Positions 1 to 64,000 of a DNA stretch of 64,000 nt are shown here, in pieces (positions within the stretch are counted from its first letter, which is position 1; each line of letters opens with the position of its first letter). A program made the position numbers and the translations under genes. The notes beneath the pieces are model-generated. The model did not search any database, was not told where the DNA came from, and saw only the letters and a program-made list of their open reading frames with translations. Source of the DNA: Pandoraea faecigallinarum (lineage in GTDB: Bacteria > Pseudomonadota > Gammaproteobacteria > Burkholderiales > Burkholderiaceae); NCBI RefSeq assembly GCF_001029105.3, contig NZ_CP011807.3:1922001-1986000 (forward strand). The letters are read 5' to 3'.

Positions 1-553
1 CGGATTGCTGCTCGGCATGCTGACCGGTCTGTCGCGTGTGGCGGAGACGGCCCTCGATTCGTCGTTCCAGATGCTGCGCAACATTCCGCATCTGGCGCTG
101 ATTCCGCTCGTGATCCTGTGGTTCGGCATCGACGAGAAAGCCAAGCTGTTCCTCGTCTCGATCGGTGTGTTTTTCCCGATGTATCTGAACACTTACGCGG
201 GCATCCGCGCCGTGGATCCGGCGCTGGTGGAGATGGCGCGCAGCTATGGTCTGCGCGGATGGGCGCTGTACCGCGACGTCATCCTGCCGGGGGCGCTGCC
301 GTCGATTCTGGTGGGTGTGCGCTTCTCGCTGGGGCTGATGTGGGTCACGCTGATCGTGGCGGAGACCATCTCGGCGCAATCGGGAATCGGCTATCTGACG
401 ATGAACGCCCGGGAGTTTCTGCAAACCGACATCGTGCTCGTGGGGATCTTGCTGTATGCGTTGCTGGGCAAGCTGGCCGACGTGCTGGCCAAGGAACTGG
501 AATTTCTCTGGTTGCGCTGGCATCCGGCCTTTCAACGAGGAGCCGCCGCATGA
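1..553 (+). CDS. ssuC: Sulfonate ABC transporter permease SsuC, 5' truncated by window edge
   Basis: Inner-membrane permease of an aliphatic-sulfonate importer. The open frame runs in from before the window, so only the last ~183 residues are seen; the family is usually ~260 residues. Hydrophobic segments alternate with the cytoplasmic EAA loop (E-M-A-R-S-Y-G then ILPGALPSI), which docks onto the ATPase. The stop overlaps the next ATG (ATGA), showing translational coupling to the ATPase gene. A related permease such as TauC or NitT-type is the alternative, but the pairing with an SsuB-like ATPase and a Mop protein favours the ssu operon. Confidence 0.85.
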
Positions 554-1593
554 GCGCACAACAACTCGCCCCGGTCGCGGGCGCTGACATCGAAGCCGAA
601 TGGACGGCAGAGCAACGCGCGACGGTCGGCACGCAAAGACTGTCGCTCGACCCGCAGCCCGACCCGTACGGCACGCAACTGCCACTCGGCGTTGATGCCG
701 CCGCGCCGCGTACGGCGGCTGGGACGAATCTAAAAGTGGTACGCCCGTCGAGTAACCCGCATGCCGCGACCTCGGCAATCGTAGTGACTGAAGCGGCCGC
801 GCTCCCGCCTGGCTTGCGAATCGAAGCCGTCGGCAAGCGCTACGGCGCTCGCCCGGTACTGTCGGATTTCTCGCTGACGATTCCGCGCGGCGGATTCGCC
901 GCCATCGTGGGGCGCAGCGGTTGCGGCAAGTCGACATTGCTGCGCCTGATCGCCGGTCTCGAAACGCCGGACACGGGCAGCATTACGCTCGACGGTCATG
1001 CACTCGTCGGCACCTCCGGCAAGCTCGCGACGCGCATCATGTTCCAGGATGCGCGGTTGCTGCCGTGGCGCACGGTGCTGGAGAACGTGGCGATCGGGCT
1101 GCCGAAGTCCGCGCATGCGCGCGCGCTCGAAGTGCTGCGTGAAGTCGGCCTTGCCGAGCGCGTCAACGACTGGCCGAGTCAGCTCTCGGGCGGTCAGCGC
1201 CAACGGGTCGCGTTGGCCCGCGCGCTGGTGCACCAGCCGGACCTGTTGCTGCTCGACGAACCGCTGGGAGCGCTCGACGCGCTTACCCGAATCGAAATGC
1301 ACGCGCTGATCGAGCGACTCTGGCGCGCGCACGGCTTCACCGCGCTGCTCGTCACGCACGACGTGCAGGAAGCCGTGGCCCTGGCCGATCGCGTCGTGCT
1401 CATCGAGCAGGGGCGGCTGGGACTCGATCAATCGGTGTCGCTGGCGCGCCCGCGAGCGCGCGGCAGCGCTGAGTTCGCCGGGCTCGAAGCGCAGGTGCTC
1501 GCGCGAGTGTTGCAGACCGAAGTGGCGCCGTCTTCGCATGTGCCCGCGCCGGAGCCCTTGTGGCCAGCGGCGACGGTGCGCTGGGCGGTGTGA
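550..1593 (+). CDS. ssuB: Sulfonate ABC transporter ATP-binding protein SsuB
   Basis: Cytoplasmic ATPase that powers sulfonate uptake with the overlapping permease. Start taken at the ATG in the ATGA overlap, giving 347 residues. Walker [10 protein letters not shown] lies near residue 121, the signature LSGGQRQR near 212 and Walker B LLLLDEP near 233. SsuB is normally ~250-270 residues; here about 85 extra N-terminal residues, Ala/Pro/Thr-rich and without a visible domain, precede the ABC fold, which begins around [11 protein letters not shown]. The extension reads in frame without a break, so it is probably translated, but a later start cannot be excluded. Confidence 0.88.
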
Positions 1594-1685
1594 TGCGCGT
1601 CGGCATGGCGTAGAACCAACGAATCGGAACCGCCGATTCAGAACCGTTTTTCCGAACCGATTTTTTCCGAACACAGGAGTTCACC

Positions 1686-1901
1686 ATGGGTATCACTGCT
1701 ATCAACGTGCGCAACCAGTTCAAGGGCCGTATTCGCGAAATTCTGCGCGGTCCCGTGCTCTCGGAGGTCGACGTCGAGACGCCAAGCGGCATCGTGACGT
1801 CGGTCATCACCACGCGCTCCATCGACGAACTGCGTCTGGACATCGGCTCCGAAGTCGTGGCGCTGGTCAAGGCCACCGAAGTTTCGTTGGCCAAGCTCTG
1901 A
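1686..1901 (+). CDS. Mop/TOBE-domain molybdate-binding protein
   Basis: 71-residue protein consisting of one Mop (TOBE) domain, starting MGITAINVRNQFKG and containing the typical block SGIVTSVITTRSIDEL. Such single-domain molbindins bind molybdate oxyanion as oligomers in the cytoplasm and are thought to buffer it. A good ribosome binding site (CAGGAG) precedes the ATG. The gene follows ssuB by ~90 bases in the same direction and ends at a predicted terminator, so it may be the last gene of the ssu operon. The family is clear; a role in sulfonate metabolism is only inferred from position. Confidence 0.85.
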   Translation: MGITAINVRNQFKGRIREILRGPVLSEVDVETPSGIVTSVITTRSIDELRLDIGSEVVALVKATEVSLAKL

Positions 1902-1909
1902 GCCGAATC

Positions 1910-1945
1910 CGGCGGGACGGGGCCGATCGTCCGTCCTGCCGTTTT
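1910..1945 (+). terminator. Intrinsic terminator after the Mop gene
   Basis: A 10-bp stem (CGGCGGGACG pairing with CGTCCTGCCG, one G-T pair) is followed by TTTT. It lies just past the Mop stop codon and before the gltX promoter. Confidence 0.6.
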
Positions 1946-2051
1946 CCTGCGTGGGAACCTGCATCGGATACGCGCGGGGGCGACGTCCGATGCAGGATGC
2001 AGGAAATTCCGAGGCCCATCTCGGACTGTGCCGCGAATGCACGCACTCGGC

Positions 2052-2060
2052 TGATATAAT
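2052..2060 (+). promoter_or_regulatory. Extended -10 promoter of gltX
   Basis: TGATATAAT is a perfect extended -10 (TGn plus TATAAT) about 90 bases before the gltX start. No good -35 is seen at 16-18 bases upstream, as expected for the extended -10 class. Confidence 0.6.
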
Positions 2061-2152
2061 GACGGCTTCCAAATGTTGGCGACCCGCCTGCGCGAGACCC
2101 TCCGCCGCGGGCGTTTTTGTTTGTCGCCGACGCGATGCACCGAAGCCAAACC

Positions 2153-3544
2153 ATGACCACTGTCCGCACCCGCTTTGCGCCTAGCCCGACCGGTTTCATC
2201 CACCTGGGCAACATCCGCTCCGCTCTCTATCCGTGGGCCTTTGCGCGTCACAACAACGGCGCGTTCATCCTGCGCATCGAAGACACCGATCTCGAACGTT
2301 CGTCCGAAGCCGCCGTGCAGGTCATTCTGGAAGGCATGGAATGGCTCGGGCTGGATTACGACGAAGGTCCGTTCTATCAGATGCAGCGCATGGATCGCTA
2401 TCGCGAAGTGCTGGAGCAACTGAAGGCGGGCGGTCACGTGTACCCGTGCTACATGAGCATGGAAGCGTTGGACGAATTGCGCGAGCAGCAGCGCGCGCGT
2501 GGCGAGAAGCCGCGTTACGACGGCCGCTGGCGTCCGGAGCCGGGCAAGGTGCTGCCCGAACCGCCGGCCGGCGTGCAGCCGGTGCTGCGCTTCAAGAACC
2601 CGCTCTCCGGCAGTGTGGTCTGGGAGGACGCGGTGAAGGGGCGCATCGAAATCTCGAACGACGAACTCGACGATCTGGTGATCGCGCGCCCCGATGGCAC
2701 GCCGACGTATAACTTCTGCGTGGTCGTCGACGACATCGACATGGACATCACGCATGTGATTCGCGGCGACGACCATGTGAACAACACCCCGCGTCAGATC
2801 AACATCTTCGAAGCGCTCGGCAAGCGGCCGCCGGTGTACGCCCATTTGCCCACGGTGCTCAACGACCAGGGCGAGAAGATGTCCAAACGCAATGGCGCGA
2901 TGAGCGTCGTGCAGTACCGCGAAGAGGGTTATCTGCCCGAAGCCGTGGTGAACTATCTGGCGCGTCTGGGCTGGGCGCACGGCGATGCCGAAGTGTTCTC
3001 GCGCGAGCAGTTCGTCGCGTGGTTCGATCTGGAACATCTGGGCAAGTCGCCCGCACAGCACAATCCGGAAAAGCTTCAGTGGCTCAACAACCAGTATCTG
3101 AAGCAGGCCGATAACGAGCGTCTGGCCGGTCTGACCGAGCCGTTCCTGCAAAAGGCGGGCGTGTCGATCGACGGCGGTCCTTCGCTGGCCGGTGTCGTCG
3201 GCCTGTTCAAGGATCGCGCGAACACGATCAGGGACATCGCCGCGAGCGCCGAGATGTTCTACCGTCAGCCGGCCCCGTCGGCCGACGACCTGGCACAACA
3301 CATGACGGACGCGGCACGTGCGGCGGTGAAGGATCTCGCCGCAGCCCTGGCGGCATTGCCCGAGTGGAAGAAGGAAGCCATCTCGCCGGCATTCAAGGCG
3401 ACGCTCGCGCAGCACGGCATGAAGATGCCCCAACTGGCGATGCCGGTACGCCTGCTGGTGGTCGGCACGACGCATACGCCGGCCATCGACGCGGTGCTCG
3501 AATTGTTGGGCCGCGATACGGTGCTCGCGCGTCTGAGCGCCTGA
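2153..3544 (+). CDS. gltX: Glutamyl-tRNA synthetase
   Basis: Charges tRNA-Glu with glutamate in the cytoplasm. 463 residues from the ATG chosen here, matching the family; an in-frame ATG 36 bases upstream would add a stretch with no family similarity. The class I HIGH-type motif reads HLGN at residues 17-20 after FAPSPTG, and the KMSKR motif is at ~242-246. The C-terminal anticodon-binding helical domain is intact. Monocistronic, between its own extended -10 promoter and a bidirectional terminator shared with suhB. Confidence 0.97.
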
Positions 3545-3591
3545 CGGCATCGGCTGTGTCGTTCCTGGCGCCGCCGTGGCGGCGCCCGATA

Positions 3592-3634
3592 CGAAAAAAC
3601 CCCGGCATGCTTGCGCATCGCCGGGGTTTTTTCG
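3592..3634. terminator. Bidirectional terminator between gltX and suhB
   Basis: Perfect inverted repeat: CGAAAAAACCCCGGC and its complement around a 13-base loop. It gives a GC stem flanked by A6 and T6, so it can stop transcription from both convergent genes. Confidence 0.9.
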
Positions 3635-3668
3635 TGGGACACCGCTGACGATGCCCCACCGCGCGGCC

Positions 3669-4535
3669 TCATGCCGGCGGGTTGCTTTCCGTGTTCAGCG
3701 ACAGGGTCGCGCCTGCTCTGGACGACGTGGCCGGACGCTTCGTGAGCGAGTAGCCTTCGAGCAGCTTGACCATCTGGGCGTAGATCTTCGGGTTGCCTGC
3801 GAGGATTTCGCCTTCGAACAGGAAATCCGATTCGCCGGTGTAGTTGCCGACCAGCCCCCCGGCTTCGGTAATCAGCAGGCTGCCGGCGGCCATGTCCCAA
3901 GGGTTCAGGCCTTGCTCGAAGAAGCCGTCCATGCGACCGGCGGCCACGTTCGCGAGGTCCAGTGCGGCAGCGCCGGGGCGGCGAATGCCCGCGCAGTGTT
4001 CGGTCATCGTGCCGAACATCTTCAGATAATTTTCCACGCCTTGCAGATCGCGGAACGGGAAGCCCGTACCGATCAGACCGTCGGCGAGACGGTCGCGGCG
4101 CGAGACGCGGATGCGCTTGCCGTCAAGGAATGCGCCGCGGCCGCGCGAGGCGGTGAACAGCTCGTTGCGGGTCGGATCGTAGATCACCGCTTGCGAGACA
4201 ATGCCCTTGTGCGACAGCGCAATCGATGTGCAGTAGTAGGGCAGGCCGTGGATGAAGTTGGTGGTGCCGTCCAGCGGATCGATGATCCACTGGTATTCCG
4301 AGTCCGAATTGCCGTGCGCTTCGCCCGATTCTTCGGCGAGGATGGCGTGCTCGGGATAGGCTTCGAGGAGAACCTGAATGATCGCTTGCTCGGCCGCTTT
4401 GTCCACTTCCGTCACGAAGTCGTTGTGCTGTTTCTTGCTGACCTTGACGGTATCGATGTCGAGGGAGGCCCGGCTGATGATGCTGCCGGCGCGGCGCGCG
4501 GCTTTCACCGCGATATTGAGCATGGGATGCTGCAT
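3669..4535 (-). CDS. suhB: Inositol-1-monophosphatase family protein SuhB
   Basis: Mg-dependent phosphatase of the inositol monophosphatase family; in E. coli the protein also works as a ribosome-assembly and antitermination factor. 288 residues. Metal-site residues are visible: E69 in AEESGEA, D86-P-L-D89-G-T-T-N, and the WDMAAG block near residue 213. The last ~25 residues (after [10 protein letters not shown]) form a low-complexity tail longer than in E. coli. A CAGGAA site precedes the ATG. Convergent with gltX and sharing its terminator. Confidence 0.93.
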
Positions 4536-5007
4536 GACAGATTCCTGTTAAGGCCATCGCCGGCGGAGCGCGCGACCCCCGTTGGGCCGGCCGGCAGGCG
4601 TGGCAGACAAAGCGAACAAATTGAGCAAGAGCGATGCCCGGCAAGGGCCGCGCACGGAATGGCGGCTCGTTTGCGGGGACGAAAACGCGCATTCTACCAA
4701 AAATGGCGACGGCGCGCTTCGGAACGTGCGTGTTCTGACCCTTTTTCGGTTCGCATATGTCGGCCCCATGGTCGGCCCCACGGCCGGTCCCATCTATCCG
4801 GGGCGATGTCCGCCTTCGTCACCTCCCGCCCGTCGAATCAGGCAAAATAGCGGCATTACGCGGGATGGCGCACGAGGGCGCGAATGCCACGGCGGCCTTG
4901 CGCTCGCCGTCCGAACGCTCCCGTGCGTGTTCCCGGGGGTGTTCTCATGTGTGCCGTCCATCCCGATTTTTCGTCTCCTCTCGTCGCCCGCCCGCCATCG
5001 CTGTCTC
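4536..5007. other. Divergent intergenic region, suhB / trmJ
   Basis: 472 bases without a convincing gene. On the minus strand TGGTAGAAT (plus-strand 4691-4699), an extended -10, could drive suhB. Around 4760-4795 a short imperfect tandem repeat of GTCGGCCCCA-type units occurs. No clear trmJ promoter was recognised. Confidence 0.45.
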
Positions 5008-5865
5008 ATGTCCCAGTCTGCTGCTTCCTCCTCGTCTGCCTCGTGCGCCACGTCCGGTGCATCGTCCAGTGCGTCGTCGATCTTCGGCCGCGTGCGTTTC
5101 GTGCTCAACGAGACGAGCCATCCCGGTAACGTCGGTTCTGCCGCGCGGGCGATCAAGACGATGGGCTTCGGGCGGTTGGTGCTCGCGGCACCGCGCGCCG
5201 GGGCCGGCATTCTGCGCGACCCGGAGGCCATCGCGCTGGCGAGCGGCGCCGACGACGTGCTCGCGAATGCCCTGGTCCTGCCCGACCTCGACGCGGCTTT
5301 GCAGGGCGTGAGCTGGGCCGTCGCGCTGTCTGCCCGTTCACGCGAGTACGGTCCGCCCAATGCCGACCCCCGCGAGAGCGCGGCGCTTGCCGTTGAGCAT
5401 GCGGGGCAGGGCGACGCCGTGGCGTTCGTCTTCGGCAGCGAGCGCACCGGCCTGTCGAATGCGGACGTGGAGCGTTGCAACGCGCTCGTGCACATCCCGG
5501 CCAATCCCGAGTACAGCTCGCTCAATCTTTCGCAGGCGGTGCAGTTGATCGCCTGGGAGATGCGCATGGCCTGTCTCGCGCACGAGCGTGGCCACGCGCC
5601 CGGCGCCGCGCTGGCGACGGCGCCAGCGGTACTGTCCCCCGGCGCGGCCCAGCACGAAGCGCTCGCGACGCGCGACGACGTCGAAGGCATGCTCGCGCAT
5701 CTGGAACGTGCGCTCGTCGATCTCGATTTTCTCGACCCCGACAATCCGAAAAAGCTGATGACGCGTTTGCGGCGTCTGTTCGCGAAGAGCCATCTGGCTC
5801 GCGAGGAAGTCAACATTCTGCGCGGCATCGCGAAGCACATTCTCGAGCGCAGGATGCGTCGCTGA
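5008..5865 (+). CDS. trmJ: tRNA (cytidine/uridine-2'-O-)-methyltransferase TrmJ
   Basis: SPOUT-fold RNA methyltransferase that modifies ribose 32 in the anticodon loop of certain tRNAs, using S-adenosylmethionine. 285 residues from the chosen ATG. After a ~25-residue Ser-rich N-terminus the SpoU block appears (VRFVLNETSHPGNVGSAARA), then FGSERTGLSN and the motif III region SSLNLSQAVQLIAWE typical of TrmJ. The C-terminal part carries a helical extension ending RRLFAKSHLAREEVNILRGI, a strong TrmJ marker. The frame is open far upstream, but that part has no family similarity. Confidence 0.9.
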   Translation: MSQSAASSSSASCATSGASSSASSIFGRVRFVLNETSHPGNVGSAARAIKTMGFGRLVLAAPRAGAGILRDPEAIALASGADDVLANALVLPDLDAALQGVSWAVALSARSREYGPPNADPRESAALAVEHAGQGDAVAFVFGSERTGLSNADVERCNALVHIPANPEYSSLNLSQAVQLIAWEMRMACLAHERGHAPGAALATAPAVLSPGAAQHEALATRDDVEGMLAHLERALVDLDFLDPDNPKKLMTRLRRLFAKSHLAREEVNILRGIAKHILERRMRR

Positions 5866-6187
5866 TCGCGCTGTCACGAACGTACGGGCGCATGCGCATG
5901 CCGGAGCGCGCCGAGCGGAAATCTCATACAATCCTCGGTCACAAGCTTATAAGTCTCTCGCGGATATGAACCGTTTGCGCCAGCGTTGCGCTGCTTCTCT
6001 GCCTTATCACGTTCACTGTTGTTAGCCCCGCGCTGACTTGCGTGACGCTGCGCCGCCCAGGCGTGTGCCGCCACCTCGCAGTGCCTGTCGGCCGCCCTCG
6101 GCCCGCACTGCCCCGCACTCCATGCCAATTCGCGTCGATCCGCCCTGAGACGGCCGCACGACGCACGACAGGACCGAACCCAGGCTC
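5866..6187 (+). other. Intergenic region before cysE
   Basis: 322 bases with no supported gene. Two -10-like hexamers occur, TACAAT at 5927-5932 and TATAAG near 5948, both without a good -35, so they are only candidate cysE promoters. No CysB-type site or riboswitch was recognised. Confidence 0.4.
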
Positions 6188-6967
6188 ATGTTCACTCGTC
6201 TTCGCGAAGATATCGCCGCCATCCGGCAAAAGGATCCCGCCGCCCGCAGCAACTGGGAGGTCTTCACCTGCTATCCCGGCCTGCACGCCGTGATGCTGCA
6301 TCGCGTGGCCCATCGTTGCTGGACGGCGGGTTTCAAGTGGCTCGGCCGCTACGTCTCGCAGTACGCCCGTTTTCTCACAGGCATTGAAATCCACCCCGGC
6401 GCCACACTCGGGCGACGCGTTTTCATCGACCACGGCATGGGCGTGGTAATCGGCGAGACGGCAGTGATCGGCGACGACTGCACGATCTATCAGGGCGTCA
6501 CGCTTGGCGGCACATCGCTCGCTCGCGGTGCGAAGCGCCACCCGACGCTTGAGCCCGGCGTGATCGTTGGCGCGGGCGCGAAGGTGCTCGGCGGCTTTAC
6601 GGTGGGCGAGGGCGCGAAGATCGGATCGAATGCGGTTGTCGTGAAGGCGGTGCCGGCCGGTGGCACGGCCGTGGGCAATCCGGCGCGCATCATTCGTCCC
6701 GATAAGACGCGCGACGGTGCCGATGCCAAGTCGCCGGAGAACGGGCGCAAGACGGAATTCTCCGCTTACGGCATTACGCCGAACGCCGACGATCCGGTCT
6801 CGCTCGCCATTCACGGTCTGATCGAAAACGCGACCGATCAGGCACACAAGATCGATGTGATGGTCGCGGCGCTCAATCAGCTCGGCGCGCATCTCGAAGC
6901 GCTTGGCGCAAGCACGATCGATACGGCCGAACTGCGCAAGCTCGGCAAGGAAATTCAGGACATGTGA
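6188..6967 (+). CDS. cysE: Serine O-acetyltransferase CysE
   Basis: First committed step of cysteine synthesis: acetyl-CoA plus serine gives O-acetylserine. 259 residues. The N-terminal helical part ([15 protein letters not shown]) is followed by left-handed hexapeptide repeats and the catalytic region [20 protein letters not shown]. After the beta-helix there is a C-terminal tail of ~80 residues ending [11 protein letters not shown], longer than in E. coli, without a recognisable domain. Ends at a strong terminator facing lpxH. Confidence 0.95.
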
Positions 6968-6991
6968 CCGGCACACACGTCGCACCATGCG

Positions 6992-7021
6992 AAAACGGTT
7001 CGCTTTCGAGCGAACCGTTTT
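6992..7021. terminator. Bidirectional terminator between cysE and lpxH
   Basis: A 13-bp perfect stem, AAAACGGTTCGCT with its complement, closes on a TTCG tetraloop and has A4/T4 ends. Confidence 0.9.
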
Positions 7022-7052
7022 GCCTTGAGCGTGCGATGGCGGCGCACGCGTT

Positions 7053-7898
7053 TCAGACTGCGCGTGTCGACGGCGAGAGGTCGATGGCTCGCAGTCCGTG
7101 GGCATCCCACTGCAGATAACCGCCGCGCGGCGGATCCACATCGAATTCCCAGTCGGGCAGCACCCAGCGTACACGGCGGCCGTCGACGTGACGGGCAGGG
7201 CGGTGCGTGTGGCCGTGCACGAGCGTGCGCTCGCCGGCCGCATCGAGCAACGCGGCGATCGCGCTGGCATTGGCGTCGGCATAGGCCATGCGATGCGCGC
7301 CCTTGGCGGCGCTGCGCCGCCGGATGCGATCGGCGATGCCCATGCGCACCCGCAGCGGCAGTGTCAGAAAAAGCGCCTTGCCGAGCGGCGAATGCGCAAT
7401 GCGGCGAAAGCGCTGATAGCCCACGTCGTCGGTGCACAGCTGATCGCCGTGACTGAGCACGAGCGCCTGTCCGAGGAACGCGAACACGCACGGATCGTCG
7501 AGCATGACGGCACCGGCGGCGCGCGCGAAGCGCTTGCCCAGAAGGAAGTCACGGTTGCCGCGCATCACCGCGATGGGCACGCCGCTGGCCGACAGGGCTG
7601 CCATGGCGGCCGTCATGCGGCGTGCGAAGGCGCCGAGCGGTTCGGTGGCGGACGATGTCGCACGTGCGGCATTGCACGTATCGGCATCGAGCATGTCGTC
7701 GCCGATCCAGTATTCGAACAGATCGCCGAGAATGAAAAGAATGGACGCTTCACGCGCGGGACCGCGCAGGAAGTCTTCGAAGACTTGCACCGTACGCGGC
7801 AGCGCCGGCGAGAGGTGAAGATCGGAAATGAAAAGCGCGGGCCCGTCGCCCCGTGGTGTCACGGGGCATTGCGGGCACCGCGCAGTCGATACTGGCAT
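7053..7898 (-). CDS. lpxH: UDP-2,3-diacylglucosamine diphosphatase LpxH
   Basis: Cytoplasmic, membrane-associated step of lipid A synthesis: removes UMP from UDP-2,3-diacylglucosamine to give lipid X. 281 residues with the calcineurin-like metallophosphoesterase motifs in order: ISDLHL (D26, H28), GDLFEYWIG, RGNRDFLLG, LSHGDQLCTDD and VHGHTHRP. The N-terminus has ~20 extra residues with a CPQC pair. Last gene of a minus-strand group with ppiB and ppiA, close spacing suggesting co-transcription. Confidence 0.95.
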   Translation of the reverse strand: MPVSTARCPQCPVTPRGDGPALFISDLHLSPALPRTVQVFEDFLRGPAREASILFILGDLFEYWIGDDMLDADTCNAARATSSATEPLGAFARRMTAAMAALSASGVPIAVMRGNRDFLLGKRFARAAGAVMLDDPCVFAFLGQALVLSHGDQLCTDDVGYQRFRRIAHSPLGKALFLTLPLRVRMGIADRIRRRSAAKGAHRMAYADANASAIAALLDAAGERTLVHGHTHRPARHVDGRRVRWVLPDWEFDVDPPRGGYLQWDAHGLRAIDLSPSTRAV

Positions 7899-7926
7899 CG
7901 AGTGTCGCAGTTCGCAGTGTGCGCGC

Positions 7927-8421
7927 TTACGCGACGATCACGGCCTTCTCGATAACGACGTCGTCGACGGGCACGTCCTGATGGAAGCCCTTCGAGCCCG
8001 TCTTTACGCCCTTGATCGCGTCGACCACTTCTTGGCCTTCTACGACCTTGCCGAACACGGCGTAACCCCAGCCTTGCGGCGTCGGTGCGCTGTGGTTCAG
8101 GAAATCGTTGTCGTTCACGTTGATGAAGAACTGAGCCGTGGCCGAATGCGGATCGTTCGTGCGCGCCATGGCCAGCGTGTACTTGTCGTTCTTCAAGCCG
8201 TTGTTGGCTTCGTTTTCGATCGGCGCTTCGGTCGGCTTTTGCTTCATGCCGGCTTCGAAACCGCCGCCTTGCACCATGAAACCGTTGATGACACGGTGGA
8301 ACACCGTGCCGTCGTAGAAGCCCTTCTTGACGTAGTCGAGGAAGTTGGCGACCGTCTTCGGTGCCTTGGCTTCGTCGAGTTCGATGCGAATGACGCCGTG
8401 ATTGGTGTGCAGTTCAACCAT
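7927..8421 (-). CDS. ppiB: Cytoplasmic peptidyl-prolyl cis-trans isomerase (cyclophilin)
   Basis: 164-residue single-domain cyclophilin that speeds proline isomerisation during folding. It has no signal peptide. The active-site block is typical of bacterial Ppi[14 protein letters not shown], then [11 protein letters not shown] and [17 protein letters not shown] strong AAGGA site sits before the ATG. It is clearly related to the exported copy immediately upstream, so the two look like a cytoplasmic/periplasmic duplicate pair. Confidence 0.95.
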
Positions 8422-8466
8422 GATGCTTTCCTTCTAATGAAATGGTCCCGGCGGGCCGGAGGATTT

Positions 8467-9072
8467 TCAGCGCTTGACGACGCTGGCCGATTCGATCACG
8501 ACCGCGGTGGCAGGCACGTCGGAGTACATGCCCTTGCGGGTCGTGGCCACACCCTTGATCTTCTCGACGGTGTCCATGCCGGACACCACCTTGCCGAATA
8601 CCGTATAGCCGAAGCCGTCCGGGTTGGGGTAATCCAGTGACGCATTATCCTTCACATTGATGAAGAATTGCGCGGTCGCCGAATTCGGGTCCGACGTGCG
8701 TGCCATCGCGATGGTGCCGGTCGTGTTCTTCAGGCCGTTCTTCGATTCGCTGGGAATCGCGGCGCGCGTGGGCTTCTGGTCCATGTCCGGGGTGAAGCCG
8801 CCGCCCTGAATCATGAAGCGGTTGATCACGCGATGGAAGATTGTGCCGTTATAGAAACCGTCGTTGACGTATTGCAGGAAGTTCTCGACCGTCCGGGGCG
8901 CCGCCTTCGGGTTGAGTTCGACCACGAAGTTGCCGAGCGACGTCTTGAACTGCACCCGCGGTTGCGCATTCTGGGCGAAGGCCGGCAGGCTCGTGCCCGT
9001 CAGCGCGGCTGCGGCGATCACGGTGCCGGCACAGCCGAGCAGTGCGCGACGCAGACGATTCGGAAAGGACAT
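8467..9072 (-). CDS. ppiA: Periplasmic peptidyl-prolyl cis-trans isomerase (cyclophilin)
   Basis: 201 residues. The start is the second in-frame ATG, because GGAG lies six bases ahead of it; the first ATG is part of that site. A signal peptide (basic N-terminus, hydrophobic run GCAGTVIAAAALTG, cleavage near AFA/Q) sends it to the periplasm. The mature part is a cyclophilin with FHRVINRFMIQGG and [11 protein letters not shown]. It lies 45 bases upstream of ppiB on the same strand. Confidence 0.93.
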   Translation of the reverse strand: MSFPNRLRRALLGCAGTVIAAAALTGTSLPAFAQNAQPRVQFKTSLGNFVVELNPKAAPRTVENFLQYVNDGFYNGTIFHRVINRFMIQGGGFTPDMDQKPTRAAIPSESKNGLKNTTGTIAMARTSDPNSATAQFFINVKDNASLDYPNPDGFGYTVFGKVVSGMDTVEKIKGVATTRKGMYSDVPATAVVIESASVVKR

Positions 9073-9121
9073 GCGTGTCTCCATGACGTAAGGGGAATCG
9101 CTTCGAGTCGAAGCGCCGGGC

Positions 9122-9874
9122 TTAGTTGCCCGACTTGCCGACGTTTTTCAGTTCGGCATCTTCGTTCGTCTTCGCGGGCGACGGTGCCTGGCTGACCGGT
9201 GCGGCGCGCTGCGGGGCCAGCATGTTGGACAACGTCTTCTCGCGATTCGATACGCGAGCGGTCGGTGCGAGCTTCAGAGATTTCTGATAAGCCTGTTGCG
9301 CGAGCTTGGCATAGACGTCGCCGAGATTCGAGTAGGCGATCGCGAAACCCGGGTTGTTGCGAATCGCGCTCTCGAGCGCGGCGCGCGCCTTGTCGTACTC
9401 GCCCGCCTGCGCGTAGAGCGCGGCGAGGTTGTTGAACGGTTCGGGCAATTCCGGAAAATCCTGCGTGAGCGCCGTGAAGACGTCGATGGCTTGCGCATTA
9501 CGGCCCATTTCCATGAGCACGCGGCCGTGCGTGAAGCGCACCTGTGCGTCGCGCGGGTACTGCTTCAGATGCGCGTCGATCTTGGTCAGGGCGTCGTCGA
9601 ACTTGCCGGCGGCGACCAGTTTGTTGATGGCCGATTCGCTCGCCTGTTGCGGCGTTTGCAGCGGGGCGGGCGGGGGCGGATCGGTAATGGCCTGCGCGCC
9701 GGCAGGCAGCGCGAACAGCGCGCCTGCCAGGCCGAGCGTGGCGCCCGCGAGTACCGATGCGCGCGTTAGCGAACGAGCGTTGGCGGCAGCGGCGAGAACC
9801 GGGCGGAGACGGGAGGCGAGGCGCGAGCAAAGGCGCGTGGACGGGTGCAAAAGTGACCGGCTTCGTTGCGTCAT
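9122..9874 (-). CDS. Exported tetratricopeptide-repeat protein
   Basis: 250 residues from the ATG; a TTG 33 bases upstream is an alternative. A long basic N-terminus leads to a hydrophobic segment (LAGATLGLAGALFALPAGA) that looks like a signal peptide. Residues from about 80 on hold three or so TPR units (FTHGRVLMEMGRNAQAIDVF, NNLAALYAQAGEYDKARAAL, SNLGDVYAKLAQQAYQKSL), suggesting a periplasmic protein-protein scaffold. The 3' neighbour is ppiA on the same strand. Function unknown; such proteins are often found next to cysS in Burkholderiales, but no specific role can be claimed. Confidence 0.8.
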   Translation of the reverse strand: MTQRSRSLLHPSTRLCSRLASRLRPVLAAAANARSLTRASVLAGATLGLAGALFALPAGAQAITDPPPPAPLQTPQQASESAINKLVAAGKFDDALTKIDAHLKQYPRDAQVRFTHGRVLMEMGRNAQAIDVFTALTQDFPELPEPFNNLAALYAQAGEYDKARAALESAIRNNPGFAIAYSNLGDVYAKLAQQAYQKSLKLAPTARVSNREKTLSNMLAPQRAAPVSQAPSPAKTNEDAELKNVGKSGN

Positions 9875-9911
9875 GGTGGGTGCTTGGGATACCTGAGAGG
9901 TGCGCAAGAGA

Positions 9912-9920
9912 TGCTATACT
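9912..9920 (+). promoter_or_regulatory. Candidate extended -10 promoter for cysS
   Basis: TGCTATACT fits TGn-TATAAT with one mismatch and points to cysS, ~190 bases downstream. No -35 at proper spacing. The untranslated leader would be long; no T-box or other riboswitch was recognised in it. Confidence 0.4.
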
Positions 9921-10106
9921 CGGCCGCATTCTAACAAAACACCTGCGCCCGGCCCGCGCCATTTCTCGATGTGGCGGTGGAGGCGGTTCGCGGGTTCGTT
10001 TTTTCTACCGCACGGCGCGCAGCCCGCCTCGCGATGTCGCTCCCGTTTCACGTGAGGATGTCGTCGCAGCGTCCGGCGCTGTTGCCGCCCGGTCAAGCGC
10101 ATATCT

Positions 10107-11510
<1,404 letters not shown>

Positions 11511-11534
11511 GCGCGACGCATCGAGGCGAAACTC

Positions 11535-12674
11535 ATGGTGACTCGTAAATCCGTAGCCGCGAAGGTTGCGACCAAGACCCCGGCAGGCACGCGTGCCGCG
11601 AAAGGCGTGACGCGGGCGGCCAGGTCGGTGTCGACGTCCGATGACGCCGTACGCCGCACGCCTGCGCGCAAGTCGATTGCGCCGGACACGGCGGCAACCC
11701 GGACGGCCGGCAAGGCTGCGGCGGCCAAAGCGCCTGCGAAGGCGCCGGCGGCATCTGCGGGATCGGCCGCACCGGTGGGCACCGCCCGCAAGGCGGCCGC
11801 TCAGAAGACGGACAGGGCGGCAAAGACGGAAAGGACAGCAACGAAATCCGTAAAGAAGACAGCGCCGAAGGCCGGAGGGAAAGCGCCGCGCAAGACGGCG
11901 TCGAAGCCGGAGACATCTGCGGCAACGACACGCCGCGTCATTGCCAAGCGAGACGGCGAGACCCGTGTCGTCACGCCCGAAATCGAGTCTATCGAGCACG
12001 AGGCGGTCGAGCAGGCGGTGACGGGCGTCGTGCCATTGCCCGTCGCGCCGGGCGCATCGCGTCCCGGCTTCTGGGATCAGGCATGCGCCGATCTGATGAA
12101 GCGCGACCGCATTCTCAAGAAACTGATTCCCCAGTTCGGCCCGGCGCATCTCACCGGGCGCGGCGAGCCGTTCGTCACGCTCGCGCGTTCGATCGTCGGC
12201 CAGCAGATTTCCGTGAAAGCGGCGCAGGCGGTGTGGGATCGCGTGGTCGCGATCTGCCCCAGGCTTTCGCCGTCGCAGTTCATCAAGGCGGGGCACGATG
12301 CGCTGGCCGGATGCGGACTGTCGCGTCGCAAGGCCGAGTACATCCTCGATCTGGCCACCCATTTCAAATCCGGTGCGCTGCATGTGGACGCCTGGGCGAG
12401 CATGGACGACGAAGCTGTCATTGCCGAGCTGACCGGCATTCGCGGCATTGGGCGCTGGACGGCCGAGATGTTCCTGATGTTCAACCTGTTGCGCCCGGAC
12501 GTCCTGCCGCTCGATGACGTCGGGCTCATCAATGCCATTAGCGTCAACTATTTCAGCGGCGAGCCCGTCACGCGCAGCGAAGCGCGGGAAGTGGCGGCCA
12601 ACTGGGAGCCCTGGCGCTCCGTGGCCACGTGGTACATGTGGCGCAGCCTCGAACCTGTGCCGGTCGAGTACTGA
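11535..12674 (+). CDS. DNA-3-methyladenine glycosylase II (AlkA family) with histone-H1-like N-terminal tail
   Basis: 379 residues. The C-terminal ~210 residues form the HhH-GPD glycosylase that removes alkylated bases: TLARSIVGQQISVKAAQAVW, then the hairpin LTGIRGIGRWTAEMFL and the catalytic aspartate region LPLDDVGL. The first ~165 residues are low complexity, rich in Lys, Ala, Thr and Arg with motifs such as AAKA, PAKAPA and KKTAPKA, like histone H1 or bacterial H1-like proteins. The tail is strongly basic, with only a few acidic residues, and probably binds DNA non-specifically, keeping the enzyme on the chromosome. Frame and base composition run through without a break. Confidence 0.9.
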   Translation: MVTRKSVAAKVATKTPAGTRAAKGVTRAARSVSTSDDAVRRTPARKSIAPDTAATRTAGKAAAAKAPAKAPAASAGSAAPVGTARKAAAQKTDRAAKTERTATKSVKKTAPKAGGKAPRKTASKPETSAATTRRVIAKRDGETRVVTPEIESIEHEAVEQAVTGVVPLPVAPGASRPGFWDQACADLMKRDRILKKLIPQFGPAHLTGRGEPFVTLARSIVGQQISVKAAQAVWDRVVAICPRLSPSQFIKAGHDALAGCGLSRRKAEYILDLATHFKSGALHVDAWASMDDEAVIAELTGIRGIGRWTAEMFLMFNLLRPDVLPLDDVGLINAISVNYFSGEPVTRSEAREVAANWEPWRSVATWYMWRSLEPVPVEY

Positions 12675-12759
12675 CCGAATTGCCGTCGCGGAGGGCCGTG
12701 CTTGGGATCGGGCCCGGCGATCCATTGAAGCATTTACGGTTTCTGTCGACCTGAGGACG

Positions 12760-12765
12760 TATAAT
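12760..12765 (+). promoter_or_regulatory. Candidate -10 element upstream of accA
   Basis: Perfect TATAAT about 130 bases before accA; no convincing -35 at 16-18 bases. A second hexamer, TACAAT at 12864-12869, lies closer to the gene. Either may be used. Confidence 0.35.
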
Positions 12766-12896
12766 CCGCGTCCATTCCGTCTCAACCAGTCATTTTTAAC
12801 GGCTATCGTTGAAAGAGAGGCGATGAAAGTTGCCTATCTTGTCCGGGTAGCTGTGACCGGCGGTACAATACGCTGCCGCATTTCCGGGGAAACCTG

Positions 12897-13865
12897 ATGA
12901 AGAACACCTTTTTGGATTTTGAACAGCCGATCGCCGAACTCGAAGCGAAGATCGAAGAGTTGCGCTTCGTGCAGGACGATTCCGCCGTCGACATTTCCGA
13001 AGAGATCGAGCGCCTCTCCAAGAAGAGCCAGCAGCTCACCAAGGATATCTACACGAACCTGTCGCCCTGGCAGGTATCGCAAATCTCGCGTCATCCGCAG
13101 CGTCCTTACACGCTCGACTATGTGCGCGACATCTTCACCGACTTCCACGAGCTTCATGGCGATCGCGCCTTCGCGGACGATCACGCCATCGTGGGGGGCA
13201 TGGCGCGCTTCAACGGCCAGGCGTGCATGGTCATCGGTCACCAGAAGGGCCGTGACACCAAGGAGCGTGCGCTGCGCAACTTCGGCATGCCGCGTCCCGA
13301 GGGCTATCGCAAGGCCATGCGTCTGATGAAGATGGCCGAGAAGTTCGGTCTGCCGATTTTCACGTTTGTCGACACGCCGGGCGCCTATCCGGGCATCGAC
13401 GCCGAGGAGCGCGGTCAGTCGGAGGCCATCGGTCACAACCTGTACGTAATGGCCGAGCTCAAGACGCCGATCATTACCACCATCATCGGCGAGGGCGGTT
13501 CGGGCGGCGCACTGGCCGTGGCGGTTGCCGACACGGTCATGATGTTGCAGTTCGCGACGTATTCGGTGATTTCGCCGGAAGGTTGCGCGTCGATTCTGTG
13601 GAAGAGCGCGGCCAAGGCGCCCGAGGCTGCCGAAGCGCTGGGTCTGACGGCGCACCGTCTCAAGGCGCTCGGCCTGATCGACAAGATCGTCAACGAACCG
13701 CTGGGCGGGGCGCAACGCGATCCGCTCGGCATGGCCGGCATGCTCAAGCGTGCGCTGGCCGACTCGCTGCGTCAGTTCCAGGGCATCAGCCACAAGGAAT
13801 TGCTGGAGCGTCGTTTCGAGCGCCTGATGAGCTATGGCAAATTCAAGGAAGCCGGCGCGAAGTAA
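12897..13865 (+). CDS. accA: Acetyl-CoA carboxylase carboxyltransferase subunit alpha
   Basis: Half of the carboxyltransferase that moves the carboxyl group from biotin to acetyl-CoA in fatty acid synthesis. 322 residues. Conserved blocks: [17 protein letters not shown] at the N-terminus, [14 protein letters not shown], the oxyanion-hole region [20 protein letters not shown], and [21 protein letters not shown] full-length, ordinary AccA. The tilS reading frame starts inside or just after its end. Confidence 0.97.
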
Positions 13866-15543
13866 GGCGTCTGCCAATGCGTCGTCGCCCGTGGTGGCGA
13901 CGACGCCGAATCCGATGCCTCGTCACGATTCTTCCGCTGCCGCGTTCGCATCTGCCCGATGCGACGCGGCAGTGGCACATGTGGACATCGCTTTGCGTCT
14001 CGCGTTGACGACGCATGTGCTGTCTGGCGACGCTTCTCATTCGCCGTCTGCCTCGCGTCGCCCGGCTGCCCCGTCGGGCGCATTGGGCGCATTGGCCCCA
14101 TTGACCACATTCGCCGCCTCTGTCCCGTCTGCCACGTCTTCTTCGACGTCCCCAGCGTCCTCGTCCGGCTGTGCGGCTCCCCGTCTTGCACTTGCCCTGA
14201 GCGGCGGCCTCGATTCGATGGTGCTGCTCGATGCGCTGTCGCGCTGGGTGCAAAAGCGGCGCGAAGCGGGCGATGCCGTTACGCAGCCGCTGGCCATCCA
14301 TATTCACCACGGACTCTCCGGGCATGCGGACGAGTGGCTTGACGTGTGCGAGCGGGAGGCGCGTTTGCGCGGATTTGCGTTCGAAGCCCGGCGTGTGGCG
14401 GTGCCGCGCAATGCACGTGAGGGGACCGAAGGGGCGGCGCGTGCGGTGCGCTATGCGGCGCTTGCGTCGACTTGCCGCGAGCACGGCGTCGACTGGTTGC
14501 TCACGGCGCACCACGCCAACGACCAGGCGGAGACTGTGCTGTTGCAGATGTTGCGCGGCGCGGGATTGCCCGGTGTGGCGGCAATGGCAATCGAAGGCGC
14601 GTTACCCACGGCGGCGCACGAGGGGGGCGGTGTGTCCTCGCTGCACCTGCTGCGCCCGCTGCTCGATGTTTCGCGCGACACGATGCGGGCGTACGCCGAG
14701 GCGCGTTCGCTCACGTGGGTGGAAGATCCGTCGAACGAAGACCGGCATTACTTGCGCAACGCGTTGCGTCACGACGTGATGCCTGCGATTGCGTCGCATG
14801 TGCCGGCGTATCGCGAGACGTTGGCGAGATTTGCGCGGCATGCGGCGCAGGCGCAGACGTTGCTCGATCAGTTGGGGCAGCTCGACTTCGAGATGGCGCA
14901 TGTCGAGAGCGCGCACAGCGACGAGCGTCTGTATCGAAGTCGTTTGCAGGGCTTGGACGCGTCTCGTCTTGCGAACCTCTTGCGTTACTGGACGGCGCGT
15001 CGCGGGCTGCCGATGCCGCCGGAGGCACGGCTCGACGAATGGGTGCGGCAGATTCGCGATGCACAGGCGCACGCGTCGTTGGCGTTGCCGCATGGCGACG
15101 CCGTCTTGCGTCTGTACCGTGATGAATTGCAGTGGACGGCGAGGTACGCCGCCGATCCGGAGGAGATCGTTCCGGACGCGGTGCTACGGTGGTCGGGACA
15201 GCGGGAGTGGCACTTGCCGCAGTGGAAGGGCCGTGTCGTGTTCACGCCGCTCTCCGAGGGCGAGTCGCATGAGGGAAGCATCGGCGAATGGGTCTTGCGC
15301 GCTGCTCCCTTGGTGGCGAAGGCGAGGGGGGGAGGAGAGCGATGGCGGGCGCGGGCACAGGGGCATTCGCGATCGCTGAAGCATTGGTATCAGAGTCGCG
15401 GGGTGGGGGCGTGGTTGCGGAACGTTCCAGTCGTGTGGCAGGAAGACGCAATCGTCTTCGTTCCGAGATTGGGCATCGATGGTAGCGCGCAGGGCGAAGG
15501 TGACGGTGGGCGGTGGCGTGTGGAATGGCGCGACGAGATGTGA
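13834..15543 (+). CDS. tilS: tRNA(Ile)-lysidine synthase TilS
   Basis: Converts the wobble cytidine of the AUA-reading tRNA-Ile to lysidine, using ATP. The PP-loop motif SGGLDS appears at ~123-128 counted from the first ATG, which overlaps accA by 32 bases; the ATG at 13915 is an equally possible start, neither having a good ribosome binding site. The first ~115 residues are Ala/Ser-rich with no domain and are longer than in E. coli. [19 protein letters not shown] and the C-terminal lysidine-tRNA-binding region are present. 569 residues, against ~430 in E. coli. Confidence 0.92.
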
Positions 15544-15647
15544 GTGAGGATCGTCTGCAAAACGCAGCACAATCTGCCGCCAGATGCGGTGTACGTAAGC
15601 CAAGACAGTGCAATCTGCGCCAAACCGGCGCCAACGCGAAACATTCG

Positions 15648-15656
15648 TGCGATAAT
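15648..15656 (+). promoter_or_regulatory. Candidate extended -10 promoter for lysC
   Basis: TGCGATAAT matches TGn-TATAAT with one mismatch, ~95 bases before lysC, in a short AT-richer gap after tilS. Confidence 0.35.
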
Positions 15657-15750
15657 CGAAAATTCCGCGAATCGAAACGTCTCTGATGCTCAATGAAGGG
15701 CATCTGCGCAGGATTCATAAACGGTTTTAAATCAATGTGTTAGCAATGTT

Positions 15751-17001
15751 ATGGCTCTGATCGTACACAAATACGGCGGCACGTCGATGGGCTCGGTGGA
15801 GCGCATCAAGAATGTCGCCAAGCGCGTGGCCAAGTGGCACAAGGCCGGTCACAAGATGGTGGTGGTGCCGTCGGCGATGTCCGGCGAGACCAATCGTCTG
15901 CTGGGTCTGGCGAAAGAGATTTCGGCCAACCCGGATCCGCGCGAACTCGACGCCATTGCCGCCACCGGTGAGCAAGTGAGCGTTGGCCTGCTGGCGATGG
16001 CGCTCAAGGAAGCGGGCGTCGATGCCGTGAGCTATGCGGGCTGGCAAGTACCGATCAAGACCGACAGTGCTTTCACCAAGGCGCGTATTTCGGAAATCGA
16101 CGACAAGCGTGTCATGGCCGATCTCGATGCCGGCCGCGTGGTCGTCATCACGGGTTTCCAGGGGATTGATCCGAACGGCAACGTGACGACGCTCGGCCGC
16201 GGCGGCTCGGACACGTCGGCCGTGGCGGTCGCTGCCGCATTGAAGGCCGACGAGTGTCTGATCTACACCGATGTCGACGGTGTGTACACGACCGATCCGC
16301 GTGTGGTTGACGAAGCGCGCCGCCTCGACAAGGTCACCTTCGAAGAAATGCTGGAAATGGCCAGCCTCGGCTCCAAGGTGTTGCAGATCCGTTCGGTGGA
16401 ATTCGCCGGCAAGTACCAGGTCAAGACTCGCGTGCTGTCGAGCCTGACCGACCCGATGATCGCGCTCGACGAAGAAGCGCGCTCGGGCACGCTGATTACT
16501 TTTGAGGAAGACGAACAAATGGAAAAGGCCATCATCTCGGGTATCGCGTTCCAGCGTGACGAGGCCAAGATCACCGTGCGCGGCGTGCCGGATCGTCCGG
16601 GCATCGCTTACCAGATCCTCGGCCCGATCGCCGACGCGAACATCGATGTCGACATGATCATCCAGAACCTGAGCGTCGATGGGAAGACCGACTTCACGTT
16701 CACGGTGCCGCGTGGCGACTATCAGCGCGCCATGGCGCTGCTGCAAAACGACGTGCAGGGTCATATCGGCGCGGCCGAAGTGCTGGGCGACCCGAAGGTC
16801 TCGAAAGTATCGATCGTCGGCGTGGGCATGCGCTCGCACGTCGGTATCGCCAGCAAGGCGTTCCGCACACTGTCGGAAGAGGGCATCAACATTCAGTTGA
16901 TCTCCACGTCCGAAATCAAGATCTCGGTGCTGATCGACGAGAAGTACATGGAACTCGCCGTGCGCGCGCTGCACAAGGCGTTCGAACTCGATCAGGCGTA
17001 A
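15751..17001 (+). CDS. lysC: Aspartate kinase
   Basis: Phosphorylates aspartate, first step toward lysine, threonine and methionine. 416 residues. Kinase motifs: VHKYGGTSMGSVERI at the start, then TLGRGGSDTSAVAVAAAL and IYTDVDGVYTTDPR. The C-terminal part holds two ACT regulatory domains (from ~270 and ~345), so feedback control by end-product amino acids is expected. It is the short, stand-alone class with no homoserine dehydrogenase fusion. Monocistronic between tilS and tRNA-Ser. Confidence 0.96.
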   Translation: MALIVHKYGGTSMGSVERIKNVAKRVAKWHKAGHKMVVVPSAMSGETNRLLGLAKEISANPDPRELDAIAATGEQVSVGLLAMALKEAGVDAVSYAGWQVPIKTDSAFTKARISEIDDKRVMADLDAGRVVVITGFQGIDPNGNVTTLGRGGSDTSAVAVAAALKADECLIYTDVDGVYTTDPRVVDEARRLDKVTFEEMLEMASLGSKVLQIRSVEFAGKYQVKTRVLSSLTDPMIALDEEARSGTLITFEEDEQMEKAIISGIAFQRDEAKITVRGVPDRPGIAYQILGPIADANIDVDMIIQNLSVDGKTDFTFTVPRGDYQRAMALLQNDVQGHIGAAEVLGDPKVSKVSIVGVGMRSHVGIASKAFRTLSEEGINIQLISTSEIKISVLIDEKYMELAVRALHKAFELDQA

Positions 17002-17176
17002 GCCGCCGGAAGTGATCGAACGTCGTTGATCGTGTTGTAGAAGGGCGAGCCGCATGTGATCGCGATGCATGCGGCGCGCAGCGGAAAAATCGTGCAGCGA
17101 TGCGGGAAATGTCCTCCGAACGTGTCGAAGGCATGACAGGTACGCAAAAAAAGTTGGGTTTCGGTGCGGATAATAT

Positions 17177-17205
17177 TTGACGGCATCGCGAACACTAGGT
17201 AGTAT
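17177..17205 (+). promoter_or_regulatory. Sigma-70 promoter of tRNA-Ser
   Basis: TTGACG, a 17-base spacer and TAGTAT. The predicted start is ~37 bases before the tRNA. Confidence 0.65.
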
Positions 17206-17248
17206 CACGGCTTCGTTGCATCACCTCCCTGGTGCGACGACAAGTTTG

Positions 17249-17342
17249 GGAGACGTGGCCGAGAGGTCGAAGGCACTCCCCTGCTAAGGGAGCATCTGGG
17301 CCAAAACCTGGATCGAGGGTTCGAATCCCTCCGTCTCCGCCA
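17249..17342 (+). tRNA. tRNA-Ser (anticodon GCU)
   Basis: 94 bases with encoded CCA. The acceptor stem GGAGACG pairs with CGTCTCC, and the discriminator is G. The anticodon stem CTCCC/GGGAG encloses the loop CTGCTAA, with anticodon GCT at 17283-17285 reading AGC/AGU. A long variable arm and the T-loop GGTTCGAATCC mark a class II serine tRNA. Confidence 0.97.
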
Positions 17343-17353
17343 AAAGCGGTGAC

Positions 17354-17390
17354 AAAGCCCCGCGAGTTCGAGGACTCGCGGGGCTTTTCT
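17354..17390 (+). terminator. Terminator after tRNA-Ser
   Basis: A 14-bp stem starting AAAGCCCCGCGAGT, with a 6-base loop, followed by a T-rich run. Confidence 0.9.
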
Positions 17391-17498
17391 TTTTGTCCTC
17401 CCCCCGCCTTCTTTTGCCGCATTCGTTTCCAGCCGTCGCCGGATGAGGTAAAGTAGCACCCCCGTCATCTTTCCGTCGAACTTCGAGCGAGGACAACC

Positions 17499-17840
17499 AT
17501 GTCGACCATCACTACCGATTCCGGCCTGCAATACGACGACCTGCAAGTGGGCGATGGCGCCGAAGCCAAGGCGGGCCAGACCGTCACCGTGCACTACACC
17601 GGTTGGCTCACCGACGGCACGAAGTTCGATTCCAGCAAGGACCGCAACGACCCGTTTGCCTTTGTGCTCGGTGGCGGCATGGTCATTCGCGGCTGGGACG
17701 AAGGCGTGCAGGGCATGAAGGTCGGCGGCAAGCGCAAACTCATCATTCCGGCCGAACTGGGCTACGGTGCACGCGGTGCAGGCGGCGTGATTCCACCGAA
17801 CGCCACCCTGGTCTTCGAGGTCGATCTGTTGGAAGTCTGA
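17499..17840 (+). CDS. FKBP-type peptidyl-prolyl cis-trans isomerase
   Basis: 113-residue single FKBP domain with no signal peptide, so cytoplasmic. Family residues are visible in order: [50 protein letters not shown] and [22 protein letters not shown]. It accelerates proline isomerisation and may serve as a chaperone. It has its own RBS (GAGCGAGGAC) and a strong terminator. Confidence 0.94.
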
Positions 17841-17877
17841 AGCATCGAACGCCGCATCCGGCGGCACGACGCGACAG

Positions 17878-17918
17878 ACACCCCCGGTGCCTCACAGGCA
17901 CCGGGGGTGTTGTTTTTT
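17878..17918 (+). terminator. Terminator after the FKBP gene
   Basis: A 15-bp stem, ACACCCCCGGTGCCT, around a CAC loop, followed by TTGTTTTTTT. Confidence 0.92.
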
Positions 17919-17969
17919 TCATGTGTGCCGACGTCACGAGCGTCGGCGGCACAAAGGAGTTCTTACGAG

Positions 17970-19211
17970 GTGTCTCACTCAGTTACGTCCGTATCGCCTG
18001 TTTCACGATTCTGGTTTCCCTTGTCGCTCGTGCTGTTCGAATTCGCGGTCTACATCTCGAACGACATGATCATGCCCGGCATGCCGCTCGTGACGCGCGA
18101 ATTCGGCGCGTCCGCCGAAGCGACCACGCTCGCGCTCACCGCGGCCATGCTCGGCAACGCGAGTCTGCAATGGTTGCTCGGTCCACTCGCCGAGCGCTAC
18201 GGTCGTCGTCGTGTATTGCTCTCGGGACTCGCGATGTTCATCGCCGCCTGTCTGGCCGTGCACTACGTGCAGACCATGCCGCAGTTCATCCTCCTACGTT
18301 TTCTGCAAGGCATGGGCTGCTGTTTCGTGCTGACGGTCGGCTACCCGACGGTGCATGAAGCGTTCGAGGAGAAGACCGCGGTGCGAGTGATGGCGCTCAT
18401 GGCGAACGTCTCGCTGCTCTCGCCGCTGTTCGGGCCGCTAGCGGGGGCGGCCGTCGTGTCGTTCTGGCCCTGGCGCAGCATATTCTGGCTTATCGCCATT
18501 GTCGCCGTGCTCTCGTTCGTCGGTCTGTATCGCACGATGCCCGAACTCTCGCGTCGCGATCGCAATGCGCTGAATGCGGCGCAGTTGTGGCAGGGCTACA
18601 AGCTGCCGCTCGCCAGTGCCCGTTTCTGGCGCGGTGCGCTCCTCACGGGCCTGGCGATTACGCCGCTGCTCTCGTGGATCGCGCTCGGTCCGGTGTTTCT
18701 GATCGAGCGCGCCGGCCTGGCGCAGATGCAGTACGCCATGCTGCAAGTGCCGGTGTTCGCCGCGCTGATTCTCGGCAACGTGCTGCTCGCACGTCAGGTC
18801 GGGCGCTGGTCCAATGGCCGGCTGCTGGCCACCGGCGTGGCCGCCATGTTGATCGGCGCCGCGGTGTCGCTGGTCGGCACAGCCATTCTCGCGCCCGGCT
18901 ATCCGGCGCTGCTCATCGGTACCACCTTGCACGCCTTTGGCATGGGCATGAGCTATGGCGTGGTGTACCGCCAGTCGCTGTTCGCCGTCGACAGTCCTAA
19001 CCGGGCGACGGTGGCGGGCATGCTCAGCATGATTACCATCGTGGTGGCTGTCGTGGTGATCGAGGCGGTGAAGTTCGCATATCTGCACTTCGGCGACGCC
19101 GCGCTCGGCATCGGCGCGATGCTGGCGGCAGCGCTCGTCGCGGTACTCGCGGCGAACTTCGTGCCTCCGCCGGCGCAGGACCCCCTCGCGCAACCCGGAC
19201 GACGCTCGTGA
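17970..19211 (+). CDS. MFS multidrug efflux transporter (MdfA/Bcr type)
   Basis: 413 residues from a GTG start, chosen because AAGGAG lies ten bases ahead; the frame is open further upstream but into the FKBP terminator. Twelve hydrophobic segments. The MFS signature between TM2 and TM3 reads GPLAERYGRRRVLLSG, and an acidic residue pair sits in TM1 (FEFAVYISNDMIMPGMP), as in MdfA, where a TM1 acidic residue is important for drug/proton exchange. Likely a proton-driven drug exporter; the substrate cannot be told. A terminator follows, shared with the convergent gene. Confidence 0.85.
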   Translation: MSHSVTSVSPVSRFWFPLSLVLFEFAVYISNDMIMPGMPLVTREFGASAEATTLALTAAMLGNASLQWLLGPLAERYGRRRVLLSGLAMFIAACLAVHYVQTMPQFILLRFLQGMGCCFVLTVGYPTVHEAFEEKTAVRVMALMANVSLLSPLFGPLAGAAVVSFWPWRSIFWLIAIVAVLSFVGLYRTMPELSRRDRNALNAAQLWQGYKLPLASARFWRGALLTGLAITPLLSWIALGPVFLIERAGLAQMQYAMLQVPVFAALILGNVLLARQVGRWSNGRLLATGVAAMLIGAAVSLVGTAILAPGYPALLIGTTLHAFGMGMSYGVVYRQSLFAVDSPNRATVAGMLSMITIVVAVVVIEAVKFAYLHFGDAALGIGAMLAAALVAVLAANFVPPPAQDPLAQPGRRS

Positions 19212-19227
19212 GTCGGTGGCAAGGCTG

Positions 19228-19292
19228 ACGACGGGTGCGACGGCGGCAACAGTCACGACAGTAACGACAGCCACGACGGCCACGGCAGTCGA
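19228..19292 (+). repeat. Simple-sequence tract (ACGACRG-type)
   Basis: Short degenerate direct repeats of ACGACGGC / ACGACAGY / CACGACGG between the MFS stop codon and its terminator. Non-coding in context, probably replication slippage. Confidence 0.5.
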
Positions 19293-19315
19293 TGCCGTCT
19301 CGGCCGGTGCAAAGC

Positions 19316-19352
19316 GAAAAACGCCAGCGAACACGATTCGCTGGCGTTTTTT
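19316..19352. terminator. Bidirectional terminator, MFS gene / hydroxylase gene
   Basis: AAAAACGCCAGCGAA and its complement around a 5-base loop, with A5 and T6 ends. Confidence 0.9.
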
Positions 19353-19365
19353 CATGAGCGATGCC

Positions 19366-20268
19366 TCAACTGTGGGCGCGCTCGCCGGACACTGTTTCGG
19401 CGTGCCTGGCCGAGGTCGTGGCTGCGGCGGCGGTGGTGTCGCCCGGCGTCTCTTCCGGCCCCTCGCGCGCGCCCGGGTGGCTTGACGCCGGCACAGTGGG
19501 TGCCGCCGGCGTCGCGTAGTAGTCCCGCTCCCACTTCTCGTGATTTGCCTTGGCCTGCTGCAACTCGGGCGTTAGCGGCGCGAACGAGAGCAGCAATTTG
19601 TTGAGCCACGATATTGGCGCCTTGCACGGGCGTTCGAAATCGACGAACAGCACTACGCGCGTCTCGTCCGTATCGTTATGCACCTGATGCTCGTAGGCGT
19701 CGTCGAAAATCACGGCCCGGTTGGCTTGCCAGACGTAACGTTGACCGTCGACCTCGATCCAGCACTTCTCACGCTCGCGCGGCACCTTCAGTGCGAGATG
19801 CAGGCGCAGCACGCCGTTGTACGGTCCGCGATGCGGCGGGATTTTCTTGCCTGGCGACAGGATCGAGAAGAACGCCGTGCGCAGACCGGGAATGTCTTCG
19901 AGCGCCTTGGCCGTCGCGGGGCAGCGCGCCAGATTGCGTTCCGCGCGCATGCCATACCCGAGAAAGACAAACGTCTGCCACTGATGGTCCTGCGTGATGG
20001 TGGCGACATCGGGGGAAATTTCGTGGAAGGCGGGCAGACGCCCCGGGTTGGCGAGGACCGCTTCGAGCTCGCGCGCGATGGCCGGCCCCTGTGCCTCGAT
20101 GGCGTCGACCCACGGAAACTGAGCGTTATCGAAGATCGGTTTGTCGCCTACCAGTGAATGGCGGGCAATGCTGCGTTGCGCCGCTTCCACACACCGAAAG
20201 AAAAATCTGGCGAGCCAGCGGGGCAGGGTACGGTTAGGGTTCTGCGCAGGCGATCGTGTAGCACTCAA
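19366..20268 (-). CDS. Aspartyl/asparaginyl beta-hydroxylase family protein (LpxO-like)
   Basis: Predicted Fe(II)/2-oxoglutarate-dependent hydroxylase. Start set at a TTG with GGAGG six bases upstream, giving 300 residues; the frame stays open to 20382. The core carries family motifs: SPGKKIPPHRGPYNGVLRLH, CWIEVDGQ, then FDDAYEHQVHNDTDETRVVLF with iron-ligand histidines in PPHRG and YEHQV and an arginine for 2-oxoglutarate. LpxO enzymes hydroxylate a lipid A acyl chain; that substrate is inferred from the family, not proven. The last ~40 residues are low complexity, Ala/Thr-rich. Confidence 0.8.
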   Translation of the reverse strand: MSATRSPAQNPNRTLPRWLARFFFRCVEAAQRSIARHSLVGDKPIFDNAQFPWVDAIEAQGPAIARELEAVLANPGRLPAFHEISPDVATITQDHQWQTFVFLGYGMRAERNLARCPATAKALEDIPGLRTAFFSILSPGKKIPPHRGPYNGVLRLHLALKVPREREKCWIEVDGQRYVWQANRAVIFDDAYEHQVHNDTDETRVVLFVDFERPCKAPISWLNKLLLSFAPLTPELQQAKANHEKWERDYYATPAAPTVPASSHPGAREGPEETPGDTTAAAATTSARHAETVSGERAHS

Positions 20269-20515
20269 CGTCGGCCTCCAGGGCTGAAATGGGGGAACCG
20301 GGCCGGCGGGAGACGTGTCTTTAAGTGCGGTGAACGCCGGGCTTTTGGGTACAATTGTCGCGCGGTCCGGCCGCGCCGCCAAGTCTCGTGCGGGAAATGT
20401 GCGTGAGACGCTGGTTACGAGATGTTTCGCACGGGCGTCTCACAGACCGAAGGGGTGGGGCGGGATGCGTCCGGATCCTCTCAGGCTGGCACTCGCGGTC
20501 CAATACAGGAGACGC

Positions 20516-22570
20516 ATGAACGCGCGCAAGACACGGCATCCACACACGACCTGGGGCTCGCTCCGCAGTTTCGTCACATCTGCGGTATTCCGGGTGTTAC
20601 TGTCCTCTCCGGCGCCGTGCGTCGATTCCGCCGATCCCTGTACCAGCGCCGTCCACATCGACTGGCTTGACGGGCGTCACCGTGCCGGAGCGCCGACCAC
20701 GGCGCGGATCGCACGGGCCGCCTCCGTTGCCGTCGTGCTGTCGGCCAGCCTGCTGGCGACCTCGGTCGCCCACGCCAAATACGCTATCGCGCAGTACGGC
20801 GAGCCGAAGTACGCCGAGGGATTCACACACTTCGATTACGTCAATCCCGATGCGCCACGCGGCGGCACGTTGACGCTTGCGAACCCCGACCGCCGCACCA
20901 GTTTCGACAAATTCAATCCGTTCACGTTGCGCGGCACGGCCGCGCCGGGTGTGTCCGGACTCATGTTCGAGACGCTCGGCATCGGCAGCGCCGACGAACC
21001 CGCCACCGTCTACGGCCTGCTTGCCGACGACATTGCCGTGGCGCCCGACGGCGCCTCCGTCACGTTTCATCTCAATCCGGCCGCGCGCTTCAACAATGGC
21101 GATCCCGTCACGGCGCAGGACGTGAAATATTCGTTCGACACGTTGATGAGTCCGCAATCGGCGCCCGGCTTCAAGGTGATGCTGGCCGACGTGAAAGGCG
21201 TGACGGTGCTCGACAAAAGCCGCGTGCGTTTCGACTTCCGTCGCGTGAGCCCGGACCTGCCGTTGCTCGTGTCGTCTGTGCCGGTGTTCTCGCCGAAGTG
21301 GGGCGCCGGGCCGCACGGCGAGCGCAAGGCGTTCGATGCGCTGACCTTCGAGCCGCCCGTGGCGAGCGGCCCGTACCGGATCGAGTCCTACGACGGCGGC
21401 CGGCGCATCACGTTCCGGCGCGACCCGAATTACTGGGGCAACGGGCTGCCGGTGCGACGCGGCACCTATAACTTCGAGCGCATCGTCTACAAGCTGTACT
21501 CCGACGACATCGTGCGGCTCGAAGGCTTCAAGGCCGGAGAGTTCGACGCCATCACGGAATACCGCGCCCGCAGTTGGGTGCGCAGCTACGTCGGCAAGCG
21601 ATTCAAGGACGGCGAACTCATCAAGCGCGAATTCGCGCATCGCAATGCCGCGGGCATGCAGGGTTTCATTCTGAACACGCGCCGCGATCTGTTTCGCGAC
21701 GTGCGCGTACGCAAGGCGCTGGACCTTGCGCTGGACTATCAGTGGCTCAATCGTCAACTGTTCTACAACCAGTACCAGCGCATCTACAGCTACTTCACCA
21801 ACAGCGATCTCGCGGCGCGCGGCATGCCAAGCGATGCGGAACTCAAGTTGCTGAGCCCGTTGCGCAAGATGCTCGATCCGGCCGTGTTCGGACCCATGGT
21901 CGTGCAACCGACGACGACCCCGCCGGCAAGTTTGCGCGATAACCTGCGCGAGGCCCGCGAGCTGCTCGCGCAGGCGGGCTGGACGTATCGCGACGGCGCA
22001 CTGCGCAACGCCAGAGGCGAACCCTTCGTGTTCGAATTCCTCGACGACGGCGGTGCGATGGGGCCGGTCGCGTCGGCATACGCACGCAATCTCGCCAAGC
22101 TCGGCATCACGCTCAATTTCCGTACCAGCGATTTCGCGCTGTATCAGAAGCGCCTCGAGACGTTCGACTTCGACATGATCTCGCTGCGCTATCCGGATTC
22201 GCAGATCCCCGGCACCGAACTGCTCGACCGGTTCGGCAGCCAGTCCGCCAACGTGGACGGCTCGGATAACGTAATCGGCCTGAAGGACCCGGCGGTCGAC
22301 GCGCTTCTCGCCGACCTGGTGCGTGCGCACACGTATGAGGATCTGATTGCCGCCGCGCGTGCGCTCGATCGCGTGCTCATGCATGGCTATTACATCGTGC
22401 CGCACTGGTTCTCGTCGACGCATCGCATGGCGTACAAGCAGAACCTGCGCTATCCGCAAAAGTTGCCGCTGTATTTCACCGCCGAAGGCTGGCTCGTCTC
22501 GACGTGGTGGGATTCGCGCTCGGGCACCGAACAGAAGGCGTCCGCAGCTTCGACCGGAGTCGACCGATAA
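20516..22570 (+). CDS. yejA: Extracellular solute-binding protein family 5, YejA-like
   Basis: Periplasmic binding protein of a peptide ABC importer. From the ATG with AGGAGA just ahead it is 684 residues. The likely signal peptide hydrophobic stretch (ASVAVVLSASLLATSVAHA) lies unusually far in, at about residues 71-90, so either the N-terminus is very long or a non-standard downstream start is used. The mature part begins KYAIAQYGEPKYAEGFTHFDYVNPDAPRG in pieces typical of YejA, followed by FSPKWG, SGPYRIESY and HRMAYK. Heads yejABEF, 2 bases before yejB. Confidence 0.9.
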   Translation: MNARKTRHPHTTWGSLRSFVTSAVFRVLLSSPAPCVDSADPCTSAVHIDWLDGRHRAGAPTTARIARAASVAVVLSASLLATSVAHAKYAIAQYGEPKYAEGFTHFDYVNPDAPRGGTLTLANPDRRTSFDKFNPFTLRGTAAPGVSGLMFETLGIGSADEPATVYGLLADDIAVAPDGASVTFHLNPAARFNNGDPVTAQDVKYSFDTLMSPQSAPGFKVMLADVKGVTVLDKSRVRFDFRRVSPDLPLLVSSVPVFSPKWGAGPHGERKAFDALTFEPPVASGPYRIESYDGGRRITFRRDPNYWGNGLPVRRGTYNFERIVYKLYSDDIVRLEGFKAGEFDAITEYRARSWVRSYVGKRFKDGELIKREFAHRNAAGMQGFILNTRRDLFRDVRVRKALDLALDYQWLNRQLFYNQYQRIYSYFTNSDLAARGMPSDAELKLLSPLRKMLDPAVFGPMVVQPTTTPPASLRDNLREARELLAQAGWTYRDGALRNARGEPFVFEFLDDGGAMGPVASAYARNLAKLGITLNFRTSDFALYQKRLETFDFDMISLRYPDSQIPGTELLDRFGSQSANVDGSDNVIGLKDPAVDALLADLVRAHTYEDLIAAARALDRVLMHGYYIVPHWFSSTHRMAYKQNLRYPQKLPLYFTAEGWLVSTWWDSRSGTEQKASAASTGVDR

Positions 22571-22572
22571 CC

Positions 22573-23628
22573 ATGTGGTCCTACATCCTCAAGCGATTGC
22601 TGATCATGATTCCGACGCTGCTCGGCGTGATCACCCTGACCTTCGCGGTCATCCAGTTCGTGCCCGGCGGGCCGGTCGAGCAGGTGATGCTCGAACTCAA
22701 GGGGCGCGGCGGCGGCGGTGAGGCGAGCGGGGGCGGCGGTGGCAGCGACTATCGCGGGCGTCGCGGCATCGACGCCCAGCAACTCGCGCAGATCAAGGCC
22801 CTCTATGGCTTCGACAAGACCCCGATGGAGCGCTATTGGCTGATGCTCAAACGCTTCGCGCGGTTCGATCTCGGGCAGAGCTATTTTCACCATCAAAGCG
22901 TGTGGTCGCTCATCGTATCGAAGCTGCCGGTGTCAATCTCGCTGGGGCTCTGGACGTTCTTTCTCACCTATCTGATATCGGTGCCGTTGGGCATCGCCAA
23001 GGCGGTGCGCAACGGGTCGCGCTTCGATACGCTCACCAGTCTGGTCGTGCTCGTGGGGTACGCGATTCCGGGCTTCGTGCTCGGCGTGTTGTTGCTGGTG
23101 CTGTTCGGCGGCGGTACGTTCTGGCAGTTGTTCCCGCTGCGCGAGCTGGTCTCCGACAACTGGAGCGATCTGTCGTGGCCCGCAAAGATCACTGACTATC
23201 TGTGGCACATCACGTTGCCGGTGACGGCGTCGGTGGTCGGCAGCTTCGCCGTCATTACCATGCTCACGAAAAACGCATTCCTCGACGAAATTCGCCGCCA
23301 GTATGTGTTGACGGCGCGCGCCAAGGGGCTCTCCGAGCGTAAGGTGCTGTTCAAGCATGTGTTTCGCAACGCGCTGATTCCGCTCATTACCGGTTTTCCC
23401 GCCGCATTCATCGGCGCGTTTTTCGCGGGCAGCCTGCTCATCGAGACGCTGTTTTCGCTCGACGGTCTGGGCCGTCTGTCGTACGAATCGGTGCAGCGCC
23501 GCGATTATCCGGTCGTGCTCGGTTCGCTGTATCTGTTCACGCTCATCGGGCTGGTGACGAAGCTCATCTCCGACCTCTGCTACGTGCTGGTCGACCCGCG
23601 TATTCAATTCGATCGAGTGGAGCATTGA
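22573..23628 (+). CDS. yejB: Peptide ABC transporter permease YejB
   Basis: 351-residue inner-membrane permease. It starts MWSYILKRLLIMIPTLLGV, the first transmembrane segment typical of DppB/YejB, and carries a periplasmic Gly-rich loop (GRGGGGEASGGGGG) early on. The EAA loop reads ARAKGLSERKVLFKHVFRNALIP. The start follows the yejA stop after two bases. It forms the channel with YejE. Confidence 0.93.
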   Translation: MWSYILKRLLIMIPTLLGVITLTFAVIQFVPGGPVEQVMLELKGRGGGGEASGGGGGSDYRGRRGIDAQQLAQIKALYGFDKTPMERYWLMLKRFARFDLGQSYFHHQSVWSLIVSKLPVSISLGLWTFFLTYLISVPLGIAKAVRNGSRFDTLTSLVVLVGYAIPGFVLGVLLLVLFGGGTFWQLFPLRELVSDNWSDLSWPAKITDYLWHITLPVTASVVGSFAVITMLTKNAFLDEIRRQYVLTARAKGLSERKVLFKHVFRNALIPLITGFPAAFIGAFFAGSLLIETLFSLDGLGRLSYESVQRRDYPVVLGSLYLFTLIGLVTKLISDLCYVLVDPRIQFDRVEH

Positions 23629-23629
23629 C

Positions 23630-24733
23630 GTGACCCGATCCGCCACGCCATCGCCACGCATGTCTTCCCATGCCGCCTCGCGCGCCGCGCGCTCGCCCCG
23701 GTGGCGTGTCTGGCGGCGTTTTCGCAGCCACCGCCTCGGTTACTGGAGCCTGGTCGCCTTCGTCGTGCTGTTCGGCGTCAGTCTCTTCGCCGAGGTTATC
23801 GCCAACGACAAGCCGTGGGTCGTTCGCTACGAAGGGCAATGGTATTTCCCGTTCGTGAAGACGTACCCCGAATCGACCTTCGGCGGCGACTTCCCCACGC
23901 CGACGGATTACCTCGACCCGTTCATCGAAGACCGGATTCGCTCGGGCGAGAACTTCGCGATCTATCCGCCGGTGCGCTACCGCTACGACACCATCAACTA
24001 TTTCGCCAAGGTGCCGAATCCGGCGTCGCCGTCGTCGGAGAACTGGCTGGGCACGGACGACCGCGGTCGCGACGTGTTCGCGCGCCTGCTCTACGGCTTC
24101 CGGTTATCGGTGATCTTCGCGCTCGCGCTCACCGTCTCCGGCACGCTGCTCGGCATGATTGCGGGCGCCGTGCAGGGTTTCTACGGCGGACGCATCGATC
24201 TCACCTTGCAGCGGCTCATCGAGATATGGGGTTCGTTGCCGGAGCTGTATCTGCTGATCATTTTCGCGTCGATCTTCGAGCCGCATCTGTGGCTGTTGTT
24301 CGTGCTGCTCTCGCTGTTCGGCTGGATCGGGTTGTCCGATTACGTACGCGCCGAATTCCTGCGCAACCGTCAACTGGATTACGTGCGTGCCGCGCGCGCG
24401 ATGGGCCTGTCGAACTGGCAGATCATCCGGCGCCACGTGCTGCCCAACAGCATGACGCCTGTCATCACATTCCTGCCGTTTCGCATGAGCGGGGCGATTC
24501 TGGCGCTCACCAGTCTCGACTTTCTCGGGCTGGGGGTGCCGCCGCCCACGCCGAGTCTCGGCGAATTGCTCAACCAGGGGAAGGCAAATCTGGACGCATG
24601 GTGGATTTCGCTGGCAACGTTCGTCGTGCTGGTGCTCACGCTTTTGCTGCTGACGTTCATGGGTGACGCCTTGCGCAATGCACTCGATACGCGTGTCGCG
24701 GATAAGCAGGCTGCGGCCGGGGGGGCGATGTGA
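23630..24733 (+). CDS. yejE: Peptide ABC transporter permease YejE
   Basis: 367-residue DppC-type permease, GTG start one base after the yejB stop. A basic N-terminus (RWRVWRRFRSHRLGYWSL) leads into TM1; the large periplasmic loop contains YEGQWYFPFVKTYPESTFGGDF, typical of YejE. The EAA loop reads ARAMGLSNWQIIRRHVLPNSMTP. Overlaps the ATPase gene by four bases. Confidence 0.93.
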   Translation: MTRSATPSPRMSSHAASRAARSPRWRVWRRFRSHRLGYWSLVAFVVLFGVSLFAEVIANDKPWVVRYEGQWYFPFVKTYPESTFGGDFPTPTDYLDPFIEDRIRSGENFAIYPPVRYRYDTINYFAKVPNPASPSSENWLGTDDRGRDVFARLLYGFRLSVIFALALTVSGTLLGMIAGAVQGFYGGRIDLTLQRLIEIWGSLPELYLLIIFASIFEPHLWLLFVLLSLFGWIGLSDYVRAEFLRNRQLDYVRAARAMGLSNWQIIRRHVLPNSMTPVITFLPFRMSGAILALTSLDFLGLGVPPPTPSLGELLNQGKANLDAWWISLATFVVLVLTLLLLTFMGDALRNALDTRVADKQAAAGGAM

Positions 24734-26325
24734 ACGCGCCGTTGCTCAGTATCGATCGTCTTTCGGTGCGCTTTGGCGATACCGAGGCGGTGAAGGACGT
24801 GAGTCTGGCCATCGGGCGCGGCGAACGGGTTGCGCTCGTCGGCGAGTCGGGGTCGGGCAAGAGCGTGACGGCGCTCGCCATTCTGCGCCTGTTGCAGGAC
24901 GCCGAGATTCAGGGACGCATCGTGCTCGATGGCGTGGATCTGGCGGCGCTCGGCGAGCGCGAGATGCGCGGACTGCGCGGTAACGACGTTGCCATGATTT
25001 TTCAGGAGCCGATGACCGCGCTCAATCCGCTCTATCCGATCGGCGAGCAGATTGCCGAAGCGCTGGAACTGCACGAAGGGCTGTCGAAAAAAGATGCCAG
25101 ACTGCGCGCCGTTGAGTTGTTGCGCCGCACGGGCATTCCGGAGCCGGAGCGCCGCGTATCGCACTTCCCGCACGAATTGTCGGGCGGACAGCGACAACGG
25201 GCCATGATCGCGATGGCGCTCGCCTGTCGTCCCAAGTTGCTGCTGGCCGACGAGCCGACGACCGCACTCGACGTCACCATTCGCGCGCAGATCATCGAGC
25301 TGCTGCTCGAATTGCAGCGCGACGCCGCCGAGAAGCGCGGTATGGCGGTGTTGCTCATCACGCACGATCTGAATTTGGTACGGCGCTTCGCCCAGCGCGT
25401 TGCGGTAATGGAAAAGGGCGTGCTCGTCGAGTGTGCCGATACCGAGACGCTGTTCGCGAATCCGCAGCATCCCTACACGCGCAAGCTGATCGACAGCCGG
25501 CCGCTTCGCGAGGTTCATCCCGTTTTGCCGATCGCACCGGTGCTGCTCGAAGGGCGGGGGGTGACCGTGGACTACGCGACGGCGCAACCCGGCCTGCGCG
25601 GCTGGTTCCGGCGTGGCCGGTTCCGCGCCGTGCATCCGGTCGATCTGGCGCTACGTCAGGGGGAAACGCTGGGCGTGGTGGGCGAGTCCGGTTCGGGCAA
25701 GACGACGCTCGCGATGGCGATGCTCGGCCTTCAGCACACCAGCGCCGGACAGATCGAGTTTCAGGGCGAGCCGCTCGGGTCGTATCGCGGCGCGGCGCGG
25801 CGCACGCTGCGCTCACGCATGCAGATCGTCTTTCAGGATCCGTTCGGATCGTTGTCGCCGCGGATGACCATCGAGGAGATCGTGGGCGAAGGGCTGGCGC
25901 TGCATCGTCCGCAATTGAGCGAGGACGAGCGCCGTACGCGCGTTGCCGAGGTCTTGCGCGAGGTCGGTATCGATGCCCGTGCGATGTCGCGCTACCCCCA
26001 CGAATTCTCCGGCGGTCAACGGCAACGGATTGCGATTGCGCGTGCGCTAGTAGTGGATCCGCAAATCCTCGTGCTCGACGAGCCGACCAGCGCGCTCGAC
26101 GTCTCGATTCAGCAGCAGGTGCTCCACCTGCTGGCCCAATTGCAGATCAAGTACAACCTGAGTTATCTGTTCATCAGCCACGATCTCGCCGTCATGCGGG
26201 CGATGGCACACCGGGTTTTGGTGTTCAAAGACGGCCATCTCGTGGAGCAGGGCGATACGGAGTCGGTATTTTTTGATCCGCAAAACGAGTACACCCGAGA
26301 GCTTGTCGCGGCAGCCATGCTGTAG
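24730..26325 (+). CDS. yejF: Peptide ABC transporter ATP-binding protein YejF (two ABC domains)
   Basis: 531 residues with two complete ATPase domains: first Walker A GESGSGKSV and signature LSGGQRQR with LLADEPTTALD; second GESGSGKTT, FSGGQRQR and LVLDEPTSALD. This matches YejF, a fused DppD/DppF pair. GTG start within an ATGTGA overlap, so coupled to yejE. In E. coli YejABEF imports peptides including microcin C; substrate here inferred from the family. Confidence 0.95.
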   Translation: MNAPLLSIDRLSVRFGDTEAVKDVSLAIGRGERVALVGESGSGKSVTALAILRLLQDAEIQGRIVLDGVDLAALGEREMRGLRGNDVAMIFQEPMTALNPLYPIGEQIAEALELHEGLSKKDARLRAVELLRRTGIPEPERRVSHFPHELSGGQRQRAMIAMALACRPKLLLADEPTTALDVTIRAQIIELLLELQRDAAEKRGMAVLLITHDLNLVRRFAQRVAVMEKGVLVECADTETLFANPQHPYTRKLIDSRPLREVHPVLPIAPVLLEGRGVTVDYATAQPGLRGWFRRGRFRAVHPVDLALRQGETLGVVGESGSGKTTLAMAMLGLQHTSAGQIEFQGEPLGSYRGAARRTLRSRMQIVFQDPFGSLSPRMTIEEIVGEGLALHRPQLSEDERRTRVAEVLREVGIDARAMSRYPHEFSGGQRQRIAIARALVVDPQILVLDEPTSALDVSIQQQVLHLLAQLQIKYNLSYLFISHDLAVMRAMAHRVLVFKDGHLVEQGDTESVFFDPQNEYTRELVAAAML

Positions 26326-26647
26326 GTCGGTGACATCGCAGTGAAACATCATATAACGTCGCGGAACATCGGCTAAATCGCAAGGGCTTGATTGTTAATG
26401 AAAATTTTCTGGTTGTGGCAATTGTTTTTTTCTATTACCTTTTGACATCATGTGACGTTCACATTACTATCGCGTACCAATTAAGTTGATTATTCAACGA
26501 GTTAACCGGCCGGAGCATAGGCCGGTTCAGAGAACAGGTTCGGCGGTGGGTCTGCCGGGCGTGACTCGACGGTTTTCAACACGGCAGCATCCTGTTGCAC
26601 CTGGCGAGCTACTCATCGGCCATCCGACTCAACCAACCCGGCGACCA
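26326..26647 (+). other. AT-rich intergenic region before the NlpC/P60 gene
   Basis: About 320 bases, clearly richer in A and T than the surroundings between 26340 and 26500. It holds the promoter listed separately and a ~170-base leader. No gene, riboswitch or terminator after yejF was recognised. Confidence 0.5.
26442..26470 (+). promoter_or_regulatory. Strong sigma-70 promoter for the NlpC/P60 gene
   Basis: Perfect -35 TTGACA, a 17-base spacer and TACTAT (4/6) as -10, in an AT-rich block; the start would be near 26477. Confidence 0.75.
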
Positions 26648-27349
26648 ATGCAGACGAAACCTACGCGCACCCGCAAGACTCTCCTTCTCGCGTTCACCGC
26701 CGCCGGCCTCGTCACCGCTTCGTTGGCGGCCAGGGCCGACGACTACAACAATGGCCCGACCGCTGCCGCCCGTGCAGCCGCTGCGGCCAATCAGGCAAGC
26801 AACGCTTCCCAGAACACTGCCAATGTCGCCACGGTGGCCGGCGACGCCGCTCAGCCTGCCGTCGAAGAGTCGCGCGTGCAACGTGCGCAGAAGCTGCTCT
26901 CGAACGTCACGGACAAGGCATCCGACGTCGTCCTCGGCGCGCTGAATTACATCGGCGTGCGGTACAAGTACGGCGGCAACACGCCGGATAGCGGTCTGGA
27001 TTGCAGCGGCTTCGTGCGCTATGTGTTCCAGGACACGCTTAACTTCATGCTGCCGCGCCGCTCGGAAGAAATGAGTCAGGTGGGTGAGCGTATCGCCAAG
27101 ACCGATCTGAAGCCGGGCGATCTGGTGTTCTTCAACACCATGCGTCGCAGCTTCTCGCACGTGGGTATCTATATTGGTGGCGACAAGTTCGTGCATGCGC
27201 CTGCCACCGGCGGCAAGATCCGCGTGGAAGACCTGCGCGAATCGTACTGGTCGGCCCGCTACAACGGCGCTCGCCGTGTCGAGACGCTCAAGGCCAGCGC
27301 GGAACTTACGCGTGTCGAACAGCTCTTCAAGAACGATCACCCGATGTAA
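26648..27349 (+). CDS. NlpC/P60 family peptidoglycan endopeptidase
   Basis: 233 residues. A signal peptide (TRKTLLLAFTAAGLVTASLAARA) is followed by an Ala/Asn-rich linker and a C40 peptidase domain: catalytic C119 in LDCSGFVRYVF and H171 in FSHVGIYIGG, plus FVHAPATGGKI. Such enzymes cut the D-Glu to diamino-acid bond in stem peptides during cell-wall growth. Likely E. coli counterparts are MepS/Spr or MepH types. Monocistronic, with a strong promoter and a terminator. Confidence 0.9.
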   Translation: MQTKPTRTRKTLLLAFTAAGLVTASLAARADDYNNGPTAAARAAAAANQASNASQNTANVATVAGDAAQPAVEESRVQRAQKLLSNVTDKASDVVLGALNYIGVRYKYGGNTPDSGLDCSGFVRYVFQDTLNFMLPRRSEEMSQVGERIAKTDLKPGDLVFFNTMRRSFSHVGIYIGGDKFVHAPATGGKIRVEDLRESYWSARYNGARRVETLKASAELTRVEQLFKNDHPM

Positions 27350-27393
27350 GTCGCCCATGCTCGCGAAGTTGGCGGGCCAGGGTGCAGAGCAAG

Positions 27394-27418
27394 ATGCCGC
27401 CCACTGGGCGGCATTTTT
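27394..27418 (+). terminator. Terminator after the NlpC/P60 gene
   Basis: ATGCCGCC, a CACTG loop and GGCGGCAT, followed by TTTT. Works on the plus strand only. Confidence 0.8.
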
Positions 27419-27448
27419 GTTGGTGCGTCTCGCGACGAGGGGATGCGC

Positions 27449-28549
27449 TCAGCGGGCCGCTTGCGTCGCGCCGCGTGTGGTGCCCGTCTGCGCATCGGCG
27501 AGTTTGCGCTGAATCTCCGGCCACATTCCGGCGACGGCTTCCTCGCCCGCCAGAATCGCGCGATTGCGCCCCTGGAAATCCGATGCGCCCATTTTCGCCA
27601 GCGACGGACGAATCACGATGTCGGCATTCTTTTCCAGTTCGTACTGCTTGATCGACTGTCCCATGATCGTGAAGGTCTGCATCAGGATGTCGAACTGGCC
27701 TTGCGTTGCCTGCGCCGTCGGGTTGGCCGAGATGTCGACGGCGATCACGAAGTCCGCCCCCATCTGCCGCGCATATTCGGCCGGCACCGGCGCGACGAGG
27801 CCGCCGTCGACGTAATCGCGACCGCCGATGTGAACGGGCTCGAACACGCCCGGCACGCTGCTCGATGCCCGCACTGCCTGCCCGGTATTGCCGCGACGGA
27901 ACAGGATCGGCGCCCCGCTTTGCAGGTCTGTGGCCACAATGCCCAACTGGCGCGGCATCTGCTCGATCGTACGGTCCTTGAGCACCTTGTTGACGTACGA
28001 CTGAAGGGCCTCGCCGCGCAACATGCCGCGTGAGCGGAAGGGCATGGTCCAGTCGCTGATCGACGCTTCGTCCATCGTCGAGGCCAGGCGATTGAGCTGG
28101 AAGCCGTTCAGTCCGGAGGCGTACATTGCCCCCACCACGCTGCCCGCACTGGTGCCCACGACGATATCGGCATGAATGCCGCGCGCCTCCAGCGCCTTGA
28201 TCACACCCACGTGTGCAAAGCCACGTGCGGCGCCGCCTCCCAGCGCGAGACCGATTTTCAGCGGACGCACCACCTTGGGCGGGGGCACCGGCATGGCGGG
28301 CGCTTGTGCGACGGGCGGCTGCGTGGATGACGTGACCGGCGCGTTGGCTTGCGAGTCGGAGGGTGGGGCGCTCGCACACCCGGCAAGCACGGCGGCCATT
28401 GCTGCGGCAGCGAGCATCGCGCGGGTCGTGCCGGACAGAGGCCTCGAGGGGCGGTGCTTCGATGCGGCGCGAGGGGGGGCGGACGCGAGGGGGGTATCGG
28501 CGGCCATCGCGGCAACGGCGCGACGCAGAGTTTGAATCAACGACAACAA
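27449..28549 (-). CDS. Patatin-like phospholipase lipoprotein (RssA family)
   Basis: Serine acyl hydrolase. Residues from the core: oxyanion-hole LGGGAARGFAHVG, nucleophile elbow GTSAGS, and the DGG of the dyad in YVDGGLVAPVP, so the active site is complete. Upstream of the core a hydrophobic run ends LAGC, a lipobox, so it is probably outer-membrane anchored. Start is unclear: a TTG with GGAG seven bases ahead (used here, 366 residues), an ATG at 28507 with no binding site, or further upstream. The substrate is unknown. Confidence 0.85.
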   Translation of the reverse strand: MLSLIQTLRRAVAAMAADTPLASAPPRAASKHRPSRPLSGTTRAMLAAAAMAAVLAGCASAPPSDSQANAPVTSSTQPPVAQAPAMPVPPPKVVRPLKIGLALGGGAARGFAHVGVIKALEARGIHADIVVGTSAGSVVGAMYASGLNGFQLNRLASTMDEASISDWTMPFRSRGMLRGEALQSYVNKVLKDRTIEQMPRQLGIVATDLQSGAPILFRRGNTGQAVRASSSVPGVFEPVHIGGRDYVDGGLVAPVPAEYARQMGADFVIAVDISANPTAQATQGQFDILMQTFTIMGQSIKQYELEKNADIVIRPSLAKMGASDFQGRNRAILAGEEAVAGMWPEIQRKLADAQTGTTRGATQAAR

Positions 28550-29019
28550 GGGGATACTCCGGCAGGGCAGGACAGACGCTTGCGGCACCGTTAATCGGTC
28601 GGATGGGAAGGCCAGCGGGCGTCGACGCGCAATTTTACGGCGATTGGAGCGGTACCGATACAAATCGGTTCACTTTTCGAGGGTGCCATCGGTGTGCGGC
28701 GACCCGATGTGGAACCTTTGATGGGATGTCTCGTCTTATCTGCCGCAACCCGCGCGACGTTGGAAGACGTCGCCTGGCCCATCCGGCCCACCCTTCGGGC
28801 GGCGCACCGAAATGCGCTGTAACCGCCTGCAACCCGCTGCGACCGATTGACGTGTGAAGCCGCCCACCGCCGGCGCGTCTGCGTTCCTTCGCTCTCCTGG
28901 CGCCGCCGTTCCCGATAGTGAACATGTGAATCAACGCGAATGGGAATCATTTGCGTTGATACGTATTTTTCATTATGCTGTTCTCCTCTACGAAACCATG
29001 ATTGCGAGGGGAACGGCCC
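28550..29019. other. Divergent intergenic region before the iron-binding protein
   Basis: 470 bases with no supported gene. The 3' part holds the Fur-like dyad and a possible promoter. The segment 28680-28860 contains only short GC-rich sequence and no clear element. Confidence 0.4.
28931..28959 (+). promoter_or_regulatory. Fur-box-like dyad
   Basis: GCGAATGGGAATCATTTGC at 28936-28954 matches the 19-base Fur consensus at 13 positions by eye. It is centred inside a larger perfect inverted repeat, TCAACGC...GCGTTGA. It lies ~60 bases upstream of a ferric-iron-binding protein gene and overlaps a possible -35 (TTTGCG, then TATGCT 18 bases on), as expected for iron-dependent repression. Confidence 0.7.
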
Positions 29020-30072
29020 ATGAAGGCAAAGACGATCGGCAAACTGGCGCGACTGACGGTGCTCGGCGCGACGCTGGCCGCAGCATTTGGTGCGCAGGCG
29101 GACAGTGGCGTGCTGAACTTGTATTCGGCGCGTCACTATCAGACCGACGAGCAGTTGTACGGCACGTTCACCAGGCAGACCGGTATCAAGATCAATCGCA
29201 TCGAAGCCGATGACGCGGCACTGCTGGAACGGCTGAAGAGCGAAGGTGCGAAAAGCCCGGCCGACGTCATTCTGATGGTCGACGCGGCGCGTCTGGCCAA
29301 GGCCGACGAAGCGGGGCTGTTCCAGCCGACAAGATCCGCCACGCTCGACGCGCGGATTCCTGCCAAGCTGCATTCGGCCGGTACGAAGGCCGGCACGGAC
29401 TGGTACGGCTTTTCGACGCGCGCCCGCGTGATCGTCTACAACAAGGACAAGGTTGATCCGAAGACGGTGCAGACGTACGCGTCGCTTGCCGATCCGTCGC
29501 ACAAGGGGCAGGTCTGCACGCGCTCGGGCTCGCATCCGTACATGCTTTCGCTGGTCGGGGCGCTCATTGGCCGTGAAGGCGCACAAGCCACGCAGAAGTG
29601 GGCAGAAGGCATGGTGGCGAACTTCGCGCGTGCGCCGCGCGGCGGCGACACCGACCAGATCAAGGCCGTGGCGACGGGCGAATGCGGGGTGGCGCTGGCG
29701 AACTCGTATTACTACGTGCGCATGGCTCGCTCGGACAAGCCCGAGGACAAGGCGCTGATGTCGAAGGTCGGATTCGTCTGGCCGGATCAGGCGGGCAAGG
29801 GCACGCACGTGAACGTGGCAGGGGCCGGCATCGCCAAGCACGCGCCGAACCATGCCAACGCGGTCAAATTCCTGGAGTACCTGGCGAGCGACGAAGCGCA
29901 ACAATACTTCGCCAATGGCAACAACGAATGGCCGGCGGTGCAGACAACCAAGCTGGACAACCCGGCGCTCACCTCGCTGGGCGAATTCAAGGCGGAGGAT
30001 GTCTCCATCGGCACCATCGCGAAGAATCTGCCCGAAGCGCAGCGCATTCTGGATCGCGCCGGTTACAAATAA
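29020..30072 (+). CDS. Fe(III) ABC transporter substrate-binding protein (FutA/FbpA type)
   Basis: 350 residues from the second ATG, which has GAGGGG ahead. Signal peptide ARLTVLGATLAAAFGAQA; the mature protein starts DSGVLNLYSARHYQTDEQLY, as in ferric-ion-binding proteins. The iron-ligand tyrosine pair is visible in NSYYYVRMARSD, and GDTDQIKAVATGECGVA is conserved. No permease or ATPase gene is adjacent, so transport partners must be elsewhere. A Fur-like box upstream supports iron control. Confidence 0.9.
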   Translation: MKAKTIGKLARLTVLGATLAAAFGAQADSGVLNLYSARHYQTDEQLYGTFTRQTGIKINRIEADDAALLERLKSEGAKSPADVILMVDAARLAKADEAGLFQPTRSATLDARIPAKLHSAGTKAGTDWYGFSTRARVIVYNKDKVDPKTVQTYASLADPSHKGQVCTRSGSHPYMLSLVGALIGREGAQATQKWAEGMVANFARAPRGGDTDQIKAVATGECGVALANSYYYVRMARSDKPEDKALMSKVGFVWPDQAGKGTHVNVAGAGIAKHAPNHANAVKFLEYLASDEAQQYFANGNNEWPAVQTTKLDNPALTSLGEFKAEDVSIGTIAKNLPEAQRILDRAGYK

Positions 30073-30126
30073 GCCGCATCCGAACGTCGCAGGCGACGCT
30101 GCGACGTGAGGCGACATGACGTAAAG

Positions 30127-30170
30127 CGCCAAGGGCGCCGGAAGTTTCCGGCGCCCTTGGCGTTCGTTTT
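30127..30170 (+). terminator. Terminator after the iron-binding protein gene
   Basis: A long stem starting CGCCAAGGGCGCCGGAA with its full complement, then CGTTTT. Confidence 0.85.
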
Positions 30171-30226
30171 GCGGATTTGCGTGCTGGCGGCGTGCGGATC
30201 GCGCAGCACGTTAATGCCGCATTCGA

Positions 30227-31240
30227 TCAGTCGTCGAGCAGATCGCCTTCCTCGCCCGGTTGATACATGTGGTAATCGCCGGTGGCATAGACCCCCTTGA
30301 GCGCCGTCGACGACGCGTCGTCGTTCTCGATCGGATGCGTCTCGGCGATGCGCAGCGATTCGCGCACCTGCGGCGGTTCGCATTCGGCGATCAGACGCAG
30401 CGCTTCCGCCTCGTCCTCCGCCACGACATCGTAGGTGGTGACGAACTCGGGCGCCGGACCGTCCGGATCTTCGTCTTCCAACGGTTCATACCATTGGCCT
30501 TCGACGATCAGGTGCATCGCGCGGGCTGTTTCCGATGGTTCGTTGCGGGCGGCGCGCAGTGCCCACAGGGCGGCATCGCTCCACTTGTAGCGTTGCACGG
30601 CTTCCAATGCCGTCGTGAGGGCCTTGGCATCATCGCCCGCCTGTTGGTACGCATGCGAGAGTTCGGCGAGTACGTCGGCCATCGAGACATTGCTGCCTTC
30701 TTCGTCATGCTCCTGTTTGACCAGCGTCTCGTAAGTGGCGATGGCGGCCTTCGGCTCGCCCTGGGCGACGAACAGGTGCATGCGCAGCGCGATGGCATTT
30801 TCGATGAAGGCGCGTCCGGCCTGCGCCAGATGCGGGCTTTCGAGCGTGCGATCCAGACGTGCCTGGGCGGCGGCGAAATCGCCCTGACGGGCGAGCGCGT
30901 TGGCGTGGTTGAAATCGACGATCACGAGGTCTTCGTCCGGCGCGCAATTGCCGGCGGCCTCGTAGGCCTCGATGGCGGCGGGGAAGCGTCCCAGATCGGA
31001 GCGGTAGTTGCCGAGCAATTGCCAGAGCAGCCAGACGCCCGGTGCGTGAGCGACACCGGCTTCGAGCACGGAGACGGCCTGCTCCGTTTCGTCCATGTCG
31101 GCATAGGCCATCGCCTGCACCTCATAAGCGCCCGAGTACTGCATCGACTCGAGCCGTTTGCCGATCTCCAGGGCCGTTTCGGGATCGCCGGCTTCCAGAT
31201 GGGCGAAGGCTTCCGCCATCAATTCGTCTTTCTCGGACAT
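30227..31240 (-). CDS. Tetratricopeptide-repeat protein, function unknown
   Basis: 337 residues from the ATG preceded by GAAGGAG. No signal peptide. The first ~240 residues read as TPR helices (AFAHLEAGDPETALEIGKRL, LGNYRSDLGRFPAAIEAYEA, AELSHAYQQAGDDAKALTTA). The C-terminal ~90 residues are acidic and end EEGDLLDD. Probably a cytoplasmic protein-binding scaffold. It lies downstream of rho on the same strand but separated by a terminator. I do not recognise a named family. Confidence 0.75.
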   Translation of the reverse strand: MSEKDELMAEAFAHLEAGDPETALEIGKRLESMQYSGAYEVQAMAYADMDETEQAVSVLEAGVAHAPGVWLLWQLLGNYRSDLGRFPAAIEAYEAAGNCAPDEDLVIVDFNHANALARQGDFAAAQARLDRTLESPHLAQAGRAFIENAIALRMHLFVAQGEPKAAIATYETLVKQEHDEEGSNVSMADVLAELSHAYQQAGDDAKALTTALEAVQRYKWSDAALWALRAARNEPSETARAMHLIVEGQWYEPLEDEDPDGPAPEFVTTYDVVAEDEAEALRLIAECEPPQVRESLRIAETHPIENDDASSTALKGVYATGDYHMYQPGEEGDLLDD

Positions 31241-31436
31241 TGCAATTTCTCCTTCGGGAACCGCTTTGGGGGAAGGCGTACCGGCCTCGCGTGCGCGGCG
31301 CAGGGCCATGGCGCGAACCGGTATCGTCCCATCATATAACAGGCATCGTGACAGCCAGCATCGCCGCAGAACGATCGGCGCTCGGCGGTGGGAAGGGCAT
31401 GACGAGGGGAGGGGGCACCGCTTGCGCGATGCAATG

Positions 31437-31468
31437 AAAAAGCCGCGACGGGTCGTCGCGGCTTTTTT
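31437..31468. terminator. Terminator downstream of rho
   Basis: AAAAAGCCGCGACG, a 3-base loop and the complement, with T5 on the minus strand and T6 on the plus strand. It ends the rho transcript. Confidence 0.88.
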
Positions 31469-31498
31469 CTCGTGATGCGCGGGGCGGAATCGGTGCGA

Positions 31499-32761
31499 TC
31501 AGCCGCCGCGGCGCATCAGGTCGAAGAACTCGGCGTTGTTCTTCGTCTGCTTGATCTTGCCAAGCAGGAATTCCATCGCTTCGGCTTCGTCCATATCGTA
31601 GATGAGTTTGCGCAGCACCCAGATCTTCTGGAGGATTTCCGGCTTGATGAGCAATTCTTCGCGACGCGTGCCCGACTTGTTCAGGTTGATCGACGGGTAG
31701 ACGCGCTTCTCCGCGAGACGGCGCTCCAGGTGCACTTCCATGTTGCCAGTGCCCTTGAATTCTTCGTAGATCACGTCGTCCATGCGGCTGCCGGTCTCGA
31801 TCAGTGCCGTGGCAATGATCGTGAGCGAGCCGCCTTCCTCGACGTTGCGCGCCGCGCCGAAGAAGCGCTTCGGGCGTTGCAGGGCGTTGGCGTCCACACC
31901 GCCGGTGAGCACCTTGCCCGAAGCCGGGATCACCGTGTTGTAGGCGCGGGCCAGACGTGTGATCGAGTCCAGCAGAATCACCACGTCTTCTTTCATTTCG
32001 ATCAGGCGCTTGGCCTTCTCGATTACCATTTCGGCGACCTGGACGTGGCGCGTGGCCGGTTCGTCGAAGGTCGATGCGATGACCTCGCCGCGCACCGAGC
32101 GCTGCATTTCCGTCACTTCTTCCGGACGCTCGTCGATGAGCAGCACGAAGAGCTTGGCTTCCGGGTGGTTGGCCGTGATGGCATGCGCGATATGCTGCAA
32201 CATCACGGTCTTGCCGGATTTCGGCGAGGCGACCAGCAGACCGCGCTGGCCCTTGCCGATCGGGGCGATCATGTCGATGATGCGGCCCGTCACGTTTTCC
32301 TCACCGCGAATGTCGCGCTCCAGAAGCAGCGGCTTGTTCGGGTGCAGCGGCGTGAGGTTCTCGAACATGATCTTATGTTTCGAGGCCTCGGGCGGATGAC
32401 CGTTGACTTTGTCGACCTTCACCAGCGCGAAATAACGCTCGCCGTCCTTCGGCGTGCGCACTTCCCCTTCGATCGTGTCGCCGGTATGCAGGTTGAAACG
32501 GCGAATCTGCGACGGGCTGATATAGATATCGTCCGTGCTGGCCAGGTACGACGTTTCAGGCGAGCGCAGGAAACCGAAGCCATCCGGCAGCACTTCGAGC
32601 GTACCGTCGCCAAAGATGGTTTCGCCGGACTTTGCGCGCTTCTTCAGAATGGCGAACATCAGCTCCTGCTTGCGAAGGCGGTTCGCGTTCTCGATTTCGA
32701 GACCGTTCGCCATTTCTAGCAGCTCGGAGACGTGCTGGGACTTTAGTTCGGATAAATGCAT
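31499..32761 (-). CDS. rho: Transcription termination factor Rho
   Basis: Hexameric RNA helicase that ends transcription. 420 residues, the standard length, starting [19 protein letters not shown]. The RNA-binding domain includes DGFGFLR; the ATPase P-loop is SPKSGKT, followed by [17 protein letters not shown] and [13 protein letters not shown]. The Q-loop and R-loop regions are intact. A promoter with TATAAT lies in the gap to trxA. Confidence 0.97.
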
Positions 32762-32847
32762 AGGGAGGTGCCGTCCGCCGGACGACAAGTGAAGGATCAG
32801 GGAAAAGTGAGCGAACGCTCGAAGAACTTTGGGATGCTTTTGGGCGG

Positions 32848-32875
32848 ATTATATAGCAAGCAGCGTCATGCGCAA
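32848..32875 (-). promoter_or_regulatory. Candidate rho promoter
   Basis: On the minus strand TTGCGC, 16 bases and a perfect TATAAT, ~90 bases upstream of the rho start. Allows rho expression apart from trxA. Confidence 0.5.
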
Positions 32876-32951
32876 GCACTGCGCGGCCCGCCCGGCGCCG
32901 GGGTGTCGCACTGTGGCGACAAAGGCCCCGGCACTTGGCATCGACGGCGAA

Positions 32952-33278
32952 TTACAGATTGCCGTCGAGGAACGAGGTCAGTTGCGACTTCGACAGGGCG
33001 CCGACCTTCTGGGCTGCCACGGCGCCGTTCTTGAACAGAATCAGCGTCGGAATGCCGCGAATGCCGAACTTGGCCGGCACTTGCTGGTTTTCATCGACGT
33101 TGATCTTGGCGATCTGCACCTTTTCGCCGTATTCCTTCGAGACTTCGTCGAGGATCGGGGCGATCATCTTGCACGGGCCGCACCATTCCGCCCAGAAGTC
33201 GAGGAGCACCGGCTTGTCGGATTGCAAAACGTCCGCGTCGAAGCTGGCGTCGGAGATGTACTTGATAGATTCGCTCAT
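32952..33278 (-). CDS. trxA: Thioredoxin 1
   Basis: 108-residue cytoplasmic dithiol reductase with the active site WCGPCK in [12 protein letters not shown] and cis-proline loop [10 protein letters not shown]. Ordinary TrxA. It precedes rho by 190 bases, the common trxA-rho arrangement of proteobacteria. Confidence 0.97.
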
Positions 33279-33580
33279 GAGTATTGTTGCCTCGTCTGAC
33301 TATTCGGAAACGTCCGATAAAAGTGGCGCCATACGCCGCTTGCTTTCATCGACGCTGGAGAGGCCACCCGGCATCTTCGGGCGTGCATTCTCCATATGGA
33401 GGCTGCAATCGCGTGCTTCAATAGCGTTCGCCAATGCAGTTTGTGCTCATCTTAGCGGAAATTGCCGAGGCTTGCGCGCGCTGTCCCCATGGGCGGCGAA
33501 GCGCGAGGCGGGGCGTTGCGCCGCACGATCTCGCGCTTCGGGCTTCTGTTGGCGCGTCGACTCTGGTAGAATCTTTCTCT
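33279..33580. other. Divergent intergenic region, trxA / SRP RNA
   Basis: About 300 bases. A 12-base perfect palindrome CTCCATATGGAG occurs near 33390, a possible protein-binding site. The SRP RNA promoter is at the right end. No trxA promoter could be assigned with confidence. Confidence 0.4.
33564..33572 (+). promoter_or_regulatory. Extended -10 promoter of the SRP RNA
   Basis: TGGTAGAAT (TGn plus TAGAAT), ending eight bases before the predicted 5' end of the RNA. Confidence 0.6.
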
Positions 33581-33676
33581 GACGGGCCTCCTCGCATGGT
33601 GGCGCGGCCAATCTGGTCAGGTCGGGAACGAAGCAGCCACAGCCGTTTTCTACCAGTGCCGAGGGTCAGGCTCGTC
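33581..33676 (+). ncRNA. ffs: Signal recognition particle RNA (4.5S, small bacterial type)
   Basis: About 96 bases. The conserved SRP domain IV is visible: GGTCAGGTCGGGAACGAAGC followed by AGCC, as in E. coli 4.5S RNA (GGTCAGGTCCGGAAGGAAGC). The ends pair (GACGGGCCT with AGGCTCGTC, one G-U pair), which sets the boundaries. It binds Ffh to target membrane proteins. It sits just upstream of dnaX, its usual place in Burkholderiales. Confidence 0.92.
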
Positions 33677-33999
33677 ACCTACTTCCTTGTTTTATCGATG
33701 TTCTCCGCGCGTTCTGCGCAAACGCTCCCGCCGCTTGAAGCTTTACCGAACCGTCCGCATTGTTGTTCGGCGCGACGCCGTCGTCGCCACTCTCGTTGCG
33801 CACACCTTCGTTTTCGCGACCGGGCCCCCCATGTGGTCACGCGTCTCGCGTGGGGCAGGCGGGCTTGGTAGAATCGCGCAACATTTTTTTCTATCGCCCC
33901 GATAGCCGGTGGAATCCGGCGGGATTCGGTGCCCGATCGACGTCCGATCGGGCGTTGACATCGGTGCGGAAGCCCAACGCCGAACTGTTACAATTTGGC
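33677..33999 (+). other. Intergenic region, SRP RNA to dnaX
   Basis: 323 bases with no supported gene. It holds the extended -10 TGGTAGAAT at 33866-33874 and a second one, TGTTACAAT at 33986-33994, only five bases before dnaX. No clear terminator for the SRP RNA was seen beyond a short T run near 33690. Confidence 0.4.
33866..33874 (+). promoter_or_regulatory. Extended -10 promoter upstream of dnaX
   Basis: TGGTAGAAT, identical to the SRP RNA element, ~125 bases before the dnaX ATG. Confidence 0.5.
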
Positions 34000-35940
34000 A
34001 TGACCTATCAAGTACTCGCGCGCAAATGGCGCCCCAAAGGCTTCTCGACCCTAGTGGGCCAGGAGCATGTCGTGCGTGCGTTGACGCACGCGCTCGAGCA
34101 ACAGCGCCTGCATCACGCCTATCTGTTTACCGGAACGCGCGGCGTCGGCAAGACGACGCTTTCACGTATTCTGGCCAAGGCGCTCAACTGCGAGACGGGA
34201 ATTACGGCCGAGCCTTGCGGCGTCTGCAAGGCTTGCCGCGCCATCGACGAAGGGCGCTTCGTCGATTATGTCGAAATGGACGCCGCCTCGAACCGAGGCG
34301 TCGACGAAATGACGTCGCTGCTTGAAAAGGCGGTCTACGCACCGGCCGACGCGCGCTTCAAGGTCTACATGATCGACGAGGTGCACATGCTCACGGGCCA
34401 CGCGTTCAACGCGATGCTCAAGACGCTGGAAGAGCCCCCCGCACACGTCAAATTCATTCTTGCGACGACTGATCCTCAGAAGATTCCGGTCACGGTGCTC
34501 TCGCGCTGCCTGCAATTCAATCTGAAGCAGATGCCGGCCGGGCATATCGTGTCGCATCTCACGAACATTCTCGGCGAAGAGGGGATCGAGAACGAGCCGC
34601 AGGCGCTGCGCCTGCTGGCCAAGGCAGCGGGCGGCAGTATGCGCGACGCCCTCTCGCTCACGGATCAGGCGATCGCGTATGCCGCCGGACCGCTGACGGA
34701 GACGGCCGTGCGCGGCATGCTCGGCGCCATCGACCAGAGCGTGCTCGTGCGCCTGCTCGATGCGCTCAAGGACGAGTCGCGCACCGATTTGCTCGCGATT
34801 GCCGACGAAATGGCGGAGCGCAGCTTCTCGTTTGCCGCGGGGTTGCAGGATCTCGGCAGCCTGCTGCACAAAATCGCACTGGCGCAATATGCGCCGCAGG
34901 CGGTGTCCGACGACTGGCCGGAAGCGGCCGACGTGCGGCGTCTGGCCGAAGCGCTGTCGCCGGAAGCGGTCCAGCTTTATTACCAGATCGCCACGCGTGC
35001 GCGTGGCGAACTCGGCCTGGCCCCGGACGAATACACCGGATTTTCGATGGCGCTCCTGCGCATGGCGGCCTTTACGCCGTTGCTCTCGGGCGGCACGCTG
35101 GCCGAGCCGCCCACGCCCCAGGCTGCACGCGCCGGCGTAGTGTCTCCGGTCGCCGGGGCGCCGGCACGCGCGTCGATGGCGGACACCACGCCTCGCACCT
35201 CGACCTCGTTTTCCGCGCCTTCTTCGCCGCCGTCTGCTCCGGCTGCGCAGCCCGAAGCGCGCCGTGCCCCGGCTGCACGCTCAAGTGCGCCGACCGATGG
35301 CGCGCCAATGTCGCCCGCGCGTGCAGCACTGGCCGCCCTCAATGCCGGACGCAAGGGAACGGCAGGGCGCTCGGCGGGGGGCGCAGGCGCCAATCGCGGC
35401 AGTGCCGCCCGCGCGTCCGGCGAAGCACCGGCGGGCGCCGACCCGGAGCCCGAGCCTGCGGGATCTGCCGGGCTCACCGGCGTCACTGGCGCCCCTGATG
35501 CCGCCGCCGCCCCGATTGAACCTCCGCGTTCCTGTGTCTACCGCGAAGTCGATGGCATCGCGCCCGTCTTTACCGGTGAATGGCCCGCATTGGCGGCAGC
35601 GCTGCCGGCGCGAGGCCTTGCGCAACAACTGGCGTTCCAGAGCGAACTGACGGAAGTCGCAGGGCGCGCGTTGCATATTCGCGTGCCGCTGCGCCAGTTG
35701 GCAGATGCCGCAACAGCGGACAAACTGCGCCAGGTGCTCGCCGAGCACTTCGGCGGCGAGGTTCAACTACACGTCGAACTGGGGCAAGTCGGCACGACGG
35801 CGGCGTCGCTGGCGGCGCAGGCGGCGGCAGCGCGTCAGCGGGCCGCCGAGCAAGCGATTGCCGACGACCCGCTCGTGCGCGAATTGATCGACGAATTCGA
35901 CGCCCAGATCCTTCCGGGAAGCATTCGCCCGGTACAATAA
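34000..35940 (+). CDS. dnaX: DNA polymerase III subunit tau/gamma
   Basis: Clamp-loader ATPase. 646 residues, starting MTYQVLARKWRPKGFSTLVGQ. P-loop GTRGVGKTT near residue 46, zinc cysteines in CGVCKAC, and the DEVHML Walker B. Residues ~375-510 are an Ala/Pro-rich linker, then the tau C-terminal domain that binds the polymerase core. I see no obvious A-rich slippery site for a shorter gamma form. Followed by ybaB and recR, the conserved order. Confidence 0.96.
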   Translation: MTYQVLARKWRPKGFSTLVGQEHVVRALTHALEQQRLHHAYLFTGTRGVGKTTLSRILAKALNCETGITAEPCGVCKACRAIDEGRFVDYVEMDAASNRGVDEMTSLLEKAVYAPADARFKVYMIDEVHMLTGHAFNAMLKTLEEPPAHVKFILATTDPQKIPVTVLSRCLQFNLKQMPAGHIVSHLTNILGEEGIENEPQALRLLAKAAGGSMRDALSLTDQAIAYAAGPLTETAVRGMLGAIDQSVLVRLLDALKDESRTDLLAIADEMAERSFSFAAGLQDLGSLLHKIALAQYAPQAVSDDWPEAADVRRLAEALSPEAVQLYYQIATRARGELGLAPDEYTGFSMALLRMAAFTPLLSGGTLAEPPTPQAARAGVVSPVAGAPARASMADTTPRTSTSFSAPSSPPSAPAAQPEARRAPAARSSAPTDGAPMSPARAALAALNAGRKGTAGRSAGGAGANRGSAARASGEAPAGADPEPEPAGSAGLTGVTGAPDAAAAPIEPPRSCVYREVDGIAPVFTGEWPALAAALPARGLAQQLAFQSELTEVAGRALHIRVPLRQLADAATADKLRQVLAEHFGGEVQLHVELGQVGTTAASLAAQAAAARQRAAEQAIADDPLVRELIDEFDAQILPGSIRPVQ

Positions 35941-36075
35941 GCAGGTTCGCTTTCGTAAAAGGTCCCGAATTTTCGAATTCGTCACCTAAACGTGCGTTTG
36001 GCGCGCGTCGCTGTGTGCCGAACGTCGCCTTACGCTGCGCGACTGGCACTTCAAACGATTGACACAGGAGTCAAG

Positions 36076-36402
36076 ATGCTCAAAGGAAACATCGCGGGTC
36101 TGATGAAACAGGCCCAGCAAATGCAGGAAAACATGAAGAAGGCGCAGGAACAGTTGGCTCAGATCGAAGTCGAGGGTCAGTCGGGCGCCGGACTCGTGAA
36201 AGTGGTGATGACCTGCAAGAACGACGTGCGTCGCGTGACCATCGAGCCGAGCCTGCTGGCCGACGACAAGGACATGCTCGAAGACCTCGTGGCGGCTGCA
36301 TTCAACGACGCCGTGCGCAAGGCCGAAGCCACCGCGCAGGAAAAGATGGGCGGTCTGACCGCCGGTCTGCCGCTGCCGCCGGGTTTCAAGATGCCGTTCT
36401 GA
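36076..36402 (+). CDS. ybaB: YbaB/EbfC nucleoid-associated protein
   Basis: 108 residues from the ATG with AGGAG ahead. Starts [20 protein letters not shown] with a helical N-terminus and the conserved [23 protein letters not shown] split over two strands. Binds DNA as a dimer; the exact role is unsettled. Sits between dnaX and recR as usual. Confidence 0.94.
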
Positions 36403-36436
36403 CCATTATCCGCCAGCTTCGATAGAAAGACGACGC

Positions 36437-37039
36437 ATGCCCCAGCCCCGGCTCTCGAGCTTGCAGGAACTCGTCGACGCCCTGCGCGCATTGCCGGGCG
36501 TCGGGCCGAAATCCGCGCAACGCATCGCTTACCATCTGCTGCAACGCGACCGTAAGGGCGCGGTGCGGCTGGGCGAGGCGCTGGTGCATGCCTCCGAGCA
36601 GATTCGCCATTGCGCGCGCTGCAATACGTTTACCGAAGTGGAAGTTTGCGAGACGTGCCTCGACCCCGAGCGCGACACAAGCCTGCTGTGCGTGGTGGAA
36701 ACGCCCGCCGACCAGAACATGCTTGAGCAGACGATGACCTTCAAAGGCCTTTACTTCGTGCTCATGGGACATCTCTCCCCGCTTGACGGCGTGGGACCCG
36801 GCGAAATCCATTTCGAGCAATTGATCCGCCGCGCCACCGACGGTGTGGTCAAGGAAGTGGTGCTTGCCACCAACTTCACGAACGAAGGCGAGGCCACCGC
36901 CCATTACATTGGACAGACGCTCAAGGCGCGCGGTTTGCGCGTTAGCCGGCTCGCGCGCGGCGTGCCGGTCGGGGGTGAGCTCGAGTACGTGGATGCGGGC
37001 ACCATCGCCCGGGCCGTACTCGACAGGCATACGCTCTGA
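36437..37039 (+). CDS. recR: Recombination protein RecR
   Basis: 200-residue RecFOR-pathway protein. Helix-hairpin-helix [17 protein letters not shown] at the N-terminus, a four-cysteine zinc finger ([16 protein letters not shown]), a Toprim domain ([15 protein letters not shown]) and the C-terminal [14 protein letters not shown]alker-B-like block. Typical in every respect. Confidence 0.96.
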
Positions 37040-37289
37040 GCATGACGCGGGCGTGATGCCGCGCGCCGTTGCGCGTAGGTACTCGTACTCTCATCCAATC
37101 GGATTAGCTGTTATTCGCTATATCTGCGCATATTCCCGTCTTCTAGACTGAACCTGCCGACTTGGGGACCCAACTACAGGGGGAACACCATAACTCCCGA
37201 GCGGCGTGGGGCCGTATAGCTGTCGCGCAGAAGCCGGTCGAAGACCAAGAAATCTGCGTGCAGGCACTGCTTAGGCAGGGAGTTAAGGT

Positions 37290-38648
37290 ATGGCTAACGA
37301 TACCGGGCGCACCCTGATTTACGCTTCCCGAAAGCACAACGACGGTTTGCTGTCGTTCCTGGGAGAGCAAGGCTGGCAAGTGGTGCCGGCCAAGAGCGCC
37401 AGCGACGTGGGTCGCATTCTCAATCCGGGGATCACCAGCGCAGCACTCATCGACCTGGCGAGCGGTTACAGCGACCGCGAGATGGGGGCGTTCGAGTCCT
37501 GCATGCAGCCAGCAACGGTAGGCTGGGTCGCTGCGACAAATCCTGAACAACTCACGACGACGTCGATCCGCCGGCTGATTCGCGACTATTGCTTCGACTA
37601 CATCAATGTTCCCTGCACGAACGATCAGCTCGCACACGCGATCGGGCACGCATGGGGCATGGCATCGCTCTCGGAAGTGCCGGTCATCACGCCCCAGGTC
37701 GGCGGCGATCAGGAAATGGTCGGCACGTGCGAAGCGATGCAGCAACTCTTTCGCACCATTCGCAAAGTTGCCAATACCGATGCGCCGGTGTTCATCTCGG
37801 GCGAGTCGGGCACCGGCAAGGAACTGAGCGCGGTGGCGATCCACGAGCGATCCCTGCGCGCGAAGGGTCCGTTCGTTGCCATCAATTGCGGTGCGATTCC
37901 ACCACATCTGATGCAGTCCGAACTATTCGGCTACGAACGTGGCGCATTCACGGGGGCGAACGCCCGCAAGATCGGTCGCGTCGAGTCGGCTAACGGCGGC
38001 ACGCTGTTCCTCGACGAAATCGGCGATCTCCCCATCGAAAGTCAGGCGAGTCTGCTGCGCTTTCTCCAGCAAGGCGCGATCGAGCGGTTGGGCGGTCACG
38101 AAGTGATTCCGGTCAACGTGCGCATCATTTCCGCGACGCACGGCGATCTCGAAGCCGCCGTGAAGGAAGGCCGTTTCCGCATGGATCTGTTCCATCGCCT
38201 GTGTGTGCTGCGCGTGGACGAACCGCCGCTGCGCGCCCGGGGACAGGACATCGAGATTCTCGCGCACCACGTGCTGCAACGCTTCAAGGGCGACAACCAT
38301 CGCAAGATCCGCGGTTTCACGCAGTGCGCGGTTCAGGCGATGTACGAATACCACTGGCCGGGCAATGTGCGGGAGCTGATCAACCGCGTACGCCGCGCCA
38401 TCGTCATGGCCGACAGCCGCATGATTTCGGCCAAGGATCTCGACCTTCTGCCGTGGGTGCCGACACTGGTTCGCACGCTGGAGGAAATTCGCGCGGAGGC
38501 CGAACGAACGGCCATCGAGCAGGCGTTGCTGCGCCACTGTCACCGTCTCACGGACGTGGCCGCAGAGTTGGGTATTTCGCGCATCACGCTGTACCGCCTC
38601 ATGTGCCGGTACGGATTGCGCGGTGACGAATCGGGCGTGCCGGCCTGA
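37290..38648 (+). CDS. Sigma-54-dependent transcriptional activator, VpsR/BerB-like
   Basis: 452-residue enhancer-binding protein. The N-terminal ~130 residues resemble the atypical receiver of VpsR-type regulators (D55 in [10 protein letters not shown] could be the phosphoacceptor). The central AAA+ domain has Walker A GESGTGKE near 171, GAFTGA near 217 (sigma-54 contact) and FLDEIGDLP. The C-terminus is a Fis-type helix-turn-helix ([19 protein letters not shown]). VpsR and Burkholderia BerB respond to cyclic-di-GMP and control matrix genes; that is inferred here. It lies upstream of a sigma-54 promoter and amyloid-like genes, its likely target. Confidence 0.88.
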
Positions 38649-38669
38649 TATCTTCTGGCGAAGAGAGGG

Positions 38670-38707
38670 CGACCGTCCTGTGATGAGCAGGGCGGTCGTT
38701 TCTTTTT
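38670..38707 (+). terminator. Terminator after the sigma-54 activator gene
   Basis: CGACCGTCCTG, a 7-base loop and CAGGGCGGTCG (one G-T pair), followed by TTTCTTTTT. Confidence 0.88.
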
Positions 38708-39376
38708 GGGGTCCTGAAGATCGGGGCACCGCTGCGTAGCCGGTATCCTCATGGCAAGCATTTCTCCTGTGCGCCTTGTGCATCCGTGCTTCCCCACAGG
38801 CTTGCGATTTTGTACGCATTTGCCCGCATCTTCGTATTTCGCGATTCCTGCCATCGCCAATAACGACGGGCGATTCCGGCCGCTTCTGCGTCCACGCCGA
38901 GGTGCGCGTTTCATACGCATTGCGTTATCTCGACTTTCTAAGCATCTGGCAATCGCACGCGCCGTTGCACCGGCCGCGGTACGAGCGGCTGCGCATTGCG
39001 CTGCGCAGGCAAATGCACGTCCGCACACATGTGAGGGTTGTCCCGCGGATACATCAAAGATGAAACATCCGGGCGGCGCAACGCCGGCGAGGCTCGGGCG
39101 ACGGTCCATGACACTCGCATGTCGTTTTCGTCCCGCACGGCCGATCTGCCGCATTTCTGTCACGCGAAACCCTTGTAAACCGGGCGTATCCGGCAGGCGT
39201 CTCCGGTCACGTCGATATCGTTCGCAGTTCGGAACGTTTTCGAAATGCGTCGTTGAAATGACGGGAGCGGCAGATCGGACTCCACGTATCAATGCTGAAA
39301 CATTTTCGCCCGCCCGAGTCGGCACACCTGTGCGTCGAAAAAATTAACGCCAATGTTTTCAGACACTTAAGTGCGG

Positions 39377-39392
39377 TGGCACGGAAGTCGCT
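39377..39392 (+). promoter_or_regulatory. Sigma-54 (-24/-12) promoter of the amyloid-like operon
   Basis: TGGCACG GAAG TCGCT: a perfect -24 element and 4/5 of the -12 element, with GG at 39378-39379 and GC at 39390-39391 exactly ten bases apart. The start would be near 39403, with AAGGAGG and the first ATG right after. The neighbouring activator gene encodes the matching class of regulator. Confidence 0.82.
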
Positions 39393-39421
39393 TTATTGGT
39401 CCGGGCAAGGAGGGCAAAGCG

Positions 39422-39949
39422 ATGCGAATTCTCACCACCGATATGCAGTACCGCGCACGACAAGGCGCAGGCGCCGTGAGCGCAGCCATCGTCGTAGCGC
39501 TCGCGCTGTGTGCCGCACCGGCACAGGCGCATGACTTCTCGCGCTCGCCGTTCATGCAGGTGGCGATGCTCACGGGCTCGATGGTGCCCGCATCGTTCAC
39601 GACGCCGATGTTGCCGGCCGCGCCGATTTCCGATGCCGACGTTGCCGTCGACGTGGCACCTGCCACCGGATCGGTCTCCACGGTGGCCGACGGCAGCGAT
39701 AGCCAGACGGTCCGCGCCTCCGGAATGCCGCTGGCTGCAGCCCGTATCGACGACGAACAACTGGGAAGCCAGCGCGGCCGCAATTTGCAGGGCGCCGCAA
39801 TGGTCAAGTCGCCTGGCATGGCGCTCGCCAACGGCGTGACGTTGTGGGATGAACTGCCCGGTGGCATCACACCGACACCGCGTCCGCAACAACTGTCGAA
39901 TGGCGTGGGCAACGTGCAGGTGACGCGCGTGACCTACACCACGCGGTGA
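39422..39949 (+). CDS. Exported protein of the amyloid-like locus (unknown, possible FapA position)
   Basis: 175 residues, with a very strong ribosome site (AAGGAGG). Signal peptide ending AQA/HD at residue 36. I do not recognise a family. Two features stand out: DDEQLGSQRGRNLQ at 110-123, resembling a double-glycine-type cleavage motif, and NGVTLWDELP at 137-146. Both are matched in the protein encoded at 45842-46282 on the other strand. The C-terminus LSNGVGNVQVT resembles the Fap repeat core. First gene of the operon, where Fap loci carry the chaperone gene fapA; homology to FapA is not shown. Confidence 0.7.
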   Translation: MRILTTDMQYRARQGAGAVSAAIVVALALCAAPAQAHDFSRSPFMQVAMLTGSMVPASFTTPMLPAAPISDADVAVDVAPATGSVSTVADGSDSQTVRASGMPLAAARIDDEQLGSQRGRNLQGAAMVKSPGMALANGVTLWDELPGGITPTPRPQQLSNGVGNVQVTRVTYTTR

Positions 39950-40461
39950 ACGACATGACCCCAATCACTTTCACGCCGGCTGCGCTCGTCACGATGTTCG
40001 CGGCACTGGCGCCAGCGATGCTCCCCGGCCCCGCAAAGGCCGAACCGGCCGCGCCGGGCGATCTGGTGATCGAGCGCAACATCGGCCCGCAGATTGCCTA
40101 TCGCGGCTTGCCGCGTGAACAAAACCCCATCGGCATCGCCGTCCCGGCCTTTCCGACGGGACCGTTCAATACGGCGATGGGGGCTGTCAGCCAGGTCACG
40201 GATAACGAACTGACGGGACGGGCCAACACCGGTCTGGTCACGAGTTCCGTGCAGTCGGGGATCAATCCCGTCATGGGTGTGCTAGTCGGCAATGCCCGCG
40301 GCGGCAACGGCCTGAACACCACCAACGGTGTCGGCGGCGGCTTCGGTGCCGGCTCCGGCGGCGGTGGCGGCATCGGCAGCATCGGCACGCTGGTGCCGTC
40401 GGTGATTGGCTCGGCGCTCGCGCCGCTCACGAGCATCGGCGCCGCGGGAGCCGCGAAATGA
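39946..40461 (+). CDS. Exported glycine-rich protein of the amyloid-like locus, unknown
   Basis: 171 residues from a GTG that overlaps the previous stop (GTGA); an ATG nine bases later is an alternative. A signal-like hydrophobic stretch (AALVTMFAALAPAMLPGPAKA) precedes an Ala/Pro/Asn-rich mature part. It contains VSQVTDNELTGRANTG at 81-96, similar in layout to the D-E-x-L motifs of its neighbours, and a Gly-rich stretch (GGGFGAGSGGGGGIG) near 130-144. The stop overlaps the next start. No known family recognised. Confidence 0.65.
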   Translation: MNDMTPITFTPAALVTMFAALAPAMLPGPAKAEPAAPGDLVIERNIGPQIAYRGLPREQNPIGIAVPAFPTGPFNTAMGAVSQVTDNELTGRANTGLVTSSVQSGINPVMGVLVGNARGGNGLNTTNGVGGGFGAGSGGGGGIGSIGTLVPSVIGSALAPLTSIGAAGAAK

Positions 40462-41099
40462 GCGCACATCGTCAGGTAAGGCGCGCCATCGCGCTGGCGG
40501 CAATGACAGCGCTGAGCGCGATTGCCGGAGTCTCGCAGGCACAAGACGTATGGCTTGTGAACGGTGAACTCGCCGGTACGCACGCCACGCTCGAGAGCGG
40601 CGTGGCGGTGGGTGTGTCCGGCGCGCTGGGCGTGAATCAGGCTGCCGGCATCAATAACGCTCAGGCCAACAGCGCGGTCATCGCCAACGGCGGCGGCGCG
40701 ACGCTCGGCATGACCAGCACGAATCAACAGGCGCTCGTCACTACGACGACGGGCGCCGCGAGCGCCGCGATTCAGGGCAACGCATTTTCGGGCACCTCGG
40801 GGCTGACGCAAGTCAACCAGGCGAGCGGTGCCGGCAATCTTCAACGCAACGCCACTGTCATTGTGGCCGGCGATGCGTCTGGAGTGGCGAGCGTATCGGA
40901 TACGGCACTATCCGCTGCGATCTCCAAGGGTGGCCCGGCTGGCCACAACAACGTCAACGACCAGTTCCGCACGGCATCGATTTCGAACGATGCCTTCCGC
41001 GGGGCGAGCGGGGTGTTGCAGGTGAACCAGTCGGCTGGGATAGGCAATGTAACCGCAAATGTTTTTGTGCTCCGTCCCCCGGCGGGCACATCTTTTTAA
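40458..41099 (+). CDS. FapB-like minor amyloid repeat protein
   Basis: 213 residues, coupled to the gene before by an ATGA overlap. Signal peptide ending SQAQ. The mature part carries three imperfect repeats at ~55-77, ~113-136 and ~182-206: LGVNQAAGINNAQANS, TQVNQASGAGNLQRNA and LQVNQSAGIGNVTANV. These follow the V-N-Q-x-x-G-x-x-N-x-x-x-N pattern of Fap-type functional amyloids. Shorter than the next gene and placed before it, it fits FapB, the proposed nucleator. Function inferred from repeat type and order. Confidence 0.72.
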   Translation: MSAHRQVRRAIALAAMTALSAIAGVSQAQDVWLVNGELAGTHATLESGVAVGVSGALGVNQAAGINNAQANSAVIANGGGATLGMTSTNQQALVTTTTGAASAAIQGNAFSGTSGLTQVNQASGAGNLQRNATVIVAGDASGVASVSDTALSAAISKGGPAGHNNVNDQFRTASISNDAFRGASGVLQVNQSAGIGNVTANVFVLRPPAGTSF

Positions 41100-41129
41100 C
41101 TGGGTAACTCTCTCGTCAAGGAGATGGTC

Positions 41130-42509
41130 ATGAAAACGAAAGCAATTGCAGCGGCTGCACTGCTGGTAGCAACGGGTACCGCCATGGCGTCGCCCAATCA
41201 CCAGCAATATAGCTTCTCGTTCATTGGCAACGAGACCAATGTCCTGAACCTGGTCGGCATTTTCGGTCTGATCGGCATTCAGGGCTGCGTCCGTGTGGAT
41301 AACACCGGCAACGCCGTCGTACAGAGCAACCAGAGTGTCGACGTCCATCACGTGAACCTCAAGGGACCGCTGCTTGGTTCCTATGTCACGGGCCATGTGA
41401 CGTACGGCGTGGATGCGAAGACGACGACGGTTTCGGATCAGGGCAGCGCGTATCTGATCGCCGGTAAGACGACCACGCACTACGACAACTCCACGTCGTG
41501 GGTGAACGCAACCGCCAACGGCCACCTCAACACGAGCCAGGCCTTCCAGGCAGGTGCGGGCTATGTGGCAGGGCAGTCGAGTTCCGGCTCGGGCGGCTTC
41601 ATCGCGGGCGGCGGGTATCAGTACTCGAACGTTGCAGCAGGTCTGGGTATTGTCGGTGGCGGCATCCTTCCGCTGCCGGGTGGCCTTGCGCTGTATGGTG
41701 GCTACCTCGTCGCGAACGCCGGCGCCGGTCAGGCTTCGGCATGGGGCGGCTATGCCTACGCGCAGCAGTCGCAGCAAGCGGCGGGCTTCCTCGCCGCGGG
41801 CTTCCTGAACACGCAGAAGAGCTTCGATGCGGCATTCCATGCCACGCTCAACCACGGCAATTACTCTGTCGAGAGCGATTCGATTGCCGCCGGCGCGCTC
41901 TGGGGCTTCTCGAATACCTACACGAAGTCGACCGCCTGGACCAAGGGCGCTATCACGTATCACTTCAACACGGCGCAATACCAGACGATGGGCGCGACGC
42001 TTGGCGACAACGCCTTGTCCAACGCTAACGGCAACGTCGGCGTGAACGTGGCGGCAGGTGCCGACAACGCCCAGGCCAACAATGTCGCGATTGCTTCGCT
42101 CAACGCGCAGCCGGTGTATGCCTCGGCTCAGGTGTTCGCGAACCAGTCGTCGAAGGGTTCGGCCAGCATCTCGCAGTTCATGGTCAATGCCAGCGTGGGT
42201 GACCATGCGCTTGCCGGTGCGACTGGCAACGTGGGTGTGAACGTGGCCTCGGGTGTCGGCAACGTGCAGGGCAACAGCCTGGCCGCGGCGGTCTCGCAAG
42301 GTGCGAGCGGCTGGTACAAGGGCGGTGCTGCCAACTCGACGGCACAAACCGACCAGATGGCCGGCATGAAGGCCTCGGGTGACTTCGTTGCCAACGCATC
42401 GCTCGGCAACGGCGCACTGCAATGGGCCAGCGGCAACGTCGGTGTGAACGTGGCAGCCGGTATCGGCAACGTTCAGGCCAACAGCCTTGCCATCTCGGCA
42501 ATCAAGTGA
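41130..42509 (+). CDS. FapC-like major amyloid repeat protein
   Basis: 459 residues; the second ATG is chosen since AAGGAG lies six bases ahead. Signal peptide KTKAIAAAALLVATGTAMA. Residues ~25-285 form a Gly/Ala/Tyr/Ser-rich region with an aromatic-rich part (YAYAQQSQQAAGFLAAGF). The C-terminal third has three near-identical repeats at ~291-323, ~356-388 and ~424-456: GNVGVNVAAGADNAQANN, GNVGVNVASGVGNVQGNS and GNVGVNVAAGIGNVQANS, separated by linkers. This repeat-linker layout is that of FapC, the main subunit of Pseudomonas Fap fibres. A terminator-like hairpin follows directly. Confidence 0.78.
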   Translation: MKTKAIAAAALLVATGTAMASPNHQQYSFSFIGNETNVLNLVGIFGLIGIQGCVRVDNTGNAVVQSNQSVDVHHVNLKGPLLGSYVTGHVTYGVDAKTTTVSDQGSAYLIAGKTTTHYDNSTSWVNATANGHLNTSQAFQAGAGYVAGQSSSGSGGFIAGGGYQYSNVAAGLGIVGGGILPLPGGLALYGGYLVANAGAGQASAWGGYAYAQQSQQAAGFLAAGFLNTQKSFDAAFHATLNHGNYSVESDSIAAGALWGFSNTYTKSTAWTKGAITYHFNTAQYQTMGATLGDNALSNANGNVGVNVAAGADNAQANNVAIASLNAQPVYASAQVFANQSSKGSASISQFMVNASVGDHALAGATGNVGVNVASGVGNVQGNSLAAAVSQGASGWYKGGAANSTAQTDQMAGMKASGDFVANASLGNGALQWASGNVGVNVAAGIGNVQANSLAISAIK

Positions 42510-42516
42510 TGTCGCT

Positions 42517-42550
42517 AACCGGTCCGGGAAATTCTCCGGACCGGTTTTTT
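42517..42550 (+). terminator. Intercistronic terminator after the major repeat-protein gene
   Basis: AACCGGTCCGG and its complement CCGGACCGGTT with an 8-base loop, followed by T6. Located between the FapC-like and peptidase genes, it may let most transcripts end after the fibre gene and only some continue. Confidence 0.85.
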
Positions 42551-42563
42551 CATGAGGTGTGTC

Positions 42564-43274
42564 ATGAATGATGCGCGTCGTGCCGCAGTGAGGATCGCTA
42601 CTGTTTGCGCTCTGGCGTGCGCAAGCGTGGCCGGGCACGCGCAGTATGCATCGGTGAACCTGGAGTCTTCGATCGGGGTACCGGCGGTCAAGAAGATGCG
42701 CTCGTTCAAGTCGATGCACTACGTGAATCTGGTCCAGCAGGAATACGACTTCAGTTGTGGGTCCGCAGCACTGTCGACGCTGCTGCGATATGGCTACGGG
42801 ATCAACATTCCCGAGACAGAAATGATTCAGCGAATGATGGCGTTCTCCAATCCGGAAACGGTCATCAAGAACGGCTTCTCGATGCTCGACATGAAGAAAT
42901 TCGTGGAGACGCTCGGACTCGAGGGGCGAGGTTTCAAAGTGGACGTCGGCGCACTTTACGACTTGAAGATTCCGGTCATCGCGCTTATCGACGTCAACGG
43001 CTATCAGCACTTTGTGGTTATCAAGGCGGCGAAGGAGGGGCGGGTATTCGTGTCCGATCCGGCGCTGGGCAACCGCATCATCGAGCAGGCCGATTTTGCC
43101 AGGCAGTGGAACGGCCTGGTGCTGGCGGTCATCGGCAAGCCGTTCCTGGAGGATTCACCGCTGCTCAAAGGAAACGAATCCCTGGCGTCCAAGCTGCGCG
43201 ACAGCGCGCTGGCCACCGGGACGTCACCGACTCCGATGGTGGACTTCGGCATCATCCGGGCGGATCTGTTTTGA
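42564..43274 (+). CDS. Exported C39-family peptidase (FapD-like)
   Basis: 236 residues. Signal peptide (IATVCALACASVAGHA), then a C39 papain-like domain: Q59 and C65 in QEYDFSCGSAALSTLL, H149 in GYQHFVVI and D165 in VSDPALGNR, giving the full catalytic set. C39 peptidases cut double-glycine leaders; FapD is the C39 member required for fibre export in Pseudomonas. No ABC transporter domain is attached. GAGGTG precedes the chosen ATG. Substrate inferred: neighbours carry L-x4-G-R/K motifs. Confidence 0.85.
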   Translation: MNDARRAAVRIATVCALACASVAGHAQYASVNLESSIGVPAVKKMRSFKSMHYVNLVQQEYDFSCGSAALSTLLRYGYGINIPETEMIQRMMAFSNPETVIKNGFSMLDMKKFVETLGLEGRGFKVDVGALYDLKIPVIALIDVNGYQHFVVIKAAKEGRVFVSDPALGNRIIEQADFARQWNGLVLAVIGKPFLEDSPLLKGNESLASKLRDSALATGTSPTPMVDFGIIRADLF

Positions 43275-43286
43275 GATCAGACCATC

Positions 43287-44036
43287 ATGAATCGATATGT
43301 CCCGATGCTGGCCATACCGCTGTTCGCAAGTGCCGTGCCGGCATTTGCGTCGAGCGTGGTGCCCGAGAGCTGGACGCCCGTGAGCGATGAAGTGCTCTCG
43401 CACGCGACCGGCAAGTACGCACAACAGAACATGATTTCGGGCTTCCAGCTCGTTATGCAGTCGCAATGGCAAATGCCGACCGGCGCCAGTCTGATGGCCA
43501 CGGGTGTGCTCGGGGTGAACAACGGACAGGTACAGACCGGGAGTTCGACGGCCATCATTCCCGGCGTCGTCAATGCGGTCGCGCCGACGACGCAGGTCGT
43601 GAGCGGCGCCGCGAACGTGTTGATGAACGGCGTCGCGCAGATCACGCAGGTCGCCGGCGACGCAAACAACGCCCTGAACAAAGCCATCATCCAGTACGGC
43701 CAGAACGGATCGGTTGCGATGCTCGTGCCGCTAAGCAACCAGAGTTCCAGCAACTCGTCGACGACGGTGGGCAATCTGAGCGCGAGCGTGGCGATTTCGT
43801 CTGCCGGCATGCAACTCGCACTCAACACGCCCAACGGCAACCTCGCGCAGAGCATCGCCGGCGGCGCCGGTGGCTCGATGAACCAGATCATGCAGGTGGT
43901 TCAGGTCGCGGGCAATGCACAACAGGTAATGAATACCTTGCAGTTGAACCTGCAAACGAGCGCGCTCACGTCGGCCGGGCTGCGCCAGGTTGGTATCCAG
44001 AACGCAATGGCGAACATGGTCGCCGTGCGGCATTGA
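43287..44036 (+). CDS. FapE-like exported protein of the amyloid locus
   Basis: 249 residues, 12 bases after the peptidase stop. Signal peptide MLAIPLFASAVPAFA. Near the mature N-terminus PVSDEVLSHATGKY (31-44) resembles a double-glycine-type site. Two weak repeat units, AQITQVAGDANNALN and MQVVQVAGNAQQVMN, echo the Gln/Asn/Gly pattern of the fibre proteins. The position between the peptidase and barrel genes is that of fapE. The family assignment rests on order and composition only. Confidence 0.68.
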   Translation: MNRYVPMLAIPLFASAVPAFASSVVPESWTPVSDEVLSHATGKYAQQNMISGFQLVMQSQWQMPTGASLMATGVLGVNNGQVQTGSSTAIIPGVVNAVAPTTQVVSGAANVLMNGVAQITQVAGDANNALNKAIIQYGQNGSVAMLVPLSNQSSSNSSTTVGNLSASVAISSAGMQLALNTPNGNLAQSIAGGAGGSMNQIMQVVQVAGNAQQVMNTLQLNLQTSALTSAGLRQVGIQNAMANMVAVRH

Positions 44037-44065
44037 AAGGTAACGTCCGATACGGCCGTGGGCCG

Positions 44066-44081
44066 GGGCATCGACATTGCC
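44066..44081 (+). promoter_or_regulatory. Candidate second sigma-54 promoter, before the FapF-like gene
   Basis: GGGCATC GACA TTGCC: GG at 44067-44068 and GC at 44079-44080 are ten bases apart, the right spacing, and TTGC is perfect, but the -24 element lacks the leading T and final ACG. It lies in a 240-base gap before the barrel gene. Confidence 0.4.
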
Positions 44082-44275
44082 CGGCAGGACGCCATGACAA
44101 CAAGAAATGGGGCGCCGCCGCAGAACCCTTGCGGCGTACAAGAAGGTGATGTCGGCAGAGCCCGGTCAGGGTTTCGCACGCATCACCCCGCAGTCGAGCA
44201 GCAAGGACAACCGTTGTCGGAAATACGTGTTGATTGCGCGCGGACGCCCGTCCGCTTTTTCACCCGGGGGGGATC

Positions 44276-45607
44276 ATGAACACTCACCGCTTTTTTCCCG
44301 TTGCCGCTATTCCGTTGGGGGTACTGCTTTTCACGCTATCGGCCCAGGCTCAGGAGCATACGAACCCATCGCCGGACAACCGTATCCAGATGTTGATGGA
44401 TATGGTGGACCGGCAGCAGCGGGAAATTTCTTCTCTCAAGCAGCGCCTCACGGATATCGAGATGGCGCAGCGCGGGCGCGGCCTGACCGCATGGGATACC
44501 GCGCAAATCGCGCAAGTCACGCCCGGTGACGGCTCCGGCGCCAGTTCCACAGGCACGCCTGGCGGCGGCGCCGCCGGGGTCGCAGGCCCAACGACGGCCA
44601 CGCCGATCGGCGAGACGCAGCAAATGCAAAAGAGCGAGACCGACTCGCAGCGCACGCCGGCCGAAGAGGCCGTGGTGCAGGCGCAGCACGCGCCGCTGTT
44701 CGACCGCAAGCTCACCATCGATGCCGGTATCAGCTACAGCTATTACGACCGTCGTCAGTTGGTACTGAGCGGCTTTCTCGCACTCGACGCCATCTTCCTC
44801 GGTCAACTGAACCTCGGCCAGACAAAGGCCAACGTGTGGACCTTCGACGTGAACACGCGCTACGGGATCACCGATCGGCTGAGTGTGGCGTTCGACGTGC
44901 CGTACCTCTACCGCAATTCGGATTTCATTTCGGGCGGGGTGGGCGGCGCAGCCTCCTCGATCAGCGACATCAGCAAGAACTCGGCGAATATCGGCGACGT
45001 CAACGCGTCCCTGTACTACCAGGTCGTGAAGGAAAATGCGAACTGGCCGGATATCGTGGCGTCGTTGCGTGTCACGGCCCCGACGGGGACGTCGCCGTTC
45101 GGCATCAAGCTCGGCACGCCTGATCCGAGTAACAACAACCTGACGACGCCGTCACGTTTGCCCACGGGTAACGGCATCTGGGCAATCACGGCGGGCTTGT
45201 CGTTCCTTCGGACCTACGATCCGATCGTGCTGTTCGCGAACGTGGCCTATACGTACAACGTGGCCCGCTCGTTCGACGACATCTCGACTATCGAAGGCAC
45301 GACGCAGCCCGCCAAGGTCAAGCTCGGCGATATCGTGCAGGTCGGTGCCGGGATGGCGCTCGCGCTCAACGACAAGACGGCGCTGTCGATCTCATATTCG
45401 ACGGCCATTTCGCGTGCCACGAAGACGGCGTCCCCGGGGGCGAGCTGGACAACGGTGGCAGGGAGCACGACCAATGCGGCGTCGCTTAACTTCGGTATCA
45501 ATTACGCCATCAACAAGCACTGGACGGTGAACGGCTACGTGAATGCGGGGATGTCGCCGGATGCACCGAATTACGTAATTGGGGTTCGCTTCCCGTACAC
45601 GTTCTAA
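44276..45607 (+). CDS. FapF-like outer-membrane beta-barrel transporter with N-terminal coiled coil
   Basis: 443 residues. Signal peptide ending AQAQ near residue 23. Residues ~30-62 form a coiled coil (IQMLMDMVDRQQREISSLKQ then RLTDIE). A Gly/Ala/Pro/Thr-rich linker follows, and from ~145 amphipathic beta-strands run to the C-terminus, which ends in phenylalanine (FPYTF), as in outer-membrane barrels. FapF has the same plan: a coiled-coil-gated barrel secreting the fibre subunits. It is the last gene on this strand. Confidence 0.8.
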   Translation: MNTHRFFPVAAIPLGVLLFTLSAQAQEHTNPSPDNRIQMLMDMVDRQQREISSLKQRLTDIEMAQRGRGLTAWDTAQIAQVTPGDGSGASSTGTPGGGAAGVAGPTTATPIGETQQMQKSETDSQRTPAEEAVVQAQHAPLFDRKLTIDAGISYSYYDRRQLVLSGFLALDAIFLGQLNLGQTKANVWTFDVNTRYGITDRLSVAFDVPYLYRNSDFISGGVGGAASSISDISKNSANIGDVNASLYYQVVKENANWPDIVASLRVTAPTGTSPFGIKLGTPDPSNNNLTTPSRLPTGNGIWAITAGLSFLRTYDPIVLFANVAYTYNVARSFDDISTIEGTTQPAKVKLGDIVQVGAGMALALNDKTALSISYSTAISRATKTASPGASWTTVAGSTTNAASLNFGINYAINKHWTVNGYVNAGMSPDAPNYVIGVRFPYTF

Positions 45608-45684
45608 AGGGCGGGGTGGCGCAGCCGGGCCGTTGTCTCTCGAGCGTGAAGGATCGAACGGGACAGGGCGCAGGGGAATGCGGG

Positions 45685-45710
45685 GCGCGTCGCCGTCATG
45701 GGCGACGCGC
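45685..45710. other. GC-rich hairpin between convergent genes
   Basis: GCGCGTCGCC and its complement GGCGACGCGC around a 6-base loop, in the 234-base gap after the FapF-like gene. No T run follows, so it is not a standard intrinsic terminator. Confidence 0.5.
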
Positions 45711-45841
45711 GAGCGCGCGATAGCAAGGCGCACGGCGTGAATGCGCGGCGCTTGCCGTCAAAACGCTTGATGTGGGACGCAGATGTCGAGCCCGGTCGTG
45801 CTCGGTCGTGCCTGGAAGCGGTCAGTGGCGCTTCATGGCGT

Positions 45842-46282
45842 TTAGCGCGCGGCTGCCGGCATGCGCGTGACGGTAGCGCTGACGTTGACCTTGATGCTGG
45901 CCGTCGCGAGGGTGGATGCCGTTGGCGGCAACTGGGAAACGGCAACCGCCGTGCGTGGCTGCGTCGGTGCGGGTGCGGCGGCCTGGGTGGGTTTGGGCGA
46001 TGGGGCGGGTGGAATGACTTCGTCCCACAAGCGCACGGTGTTGGCAACGCTCGTGGTGGCATGGACCGGTACGACGGCACCCGGTGCGGTACTGCCGAGG
46101 CTGGTCACGATGCTGCGCTGCAAATTGGCCGCATGGGCGCTGGCGAGCAGCGTATCGCTCACGGTCGCCGCAACGGCACCGCCGCCGATGCCGCCGACAT
46201 CGGCCTGCGCGCAACTCGCGTAGCATGCAGCGGCAAGACAGAACATCGCGCTGCGCGTCGTGCTGACGGTGATCTTGAACAT
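45842..46282 (-). CDS. Exported protein related to the first gene of the amyloid-like locus
   Basis: 146 residues on the opposite strand to the operon. Signal peptide to about residue 27 (AMFCLAAACYASCAQA). VSDTLLASAHAANLQ at 41-55 aligns with IDDEQLGSQRGRNLQ in the protein at 39422-39949, and NTVRLWDEVIPP at 81-92 with NGVTLWDELPGG, both followed by Pro-rich segments. So this is a divergent relative. Its motif lacks the G-R pair of the other copy. G6 precedes the ATG as a possible ribosome site. Function unknown. Confidence 0.7.
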   Translation of the reverse strand: MFKITVSTTRSAMFCLAAACYASCAQADVGGIGGGAVAATVSDTLLASAHAANLQRSIVTSLGSTAPGAVVPVHATTSVANTVRLWDEVIPPAPSPKPTQAAAPAPTQPRTAVAVSQLPPTASTLATASIKVNVSATVTRMPAAAR

Positions 46283-46681
46283 GGCGTGCCCCCCGGCCTT
46301 CGCGGACTGTCCTCTCAGACTCCTTGTATTTTATTGCGCGATTCGAGAAAGGAAAGGGGAAAAAAGTAATAGCGGACTCTCTGAACTTGAGGAAATAATT
46401 TACGCAGATTGCGGTTTGTCGCGCTCAGGCAACAGGGGTAGCCCTCCGTGAGTTGCGGACTCGCCACCACGCGGTTTTCGCGCATAAACTGCCTTGAAAG
46501 CAAGGTGACGCTTTATGTGTGAAGCATGACGAACGCTGGAGGACTTCTTCGGTTTTCGCCCCGGGGGGGCATGGGTCGCGCAAGCGGCGGGCCGGCAAAA
46601 ACATCGATCCCTAAGGCGCAACGAGCATGACAAAAAATGGGGCGGCGGCACGGAGTGCCGACCGGAACGACAGGGGAAATC
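46283..46681. other. Divergent intergenic region before the LuxR-type regulator
   Basis: 399 bases, AT-richer between 46320 and 46420. Features: inverted repeat CGGCAC-GGA-GTGCCG at ~46647-46661, about 20 bases before the regulator start, a possible operator; and ATGACAAAAAATGGGGCGG at 46627, similar to a sequence at 44094. No certain promoter. Confidence 0.45.
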
Positions 46682-47407
46682 ATGCGTGTGCTGGTCGTAG
46701 GTGAGGCTGCCACCTGGCTGGGCGGCCTGCAAGTCGCGTTGCAAACCGAAACGAACGTGACGCCACCGGTCTTGCGGCATGTCGATAGCGTGGCGACGCC
46801 GGACTGGGTGTGGCTGCGCGAGCTGCCCTCGCGCCGTGCGCTCGTGCTCGACGAGTCCGTCGCGCGTACGCCTGCTGTACACACGTTGTGCGCGATAGCC
46901 GCCGAATGTGTGCCGCCCGTGCCTGTCATCGTGGTGGGCGATGCGGGTTTTCCCGATGAGATCATTCGCTGGTTGCAGGCTGGCGTGGCCGCGTGTCTAC
47001 CGTGGCCGAATTCGGTCGCCCGCATTCGTTCGGTGTTCGACCTGGCGTTCTCGGGCGGACGCTTCGTGCCCGAAGAGGCGCTCTCGGCGCTGCTGGTGCT
47101 CTGGCGTCAGGAGGCGCTTGGCGAGGCGTTACCCCTGTCGCGCCTGCCCGTCTTCCCATTGGGTGGCGACAAGGCGACGCAACTCGCCGAATCGGCGCTG
47201 CTCGGTATTTCTCAACGGCAGTACGAAATTCTTGCGCTGCTCTCGCGAGGCCTGTCCATCAAGACGATCTGTCAGCAACTGGTAATTTCCGAAGGCACGG
47301 CCAAGACGCACGTGTCGGCGCTGTATCGCCGGCTGGGGGCGCGTAACCGCGGGGAGGCCATCTATATTGCGGCGCAGCGCGGCGCACGTCACCTGTTCGA
47401 GACCTGA
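46682..47407 (+). CDS. LuxR-family response-regulator-like transcription factor
   Basis: 241 residues from the ATG with AGGGGAA ahead. The N-terminal ~130 residues look like a receiver (MRVLVVGEA, then LVLDES with D57 and VIVVGDAG), but the usual acidic pair near residue 8 is reduced to one glutamate and the conserved lysine is replaced (ACLPWPNS), so phosphorylation is doubtful. The C-terminal helix-turn-helix is clear: ISQRQYEILALLSRGLSIKT, then ISEGTAKTHVSALYRRLGA. It lies beside the amyloid-like locus, which it may regulate. Confidence 0.85.
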   Translation: MRVLVVGEAATWLGGLQVALQTETNVTPPVLRHVDSVATPDWVWLRELPSRRALVLDESVARTPAVHTLCAIAAECVPPVPVIVVGDAGFPDEIIRWLQAGVAACLPWPNSVARIRSVFDLAFSGGRFVPEEALSALLVLWRQEALGEALPLSRLPVFPLGGDKATQLAESALLGISQRQYEILALLSRGLSIKTICQQLVISEGTAKTHVSALYRRLGARNRGEAIYIAAQRGARHLFET

Positions 47408-47673
47408 GCCGAGCTTGACTGGCCCGGCGGCGTTCGCCATGGGGCGGTCTGGCCGCCGGGCCGCCTGTGCGGTTGGCTGCCGCGATGCCGCATCGGACAG
47501 GAGGATGAGCCTTCTCGGAAGTTTCCGGGATTTCCCCTGAGGTTATTGGCCGATAGCGGCTGTCGAATTACTATACGGACTTCATTTGCCACCCATTTGC
47601 CTGGACGTCGCCCGCAGGCGGTGTCTCGAGAGTCGACGGTGATGACCGTCGACGAGGCTCAGGAGTCCAAGCG

Positions 47674-48999
47674 TTGTCCAAGTCGTCTACGCCGTTCGCA
47701 TCGTCATCGCCGCAAGGATCTGCTGCGGCGTCGGCGGCATCTGCCGCGCAGTCTCCCTCCCCATCTTCCCAACGTTGCGCTCAGGCGCCGGCCGGTGCGC
47801 CCGGTTTCGGTGCACTTGCCGGGGTGAAGGTGCTCGAACTCGGCACGCTGATCGCCGGCCCGTTTGCCGCGCGCATGCTGGGTGAGTTCGGTGCCGAGGT
47901 CATCAAGATCGAGGATCCGCAGCACGGCGACCCGCTGCGCAAGTGGCGCAAGTTGCATCCGGACGCGGGCGGCACGTCGCTGTGGTGGGCGGTGCAGGCG
48001 CGTAACAAGAAGTCGGTCACGATCAACCTGAAGTCTCCGCAAGGGCAGGAGATCGTGCGCAAGCTCGCGGCGCAGGCCGACATCGTCGTCGAGAATTTCC
48101 GCCCCGGATTGCTGGAGCGCTTCGGGCTGGGCTACGAACAACTCTCGGCTGCGAACCCCGGTCTGGTGATGGTGCGGCTGTCGGGCTACGGCCAGACGGG
48201 GCCGTACCGGGACCGTCCCGGTTTCGGCGCCATTGCCGAATCGATGGGCGGACTGCGTCATATCACCGGCTACCCGGACTTGCCGCCGCCACGGATCGGC
48301 ATTTCCATCGGCGACTCCATCGCCGCGCTGCATGGTGTGATCGGCGCGATGATGGCGCTGCACCACCGCAACGCGAATGGCGGGCGAGGGCAGGTGGTCG
48401 ACGTGGCGCTCTACGAGGCAGTCTTCAACCTGATGGAGAGTGTCGTGCCGGAGTACAGCGTGGCGGGCATGGTGCGTGAGCGAACCGGCGCGTCGCTGCC
48501 GGGCATCGTGCCGTCGAATACCTATCCGTGCGCAGACGGCATGATCGTCGTCGGGGGGAATAGCGATCCGATCTTCAAGCGCCTGATGCACGCGATCGGC
48601 CGTGCCGATCTGGCCGAAGACCTGGGGCTCGCCCATAACGATGGACGGGTACCCCGCACGCAGGAGATCGACGAGGCGATCGGTCAATGGACGCAGGCGC
48701 GCTCCATCGACGATGCCCTCTGCGTGCTGCAAGCGGCGGATGTTCCGGCGAGCCGCATCTACACGGTGGCCGACATGTTCAAGGATCCGCAGTTCATCGC
48801 GCGTCAGATGATCCAGCGTCATACGTTCCCGGACGGCACGCCGATCGACCTGCCCAACATCTCGCCAAAACTGTCGGACACGCCCGGGCAGACACAGTGG
48901 CTCGGGCCCGAACTGGGCGCTCACACGGACGAGGTGCTGGGGCAACTGGGTTATGATGCCGGGCAAATCAAGGCGTTGCGCGATAACGGTGTCATCTGA
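47674..48999 (+). CDS. Type III CoA-transferase (CaiB/BaiF family)
   Basis: 441 residues from a TTG start with AGGAG eight bases ahead. The first ~45 residues are Ser/Ala-rich; the family domain begins GVKVLELGTLIAGPFAARML and continues with KIEDPQHGDPLRKWR and FRPGLLERFGLGY. D214 in ISIGDSIAALHG is the likely catalytic aspartate that forms the acyl-anhydride. It transfers CoA between organic acids; the substrate is unknown. It is followed by an ABC importer, hinting that the imported acid is activated here. Confidence 0.88.
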   Translation: MSKSSTPFASSSPQGSAAASAASAAQSPSPSSQRCAQAPAGAPGFGALAGVKVLELGTLIAGPFAARMLGEFGAEVIKIEDPQHGDPLRKWRKLHPDAGGTSLWWAVQARNKKSVTINLKSPQGQEIVRKLAAQADIVVENFRPGLLERFGLGYEQLSAANPGLVMVRLSGYGQTGPYRDRPGFGAIAESMGGLRHITGYPDLPPPRIGISIGDSIAALHGVIGAMMALHHRNANGGRGQVVDVALYEAVFNLMESVVPEYSVAGMVRERTGASLPGIVPSNTYPCADGMIVVGGNSDPIFKRLMHAIGRADLAEDLGLAHNDGRVPRTQEIDEAIGQWTQARSIDDALCVLQAADVPASRIYTVADMFKDPQFIARQMIQRHTFPDGTPIDLPNISPKLSDTPGQTQWLGPELGAHTDEVLGQLGYDAGQIKALRDNGVI

Positions 49000-49111
49000 G
49001 AAGACATCGCCGCCCAAGGCACTGCGGCGTGCGGGAGGGAATCGCGCGCCGTCAATAAAGCACGTCGAACAAACAAAGAAAGAACGCTGCAATCACGGAG
49101 ACAACAACACC

Positions 49112-50143
49112 ATGCAAAGACGTCAGTTCGTCACGGCCCTGGCTGCCACCGGCCTTATCGGTGCGGGCATTCGCCCCGGTTTCGCACAAGGCAGGCTCGA
49201 GAAGACCAGGATCGCCATCGCGGTCGGCGGAAAGAACCTCTTTTACTACTTGCCGCTCACGATTGCCGAACGTCTGAACTACTTCAAGGACGAAGGGCTC
49301 GACGTCGAAATCTCAGACTTCGCCGGGGGTTCCAAGGCATTGCAGGCTCTTGTCGGCGGCAGTGCCGATGTGGTCTCGGGGGCCTACGAGCATACGATTC
49401 TGTTGCAGGCGAAAAACCAGTACATTCGCGCCTTCGTATTGCAGGGGCGCGCCCCGCAGATCGTCTTCGGCGTGTCGAACAAGACGATGCCCAACTACAA
49501 GTCGATTGCCGACCTGCGTGGCAAGAAGATCGGTGTGACGGCACCGGGTTCGTCGACGAACATCATGGCGAACTTCGTGCTTGCCAAGGGGGGCATCAAG
49601 CCCAACGAAGTGGCCTTCGTCGGTGTGGGCGCGTCGTCGGGCGCACTGGCTGCGATACGGTCGGGCAATGTCGACGCCATCGTCAACCTCGACCCGGTGA
49701 TCACCATGCTCGAGCGCGACAAGGAGATTCGCGTGATTTCGGATACGCGCACGCTCAAGGAAACGGTGTCGGTGTTCGGCGGTAACATGCCGGCCGGTTG
49801 TCTCTATACGAACGAATCGTTCATTCAGAAAAATCCGAACACGACGCAAGCACTGACCAATGCGATGGTGCGCGCGTTGCGCTGGCTTCAGACGGCCGGG
49901 CCGGGCGACCTCATCAAGACGGTGCCCGATGCCTATCTGCTGGGCGACCGGGCGCTCTACCTCGATGCATGGAGCCGCGTGAAGGAGGCGATCTCGCCGG
50001 ACGGTCTGATCCCCGCCGACGGGCCGGCCACCGCGCTGCGCACCTTGCAGGCTTTCGATGAGACGGTCAAGGGCAAGTCGATCGATCTGTCCAAGACGTT
50101 CACGAACGAGTTCACGAAAAAGGCCGACGCCAAGTACAAATGA
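49112..50143 (+). CDS. NitT/TauT-type ABC transporter substrate-binding protein
   Basis: 343 residues. The N-terminus MQRRQFVTALAATGLIG has a twin-arginine-like motif, so export may be by Tat or Sec. The mature part is of the SsuA/NMT1 class: FYYLPLTIAERLNYFKDEGL, GGSKALQALVGGSADVV, LRGKKIGVTAPGSSTN and GNVDAIVNLDPVI. Such proteins bind sulfonates, nitrate or small aromatic or pyrimidine compounds; the ligand cannot be read. It overlaps the ATPase gene. Confidence 0.88.
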   Translation: MQRRQFVTALAATGLIGAGIRPGFAQGRLEKTRIAIAVGGKNLFYYLPLTIAERLNYFKDEGLDVEISDFAGGSKALQALVGGSADVVSGAYEHTILLQAKNQYIRAFVLQGRAPQIVFGVSNKTMPNYKSIADLRGKKIGVTAPGSSTNIMANFVLAKGGIKPNEVAFVGVGASSGALAAIRSGNVDAIVNLDPVITMLERDKEIRVISDTRTLKETVSVFGGNMPAGCLYTNESFIQKNPNTTQALTNAMVRALRWLQTAGPGDLIKTVPDAYLLGDRALYLDAWSRVKEAISPDGLIPADGPATALRTLQAFDETVKGKSIDLSKTFTNEFTKKADAKYK

Positions 50144-50955
50144 TGACTGCGCCGGCTCTCAGTTTCGACAGCATTACCTGTACGTTCGTCGCTCGGGACG
50201 ATCGTTCGAAGCGTTATACGGCGGTGGCCGACACTTCGCTCGACATTGCGCCGGGCGAATTTGTCTCGGTCGTGGGGCCGACGGGCTGCGGCAAGTCCAC
50301 GCTGCTTAACGTGGCCGCAGGTTTGCTCGCCCCGTCGTCCGGTTCGGTCAAGGTGTTCGGAGAACCGCTCAAAGGGATCAATGCGCGCTCGGGCTATATG
50401 TTCCAGGCCGAAGCGCTGATGCCTTGGCGTAACGCCATCGACAACGTGACTGCCGGCCTCGAGTTCCGCGGTGTCGCGCCGGACGAGGCGAAGGCGCGTG
50501 GGCACGAGTGGCTCAAACGCGTCGGCTTGGGCGGCTTTGGCGACCGCTATCCGCACCAGCTCTCCGGCGGTATGCGCAAACGCGTCGCAATGGCGCAGAC
50601 GCTGATTCTGGACCCGGACATCATTCTGATGGACGAGCCATTTTCGGCGCTGGACATTCAGACGCGTCAACTCATGGAAAACGAGTTGCTGGAGTTGTGG
50701 GCCGCCAAGCGACGGGCCGTGCTGTTCATCACGCACGATCTGGATGAGGCCATTGCGCTGTCGGACCGTGTCGTGGTGCTCGCCGCGGGCCCAAGCACGC
50801 ATCCGATCGGAGAATTCCGAATCGATCTGCCACGCCCGCGCGACGTGGCGGAGATTCGGAATCATCCGCGCTTTACCGAGTTGCACGCTCAGATATGGGA
50901 TGTGCTGCGTGAGGAAGTCCTCAAGGGCTACGCACAACAGTTAAAGGCGGTCTGA
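50140..50955 (+). CDS. NitT/TauT-type ABC transporter ATP-binding protein
   Basis: 271 residues; the start codon overlaps the previous stop (ATGATG, either ATG possible). Walker A GPTGCGKST, signature LSGGMRKR and Walker B IILMDEPFSALD. The region QAEALMPWRNAIDNV (Q-loop) is typical of the SsuB/TauB class. Energises the importer with the permease further on. Confidence 0.92.
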   Translation: MMTAPALSFDSITCTFVARDDRSKRYTAVADTSLDIAPGEFVSVVGPTGCGKSTLLNVAAGLLAPSSGSVKVFGEPLKGINARSGYMFQAEALMPWRNAIDNVTAGLEFRGVAPDEAKARGHEWLKRVGLGGFGDRYPHQLSGGMRKRVAMAQTLILDPDIILMDEPFSALDIQTRQLMENELLELWAAKRRAVLFITHDLDEAIALSDRVVVLAAGPSTHPIGEFRIDLPRPRDVAEIRNHPRFTELHAQIWDVLREEVLKGYAQQLKAV

Positions 50956-50961
50956 ATCGTC

Positions 50962-51084
50962 ATGTGGCAAATCGCAGGTATTCTCACGGTCTCGCTGAGC
51001 TGGCTCAACTGGCCTGGCTGGTTCGACTGGATGGACTGGTTCGATTTGCCGGACGGCTTTGGCTTGTTCGACTGGCTGGTCTGA
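50962..51084 (+). CDS. Predicted 40-residue tryptophan-periodic small protein
   Basis: Small open frame beginning MWQIAGILTVSLSWLNW and ending FDWLV. It holds seven tryptophans, five of them exactly three residues apart (positions 14, 17, 20, 23, 26), alternating with Asp, Asn and Phe. It starts seven bases after the ATPase stop and ends 45 bases before the permease, same strand. The DNA itself repeats TGGTTCGAC-like units, so repeat expansion is possible. AAAGGCGG lies ~11 bases ahead, a weak ribosome site. Not a known family; translation unproven. Confidence 0.45.
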   Translation: MWQIAGILTVSLSWLNWPGWFDWMDWFDLPDGFGLFDWLV

Positions 51085-51129
51085 AGGTCCGGCCACTCGC
51101 TCGTCTGTTATTCCCGGAATTCGTACGTC

Positions 51130-51948
51130 ATGCGTAATCGTTCGTTCATGCGATACCTTCGCCTTTGGCAATGGTCGTTGCTGGTAGTGGCTTTTCTCGT
51201 CTGGTATGTCCTGACGAGTCCCACGCTGCTGCCTGCGTTCTACTTCGACAGCCCCGACAAGGCAGCTTTCTTCTTCGGCGAGCCGCAAAAAGTGCTGCTC
51301 CAGATCTGGCAATGGTTCGCCAGCGGCGAGATCTATCTGCACCTGGGGGTGACGCTGCTCGAAACGGTGTTGGCTTTTGCCATCGGCACCGTGTTCGGGC
51401 TGGGCGTGGGGTTGTGGCTCGCGCTCTCGCCGAGTGCCGGTGCGTTGCTCGATCCGTACATCAAAGCCGCCAACTCGATGCCGCGCGTGATCCTCGCGCC
51501 GATCTTCGGCGTCTGGTTCGGGCTGGGTATCTGGTCGAAAGTGGCGCTTGGGGTCACGCTCGTGTTCTTCATCGTGTTCTTCAATGTCTATCAGGGTGTG
51601 AAGGAAGTCAGCCCGGTCGTGCTTGCCAACGCGCGCATGCTTGGCGCGAACCAGCGTCAGTTGCTGCGCCGTGTGTATTTGCCCAGTGCGACAAGCTGGG
51701 TGTTTTCGAGCCTGCACAATTCGGTCGGTCTCGCCTTCGTCGGTGCGGTGGTCGGGGAGTACCTGGGGTCGTCGCGCGGTGTGGGATATCTCATTTTGCA
51801 AGCGGAAGGCACCTTCGACATCAACGCCGTGATTGCCGGCGTGCTCATCCTCACGGCCTTTGCATTGGTGCTCGACGGGCTCGTTGGCGTGGTTGAGCGG
51901 CGCTTGCTCGTCTGGCAGCCCCAGGCGGGGGAAACCGAAAAGATGTGA
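51130..51948 (+). CDS. NitT/TauT-type ABC transporter permease
   Basis: 272 residues with about six transmembrane segments. TM1 is LWQWSLLVVAFLVWYVL; the EAA loop reads ANARMLGANQRQLLRRVYLPSATSW in two parts, and LAPIFGVWFGLGIWSK is typical of SsuC/TauC permeases. Completes the importer begun at 49112, with the Trp-rich small frame in between. Confidence 0.9.
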   Translation: MRNRSFMRYLRLWQWSLLVVAFLVWYVLTSPTLLPAFYFDSPDKAAFFFGEPQKVLLQIWQWFASGEIYLHLGVTLLETVLAFAIGTVFGLGVGLWLALSPSAGALLDPYIKAANSMPRVILAPIFGVWFGLGIWSKVALGVTLVFFIVFFNVYQGVKEVSPVVLANARMLGANQRQLLRRVYLPSATSWVFSSLHNSVGLAFVGAVVGEYLGSSRGVGYLILQAEGTFDINAVIAGVLILTAFALVLDGLVGVVERRLLVWQPQAGETEKM

Positions 51949-52180
51949 CCGGATGCGACGGAGCCGGGATGTGGGCGCCGACGGCAGCGTTCCGCTCGGC
52001 GCGACATCCGCTTGGGAATCCGTTCCATTCGCGACACATTGGCAACCGAACGACGACCGATCGGGCATGGATTTGCCGCTGCGCCGGTGTCGCGCTGCAC
52101 CCTCGTGACGACTCGGTGACGCGAGCCGCAGATCGCCACAGATGCCGTCATGGCGTCATATCCGAGCACCTTTCCTCGGT

Positions 52181-52186
52181 TACAAT
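52181..52186 (+). promoter_or_regulatory. Candidate -10 element of surE
   Basis: TACAAT six bases before the surE ATG. If used, the transcript would start at or next to the start codon. No clear -35. Confidence 0.3.
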
Positions 52187-52192
52187 TGCCGC

Positions 52193-52954
52193 ATGCGAAT
52201 CCTGCTCAGCAACGACGATGGGTATCAGGCGCCAGGCCTGGCCGCGCTCTACGAGGCGCTGGCACCGCTTGGCGACATTACCGTGGTGGCGCCCGAACAG
52301 AACTGTAGCGGTGCGTCCAATTCTCTGACCCTGCAACGACCGCTTTCCGTCTTCAAGGGGGGCAATGGCTTCACGTTCATCAACGGGACACCGACCGATT
52401 GCGTCCACGTGGCGTTGACCGGTTTGCTCCAGCAGCGGCCCGATATCGTGGTCTCGGGCATTAACAATGGCCAGAACATGGGCGAGGACACGCTGTACTC
52501 CGGTACGGTCGCGGCGGCGACGGAGGGGTTCCTCTTCGGTATTCCGTCGTTTGCGTTCTCGCAAGTCAACAAGGGCTGGGACCATCTCGACAGCGCGGCC
52601 CGGGTGGCACGCGAGGTGGTCGAGCGCTATATGGAGCGGCCCTTGGGTGCTCCCTTTTTGTTGAACGTCAATATTCCCAATTTGCCATACGAGCGCCTGA
52701 AAGGCGCGCTCGCGACGCGTCTTGGGAAGCGACATCAATCGCAGCCGGTGATCCGTCAGGAGAATCCGCGCGGCGAAACGATTTACTGGATCGGCCCGGC
52801 GGGCGACGCCCGCGATAGCAGCGAAGGTACCGACTTCCACGCCGTGGCGCACGATTACGTCTCGGTCACCCCCTTGCAACTGGATCTCACGCATACCGCA
52901 CGACTTGGTGTCGTGCACGATTGGCTGGCCAGCGCAGGGGTGGCTCAACGATGA
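52193..52954 (+). CDS. surE: 5'/3'-nucleotidase SurE
   Basis: 253 residues starting [16 protein letters not shown] with the metal-binding DD pair and N in [24 protein letters not shown] and [19 protein letters not shown] are conserved. It dephosphorylates nucleoside monophosphates and is linked to stationary-phase survival. Overlaps pcm by four bases; first gene of surE-pcm-nlpD-rpoS. Confidence 0.96.
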
Positions 52955-54108
52955 CGACACCGCCGAAGCGTTTTCCTCTTCCTCTGGCCGAAGTGATGAC
53001 CCGTCGGCAGCGTAAGGCGCCGGTGCTGGACAAGGCGTCGCGCGCCAGTCCCGCAGGCGCACCGCCTGCGGCGATGGCGCGCAAGACGACGCCGGCGCCG
53101 GGAGCGACGTCGGTCAATTCAGGCAATGGGAAGGCGCCGCTCGGCAGTAGCAACGGTTTGCGGGTCGCAACGACGCCGTTGGCAGGGGCATCGGCCCGGC
53201 CAACGGGGGCGCAGACATCACATCCCGTCGCGCCCAAAGGATTGGCGCGCCCCGCGGCCGCGCCGCACGCCCAGCCTGCGCCGCATGCCGTGAAGAGTGC
53301 GCCGAGGCCGGGGACCAAGGCGCACGGCGGGGGGATTGCACAAAAGAATGGGCTGACGGCCGCAACGGCGGTGAAAGGCGTCGTGCGGACGGGTTCGGCA
53401 TCAAAAGCGTCGGCGGGCACTGCGGTGCGAGGGCAGGTGCCGCCCGGCAGCGGTTCACCCGACGGCATCGGACTGACCTCCGAGCGCGTGCGCGCAAGAA
53501 TGGCCGAGCGCGTCGCGGCGTCGGGCGTCAAGCACCCGGGCGTGCTGGCGGCGCTGGCCACCGTGCCGCGCCACCGCTTCGTCGATGCGGCACTCGCCAA
53601 TCAGGCTTATGAAGACGCGGCGCTTCCCATCGGCCATGGGCAAACGATTTCGAAGCCGTCTGTCGTGGGGCGCATGATCGAGCTGCTGCTGGCGGGCGGA
53701 CGTCCGCTGGAAAAAGTGCTGGAGATCGGCACCGGCTGCGGTTATCAGGCCGCGGTGTTGTCATGCGTGGCGCGCGACGTTTATTCGATCGAGCGTGTGC
53801 GTCCCCTGCACGAACGCGCCAAGGCCAATCTTCGGCCGCTGCGTGTGCCGAACATCCGCCTGCACTACGGCGACGGGCGGTTGGGGCTGCCCGCGGTGGC
53901 GCCGTTCGACGGCATCGTGATCGCTGCCGCCGGCCTTGAGATTCCGGACGCGCTCGTCGATCAGCTTGCGGTAGGCGCGCGTCTCGTCGCCCCCGTGGGC
54001 GGTGAGCAACAAATTTTGACCCTCATCGAGCGCGTCGGCGCACGCCAATGGCGCGAGACGCAGCTTGATCGGGTGTTATTCGTCCCCTTAAAATCGGGCA
54101 TCATTTAA
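52951..54108 (+). CDS. pcm: Protein-L-isoaspartate O-methyltransferase with long N-terminal extension
   Basis: 385 residues; the usual enzyme is ~210. The last ~210 residues are the normal enzyme: [57 protein letters not shown] and the AdoMet site [16 protein letters not shown]. It repairs damaged aspartyl residues. The first ~175 residues are Ala/Pro/Gly/Lys-rich low complexity with no domain. The start is fixed by the ATGA overlap with surE. Confidence 0.93.
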
Positions 54109-54139
54109 GCCCGTCGGGCCTATTCTGCGGAGGATTTGA

Positions 54140-54970
54140 GTGAATTTGCGAGCGGGTTTCCAACAACGCGTCGCCAGTGTCCTGTTGCTGAGCATGCTGG
54201 CAGCGTGTGCATCGCGACAAGTCGGGGCGCCGGTCGTCGACCGTACCGTAGGCGGTACGACGACCGACAGCAGTGTGCCTGGCGTGACTGCGCCAGTGGT
54301 CGACAACTCGCCGGTGCCGCCGGGGTATTACCGCGTGCAGCCGGGCGATCGTCTCTATCGCATCGCGCTGGAGAACGGACAGAACTATCGCGATATCGCG
54401 CGCTGGAACAACATCCAGAATCCGGATCAGATCGAAGTCGGTCAGGTGCTGCGCGTGAAGCCGCCTGCGGGGGATGCCGGCACGCCGTTGCCGCCGCCGG
54501 TTGCCAGCACGCCGTCGAACAACAGTCCGGCCGCTGTGCCGCCTGCCGTTGTGCCGCCGCCCGCGAGTTCGGTGGCGTCCGCGCCGTCGGCGGTGTCGAG
54601 CGGGGAACTGCGTCTGTCGTGGCCGGCCAAGGGCGCTGTCGTAGGTCGCTTCGACGATTCGAAGAACAAGGGCGTGAATATCGGCGGTACCTCCGGTCAG
54701 GACATTTTCGCTGCCGGTGCGGGTAAGGTGGTGTACTCGGGTGCCGGCCTGCGCGGCTATGGCAATCTCGTCATCATTAAACACGACGCGACCTTCTTGA
54801 CGGCGTATGCACACAACAGCAAACTGTTGGTCAAGGAAGGCGACTCCGTAACGCGGGGTCAGAAAATTGCCGAAATGGGTAACTCGGACGCAGATCGGGT
54901 CATGCTGCACTTCGAGGTACGGAAAGACGGTAAGCCTGTGGATCCGATGAAGTATTTGCCGCCTCAATAA
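54140..54970 (+). CDS. nlpD: NlpD-like lipoprotein with LysM and degenerate M23 domains
   Basis: 276 residues, GTG start. Lipobox LAAC with C23, then a LysM domain (YRVQPGDRLYRIALENGQNY). After a Pro/Ala-rich linker the M23 fold spans ~160-270, but the first metal site reads NKGVNIGG instead of H-x-G-x-D, and VMLHFEVR replaces H-L-H. Zinc binding is therefore lost, as in E. coli NlpD, which activates the amidase AmiC rather than cutting peptidoglycan. The rpoS gene follows after 15 bases. Confidence 0.94.
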   Translation: MNLRAGFQQRVASVLLLSMLAACASRQVGAPVVDRTVGGTTTDSSVPGVTAPVVDNSPVPPGYYRVQPGDRLYRIALENGQNYRDIARWNNIQNPDQIEVGQVLRVKPPAGDAGTPLPPPVASTPSNNSPAAVPPAVVPPPASSVASAPSAVSSGELRLSWPAKGAVVGRFDDSKNKGVNIGGTSGQDIFAAGAGKVVYSGAGLRGYGNLVIIKHDATFLTAYAHNSKLLVKEGDSVTRGQKIAEMGNSDADRVMLHFEVRKDGKPVDPMKYLPPQ

Positions 54971-54985
54971 ACTAGGCAGGGTCGA

Positions 54986-56074
54986 ATGCTCAAGAGAAAG
55001 CGTCGTACTTCGCAAGAGGAAGACCTCGCTGCCCCGGAGACCGATCAGGACGTTGACGATCGGCAATCCCGGCAGGATGAGGACGTGGACGACGCTTTCG
55101 ACGAGCGCGAGGCGGAGGACGACGACGCCTCGTCGTCCGAGGCCGGCGACGAAGGGGCTTCCCCGGGGCGCAAGCGCAAGGCCGCCGACGCCGACGACTT
55201 CGGTACCATCCTTCAGGCCGAACTCACGGCCGACACCGTTCAGCACTATCTCAATCGCATCAGCGTCAAGCCGCTGTTGACTCCCGCGGAAGAACTCGAT
55301 TACTCCACGCGCGCTCAGGCCGGGGAGTTTGCGGCGCGTCAGGTCATGATCGAGCGCAACCTGCGTCTCGTGGTGAGTATAGCCAAGGGGTACCTCAATC
55401 GCGGTGTGCCATTGCTCGACCTGATCGAGGAGGGCAATCTCGGGTTGATGCACGCCATCGAGAAATTCGATCCGGGGCGTGGGTTTCGTTTCTCGACGTA
55501 CGCGACATGGTGGATACGCCAGAGTATCGAGCGGGCCATCATGAATCAGGCGCGTACGGTTCGCCTGCCGGTGCATGTCATTCGCGAGCTCAATCAGGTG
55601 CTGCGTGCGAAGCGTCATCTGGAAAAGAGTGCCGCGTATGTCGATGGTGGCGAGCAGCGTGACGCGCGAATCGAGGATATTGCCGATCTGACCGGGAAGA
55701 CACCTGAGGAGATCACCGACATTCTCGCGCTCAACGAGCATGTCGCCTCGCTCGATGCGCCGCTCGAGATCGACCCGGGCAGCAGTTTGCTCGATCTGCT
55801 CTCTGACGACCGCAGCGAAGCACCGGAGCACGAGGTGCAGCATCGCGAGCTGGAAGACCTGATGCGCCTGTGGCTGTCACGGCTTTCCACCAAACATCGT
55901 TATGTCATCGAGCGCCGGTTCGGACTCAACCGCGTGGAACCCGCCACGTTGGAGGAGTTGGCCGACGAAATGGGGCTGACGCGCGAACGCGTGCGCCAGA
56001 TCCAGCAGGAGGCGCTTGTCAAGCTCAAACGCTATTTCGCGTCGAACGGCGTTCGCAAGGACGCCGTGCTGTGA
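54986..56074 (+). CDS. rpoS: RNA polymerase sigma factor RpoS
   Basis: 362-residue stationary-phase and stress sigma factor. An acidic N-terminal stretch ([29 protein letters not shown]) comes first. Region 1.2 follows ([21 protein letters not shown]), then 2.3-2.4 ([20 protein letters not shown]), region 3 and the region 4 helix-turn-helix ([20 protein letters not shown]). The acidic N-terminus is longer than in E. coli RpoS (330 residues). Promoters for rpoS often lie inside nlpD; none was assigned. Confidence 0.96.
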
Positions 56075-56196
56075 TTCGGCGCGAGGTTCGGGGGCTGGCG
56101 TCGCCGTCGTGTTGCGTCATACCGCGTCGCACGCCGAATGGCGTATCCCTTGGCGTCGCATAACGGCGCTTTCCGATTTTTCTTCTGATTTTCATC

Positions 56197-56973
56197 ATGG
56201 CATCTCCCGTTCTCGTCTTCGATATTGAAACGATTCCCGACGTCGACGGCCTGCGCAAGCTTGAGCCCGCGTATGCCGGTCTGACGGACGACGCCGTCGC
56301 TGAAGCCGCTTTTGCGGCCCGTCGCGAAAAGGTGGGGCACGACTTCCTGCCGCTGCATTTGCAACGCGTTGCAGCCATCTCGTGTGTGTTTCGCGATCGC
56401 GATGGCTTTCGCGTGAAGTCGCTCGGCACGCTCGAAGACGGCGAAGGCGCGCTCGTCTCCGGCTTCTATCGCACCATCGAGAAATATGCGCCGCAACTCG
56501 TGTCATGGAATGGCGGCGGCTTCGATCTGCCGGTGTTGCACTACCGCGCCATGATTCACGGTATTTCCGCGCCGCGCTATTGGGATATGGGCGAGGACGA
56601 CCGTGAGTTCAAGTGGAACAACTACATCAGCCGTTATCATCAGCGCCATCTGGATTTGATGGATCTGCTCGCGATGTATCAGGCGCGCGCCAACGCGCCG
56701 CTCGACGATTTGGCCAAGCTGTGCGGCTTTCCCGGCAAGCTGGGGATGGATGGCAGCAAGGTATGGGAGGCATATCGCGCCGGCAAGCTCGACGAGATAC
56801 GCAATTACTGTGAGACGGACGTGGTAAATACGTATCTCGTCTACTGCCGCTATCAGTTGATGCGCGGCGGCTTGCGACAGGCCGAGTACGAGCAGGAGAT
56901 CGAATTCGTGAGGCGTTCTCTCGAACAGGAGACGGCGCCGCACTGGAAGGAATATCTCGGCGCCTGGCGGTAA
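56197..56973 (+). CDS. Predicted 3'-5' exonuclease (PolB exonuclease-like)
   Basis: 258 residues. Starts MASPVLVFDIETIPDVDGLR with the DxE metal motif of DEDD exonucleases. Later blocks are WNGGGFDLPVLHYRAMIHGI, HLDLMDLLAMYQ and YCETDVVNTYLVYCRYQLM, giving the remaining acidic ligands. The family resembles the exonuclease domain of DNA polymerase B and is common beside rpoS and rlmD in Burkholderiales. Its DNA-repair role is not established. Confidence 0.88.
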   Translation: MASPVLVFDIETIPDVDGLRKLEPAYAGLTDDAVAEAAFAARREKVGHDFLPLHLQRVAAISCVFRDRDGFRVKSLGTLEDGEGALVSGFYRTIEKYAPQLVSWNGGGFDLPVLHYRAMIHGISAPRYWDMGEDDREFKWNNYISRYHQRHLDLMDLLAMYQARANAPLDDLAKLCGFPGKLGMDGSKVWEAYRAGKLDEIRNYCETDVVNTYLVYCRYQLMRGGLRQAEYEQEIEFVRRSLEQETAPHWKEYLGAWR

Positions 56974-57128
56974 TGCGCGGTGGATTCGCCGTTACCGTTG
57001 CTCTTGCCGTTATCGCGGTTCGTGCCGATTTCTGGCCGTGCTGGGCGGGCGCGCTCATACGCCAGCGAGTAACCGGCGGACGAATCGATTAAAATGCCGG
57101 GTTTGCTGTCGCATACGAGAACAAAGAC

Positions 57129-58664
57129 GTGACCCGCTCCTCCCGAAACTCTTCGCGCAACCGGCCCGCCGCCGAGCCTGGCATCATCGACATCGAATCG
57201 CTCGACATGGAAGCGCGCGGCGTCGGCCGTACGGCGCCCGAGGGCGAGCCGGGTACGCCGGAATTCAAACCCGGCAAGGTGATCTTCGTCGAAGGCGCGC
57301 TGCCGGGCGAGCGCGTCACTTATCTCAGCTATCGCCGCAAGCCCAAATTCGAACAGGCGGAAGCGGTCAGCGTGTTGCGTGCGAGCCCAATGCGCGCCAA
57401 ACCGCAATGTCCGCATTTCGGCAAGTGTGGCGGGTGCTCGATGCAGCATCTCGAACCGCGCGCGCAGATCGCCATCAAGCAACGCGTGCTGGAAGACAAT
57501 CTGGCACGTCTCGGCAAGGTGAAGGCGGAAGCGATGCTTCGCCCGATCCAGGGGCCGGATTGGGGTTACCGCTTCCGGGCGCGTCTGACTGTGCGATACG
57601 TGCCCAAGAAGGGCGGTGTGCTGATCGGGTTTCACGAGCGCAAGAGCAGCTACGTGGCCGATATGGATTCTTGCGAAGTGCTGCCGCGACATGTGTCGGA
57701 CATGCTCGTGCCGCTGCGCCGTCTGGTCGAGTCGCTCTCGATTCGCGAGCGTTTGCCGCAAATCGAGCTGGCGATCGGGGCCGACGTCACGGCGCTCGTG
57801 CTGAGGATTCTCGAGCCGCTCACGCCCGCCGACGAAGATATTCTCCGAGCGTTTGCCGACGCCAACCGGGTTCAGTTCTGGGTCCAGCCCAAGGGGCCGG
57901 ACACGGCGGTGCCGTTCTACCCGCTTACGCCTGAACTTCATTACACGCTGCCGGAATACCAGATCCGGATGCCGTTCAAGCCGACGGATTTCACGCAGGT
58001 CAATCATCAGATCAACCGGGTGCTGGTGCATCGTGCGTTGCGGCTGCTCGCGCCGCAATCGGACGAGCGCGTGCTCGATCTGTTCTGCGGGTTGGGCAAC
58101 TTCACGTTGCCGCTGGCGCGCCGTGCCGGGACCGTCATGGGGATCGAAGGCAGCACGGCGTTGACGGAGCGCGCGCTCGCCAACGCGCAACGCAACGGCG
58201 TGGCCAGGCGAACGGAATTTGCATGCCGCAACCTGTTCGACATCACCGCCGACGACATTCGCGCGCTCGGGGCGTTCGACCGGTATCTCATCGATCCGCC
58301 GCGCGAGGGGGCGCTCGCGGTGTCGAAGGCGTTGGCGGAACTCGCGCAGCAAGGTTACGACGGGCTGCCCAAGCGCATCGTCTACGTGTCATGCAGCCCG
58401 GCGACGCTGGCTCGCGATGCCGGTCTTCTCGTGCACGAAGCGGGCTATCGCCTGACGCTGGCGGGTGTGGTCAACATGTTCCCGCATACGTCGCACGTTG
58501 AATCGATGGCGGTTTTCGAGCACGAAAGCATTGGACAGCCGTGGGTGCCGCGCATTCGCGTGTCGGAGACGGGGGCGGACACGCCTGAGGGATCCGCCGA
58601 CGAAGGTGTCGAGGCGATCGCCGGTGCGACCGGCGGTGAGGGTGTGATTCACCACGACGCCTGA
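57129..58664 (+). CDS. rlmD: 23S rRNA (uracil(1939)-C(5))-methyltransferase RlmD
   Basis: 511 residues, GTG start. A TRAM domain covers ~20-85 ([20 protein letters not shown]), then the iron-sulfur cysteines [10 protein letters not shown] from ~95 and a fourth in DSCEVL. The AdoMet domain has [17 protein letters not shown], and the catalytic cysteine lies in [11 protein letters not shown]. The C-terminal ~35 residues are an acidic, Gly-rich tail beyond the E. coli length. Confidence 0.95.
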
Positions 58665-58817
58665 GCCTGATCGTTGTGAGCGGGCGCGAAGTGCGCGAAA
58701 CCGTAGGCGCGTAGCGTGTCATAACGACGGGGGGGCGTAGGCGGTCCTCGGTGCGTGGCCCCGCGCCGGCCGGCGATATGCCGATATACCGGTATGCCGA
58801 AAGCCGAAAGCCGAAAG

Positions 58818-58848
58818 AAAAAGCCAGTCCCGAGGGGCTGGCTTTTTC
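58818..58848. terminator. Bidirectional terminator, rlmD / BI-1 family gene
   Basis: A stem of AAAAAGCCAG(T)CC and its complement with a small loop, A5 and T5 ends. It is preceded by short direct repeats of GCCGAAA at ~58796-58815. Confidence 0.85.
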
Positions 58849-58900
58849 GTCAGGCGACAGGCAGCGCAGCACAGGCTGCGCTGCCGCTTCGCATCAGTCG

Positions 58901-59602
58901 TTAGTTGCGGTTGCCGCCCAGCACACCCAGGATGGCGAGCAGGTTGGTGAAGATGTTGTACAGGTCGAGATAAATCGCGAGCGTTGCGGTGACGTAGTTG
59001 GTTTCACCGCCGTTCACCACGCGCTGCACGTCGAACAGGATGTACGCTGAGAAGATGGCAATGGCGAGCACCGAAACCGTCAGCATCAGCGCCGGCAGTT
59101 GCAGCCAGATGTTGGCGACCGAGGCCAGCAGAATCACGATGACGCCCATGAACAGCCACTTGCCGAGCCCGCTGAAATCTCGCTTGCTGACCGTAGCGAC
59201 CGACGCCATCACCGTGAAAATCACGGCCGTGCCGCCGAACGCCAGCATGATGAGCGATGCACCGTTGGAGAATCCCAGCACGAAGCTTAACAAGCGCGTG
59301 AGCATCAGGCCCATGAAGAACGTGAAGCCCAGCAGCAGTGCCACGCCGACACCGCTGTTCTTGAAGCGCTCGATCGCGAACATGAAACCGAAAGCGACGG
59401 CGAGGAACAAGATGACGCTGACCATCGGGCTGCCCGCGAACAGCGCGAAGCCATAGGTCACACCCAGCCAGGCGCCCGCGATGGTCGGCAGCATCGACAG
59501 CGCGAGCAGCCAATACGTATTGCGCAGCACCTTGTTGCGTACCTGAGCGGTCGAGACACCGCCTGTGCCGCTGTAGCCGAAGCGTTGGAAATCCTGGTTC
59601 AT
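58901..59602 (-). CDS. Bax inhibitor-1/YccA family membrane protein
   Basis: 233 residues with seven hydrophobic segments. After a soluble N-terminus (QRFGYSGTGGVSTAQVRNKV) the membrane part begins VLRNTYWLLALSMLPTIAGA. The final segment contains acidic residues in YVTATLAIYLDLYNIFTNLL, the di-aspartyl/pH-sensing region of the family. Bacterial members (YccA, YbhL) include an FtsH modulator and possible calcium-leak channels; which applies here is unknown. Confidence 0.9.
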   Translation of the reverse strand: MNQDFQRFGYSGTGGVSTAQVRNKVLRNTYWLLALSMLPTIAGAWLGVTYGFALFAGSPMVSVILFLAVAFGFMFAIERFKNSGVGVALLLGFTFFMGLMLTRLLSFVLGFSNGASLIMLAFGGTAVIFTVMASVATVSKRDFSGLGKWLFMGVIVILLASVANIWLQLPALMLTVSVLAIAIFSAYILFDVQRVVNGGETNYVTATLAIYLDLYNIFTNLLAILGVLGGNRN

Positions 59603-60009
59603 ATATTGTGTTCTCCGTGGTCGTTGTGCCTGTTGGCGGGGCCACCAGGCGCCTGATGACGCATACGATGACCGGCAACCGTTGCCGGCGAATCCCCCGC
59701 GGCCCGTTGGTCCGGCTTGTCGTCGAAGGCCAAGGATATCGAAAGATACCCGGGAAAGCGTTCGGACGATTCCGGAAATCTCGGGGCAAAAGCCTAAATT
59801 TCAACGGCTCGTCACTCCTCAACCTTCCCATCCAGGGAAGGTGAGAAAAACGCATCCTTGTGTCAGCTTCGCGAAAAGCCGGACAGTCCCGGCCGTCCTG
59901 CGTTTGAGCGGTACGCGCACTGTAGGTTCCATCCCCATCATAACAGCCTTCGTGCTACAATTACGGGTTCATGTTGGTTATATAACTGCTTAATTTTTTG
60001 GAGTTTTTC
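59603..60009. other. Divergent intergenic region, BI-1 gene / ndk
   Basis: 407 bases. CCGGCAAC-C-GTTGCCGG at 59672-59688 is a perfect inverted repeat. The right end is AT-rich and carries the ndk promoter. No gene is seen. Confidence 0.45.
59953..59961 (+). promoter_or_regulatory. Extended -10 promoter of ndk
   Basis: TGCTACAAT, a TGn extended -10 about 50 bases before ndk. TATAAC at 59981-59986 is a second possibility. Confidence 0.5.
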
Positions 60010-60435
60010 ATGGCAGTCGAACGCACTTTGTCGATTATCAAGCCCGATGCCGTTGCCAAGAACGTGATCGGCCAGATTTACAGCCGTTTCGAAGCCGCCG
60101 GCCTGAAGATCGCCGCTGCCAAGCTGGTGCACCTGTCGCGCGCTGAAGCCGAGCAGTTCTACGCCGTTCACAAGGAGCGTCCGTTCTTCAGGGATCTGGT
60201 CGACTTCATGATCTCGGGCCCGGTGATGATTCAGGTGCTCGAAGGCGAGAACGCCATCGCGAAGAACCGCGAGCTGATGGGCGCCACCGACCCGAAGAAG
60301 GCAGAGAAGGGCACGATCCGCGCCGACTTCGCCGACAGCATCGACGCCAACGCAGTGCATGGCTCGGACGCCGCTGAAACGGCCGCTGTGGAAGTGGCTT
60401 TCTTCTTCCCGGGCATGAACGTCTACTCGCGCTAA
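60010..60435 (+). CDS. ndk: Nucleoside diphosphate kinase
   Basis: 141 residues. It transfers phosphate between nucleoside di- and triphosphates through a phosphohistidine: the active site reads [12 protein letters not shown]. Starts [20 protein letters not shown] after GGAG and a T-rich spacer; a 5-codon-longer frame upstream lacks a binding site. Heads the ndk-rlmN-rodZ-ispG group. Confidence 0.97.
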
Positions 60436-60494
60436 GCCGCGTTTAGTCGCTCCATTGCAGGAAGATACCGAAGGGATGTTGACGGATCAGGGCC

Positions 60495-61616
60495 ATGACC
60501 AACCTCACGAATCTGCTTGATTACGATCCGGACGGTCTGGCCGCCTATTGCGGCACGCTCGGCGAAAAGCCGTTCCGTGCCCGCCAGCTCCAGCGTTGGA
60601 TCCACCAGATGGGGGCCGCCGATTTCGACGGCATGACCGATCTGGCCAAATCGCTGCGCGAGAAGTTGAAAACGCGCGCGAATATTGTTGCGCCTGCCGC
60701 GATTACCGACCACCTGTCGGCCGACGGCACGCGCAAATGGCTGTTGGACGTGGGTAACGGCAACGCCGTCGAGACCGTCTACATCCCTGAGGAGACGCGT
60801 GGCACGCTTTGCGTTTCGTCGCAAGCGGGTTGCGCCGTCAACTGCCGGTTCTGTTCGACCGGCAAGCAGGGCTTCTCGCGCAATTTGTCGCTCGGCGAAA
60901 TCATCGGCCAGTTGTGGATGGCCGAATTTGCGCTTCGCCGCGACCTTGGCCGCGAAGGCAGGAACGAGCGTGTCACCACCAATGTGGTGATGATGGGCAT
61001 GGGCGAGCCGCTGCTCAATTTCGACAACGTGGTCGGCGCCATGCGCCTGATGCTCGACGACAACGCTTACGGGCTGTCGCGTCGACGCGTGACCTTGTCG
61101 ACTTCCGGGGTGGTGCCGATGATGGACCGTCTGGGGCAGGAATTGCCCGTGGCGCTGGCCGTCTCGCTGCACGCGCCGAACGATGCGCTGCGCGACGTGC
61201 TCGTGCCGCTCAACAAGAAATATCCGTTACGCGAACTGATGGGCGCGTGCGAGCGTTATCTCGAAGTGGCGCCGCGCGATTTCATCACGTTCGAGTACTG
61301 CATGCTCGACGGTGTGAACGATACCGAAGCGCATGCGCGCGAGCTTGTCGCCCTCACGCGCGACGTGCCGTGCAAATTCAACCTGATCCCCTTCAATCCA
61401 TTCCCCGAGTCCGGTCTGTTGCGTTCGAAAGATCCGCAGATCAAGCGTTTCGCGCAAATTTTGCTCGACGCCGGTCTCGTCACGACCGTGCGCAAGACGC
61501 GCGGCGATGACATCGACGCCGCATGTGGTCAGCTTGCCGGCGAAGTACAGGATCGCACGCGACTTGCGCAGCGCGGCAAATTCGGGAAAATCGCGGTCGA
61601 GGTGCGTACCGTATGA
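60495..61616 (+). CDS. rlmN: Dual-specificity rRNA/tRNA (adenine-C2)-methyltransferase RlmN
   Basis: 373-residue radical-SAM enzyme that methylates C2 of A2503 in 23S rRNA and A37 in some tRNAs. The CxxxCxxC cluster motif is in [16 protein letters not shown] (C112, C116, C119). A second conserved cysteine sits near the end, in [29 protein letters not shown] is the usual C-terminal block. Confidence 0.96.
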
Positions 61617-61877
61617 CGTTGCGCATGGGCGGGCGTGGACCGTGGCGAGGGCCGTCGGCCCCGCACGTCGCATGCGGCTCGTCGGATCAGTCTTGCACTA
61701 CAGCATTCCTTGCGCGGGGCGAGTGGCTCGTCCTGCGCGATTCCGTCAGTTCCTCGTCGAGTTTTCCGATGCGCCGCGCAGATCTTCACGCCGCGCGCAC
61801 GGCGGACGACGCAGCGGAACTGTCGCCAGCATATCCTCAGCCGCTGCGGGCGGCTGCTTACGAACGGGGGCGTATCG

Positions 61878-62939
61878 ATGGATAACCAGAATCAGGCGGA
61901 TGCAGGCGGACAAGCCGGGGCTGAAGGCCAGGGACTGCCGCAGGGAGCACCTGCCGGATGGGCTGAGCTGAGTGCGCAAGTGGGGGCGCAACTGGCTGCG
62001 TTGCGCGAGAAGCGCGGTATGTCGATCGAAGATGTGTCGGCGCGCCTGAAAGTCTCCGTGCAAAAGCTGAAGCGGCTTGAGGCAGGCGAGTGGGATGCCT
62101 TGCCGGAGATGCCGTTTATTCAGGGCGTGGTGCGTAGCTATGCCCGTATGGTCGGGGGCGACCCGGAGCCGATGATCGAATCGCTGCGCCGCATCGGCGG
62201 CCCGGCGCCGCTTCCCATCGATATTCCGCAGCCGCAGTCGGGGCAGCCGAGCATTCCGAAGAGCCCGGTTCGCTTCCGTTCGCCGGTGGCCACGTCGCAG
62301 GCCAAATGGCCGTGGGCACTGGCCGCACTGGTCGTGATTGCCGGTGCCGCATGGTACTTCGGGAACAGCCATAAGGGCGGGCGCGGTGCGACGGACACGG
62401 CGGAGCTGGCGAGTGCCGCCTCGGCGCAGGGCGGCACGGATGCCGCGGAGCCGGCCAGTCAACCGGTCGTTGCCGATGCCAACGGGACCCCGCCGGGTGC
62501 GGATGGTGCGAACGCCAATAACAATGGCAATACGGAGAGCACGGTCAATAACGCAACGGCCAGTGCGGCCGCGGCGGGTCCGGGCCTGATCGCTGCCGTC
62601 GATCCCACACACGTGGTGGCGGGTCTGGCGAGCGCCGCGACGGCATCGGCGGCAGCGCCTGCCGCGCCGGCGAAGGCGTCCAGCGCCGGTGCGCCGGGCA
62701 ATGGCAAGATTGCGTTGCGCCTGAAGGCGGACAGTTGGGTCGAAGTTCGTTCGAAGGACGGCAAGGTGCTGTTCTCCCAACTCATGCGTGCAGGCGCCGA
62801 ACAGGAAATTACGGGCGATGCGCCGCTCAAGATCGTTGTAGGTAACGTCGCGGGCGTCGAGTCGCTGGAATTCAACGGCCAACCGGTCGAGATCAAGTCC
62901 CGCAATGCGGGCAACGTGGCGCGTCTGACGCTCCAGTAA
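61878..62939 (+). CDS. rodZ: RodZ-family helix-turn-helix membrane protein
   Basis: 353 residues. A cytoplasmic HTH domain occupies ~37-100 (QLAALREKRGMSIEDVSARL, then LKRLEAGEWDALPEMPFIQG). A single transmembrane segment at ~142-162 (WPWALAALVVIAGAAWYFG) follows, then an Ala/Asn/Gly-rich periplasmic linker and a DUF4115 domain (VEVRSKDGKVLFSQLMRAG). RodZ anchors MreB and shapes rods. The start is the ATG giving MDNQNQADAGG. A 261-base gap to rlmN holds no gene. Confidence 0.88.
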   Translation: MDNQNQADAGGQAGAEGQGLPQGAPAGWAELSAQVGAQLAALREKRGMSIEDVSARLKVSVQKLKRLEAGEWDALPEMPFIQGVVRSYARMVGGDPEPMIESLRRIGGPAPLPIDIPQPQSGQPSIPKSPVRFRSPVATSQAKWPWALAALVVIAGAAWYFGNSHKGGRGATDTAELASAASAQGGTDAAEPASQPVVADANGTPPGADGANANNNGNTESTVNNATASAAAAGPGLIAAVDPTHVVAGLASAATASAAAPAAPAKASSAGAPGNGKIALRLKADSWVEVRSKDGKVLFSQLMRAGAEQEITGDAPLKIVVGNVAGVESLEFNGQPVEIKSRNAGNVARLTLQ

Positions 62940-62957
62940 GACCGAAAGAGGGTAATC

Positions 62958-64000
62958 ATGGCTTCTGTAGAATGCATGCCGATCATCGGTGGTCCGGCGC
63001 CTCGCCGTCAGTCCCGCAAGGTCGGGATTCGCTGGGGCGGCCAGCTCGTGACGGTCGGCGGCGATTCGCCGATTCGCGTGCAATCGATGACCAATACCGA
63101 CACGGAAGACGTGATCGGCACGGCCATTCAGGTGAAGGAACTGGCGCAGGCGGGCTCGGAACTCGTGCGCATTACGGTGAATACGCCCGAAGCGGCCGCC
63201 GCCGTGCCCGAGATTCGCAATCAGCTCGATCGCATGGGGGTGATGGTGCCGCTGGTCGGCGACTTCCATTACAACGGTCATACGTTGCTTGCCGATTATC
63301 CGGACTGCGCCGAAGCCTTGTCGAAGTACCGCATCAACCCGGGTAACGTCGGTAAGGGCGCCAAGCGCGACACGCAGTTCGCGCAGATGATCGAAATGGC
63401 GATCAAGTACGACAAGCCGGTGCGTATCGGTGTGAACTGGGGCAGCCTCGATCAGTCGCTGCTCGCTCGCATCATGGACGAAAACGCGGCACGCGCCACG
63501 CCGTGGGACGCGCAAAGCGTGATGTACGAAGCGTTGATCACATCGGCGCTCGAATCGGCCGAGCTTGCCCAGCGCGTCGGTTTGTCGGCCGACAAGATTC
63601 TGTTGTCGTGCAAGGTCAGTGCCGTGCAGGACTTGATCGCCGTGTACCGCGAGCTCGGCAAGCGTTGCGACTACGCGCTGCATCTCGGGCTGACCGAAGC
63701 CGGTATGGGCTCGAAGGGCATCGTCGCGTCGACGGCGGCGCTGTCGGTGCTGCTGCAGGAGGGGATCGGCGACACGATCCGTATTTCGCTGACGCCCGAG
63801 CCGGGTGGCGCGCGTACGGGCGAAATCGTGGTGGCGCAGGAAATCCTGCAGACGATGGGATTGCGTGCGTTCGCGCCGATGGTGATTGCCTGTCCGGGGT
63901 GCGGCCGTACGACGAGCACGGTGTTCCAGGAACTGGCTGCCAGTATTCAGAAATATCTGCGTGAACAAATGCCGGTGTGGAAGGCTCAATATCCGGGCGT
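62958..64000 (+). CDS. ispG: 4-hydroxy-3-methylbut-2-enyl diphosphate synthase IspG, cut by window end
   Basis: An iron-sulfur enzyme of the non-mevalonate isoprenoid pathway. The frame opens at ATG 62958, 18 bases after rodZ, and is still open at the window end (347 codons seen of ~420). Conserved pieces: [69 protein letters not shown] and the cluster cysteines in ACPGCGRT. Order rodZ-ispG is the usual one. Confidence 0.95.

Follow-up and report, generated by a model that had tools for sequence, protein, structure and literature searches.

Gene content and identity of the locus

The window, a 64,000-nucleotide stretch of Pandoraea faecigallinarum contig NZ_CP011807.3, carries fapA-B-C-D-E-F in standard order (39946-45607), behind a small gene referred to here as gene1 (provisionally 'FapX'). 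All genes named in the first-pass annotation have open reading frames at the positions below.

37290..38648, + strand: VpsR-type sigma54 enhancer-binding regulator, upstream of the operon (Pfam Sigma54_activat, 1.1e-68; VpsR domain, 1.2e-21)
39377..39392, + strand: sigma54-type -24/-12 promoter element TGGCACGGAAGTCGCT, 45 nt ahead of the gene1 start
39422..39949, + strand: gene1, small exported precursor, directly behind the conserved sigma54-type promoter element
39946..40461, + strand: FapA-like putative chaperone, starting at 39946 (GTG) or 39955 (ATG) (NF058617, E 5.2e-5, under the curated cut-off)
40458..41099, + strand: FapB-like minor fibre subunit, three repeats (NF058557, E 8.3e-23)
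41124..42509, + strand: FapC-like major fibre subunit (NF058558, E 4.1e-18)
42552..43274, + strand: FapD, periplasmic C39 peptidase (NF058616, E 1.3e-57; Cys69, His153, Asp169)
43287..44036, + strand: FapE (NF058559, E 2.8e-15)
44276..45607, + strand: FapF outer-membrane secretion barrel with N-terminal region (NF058560, E 9.4e-112)
45842..46282, - strand: gene1 paralog (hhalign to the gene1 family, probability 96.6, E 5.9e-10)
46637..47407, + strand: LuxR-type regulator adjoining the locus, candidate member (GerE, 9.2e-13)

By its sequence, the locus is a Fap amyloid operon with a complete gene set, and this identity is supported by family models, matches to solved structures and synteny; it is a genuine Fap locus, which would be expected to produce an amyloid fibre. 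The E-values of the NCBIfam matches to FapB, FapC, FapD, FapE and FapF exclude chance. In the broad sense of a Fap system (PMC3792158), the locus has the ordered fapABCDEF cluster (FapA through a weak match and its position), a FapB and a FapC with three N/Q-rich repeats each, an exported C39 peptidase with its catalytic residues, and a barrel homologous to solved FapF. The first-pass annotation had recognised the B-C-D-E-F order and part list of Pseudomonas fap, including a C39 peptidase with full catalytic residues and GNVGVNVA-type repeats in two exported proteins, and had proposed a search with Fap profiles; that search matched all five proteins, and the Fap identity and the gene order are borne out.

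FapC has three cores of the form GNVGVNVA.G..N.Q.N at its C-terminal end (residues 303, 368 and 437), visible also in the DNA as a repeat family (D1) with spacings of 195 and 207 nt, while FapB has three looser cores (residues 58, 115 and 185). The FapC profile aligns to solved FapC 9u4u over residues 287-461 (E 1.8e-20), and its AF2 model matches the same fibre in Foldseek; an N-terminal extension of about 260 residues is mostly of low confidence in the model. FapD, whose signal peptide was judged by eye, aligns to the PCAT1 peptidase 7n87 (E 1.7e-8). FapF, with two PTG motifs at residues 269 and 296, aligns to solved FapF 5o65 over residues 143-443 (E 1.3e-78). In other genera too, a FapA-like gene separates gene1 from fapB.

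It is hardly credible that the repeat proteins come from an unrelated adhesin family with a superficial likeness to Fap, which the first-pass annotation had named, together with a peptidase and barrel unlike FapD and FapF, as what would overturn its reading. Such an origin would agree with the scores of all six proteins, which lie under the curated cut-offs that define Fap in the narrow, NCBIfam equivalog sense, and with the absence of CxxC from window FapA, FapB, FapC and FapE, a C-terminal CxxC having been described for FapC of the Pseudomonas type (PMC5135000). However, the FapF cut-off is passed by 0 of 299 Burkholderiaceae genomes, so that the curated cut-offs exclude the entire sample; the whole operon is present in order, and the matches to solved FapF and FapC rule an unrelated adhesin out. 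The locus was found in 31 of 32 sampled Pandoraea species, and since Pandoraea already stands in a published list of fap carriers (PMC6173800), it is by itself ordinary.

Gene1, an overlooked gene at the head of the operon

Gene1 is a previously unnamed gene that has been overlooked at the head of the fap operon. No matching family was found for it in Pfam or NCBIfam. Surveys in print give the fap gene set as six (PMC3792158, PMC12392863); they relied on models of known proteins, to which gene1 would be invisible. Of 90 Fap-positive Burkholderiaceae genomes, 79 carry gene1 no more than 9 kb from fapF, and gene1 and fap are closely linked in every one of the 79 where both passed the thresholds applied. 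Gene1 is also present in some gammaproteobacterial fap loci; a match in genome G463 (E 9e-4) lay a long way from the fap locus, within an 841-aa frame, and was discarded as spurious. Gene1 cannot be essential, because it is absent from the other 11 of the 90 genomes and, of the 16 FapE-positive genomes in the class sample, only 6 have it next to FapE.

The opposite-strand gene, found in 19 compared Pandoraea fap loci, had been called a relative, and the profile-profile comparison shows it to be one of gene1. It has VRLWDE at 46019-46036 and a degenerate motif at 46127-46162 that lacks the Gly in the window, and on that ground it is not put forward as a FapD client. The earlier view that the two leading genes are non-standard holds for gene1; the second is a diverged fapA. 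Similarly, the reading as a distinct variant holds in part: gene1 and its paralog are not standard fap genes, but the distribution of gene1 across Burkholderiaceae and some gammaproteobacteria makes it a widespread accessory and no peculiarity of this strain.

A double-glycine-like motif shared by FapE and gene1

A C39-type motif has been located in two proteins of the operon, as VSDEVLSHATGK in FapE (43380-43415, residues 32-43), right after the signal peptide, and as IDDEQLGSQRGR in gene1 (39746-39781), ahead of a VTLWDE block (39836-39853). The C39 domain of PCAT1 binds the leader consensus L(-12)xxxE(-8)L(-7)xxxxG(-2)G(-1) (PMC6959990). Both window proteins have the hydrophobic -12, Leu -7 and Gly -2 of this double-glycine spacing, while the Gly (or Ala) expected at -1 of a double-glycine precursor is replaced in both, by Lys in FapE and by Arg in gene1, and the window residue at -8 differs from the consensus Glu.

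In FapE, the motif occurs in 163 of 164 relatives (fragment P0067 left out) as against 497 of 32800 shuffled N-termini, and in all 12 gammaproteobacterial fap loci fetched. An alignment of 26 FapE has 10 invariant columns, the Gly at -2 among them, and all 163 motifs carry Arg or Lys at -1. A profile built from gammaproteobacterial FapE puts window FapE at the top of 303 ORFs, and 0 of 6060 shuffled ORFs reach its score; with one trained on distant FapD/FapF loci, a weak single-sequence test, it has a P of 0.125 and 5 of 10 FapE fall below 0.05. The AF2 model places a short, low-confidence helix (pLDDT about 50) at residues 34-40; the corresponding positions, -10 to -4, also form a helix in the PCAT1 substrate (PMC6959990). 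The FapE model had no match in a fold search at E 0.001 or better, and its profile none among solved structures. No genome of the class sample scored above the FapE cut-off, and among the best 120 of 365 hits listed, those that bear a name are all from outside Pseudomonas.

Among 18 gene1 proteins, all have Leu at -7, while Asp at -10 and Gly at -2 each occur in at least 90%; several other genera have Gly at -1 of gene1. Window gene1 ranks 9th of 303 ORFs with the gammaproteobacterial FapE profile (151 of 6060 shuffled ORFs reach its score), and with the distant-loci profile it has a P of 0.095 at a best site shifted off the motif, 0 of 9 gene1 proteins falling below 0.05. As these single-sequence scores are weak, the case for gene1 rests on alignment and comparison. 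The motif is present in 42 of 43 gene1 proteins from fap loci (FapD was unseen in two of the 43, L150 and L151) versus 1 of 25 relatives from genomes in which a Fap-type FapD was sought and found absent. These 25 belong to three genera and had been picked up by their VTLWDE part; 24 are among 43 weak-match genomes and one is additional. With a look-back of 60 residues instead of 45 or 50, the count becomes 3 of 25, of which two are hydrophobic stretches lacking the acidic -10. Across 18 Pandoraea loci, 305 ORFs have a crude signal; the strict motif occurs in 32 of these, always as a FapE or gene1 motif string. As a candidate FapD target, FapF has a near-motif, LTDIEMAQRGRG, that ranks 8th of 303 with the gammaproteobacterial FapE profile but is shifted by one residue.

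Promoter and regulators

The element TGGCACGGAAGTCGCT has one mismatch to TGGCACN5TTGCW, a pattern that by itself occurs in the window no less often than expected by chance. All 20 Pandoraea sequences compared, the window among them, have TGGCACGGAWGTCGC at this position. The genes for the VpsR-type and LuxR-type regulators are both kept beside fap in 19 compared Pandoraea loci. The VpsR-type protein is the likely activator of the operon and would probably switch it on at the sigma54 promoter, giving the locus a predicted sigma54 control point. Blocks of 20-25 nt common to the regions before fapF and the LuxR-type gene (D9, D20) are unconserved before the latter across Pandoraea and were put down to chance. 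In the gap between fapE and fapF, the 3' part is conserved. A riboswitch or structured RNA before fapF was rejected, the single match in 36000-50000 being sub-threshold, on the other strand and inside fapD.

Proposed role of FapD

FapD activity is required for secretion, and mutation of its catalytic Cys stops FapC secretion (PMC5557850), while its substrate has been left open (PMC5557850, PMC6173800). The account in PMC5557850 gives no canonical C39 site in Fap proteins. FapE may be processed (PMC5557850, PMC6173800), and its N-terminus is missing in mass spectrometry (PMC5557850). We consider it probable that the motif is the FapD recognition site in FapE and gene1 and that FapD cleaves behind it. 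In this mechanism, FapE and gene1 would first cross by Sec export, and FapD would meet the leader in the periplasm, read its hydrophobic -12, Leu -7 and Gly -2 and cut behind it, freeing a mature FapE of about 206 residues and a predicted 55-residue gene1 product with the VTLWDE block. The cut may license secretion, in which the fibre subunits FapB and FapC would be exported via the FapF barrel. Cleavage, its position, the role of the gene1 product and fibre formation are all inferred.

The motif could instead be a binding or targeting signal, recognised by FapD as a chaperone or by the FapF coiled coil and left uncut, as FapE has no Gly at -1 and some C39 domains are chaperones (PMC6173800); the effect of the catalytic Cys mutation, the missing N-terminal peptides of FapE and a true GG at the same position in more distant loci speak against this, and we hold it to be unlikely. 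It is similarly improbable that gene1 has nothing to do with FapD and is a small envelope protein of its own, acting through its VTLWDE part and merely co-transcribed with fap. The retention of VTLWDE in 25 FapD-less genomes, 24 of which have lost the motif, and the fap loci without gene1 fit that idea; the motif's persistence in gene1 proteins from fap loci and the tight linkage wherever both occur speak against it. An exactly spaced motif in beta- and gammaproteobacterial FapE and in a previously unnamed operon gene turns the question of the FapD substrate into a two-residue test.

Comparison with known systems

The Pandoraea locus resembles Pseudomonas fapABCDEF in gene order, in three-repeat FapB and FapC, in a C39 FapD, in FapE and in a FapF barrel with two PTG motifs (PMC3792158, PMC5557850, PMC6173800). 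It differs from the published operon in adding gene1 upstream of fapA and the opposite-strand paralog, in a FapC with a long N-terminal extension and without CxxC, and in curated cut-offs that are unreached.

BrfA of P. fluorescens is a c-di-GMP-responsive enhancer-binding protein whose direct target is fapA (PMC13101488), and BerB of B. cenocepacia one for biofilm matrix genes (PMC5552954). The Pandoraea locus has, as in BrfA-type control, an enhancer-binding protein and a predicted -24/-12 promoter before the operon, which suggests that fap may be under c-di-GMP control; the Pandoraea regulator differs in being known from domain content and position alone.

The double-glycine leader systems of PCAT and other ABC-transporter C39 domains share the motif spacing (hydrophobic residue at -12, Leu at -7, Gly at -2), the helix predicted for FapE (-10 to -4) and a related peptidase domain (PMC6959990). 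Here, by contrast, both the peptidase and its candidate substrates leave the cytoplasm by Sec and are periplasmic, the window proteins have Arg or Lys at -1, and the motif follows a signal peptide and does not form the N-terminus itself.

Colocalised fapD/fapF homologues outside Fap have been noted (PMC6173800). Such pairs share the FapD-like and FapF-like proteins, and differ in having canonical RGG precursor proteins as neighbours (16 loci); a protein with the canonical RGGF motif adjoins the peptidase in 15 of the 16, and ORFs like window FapB or FapC were found in none of them. Opinion could fall evenly for or against the view that FapD-FapF pairs form a general two-signal Gram-negative export route, in which Sec export would be followed by C39 leader cleavage before or during passage through a FapF-type barrel, with FapE the prototype client and gene1 the precursor of a small fibre-associated peptide.

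The fap operon of the window

Eight genes are present between 39422 and 46282 of the window, which comes from a genome of 5.73 Mb.

Genes of the fap operon and its opposite-strand neighbour (E-values are those of the NCBIfam Fap models)
39422-39949 (+), gene1, small exported protein at the head of the operon
39946-40461, FapA, E 5.2e-5
40458-41099, FapB, E 8.3e-23
41124-42509, FapC, E 4.1e-18
42552-43274, FapD, E 1.3e-57
43287-44036, FapE, E 2.8e-15
44276-45607, FapF, E 9.4e-112
45842-46282 (-), paralog of gene1

The NCBIfam matches fall in the operon order A-B-C-D-E-F, all six under the curated cut-offs, which seem to be tuned to a narrower range of proteins, since the FapF cut-off was reached by none of 299 Burkholderiaceae genomes. 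Independently of these models, the window FapF matches the solved Pseudomonas FapF 5o65 (E 1.3e-78), FapD matches the PCAT1 peptidase (E 1.7e-8), and a FapC profile matches the solved FapC 9u4u (E 1.8e-20). The first-pass annotation had observed the genes of a Fap-type amyloid locus here, which is borne out by the eight open reading frames, found as described, by the NCBIfam order and by the structure matches. It had also set apart the two leading genes as non-standard; this holds for gene1, which matches no Pfam or NCBIfam family, but not for the second, which is fapA. FapF was found in 31 of the 32 sampled species of the genus, the sole exception being a 1.2 Mb genome, and those relatives at 93 to 97% FapF identity that carry a name belong to Pandoraea. 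As Pandoraea has already been placed among the Fap-encoding genera (PMC6173800) and fap in Burkholderia is already in print (PMC3792158), the locus by itself is not new.

About 260 residues precede the first repeat of the window FapC, modelled mostly at low confidence: the AF2 model has a mean pLDDT of 50, with residues 1-59 and 90-276 under 50 and the repeat part at 56 to 85 per ten-residue block, and in a fold search 9u4u was its only match below E 0.001. This N-terminal extension (41124-41990) differs in length between genera and is missing in some. FapC frames of 459 to 527 residues, similar to or longer than that of the window, occur in 15 other-genus loci with gene1, and short forms of 259 to 279 in L036 (Pandoraea), L090, L096, L097 and L102; the L101 frame overlaps fapB and has an ambiguous start. 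The alignment took in 19 long forms. Several FapC length classes have been described and attributed to linkers (PMC12392863), whereas the extra length in the window is N-terminal.

Gene1 is the promoter-proximal gene, since a conserved element sits directly upstream of it, and its stop overlaps or almost abuts the fapA start. The element, TGGCACGGAAGTCGC, lies 45 nt upstream of gene1; TGGCACGGAWGTCGC stands at the same place in 20 of 20 Pandoraea sequences (at 44 nt in one), and 19 of 20 other-genus loci have TGGCA[CT]-N7-CGC at most 102 nt from the first gene, L102 being the miss (best site within 410 nt, GG and GC required). The case for the element rests on this conservation; by itself the pattern occurs 36 times in the window, about as often as expected (31.2). 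A VpsR-type sigma54 activator gene is present upstream of the operon, and BrfA, an enhancer-binding protein that senses c-di-GMP, directly controls fapA in P. fluorescens (PMC13101488); we infer c-di-GMP control of the window operon. The 239-nt fapE-fapF gap (44037-44275), whose 3' half is conserved in Pandoraea and ends with ACCCGGGGGGG directly before fapF, gave no match in an Rfam search and is possibly a leader or a second promoter.

Gene1 as an accessory of fap

No Pfam or NCBIfam family reached its cut-off in 18 gene1 family members scanned, the best match being low-complexity (E 0.003). Of 20 fap loci fetched from further genera of the Burkholderiaceae, 15 have a homologue directly upstream of fapA, and homologues also occur in some gammaproteobacterial fap loci. 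When the 299 Burkholderiaceae genomes were surveyed (Fap-type FapF at E <= 1e-90, gene1 at E <= 1e-20), FapF was found in 90, gene1 in 82 and both in 79, in all of which the two are at most 9 kb apart; the Fisher value for this co-occurrence is inflated by kinship among the genomes. The 11 FapF genomes without gene1 come from three genera, and of the three gene1 genomes without Fap-type FapF, the first is a split assembly, the second carries a partial FapF on the contig that also holds gene1, and in the third gene1 is interrupted. Weaker gene1 matches only were seen in a further 43 genomes. Among the 369 genomes of a class sample, 11 had a gene1 match, ten of these in fap or fap-like loci; the eleventh was dropped as spurious. 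Gene1 is a frequent, not universal, accessory of fap, since it adjoins FapE in only 6 of the 16 FapE-positive class-sample genomes. The 19 Pandoraea fap loci under comparison have its opposite-strand paralog; a search for ORFs of at least 90 residues with LWDE did not find it in any of the 15 loci of other genera that carry gene1.

A motif shared by FapE and gene1

FapE and gene1 share an anchor pattern (hydrophobic -12, Leu -7, Gly -2) as in double-glycine leaders cut by C39 peptidases, namely VSDEVLSHATGK at residues 32-43 of the window FapE and IDDEQLGSQRGR in its gene1. The pattern lies within 110 residues of the N-terminus in 163 of 164 FapE relatives examined (44 from one search and the best 120 of 365 from another, one fragment dropped, kinship uncorrected), and arises by chance in 497 of 32800 shuffled FapE N-termini. 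Leu occupies position -7 in 162 of them and Met in one, -1 is Arg or Lys in all 163, and the single relative without the motif has Arg at -7. The motif is found in 12 of 12 gammaproteobacterial fap loci fetched (e.g. LTDPELSQMRGR), and Gly -2 is one of ten invariant columns among 26 aligned beta- and gammaproteobacterial FapE. Many public Pandoraea and Paraburkholderia FapE relatives (P0040-P0083) are titled 'peptidase C39', apparently a name transferred from the gene next to fapE.

Across 18 aligned gene1 members from beta- and gammaproteobacteria, the start Met, Leu -7, one Gln and the five named residues of the downstream V.LWDE block are invariant, and Asp -10 and Gly -2 are conserved to at least 90%; gene1 of several other genera has a true double glycine (e.g. 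LDDQTLSRQRGG). Among 305 ORFs with a crude signal from 18 Pandoraea loci, 32 carry the strict motif within 150 residues, as 18 FapE strings, 14 gene1 strings and no others, while FapE and gene1 are two of the four window ORFs with it (189 of at least 120 residues).

Comparative tests of the motif

Gene1 relatives without Fap-type FapD were examined in 25 genomes (24 of the 43 weak-match genomes and G210). Absence of Fap-type FapD was checked in all 25 with three positive controls: nothing matched in six, two carry a FapD of the distant type (about 1e-34), and the remainder match only inside frames of at least 700 residues. VTLWDE, the feature used to find these relatives, is kept in 25 of 25. 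Only 1 of the 25 has the anchor pattern in the 45 or 50 residues that precede VTLWDE, as opposed to 42 of 43 gene1 proteins from fap or fap-like loci. FapD was detected in 41 of those 43 loci; L151 shows none, and L150 runs into the end of its contig. The sole FapD-less keeper, L154, is an interrupted gene, apparently in recent decay, and the sole fap-locus gene1 without the motif, L127, carries Ala in place of Gly -2. Extending the look-back to 60 residues raises the FapD-less count to 3 of 25, through two hydrophobic stretches close to the N-terminus. The motif losses are few as independent events, since the 25 genomes fall into three genera. The product of these relatives (L146-L149, L154-L174) may serve a purpose outside fap; L146-L149 and L154, the longer stretches, have the gene beside a sigma54 activator.

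A second, distant kind of FapD/FapF-type cluster occurs in Burkholderia-family genomes (L110-L123, L037, L002) and encodes one or two exported proteins with a canonical RGG motif, which in L037 and L002 are accompanied by repeat-like exported proteins, judged by eye. In 15 of 16 distant loci a protein with the canonical motif (e.g. VSEDQLDDMRGGF) adjoins the peptidase, and a small protein with such a motif lies upstream of the peptidase in 6 of 16, including the exception L002. The gammaproteobacterial genome G561 (L153 and L126) has a second fap-like locus, and the same 363-residue frame, a transposase by eye, adjoins a shortened fapD in both.

A profile from gammaproteobacterial FapE ranks the window FapE first of 303 ORFs, a score reached by 0 of 6060 shuffled ORFs, gene1 ninth (reached by 151 of 6060) and the paralog 126th. 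With a profile from the distant loci, P falls under 0.05 for all 4 small proteins from those loci and for none of 10 controls, and for 5 of 10 FapE, 0 of 9 gene1 and 1 of 3 paralogs; the window values are P 0.125 for FapE and P 0.095 for gene1, the latter with its best site shifted. The gamma-FapE scores for gene1 and the paralog, the distant-locus scores and the -1 residue stand against the motif reading.

Comparison with known systems

It has been reported that FapC secretion requires FapD activity and that N-terminal peptides of FapE are missing (PMC5557850), while the target of FapD is termed unclear in print (PMC5557850, PMC6173800). As read from sequence, the motif supplies a candidate FapD site just behind the FapE signal peptide. 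FapD would bind the motif and cut there, in both FapE and gene1, and the gene1 product would then be 55 residues with the LWDE block and a short GVGNVQ stretch resembling a FapC repeat, for which a fibre-associated role is a guess. No earlier report of the motif or gene1 was found in the literature listings and text passages searched. The motif is spaced like L(-12)xxxE(-8)L(-7)xxxxG(-2)G(-1), the consensus of the leaders that the PCAT1 C39 domain recognises (PMC6959990), whereas -1 is Arg or Lys in FapE and Gly in that consensus. The AF2 model of the window FapE, for which a fold search gave no match, shows a short helix over residues 34-40 (-10 to -4 of the motif, confidence near 50), and this predicted helix covers the same stretch as the helix of the PCAT1 substrate.
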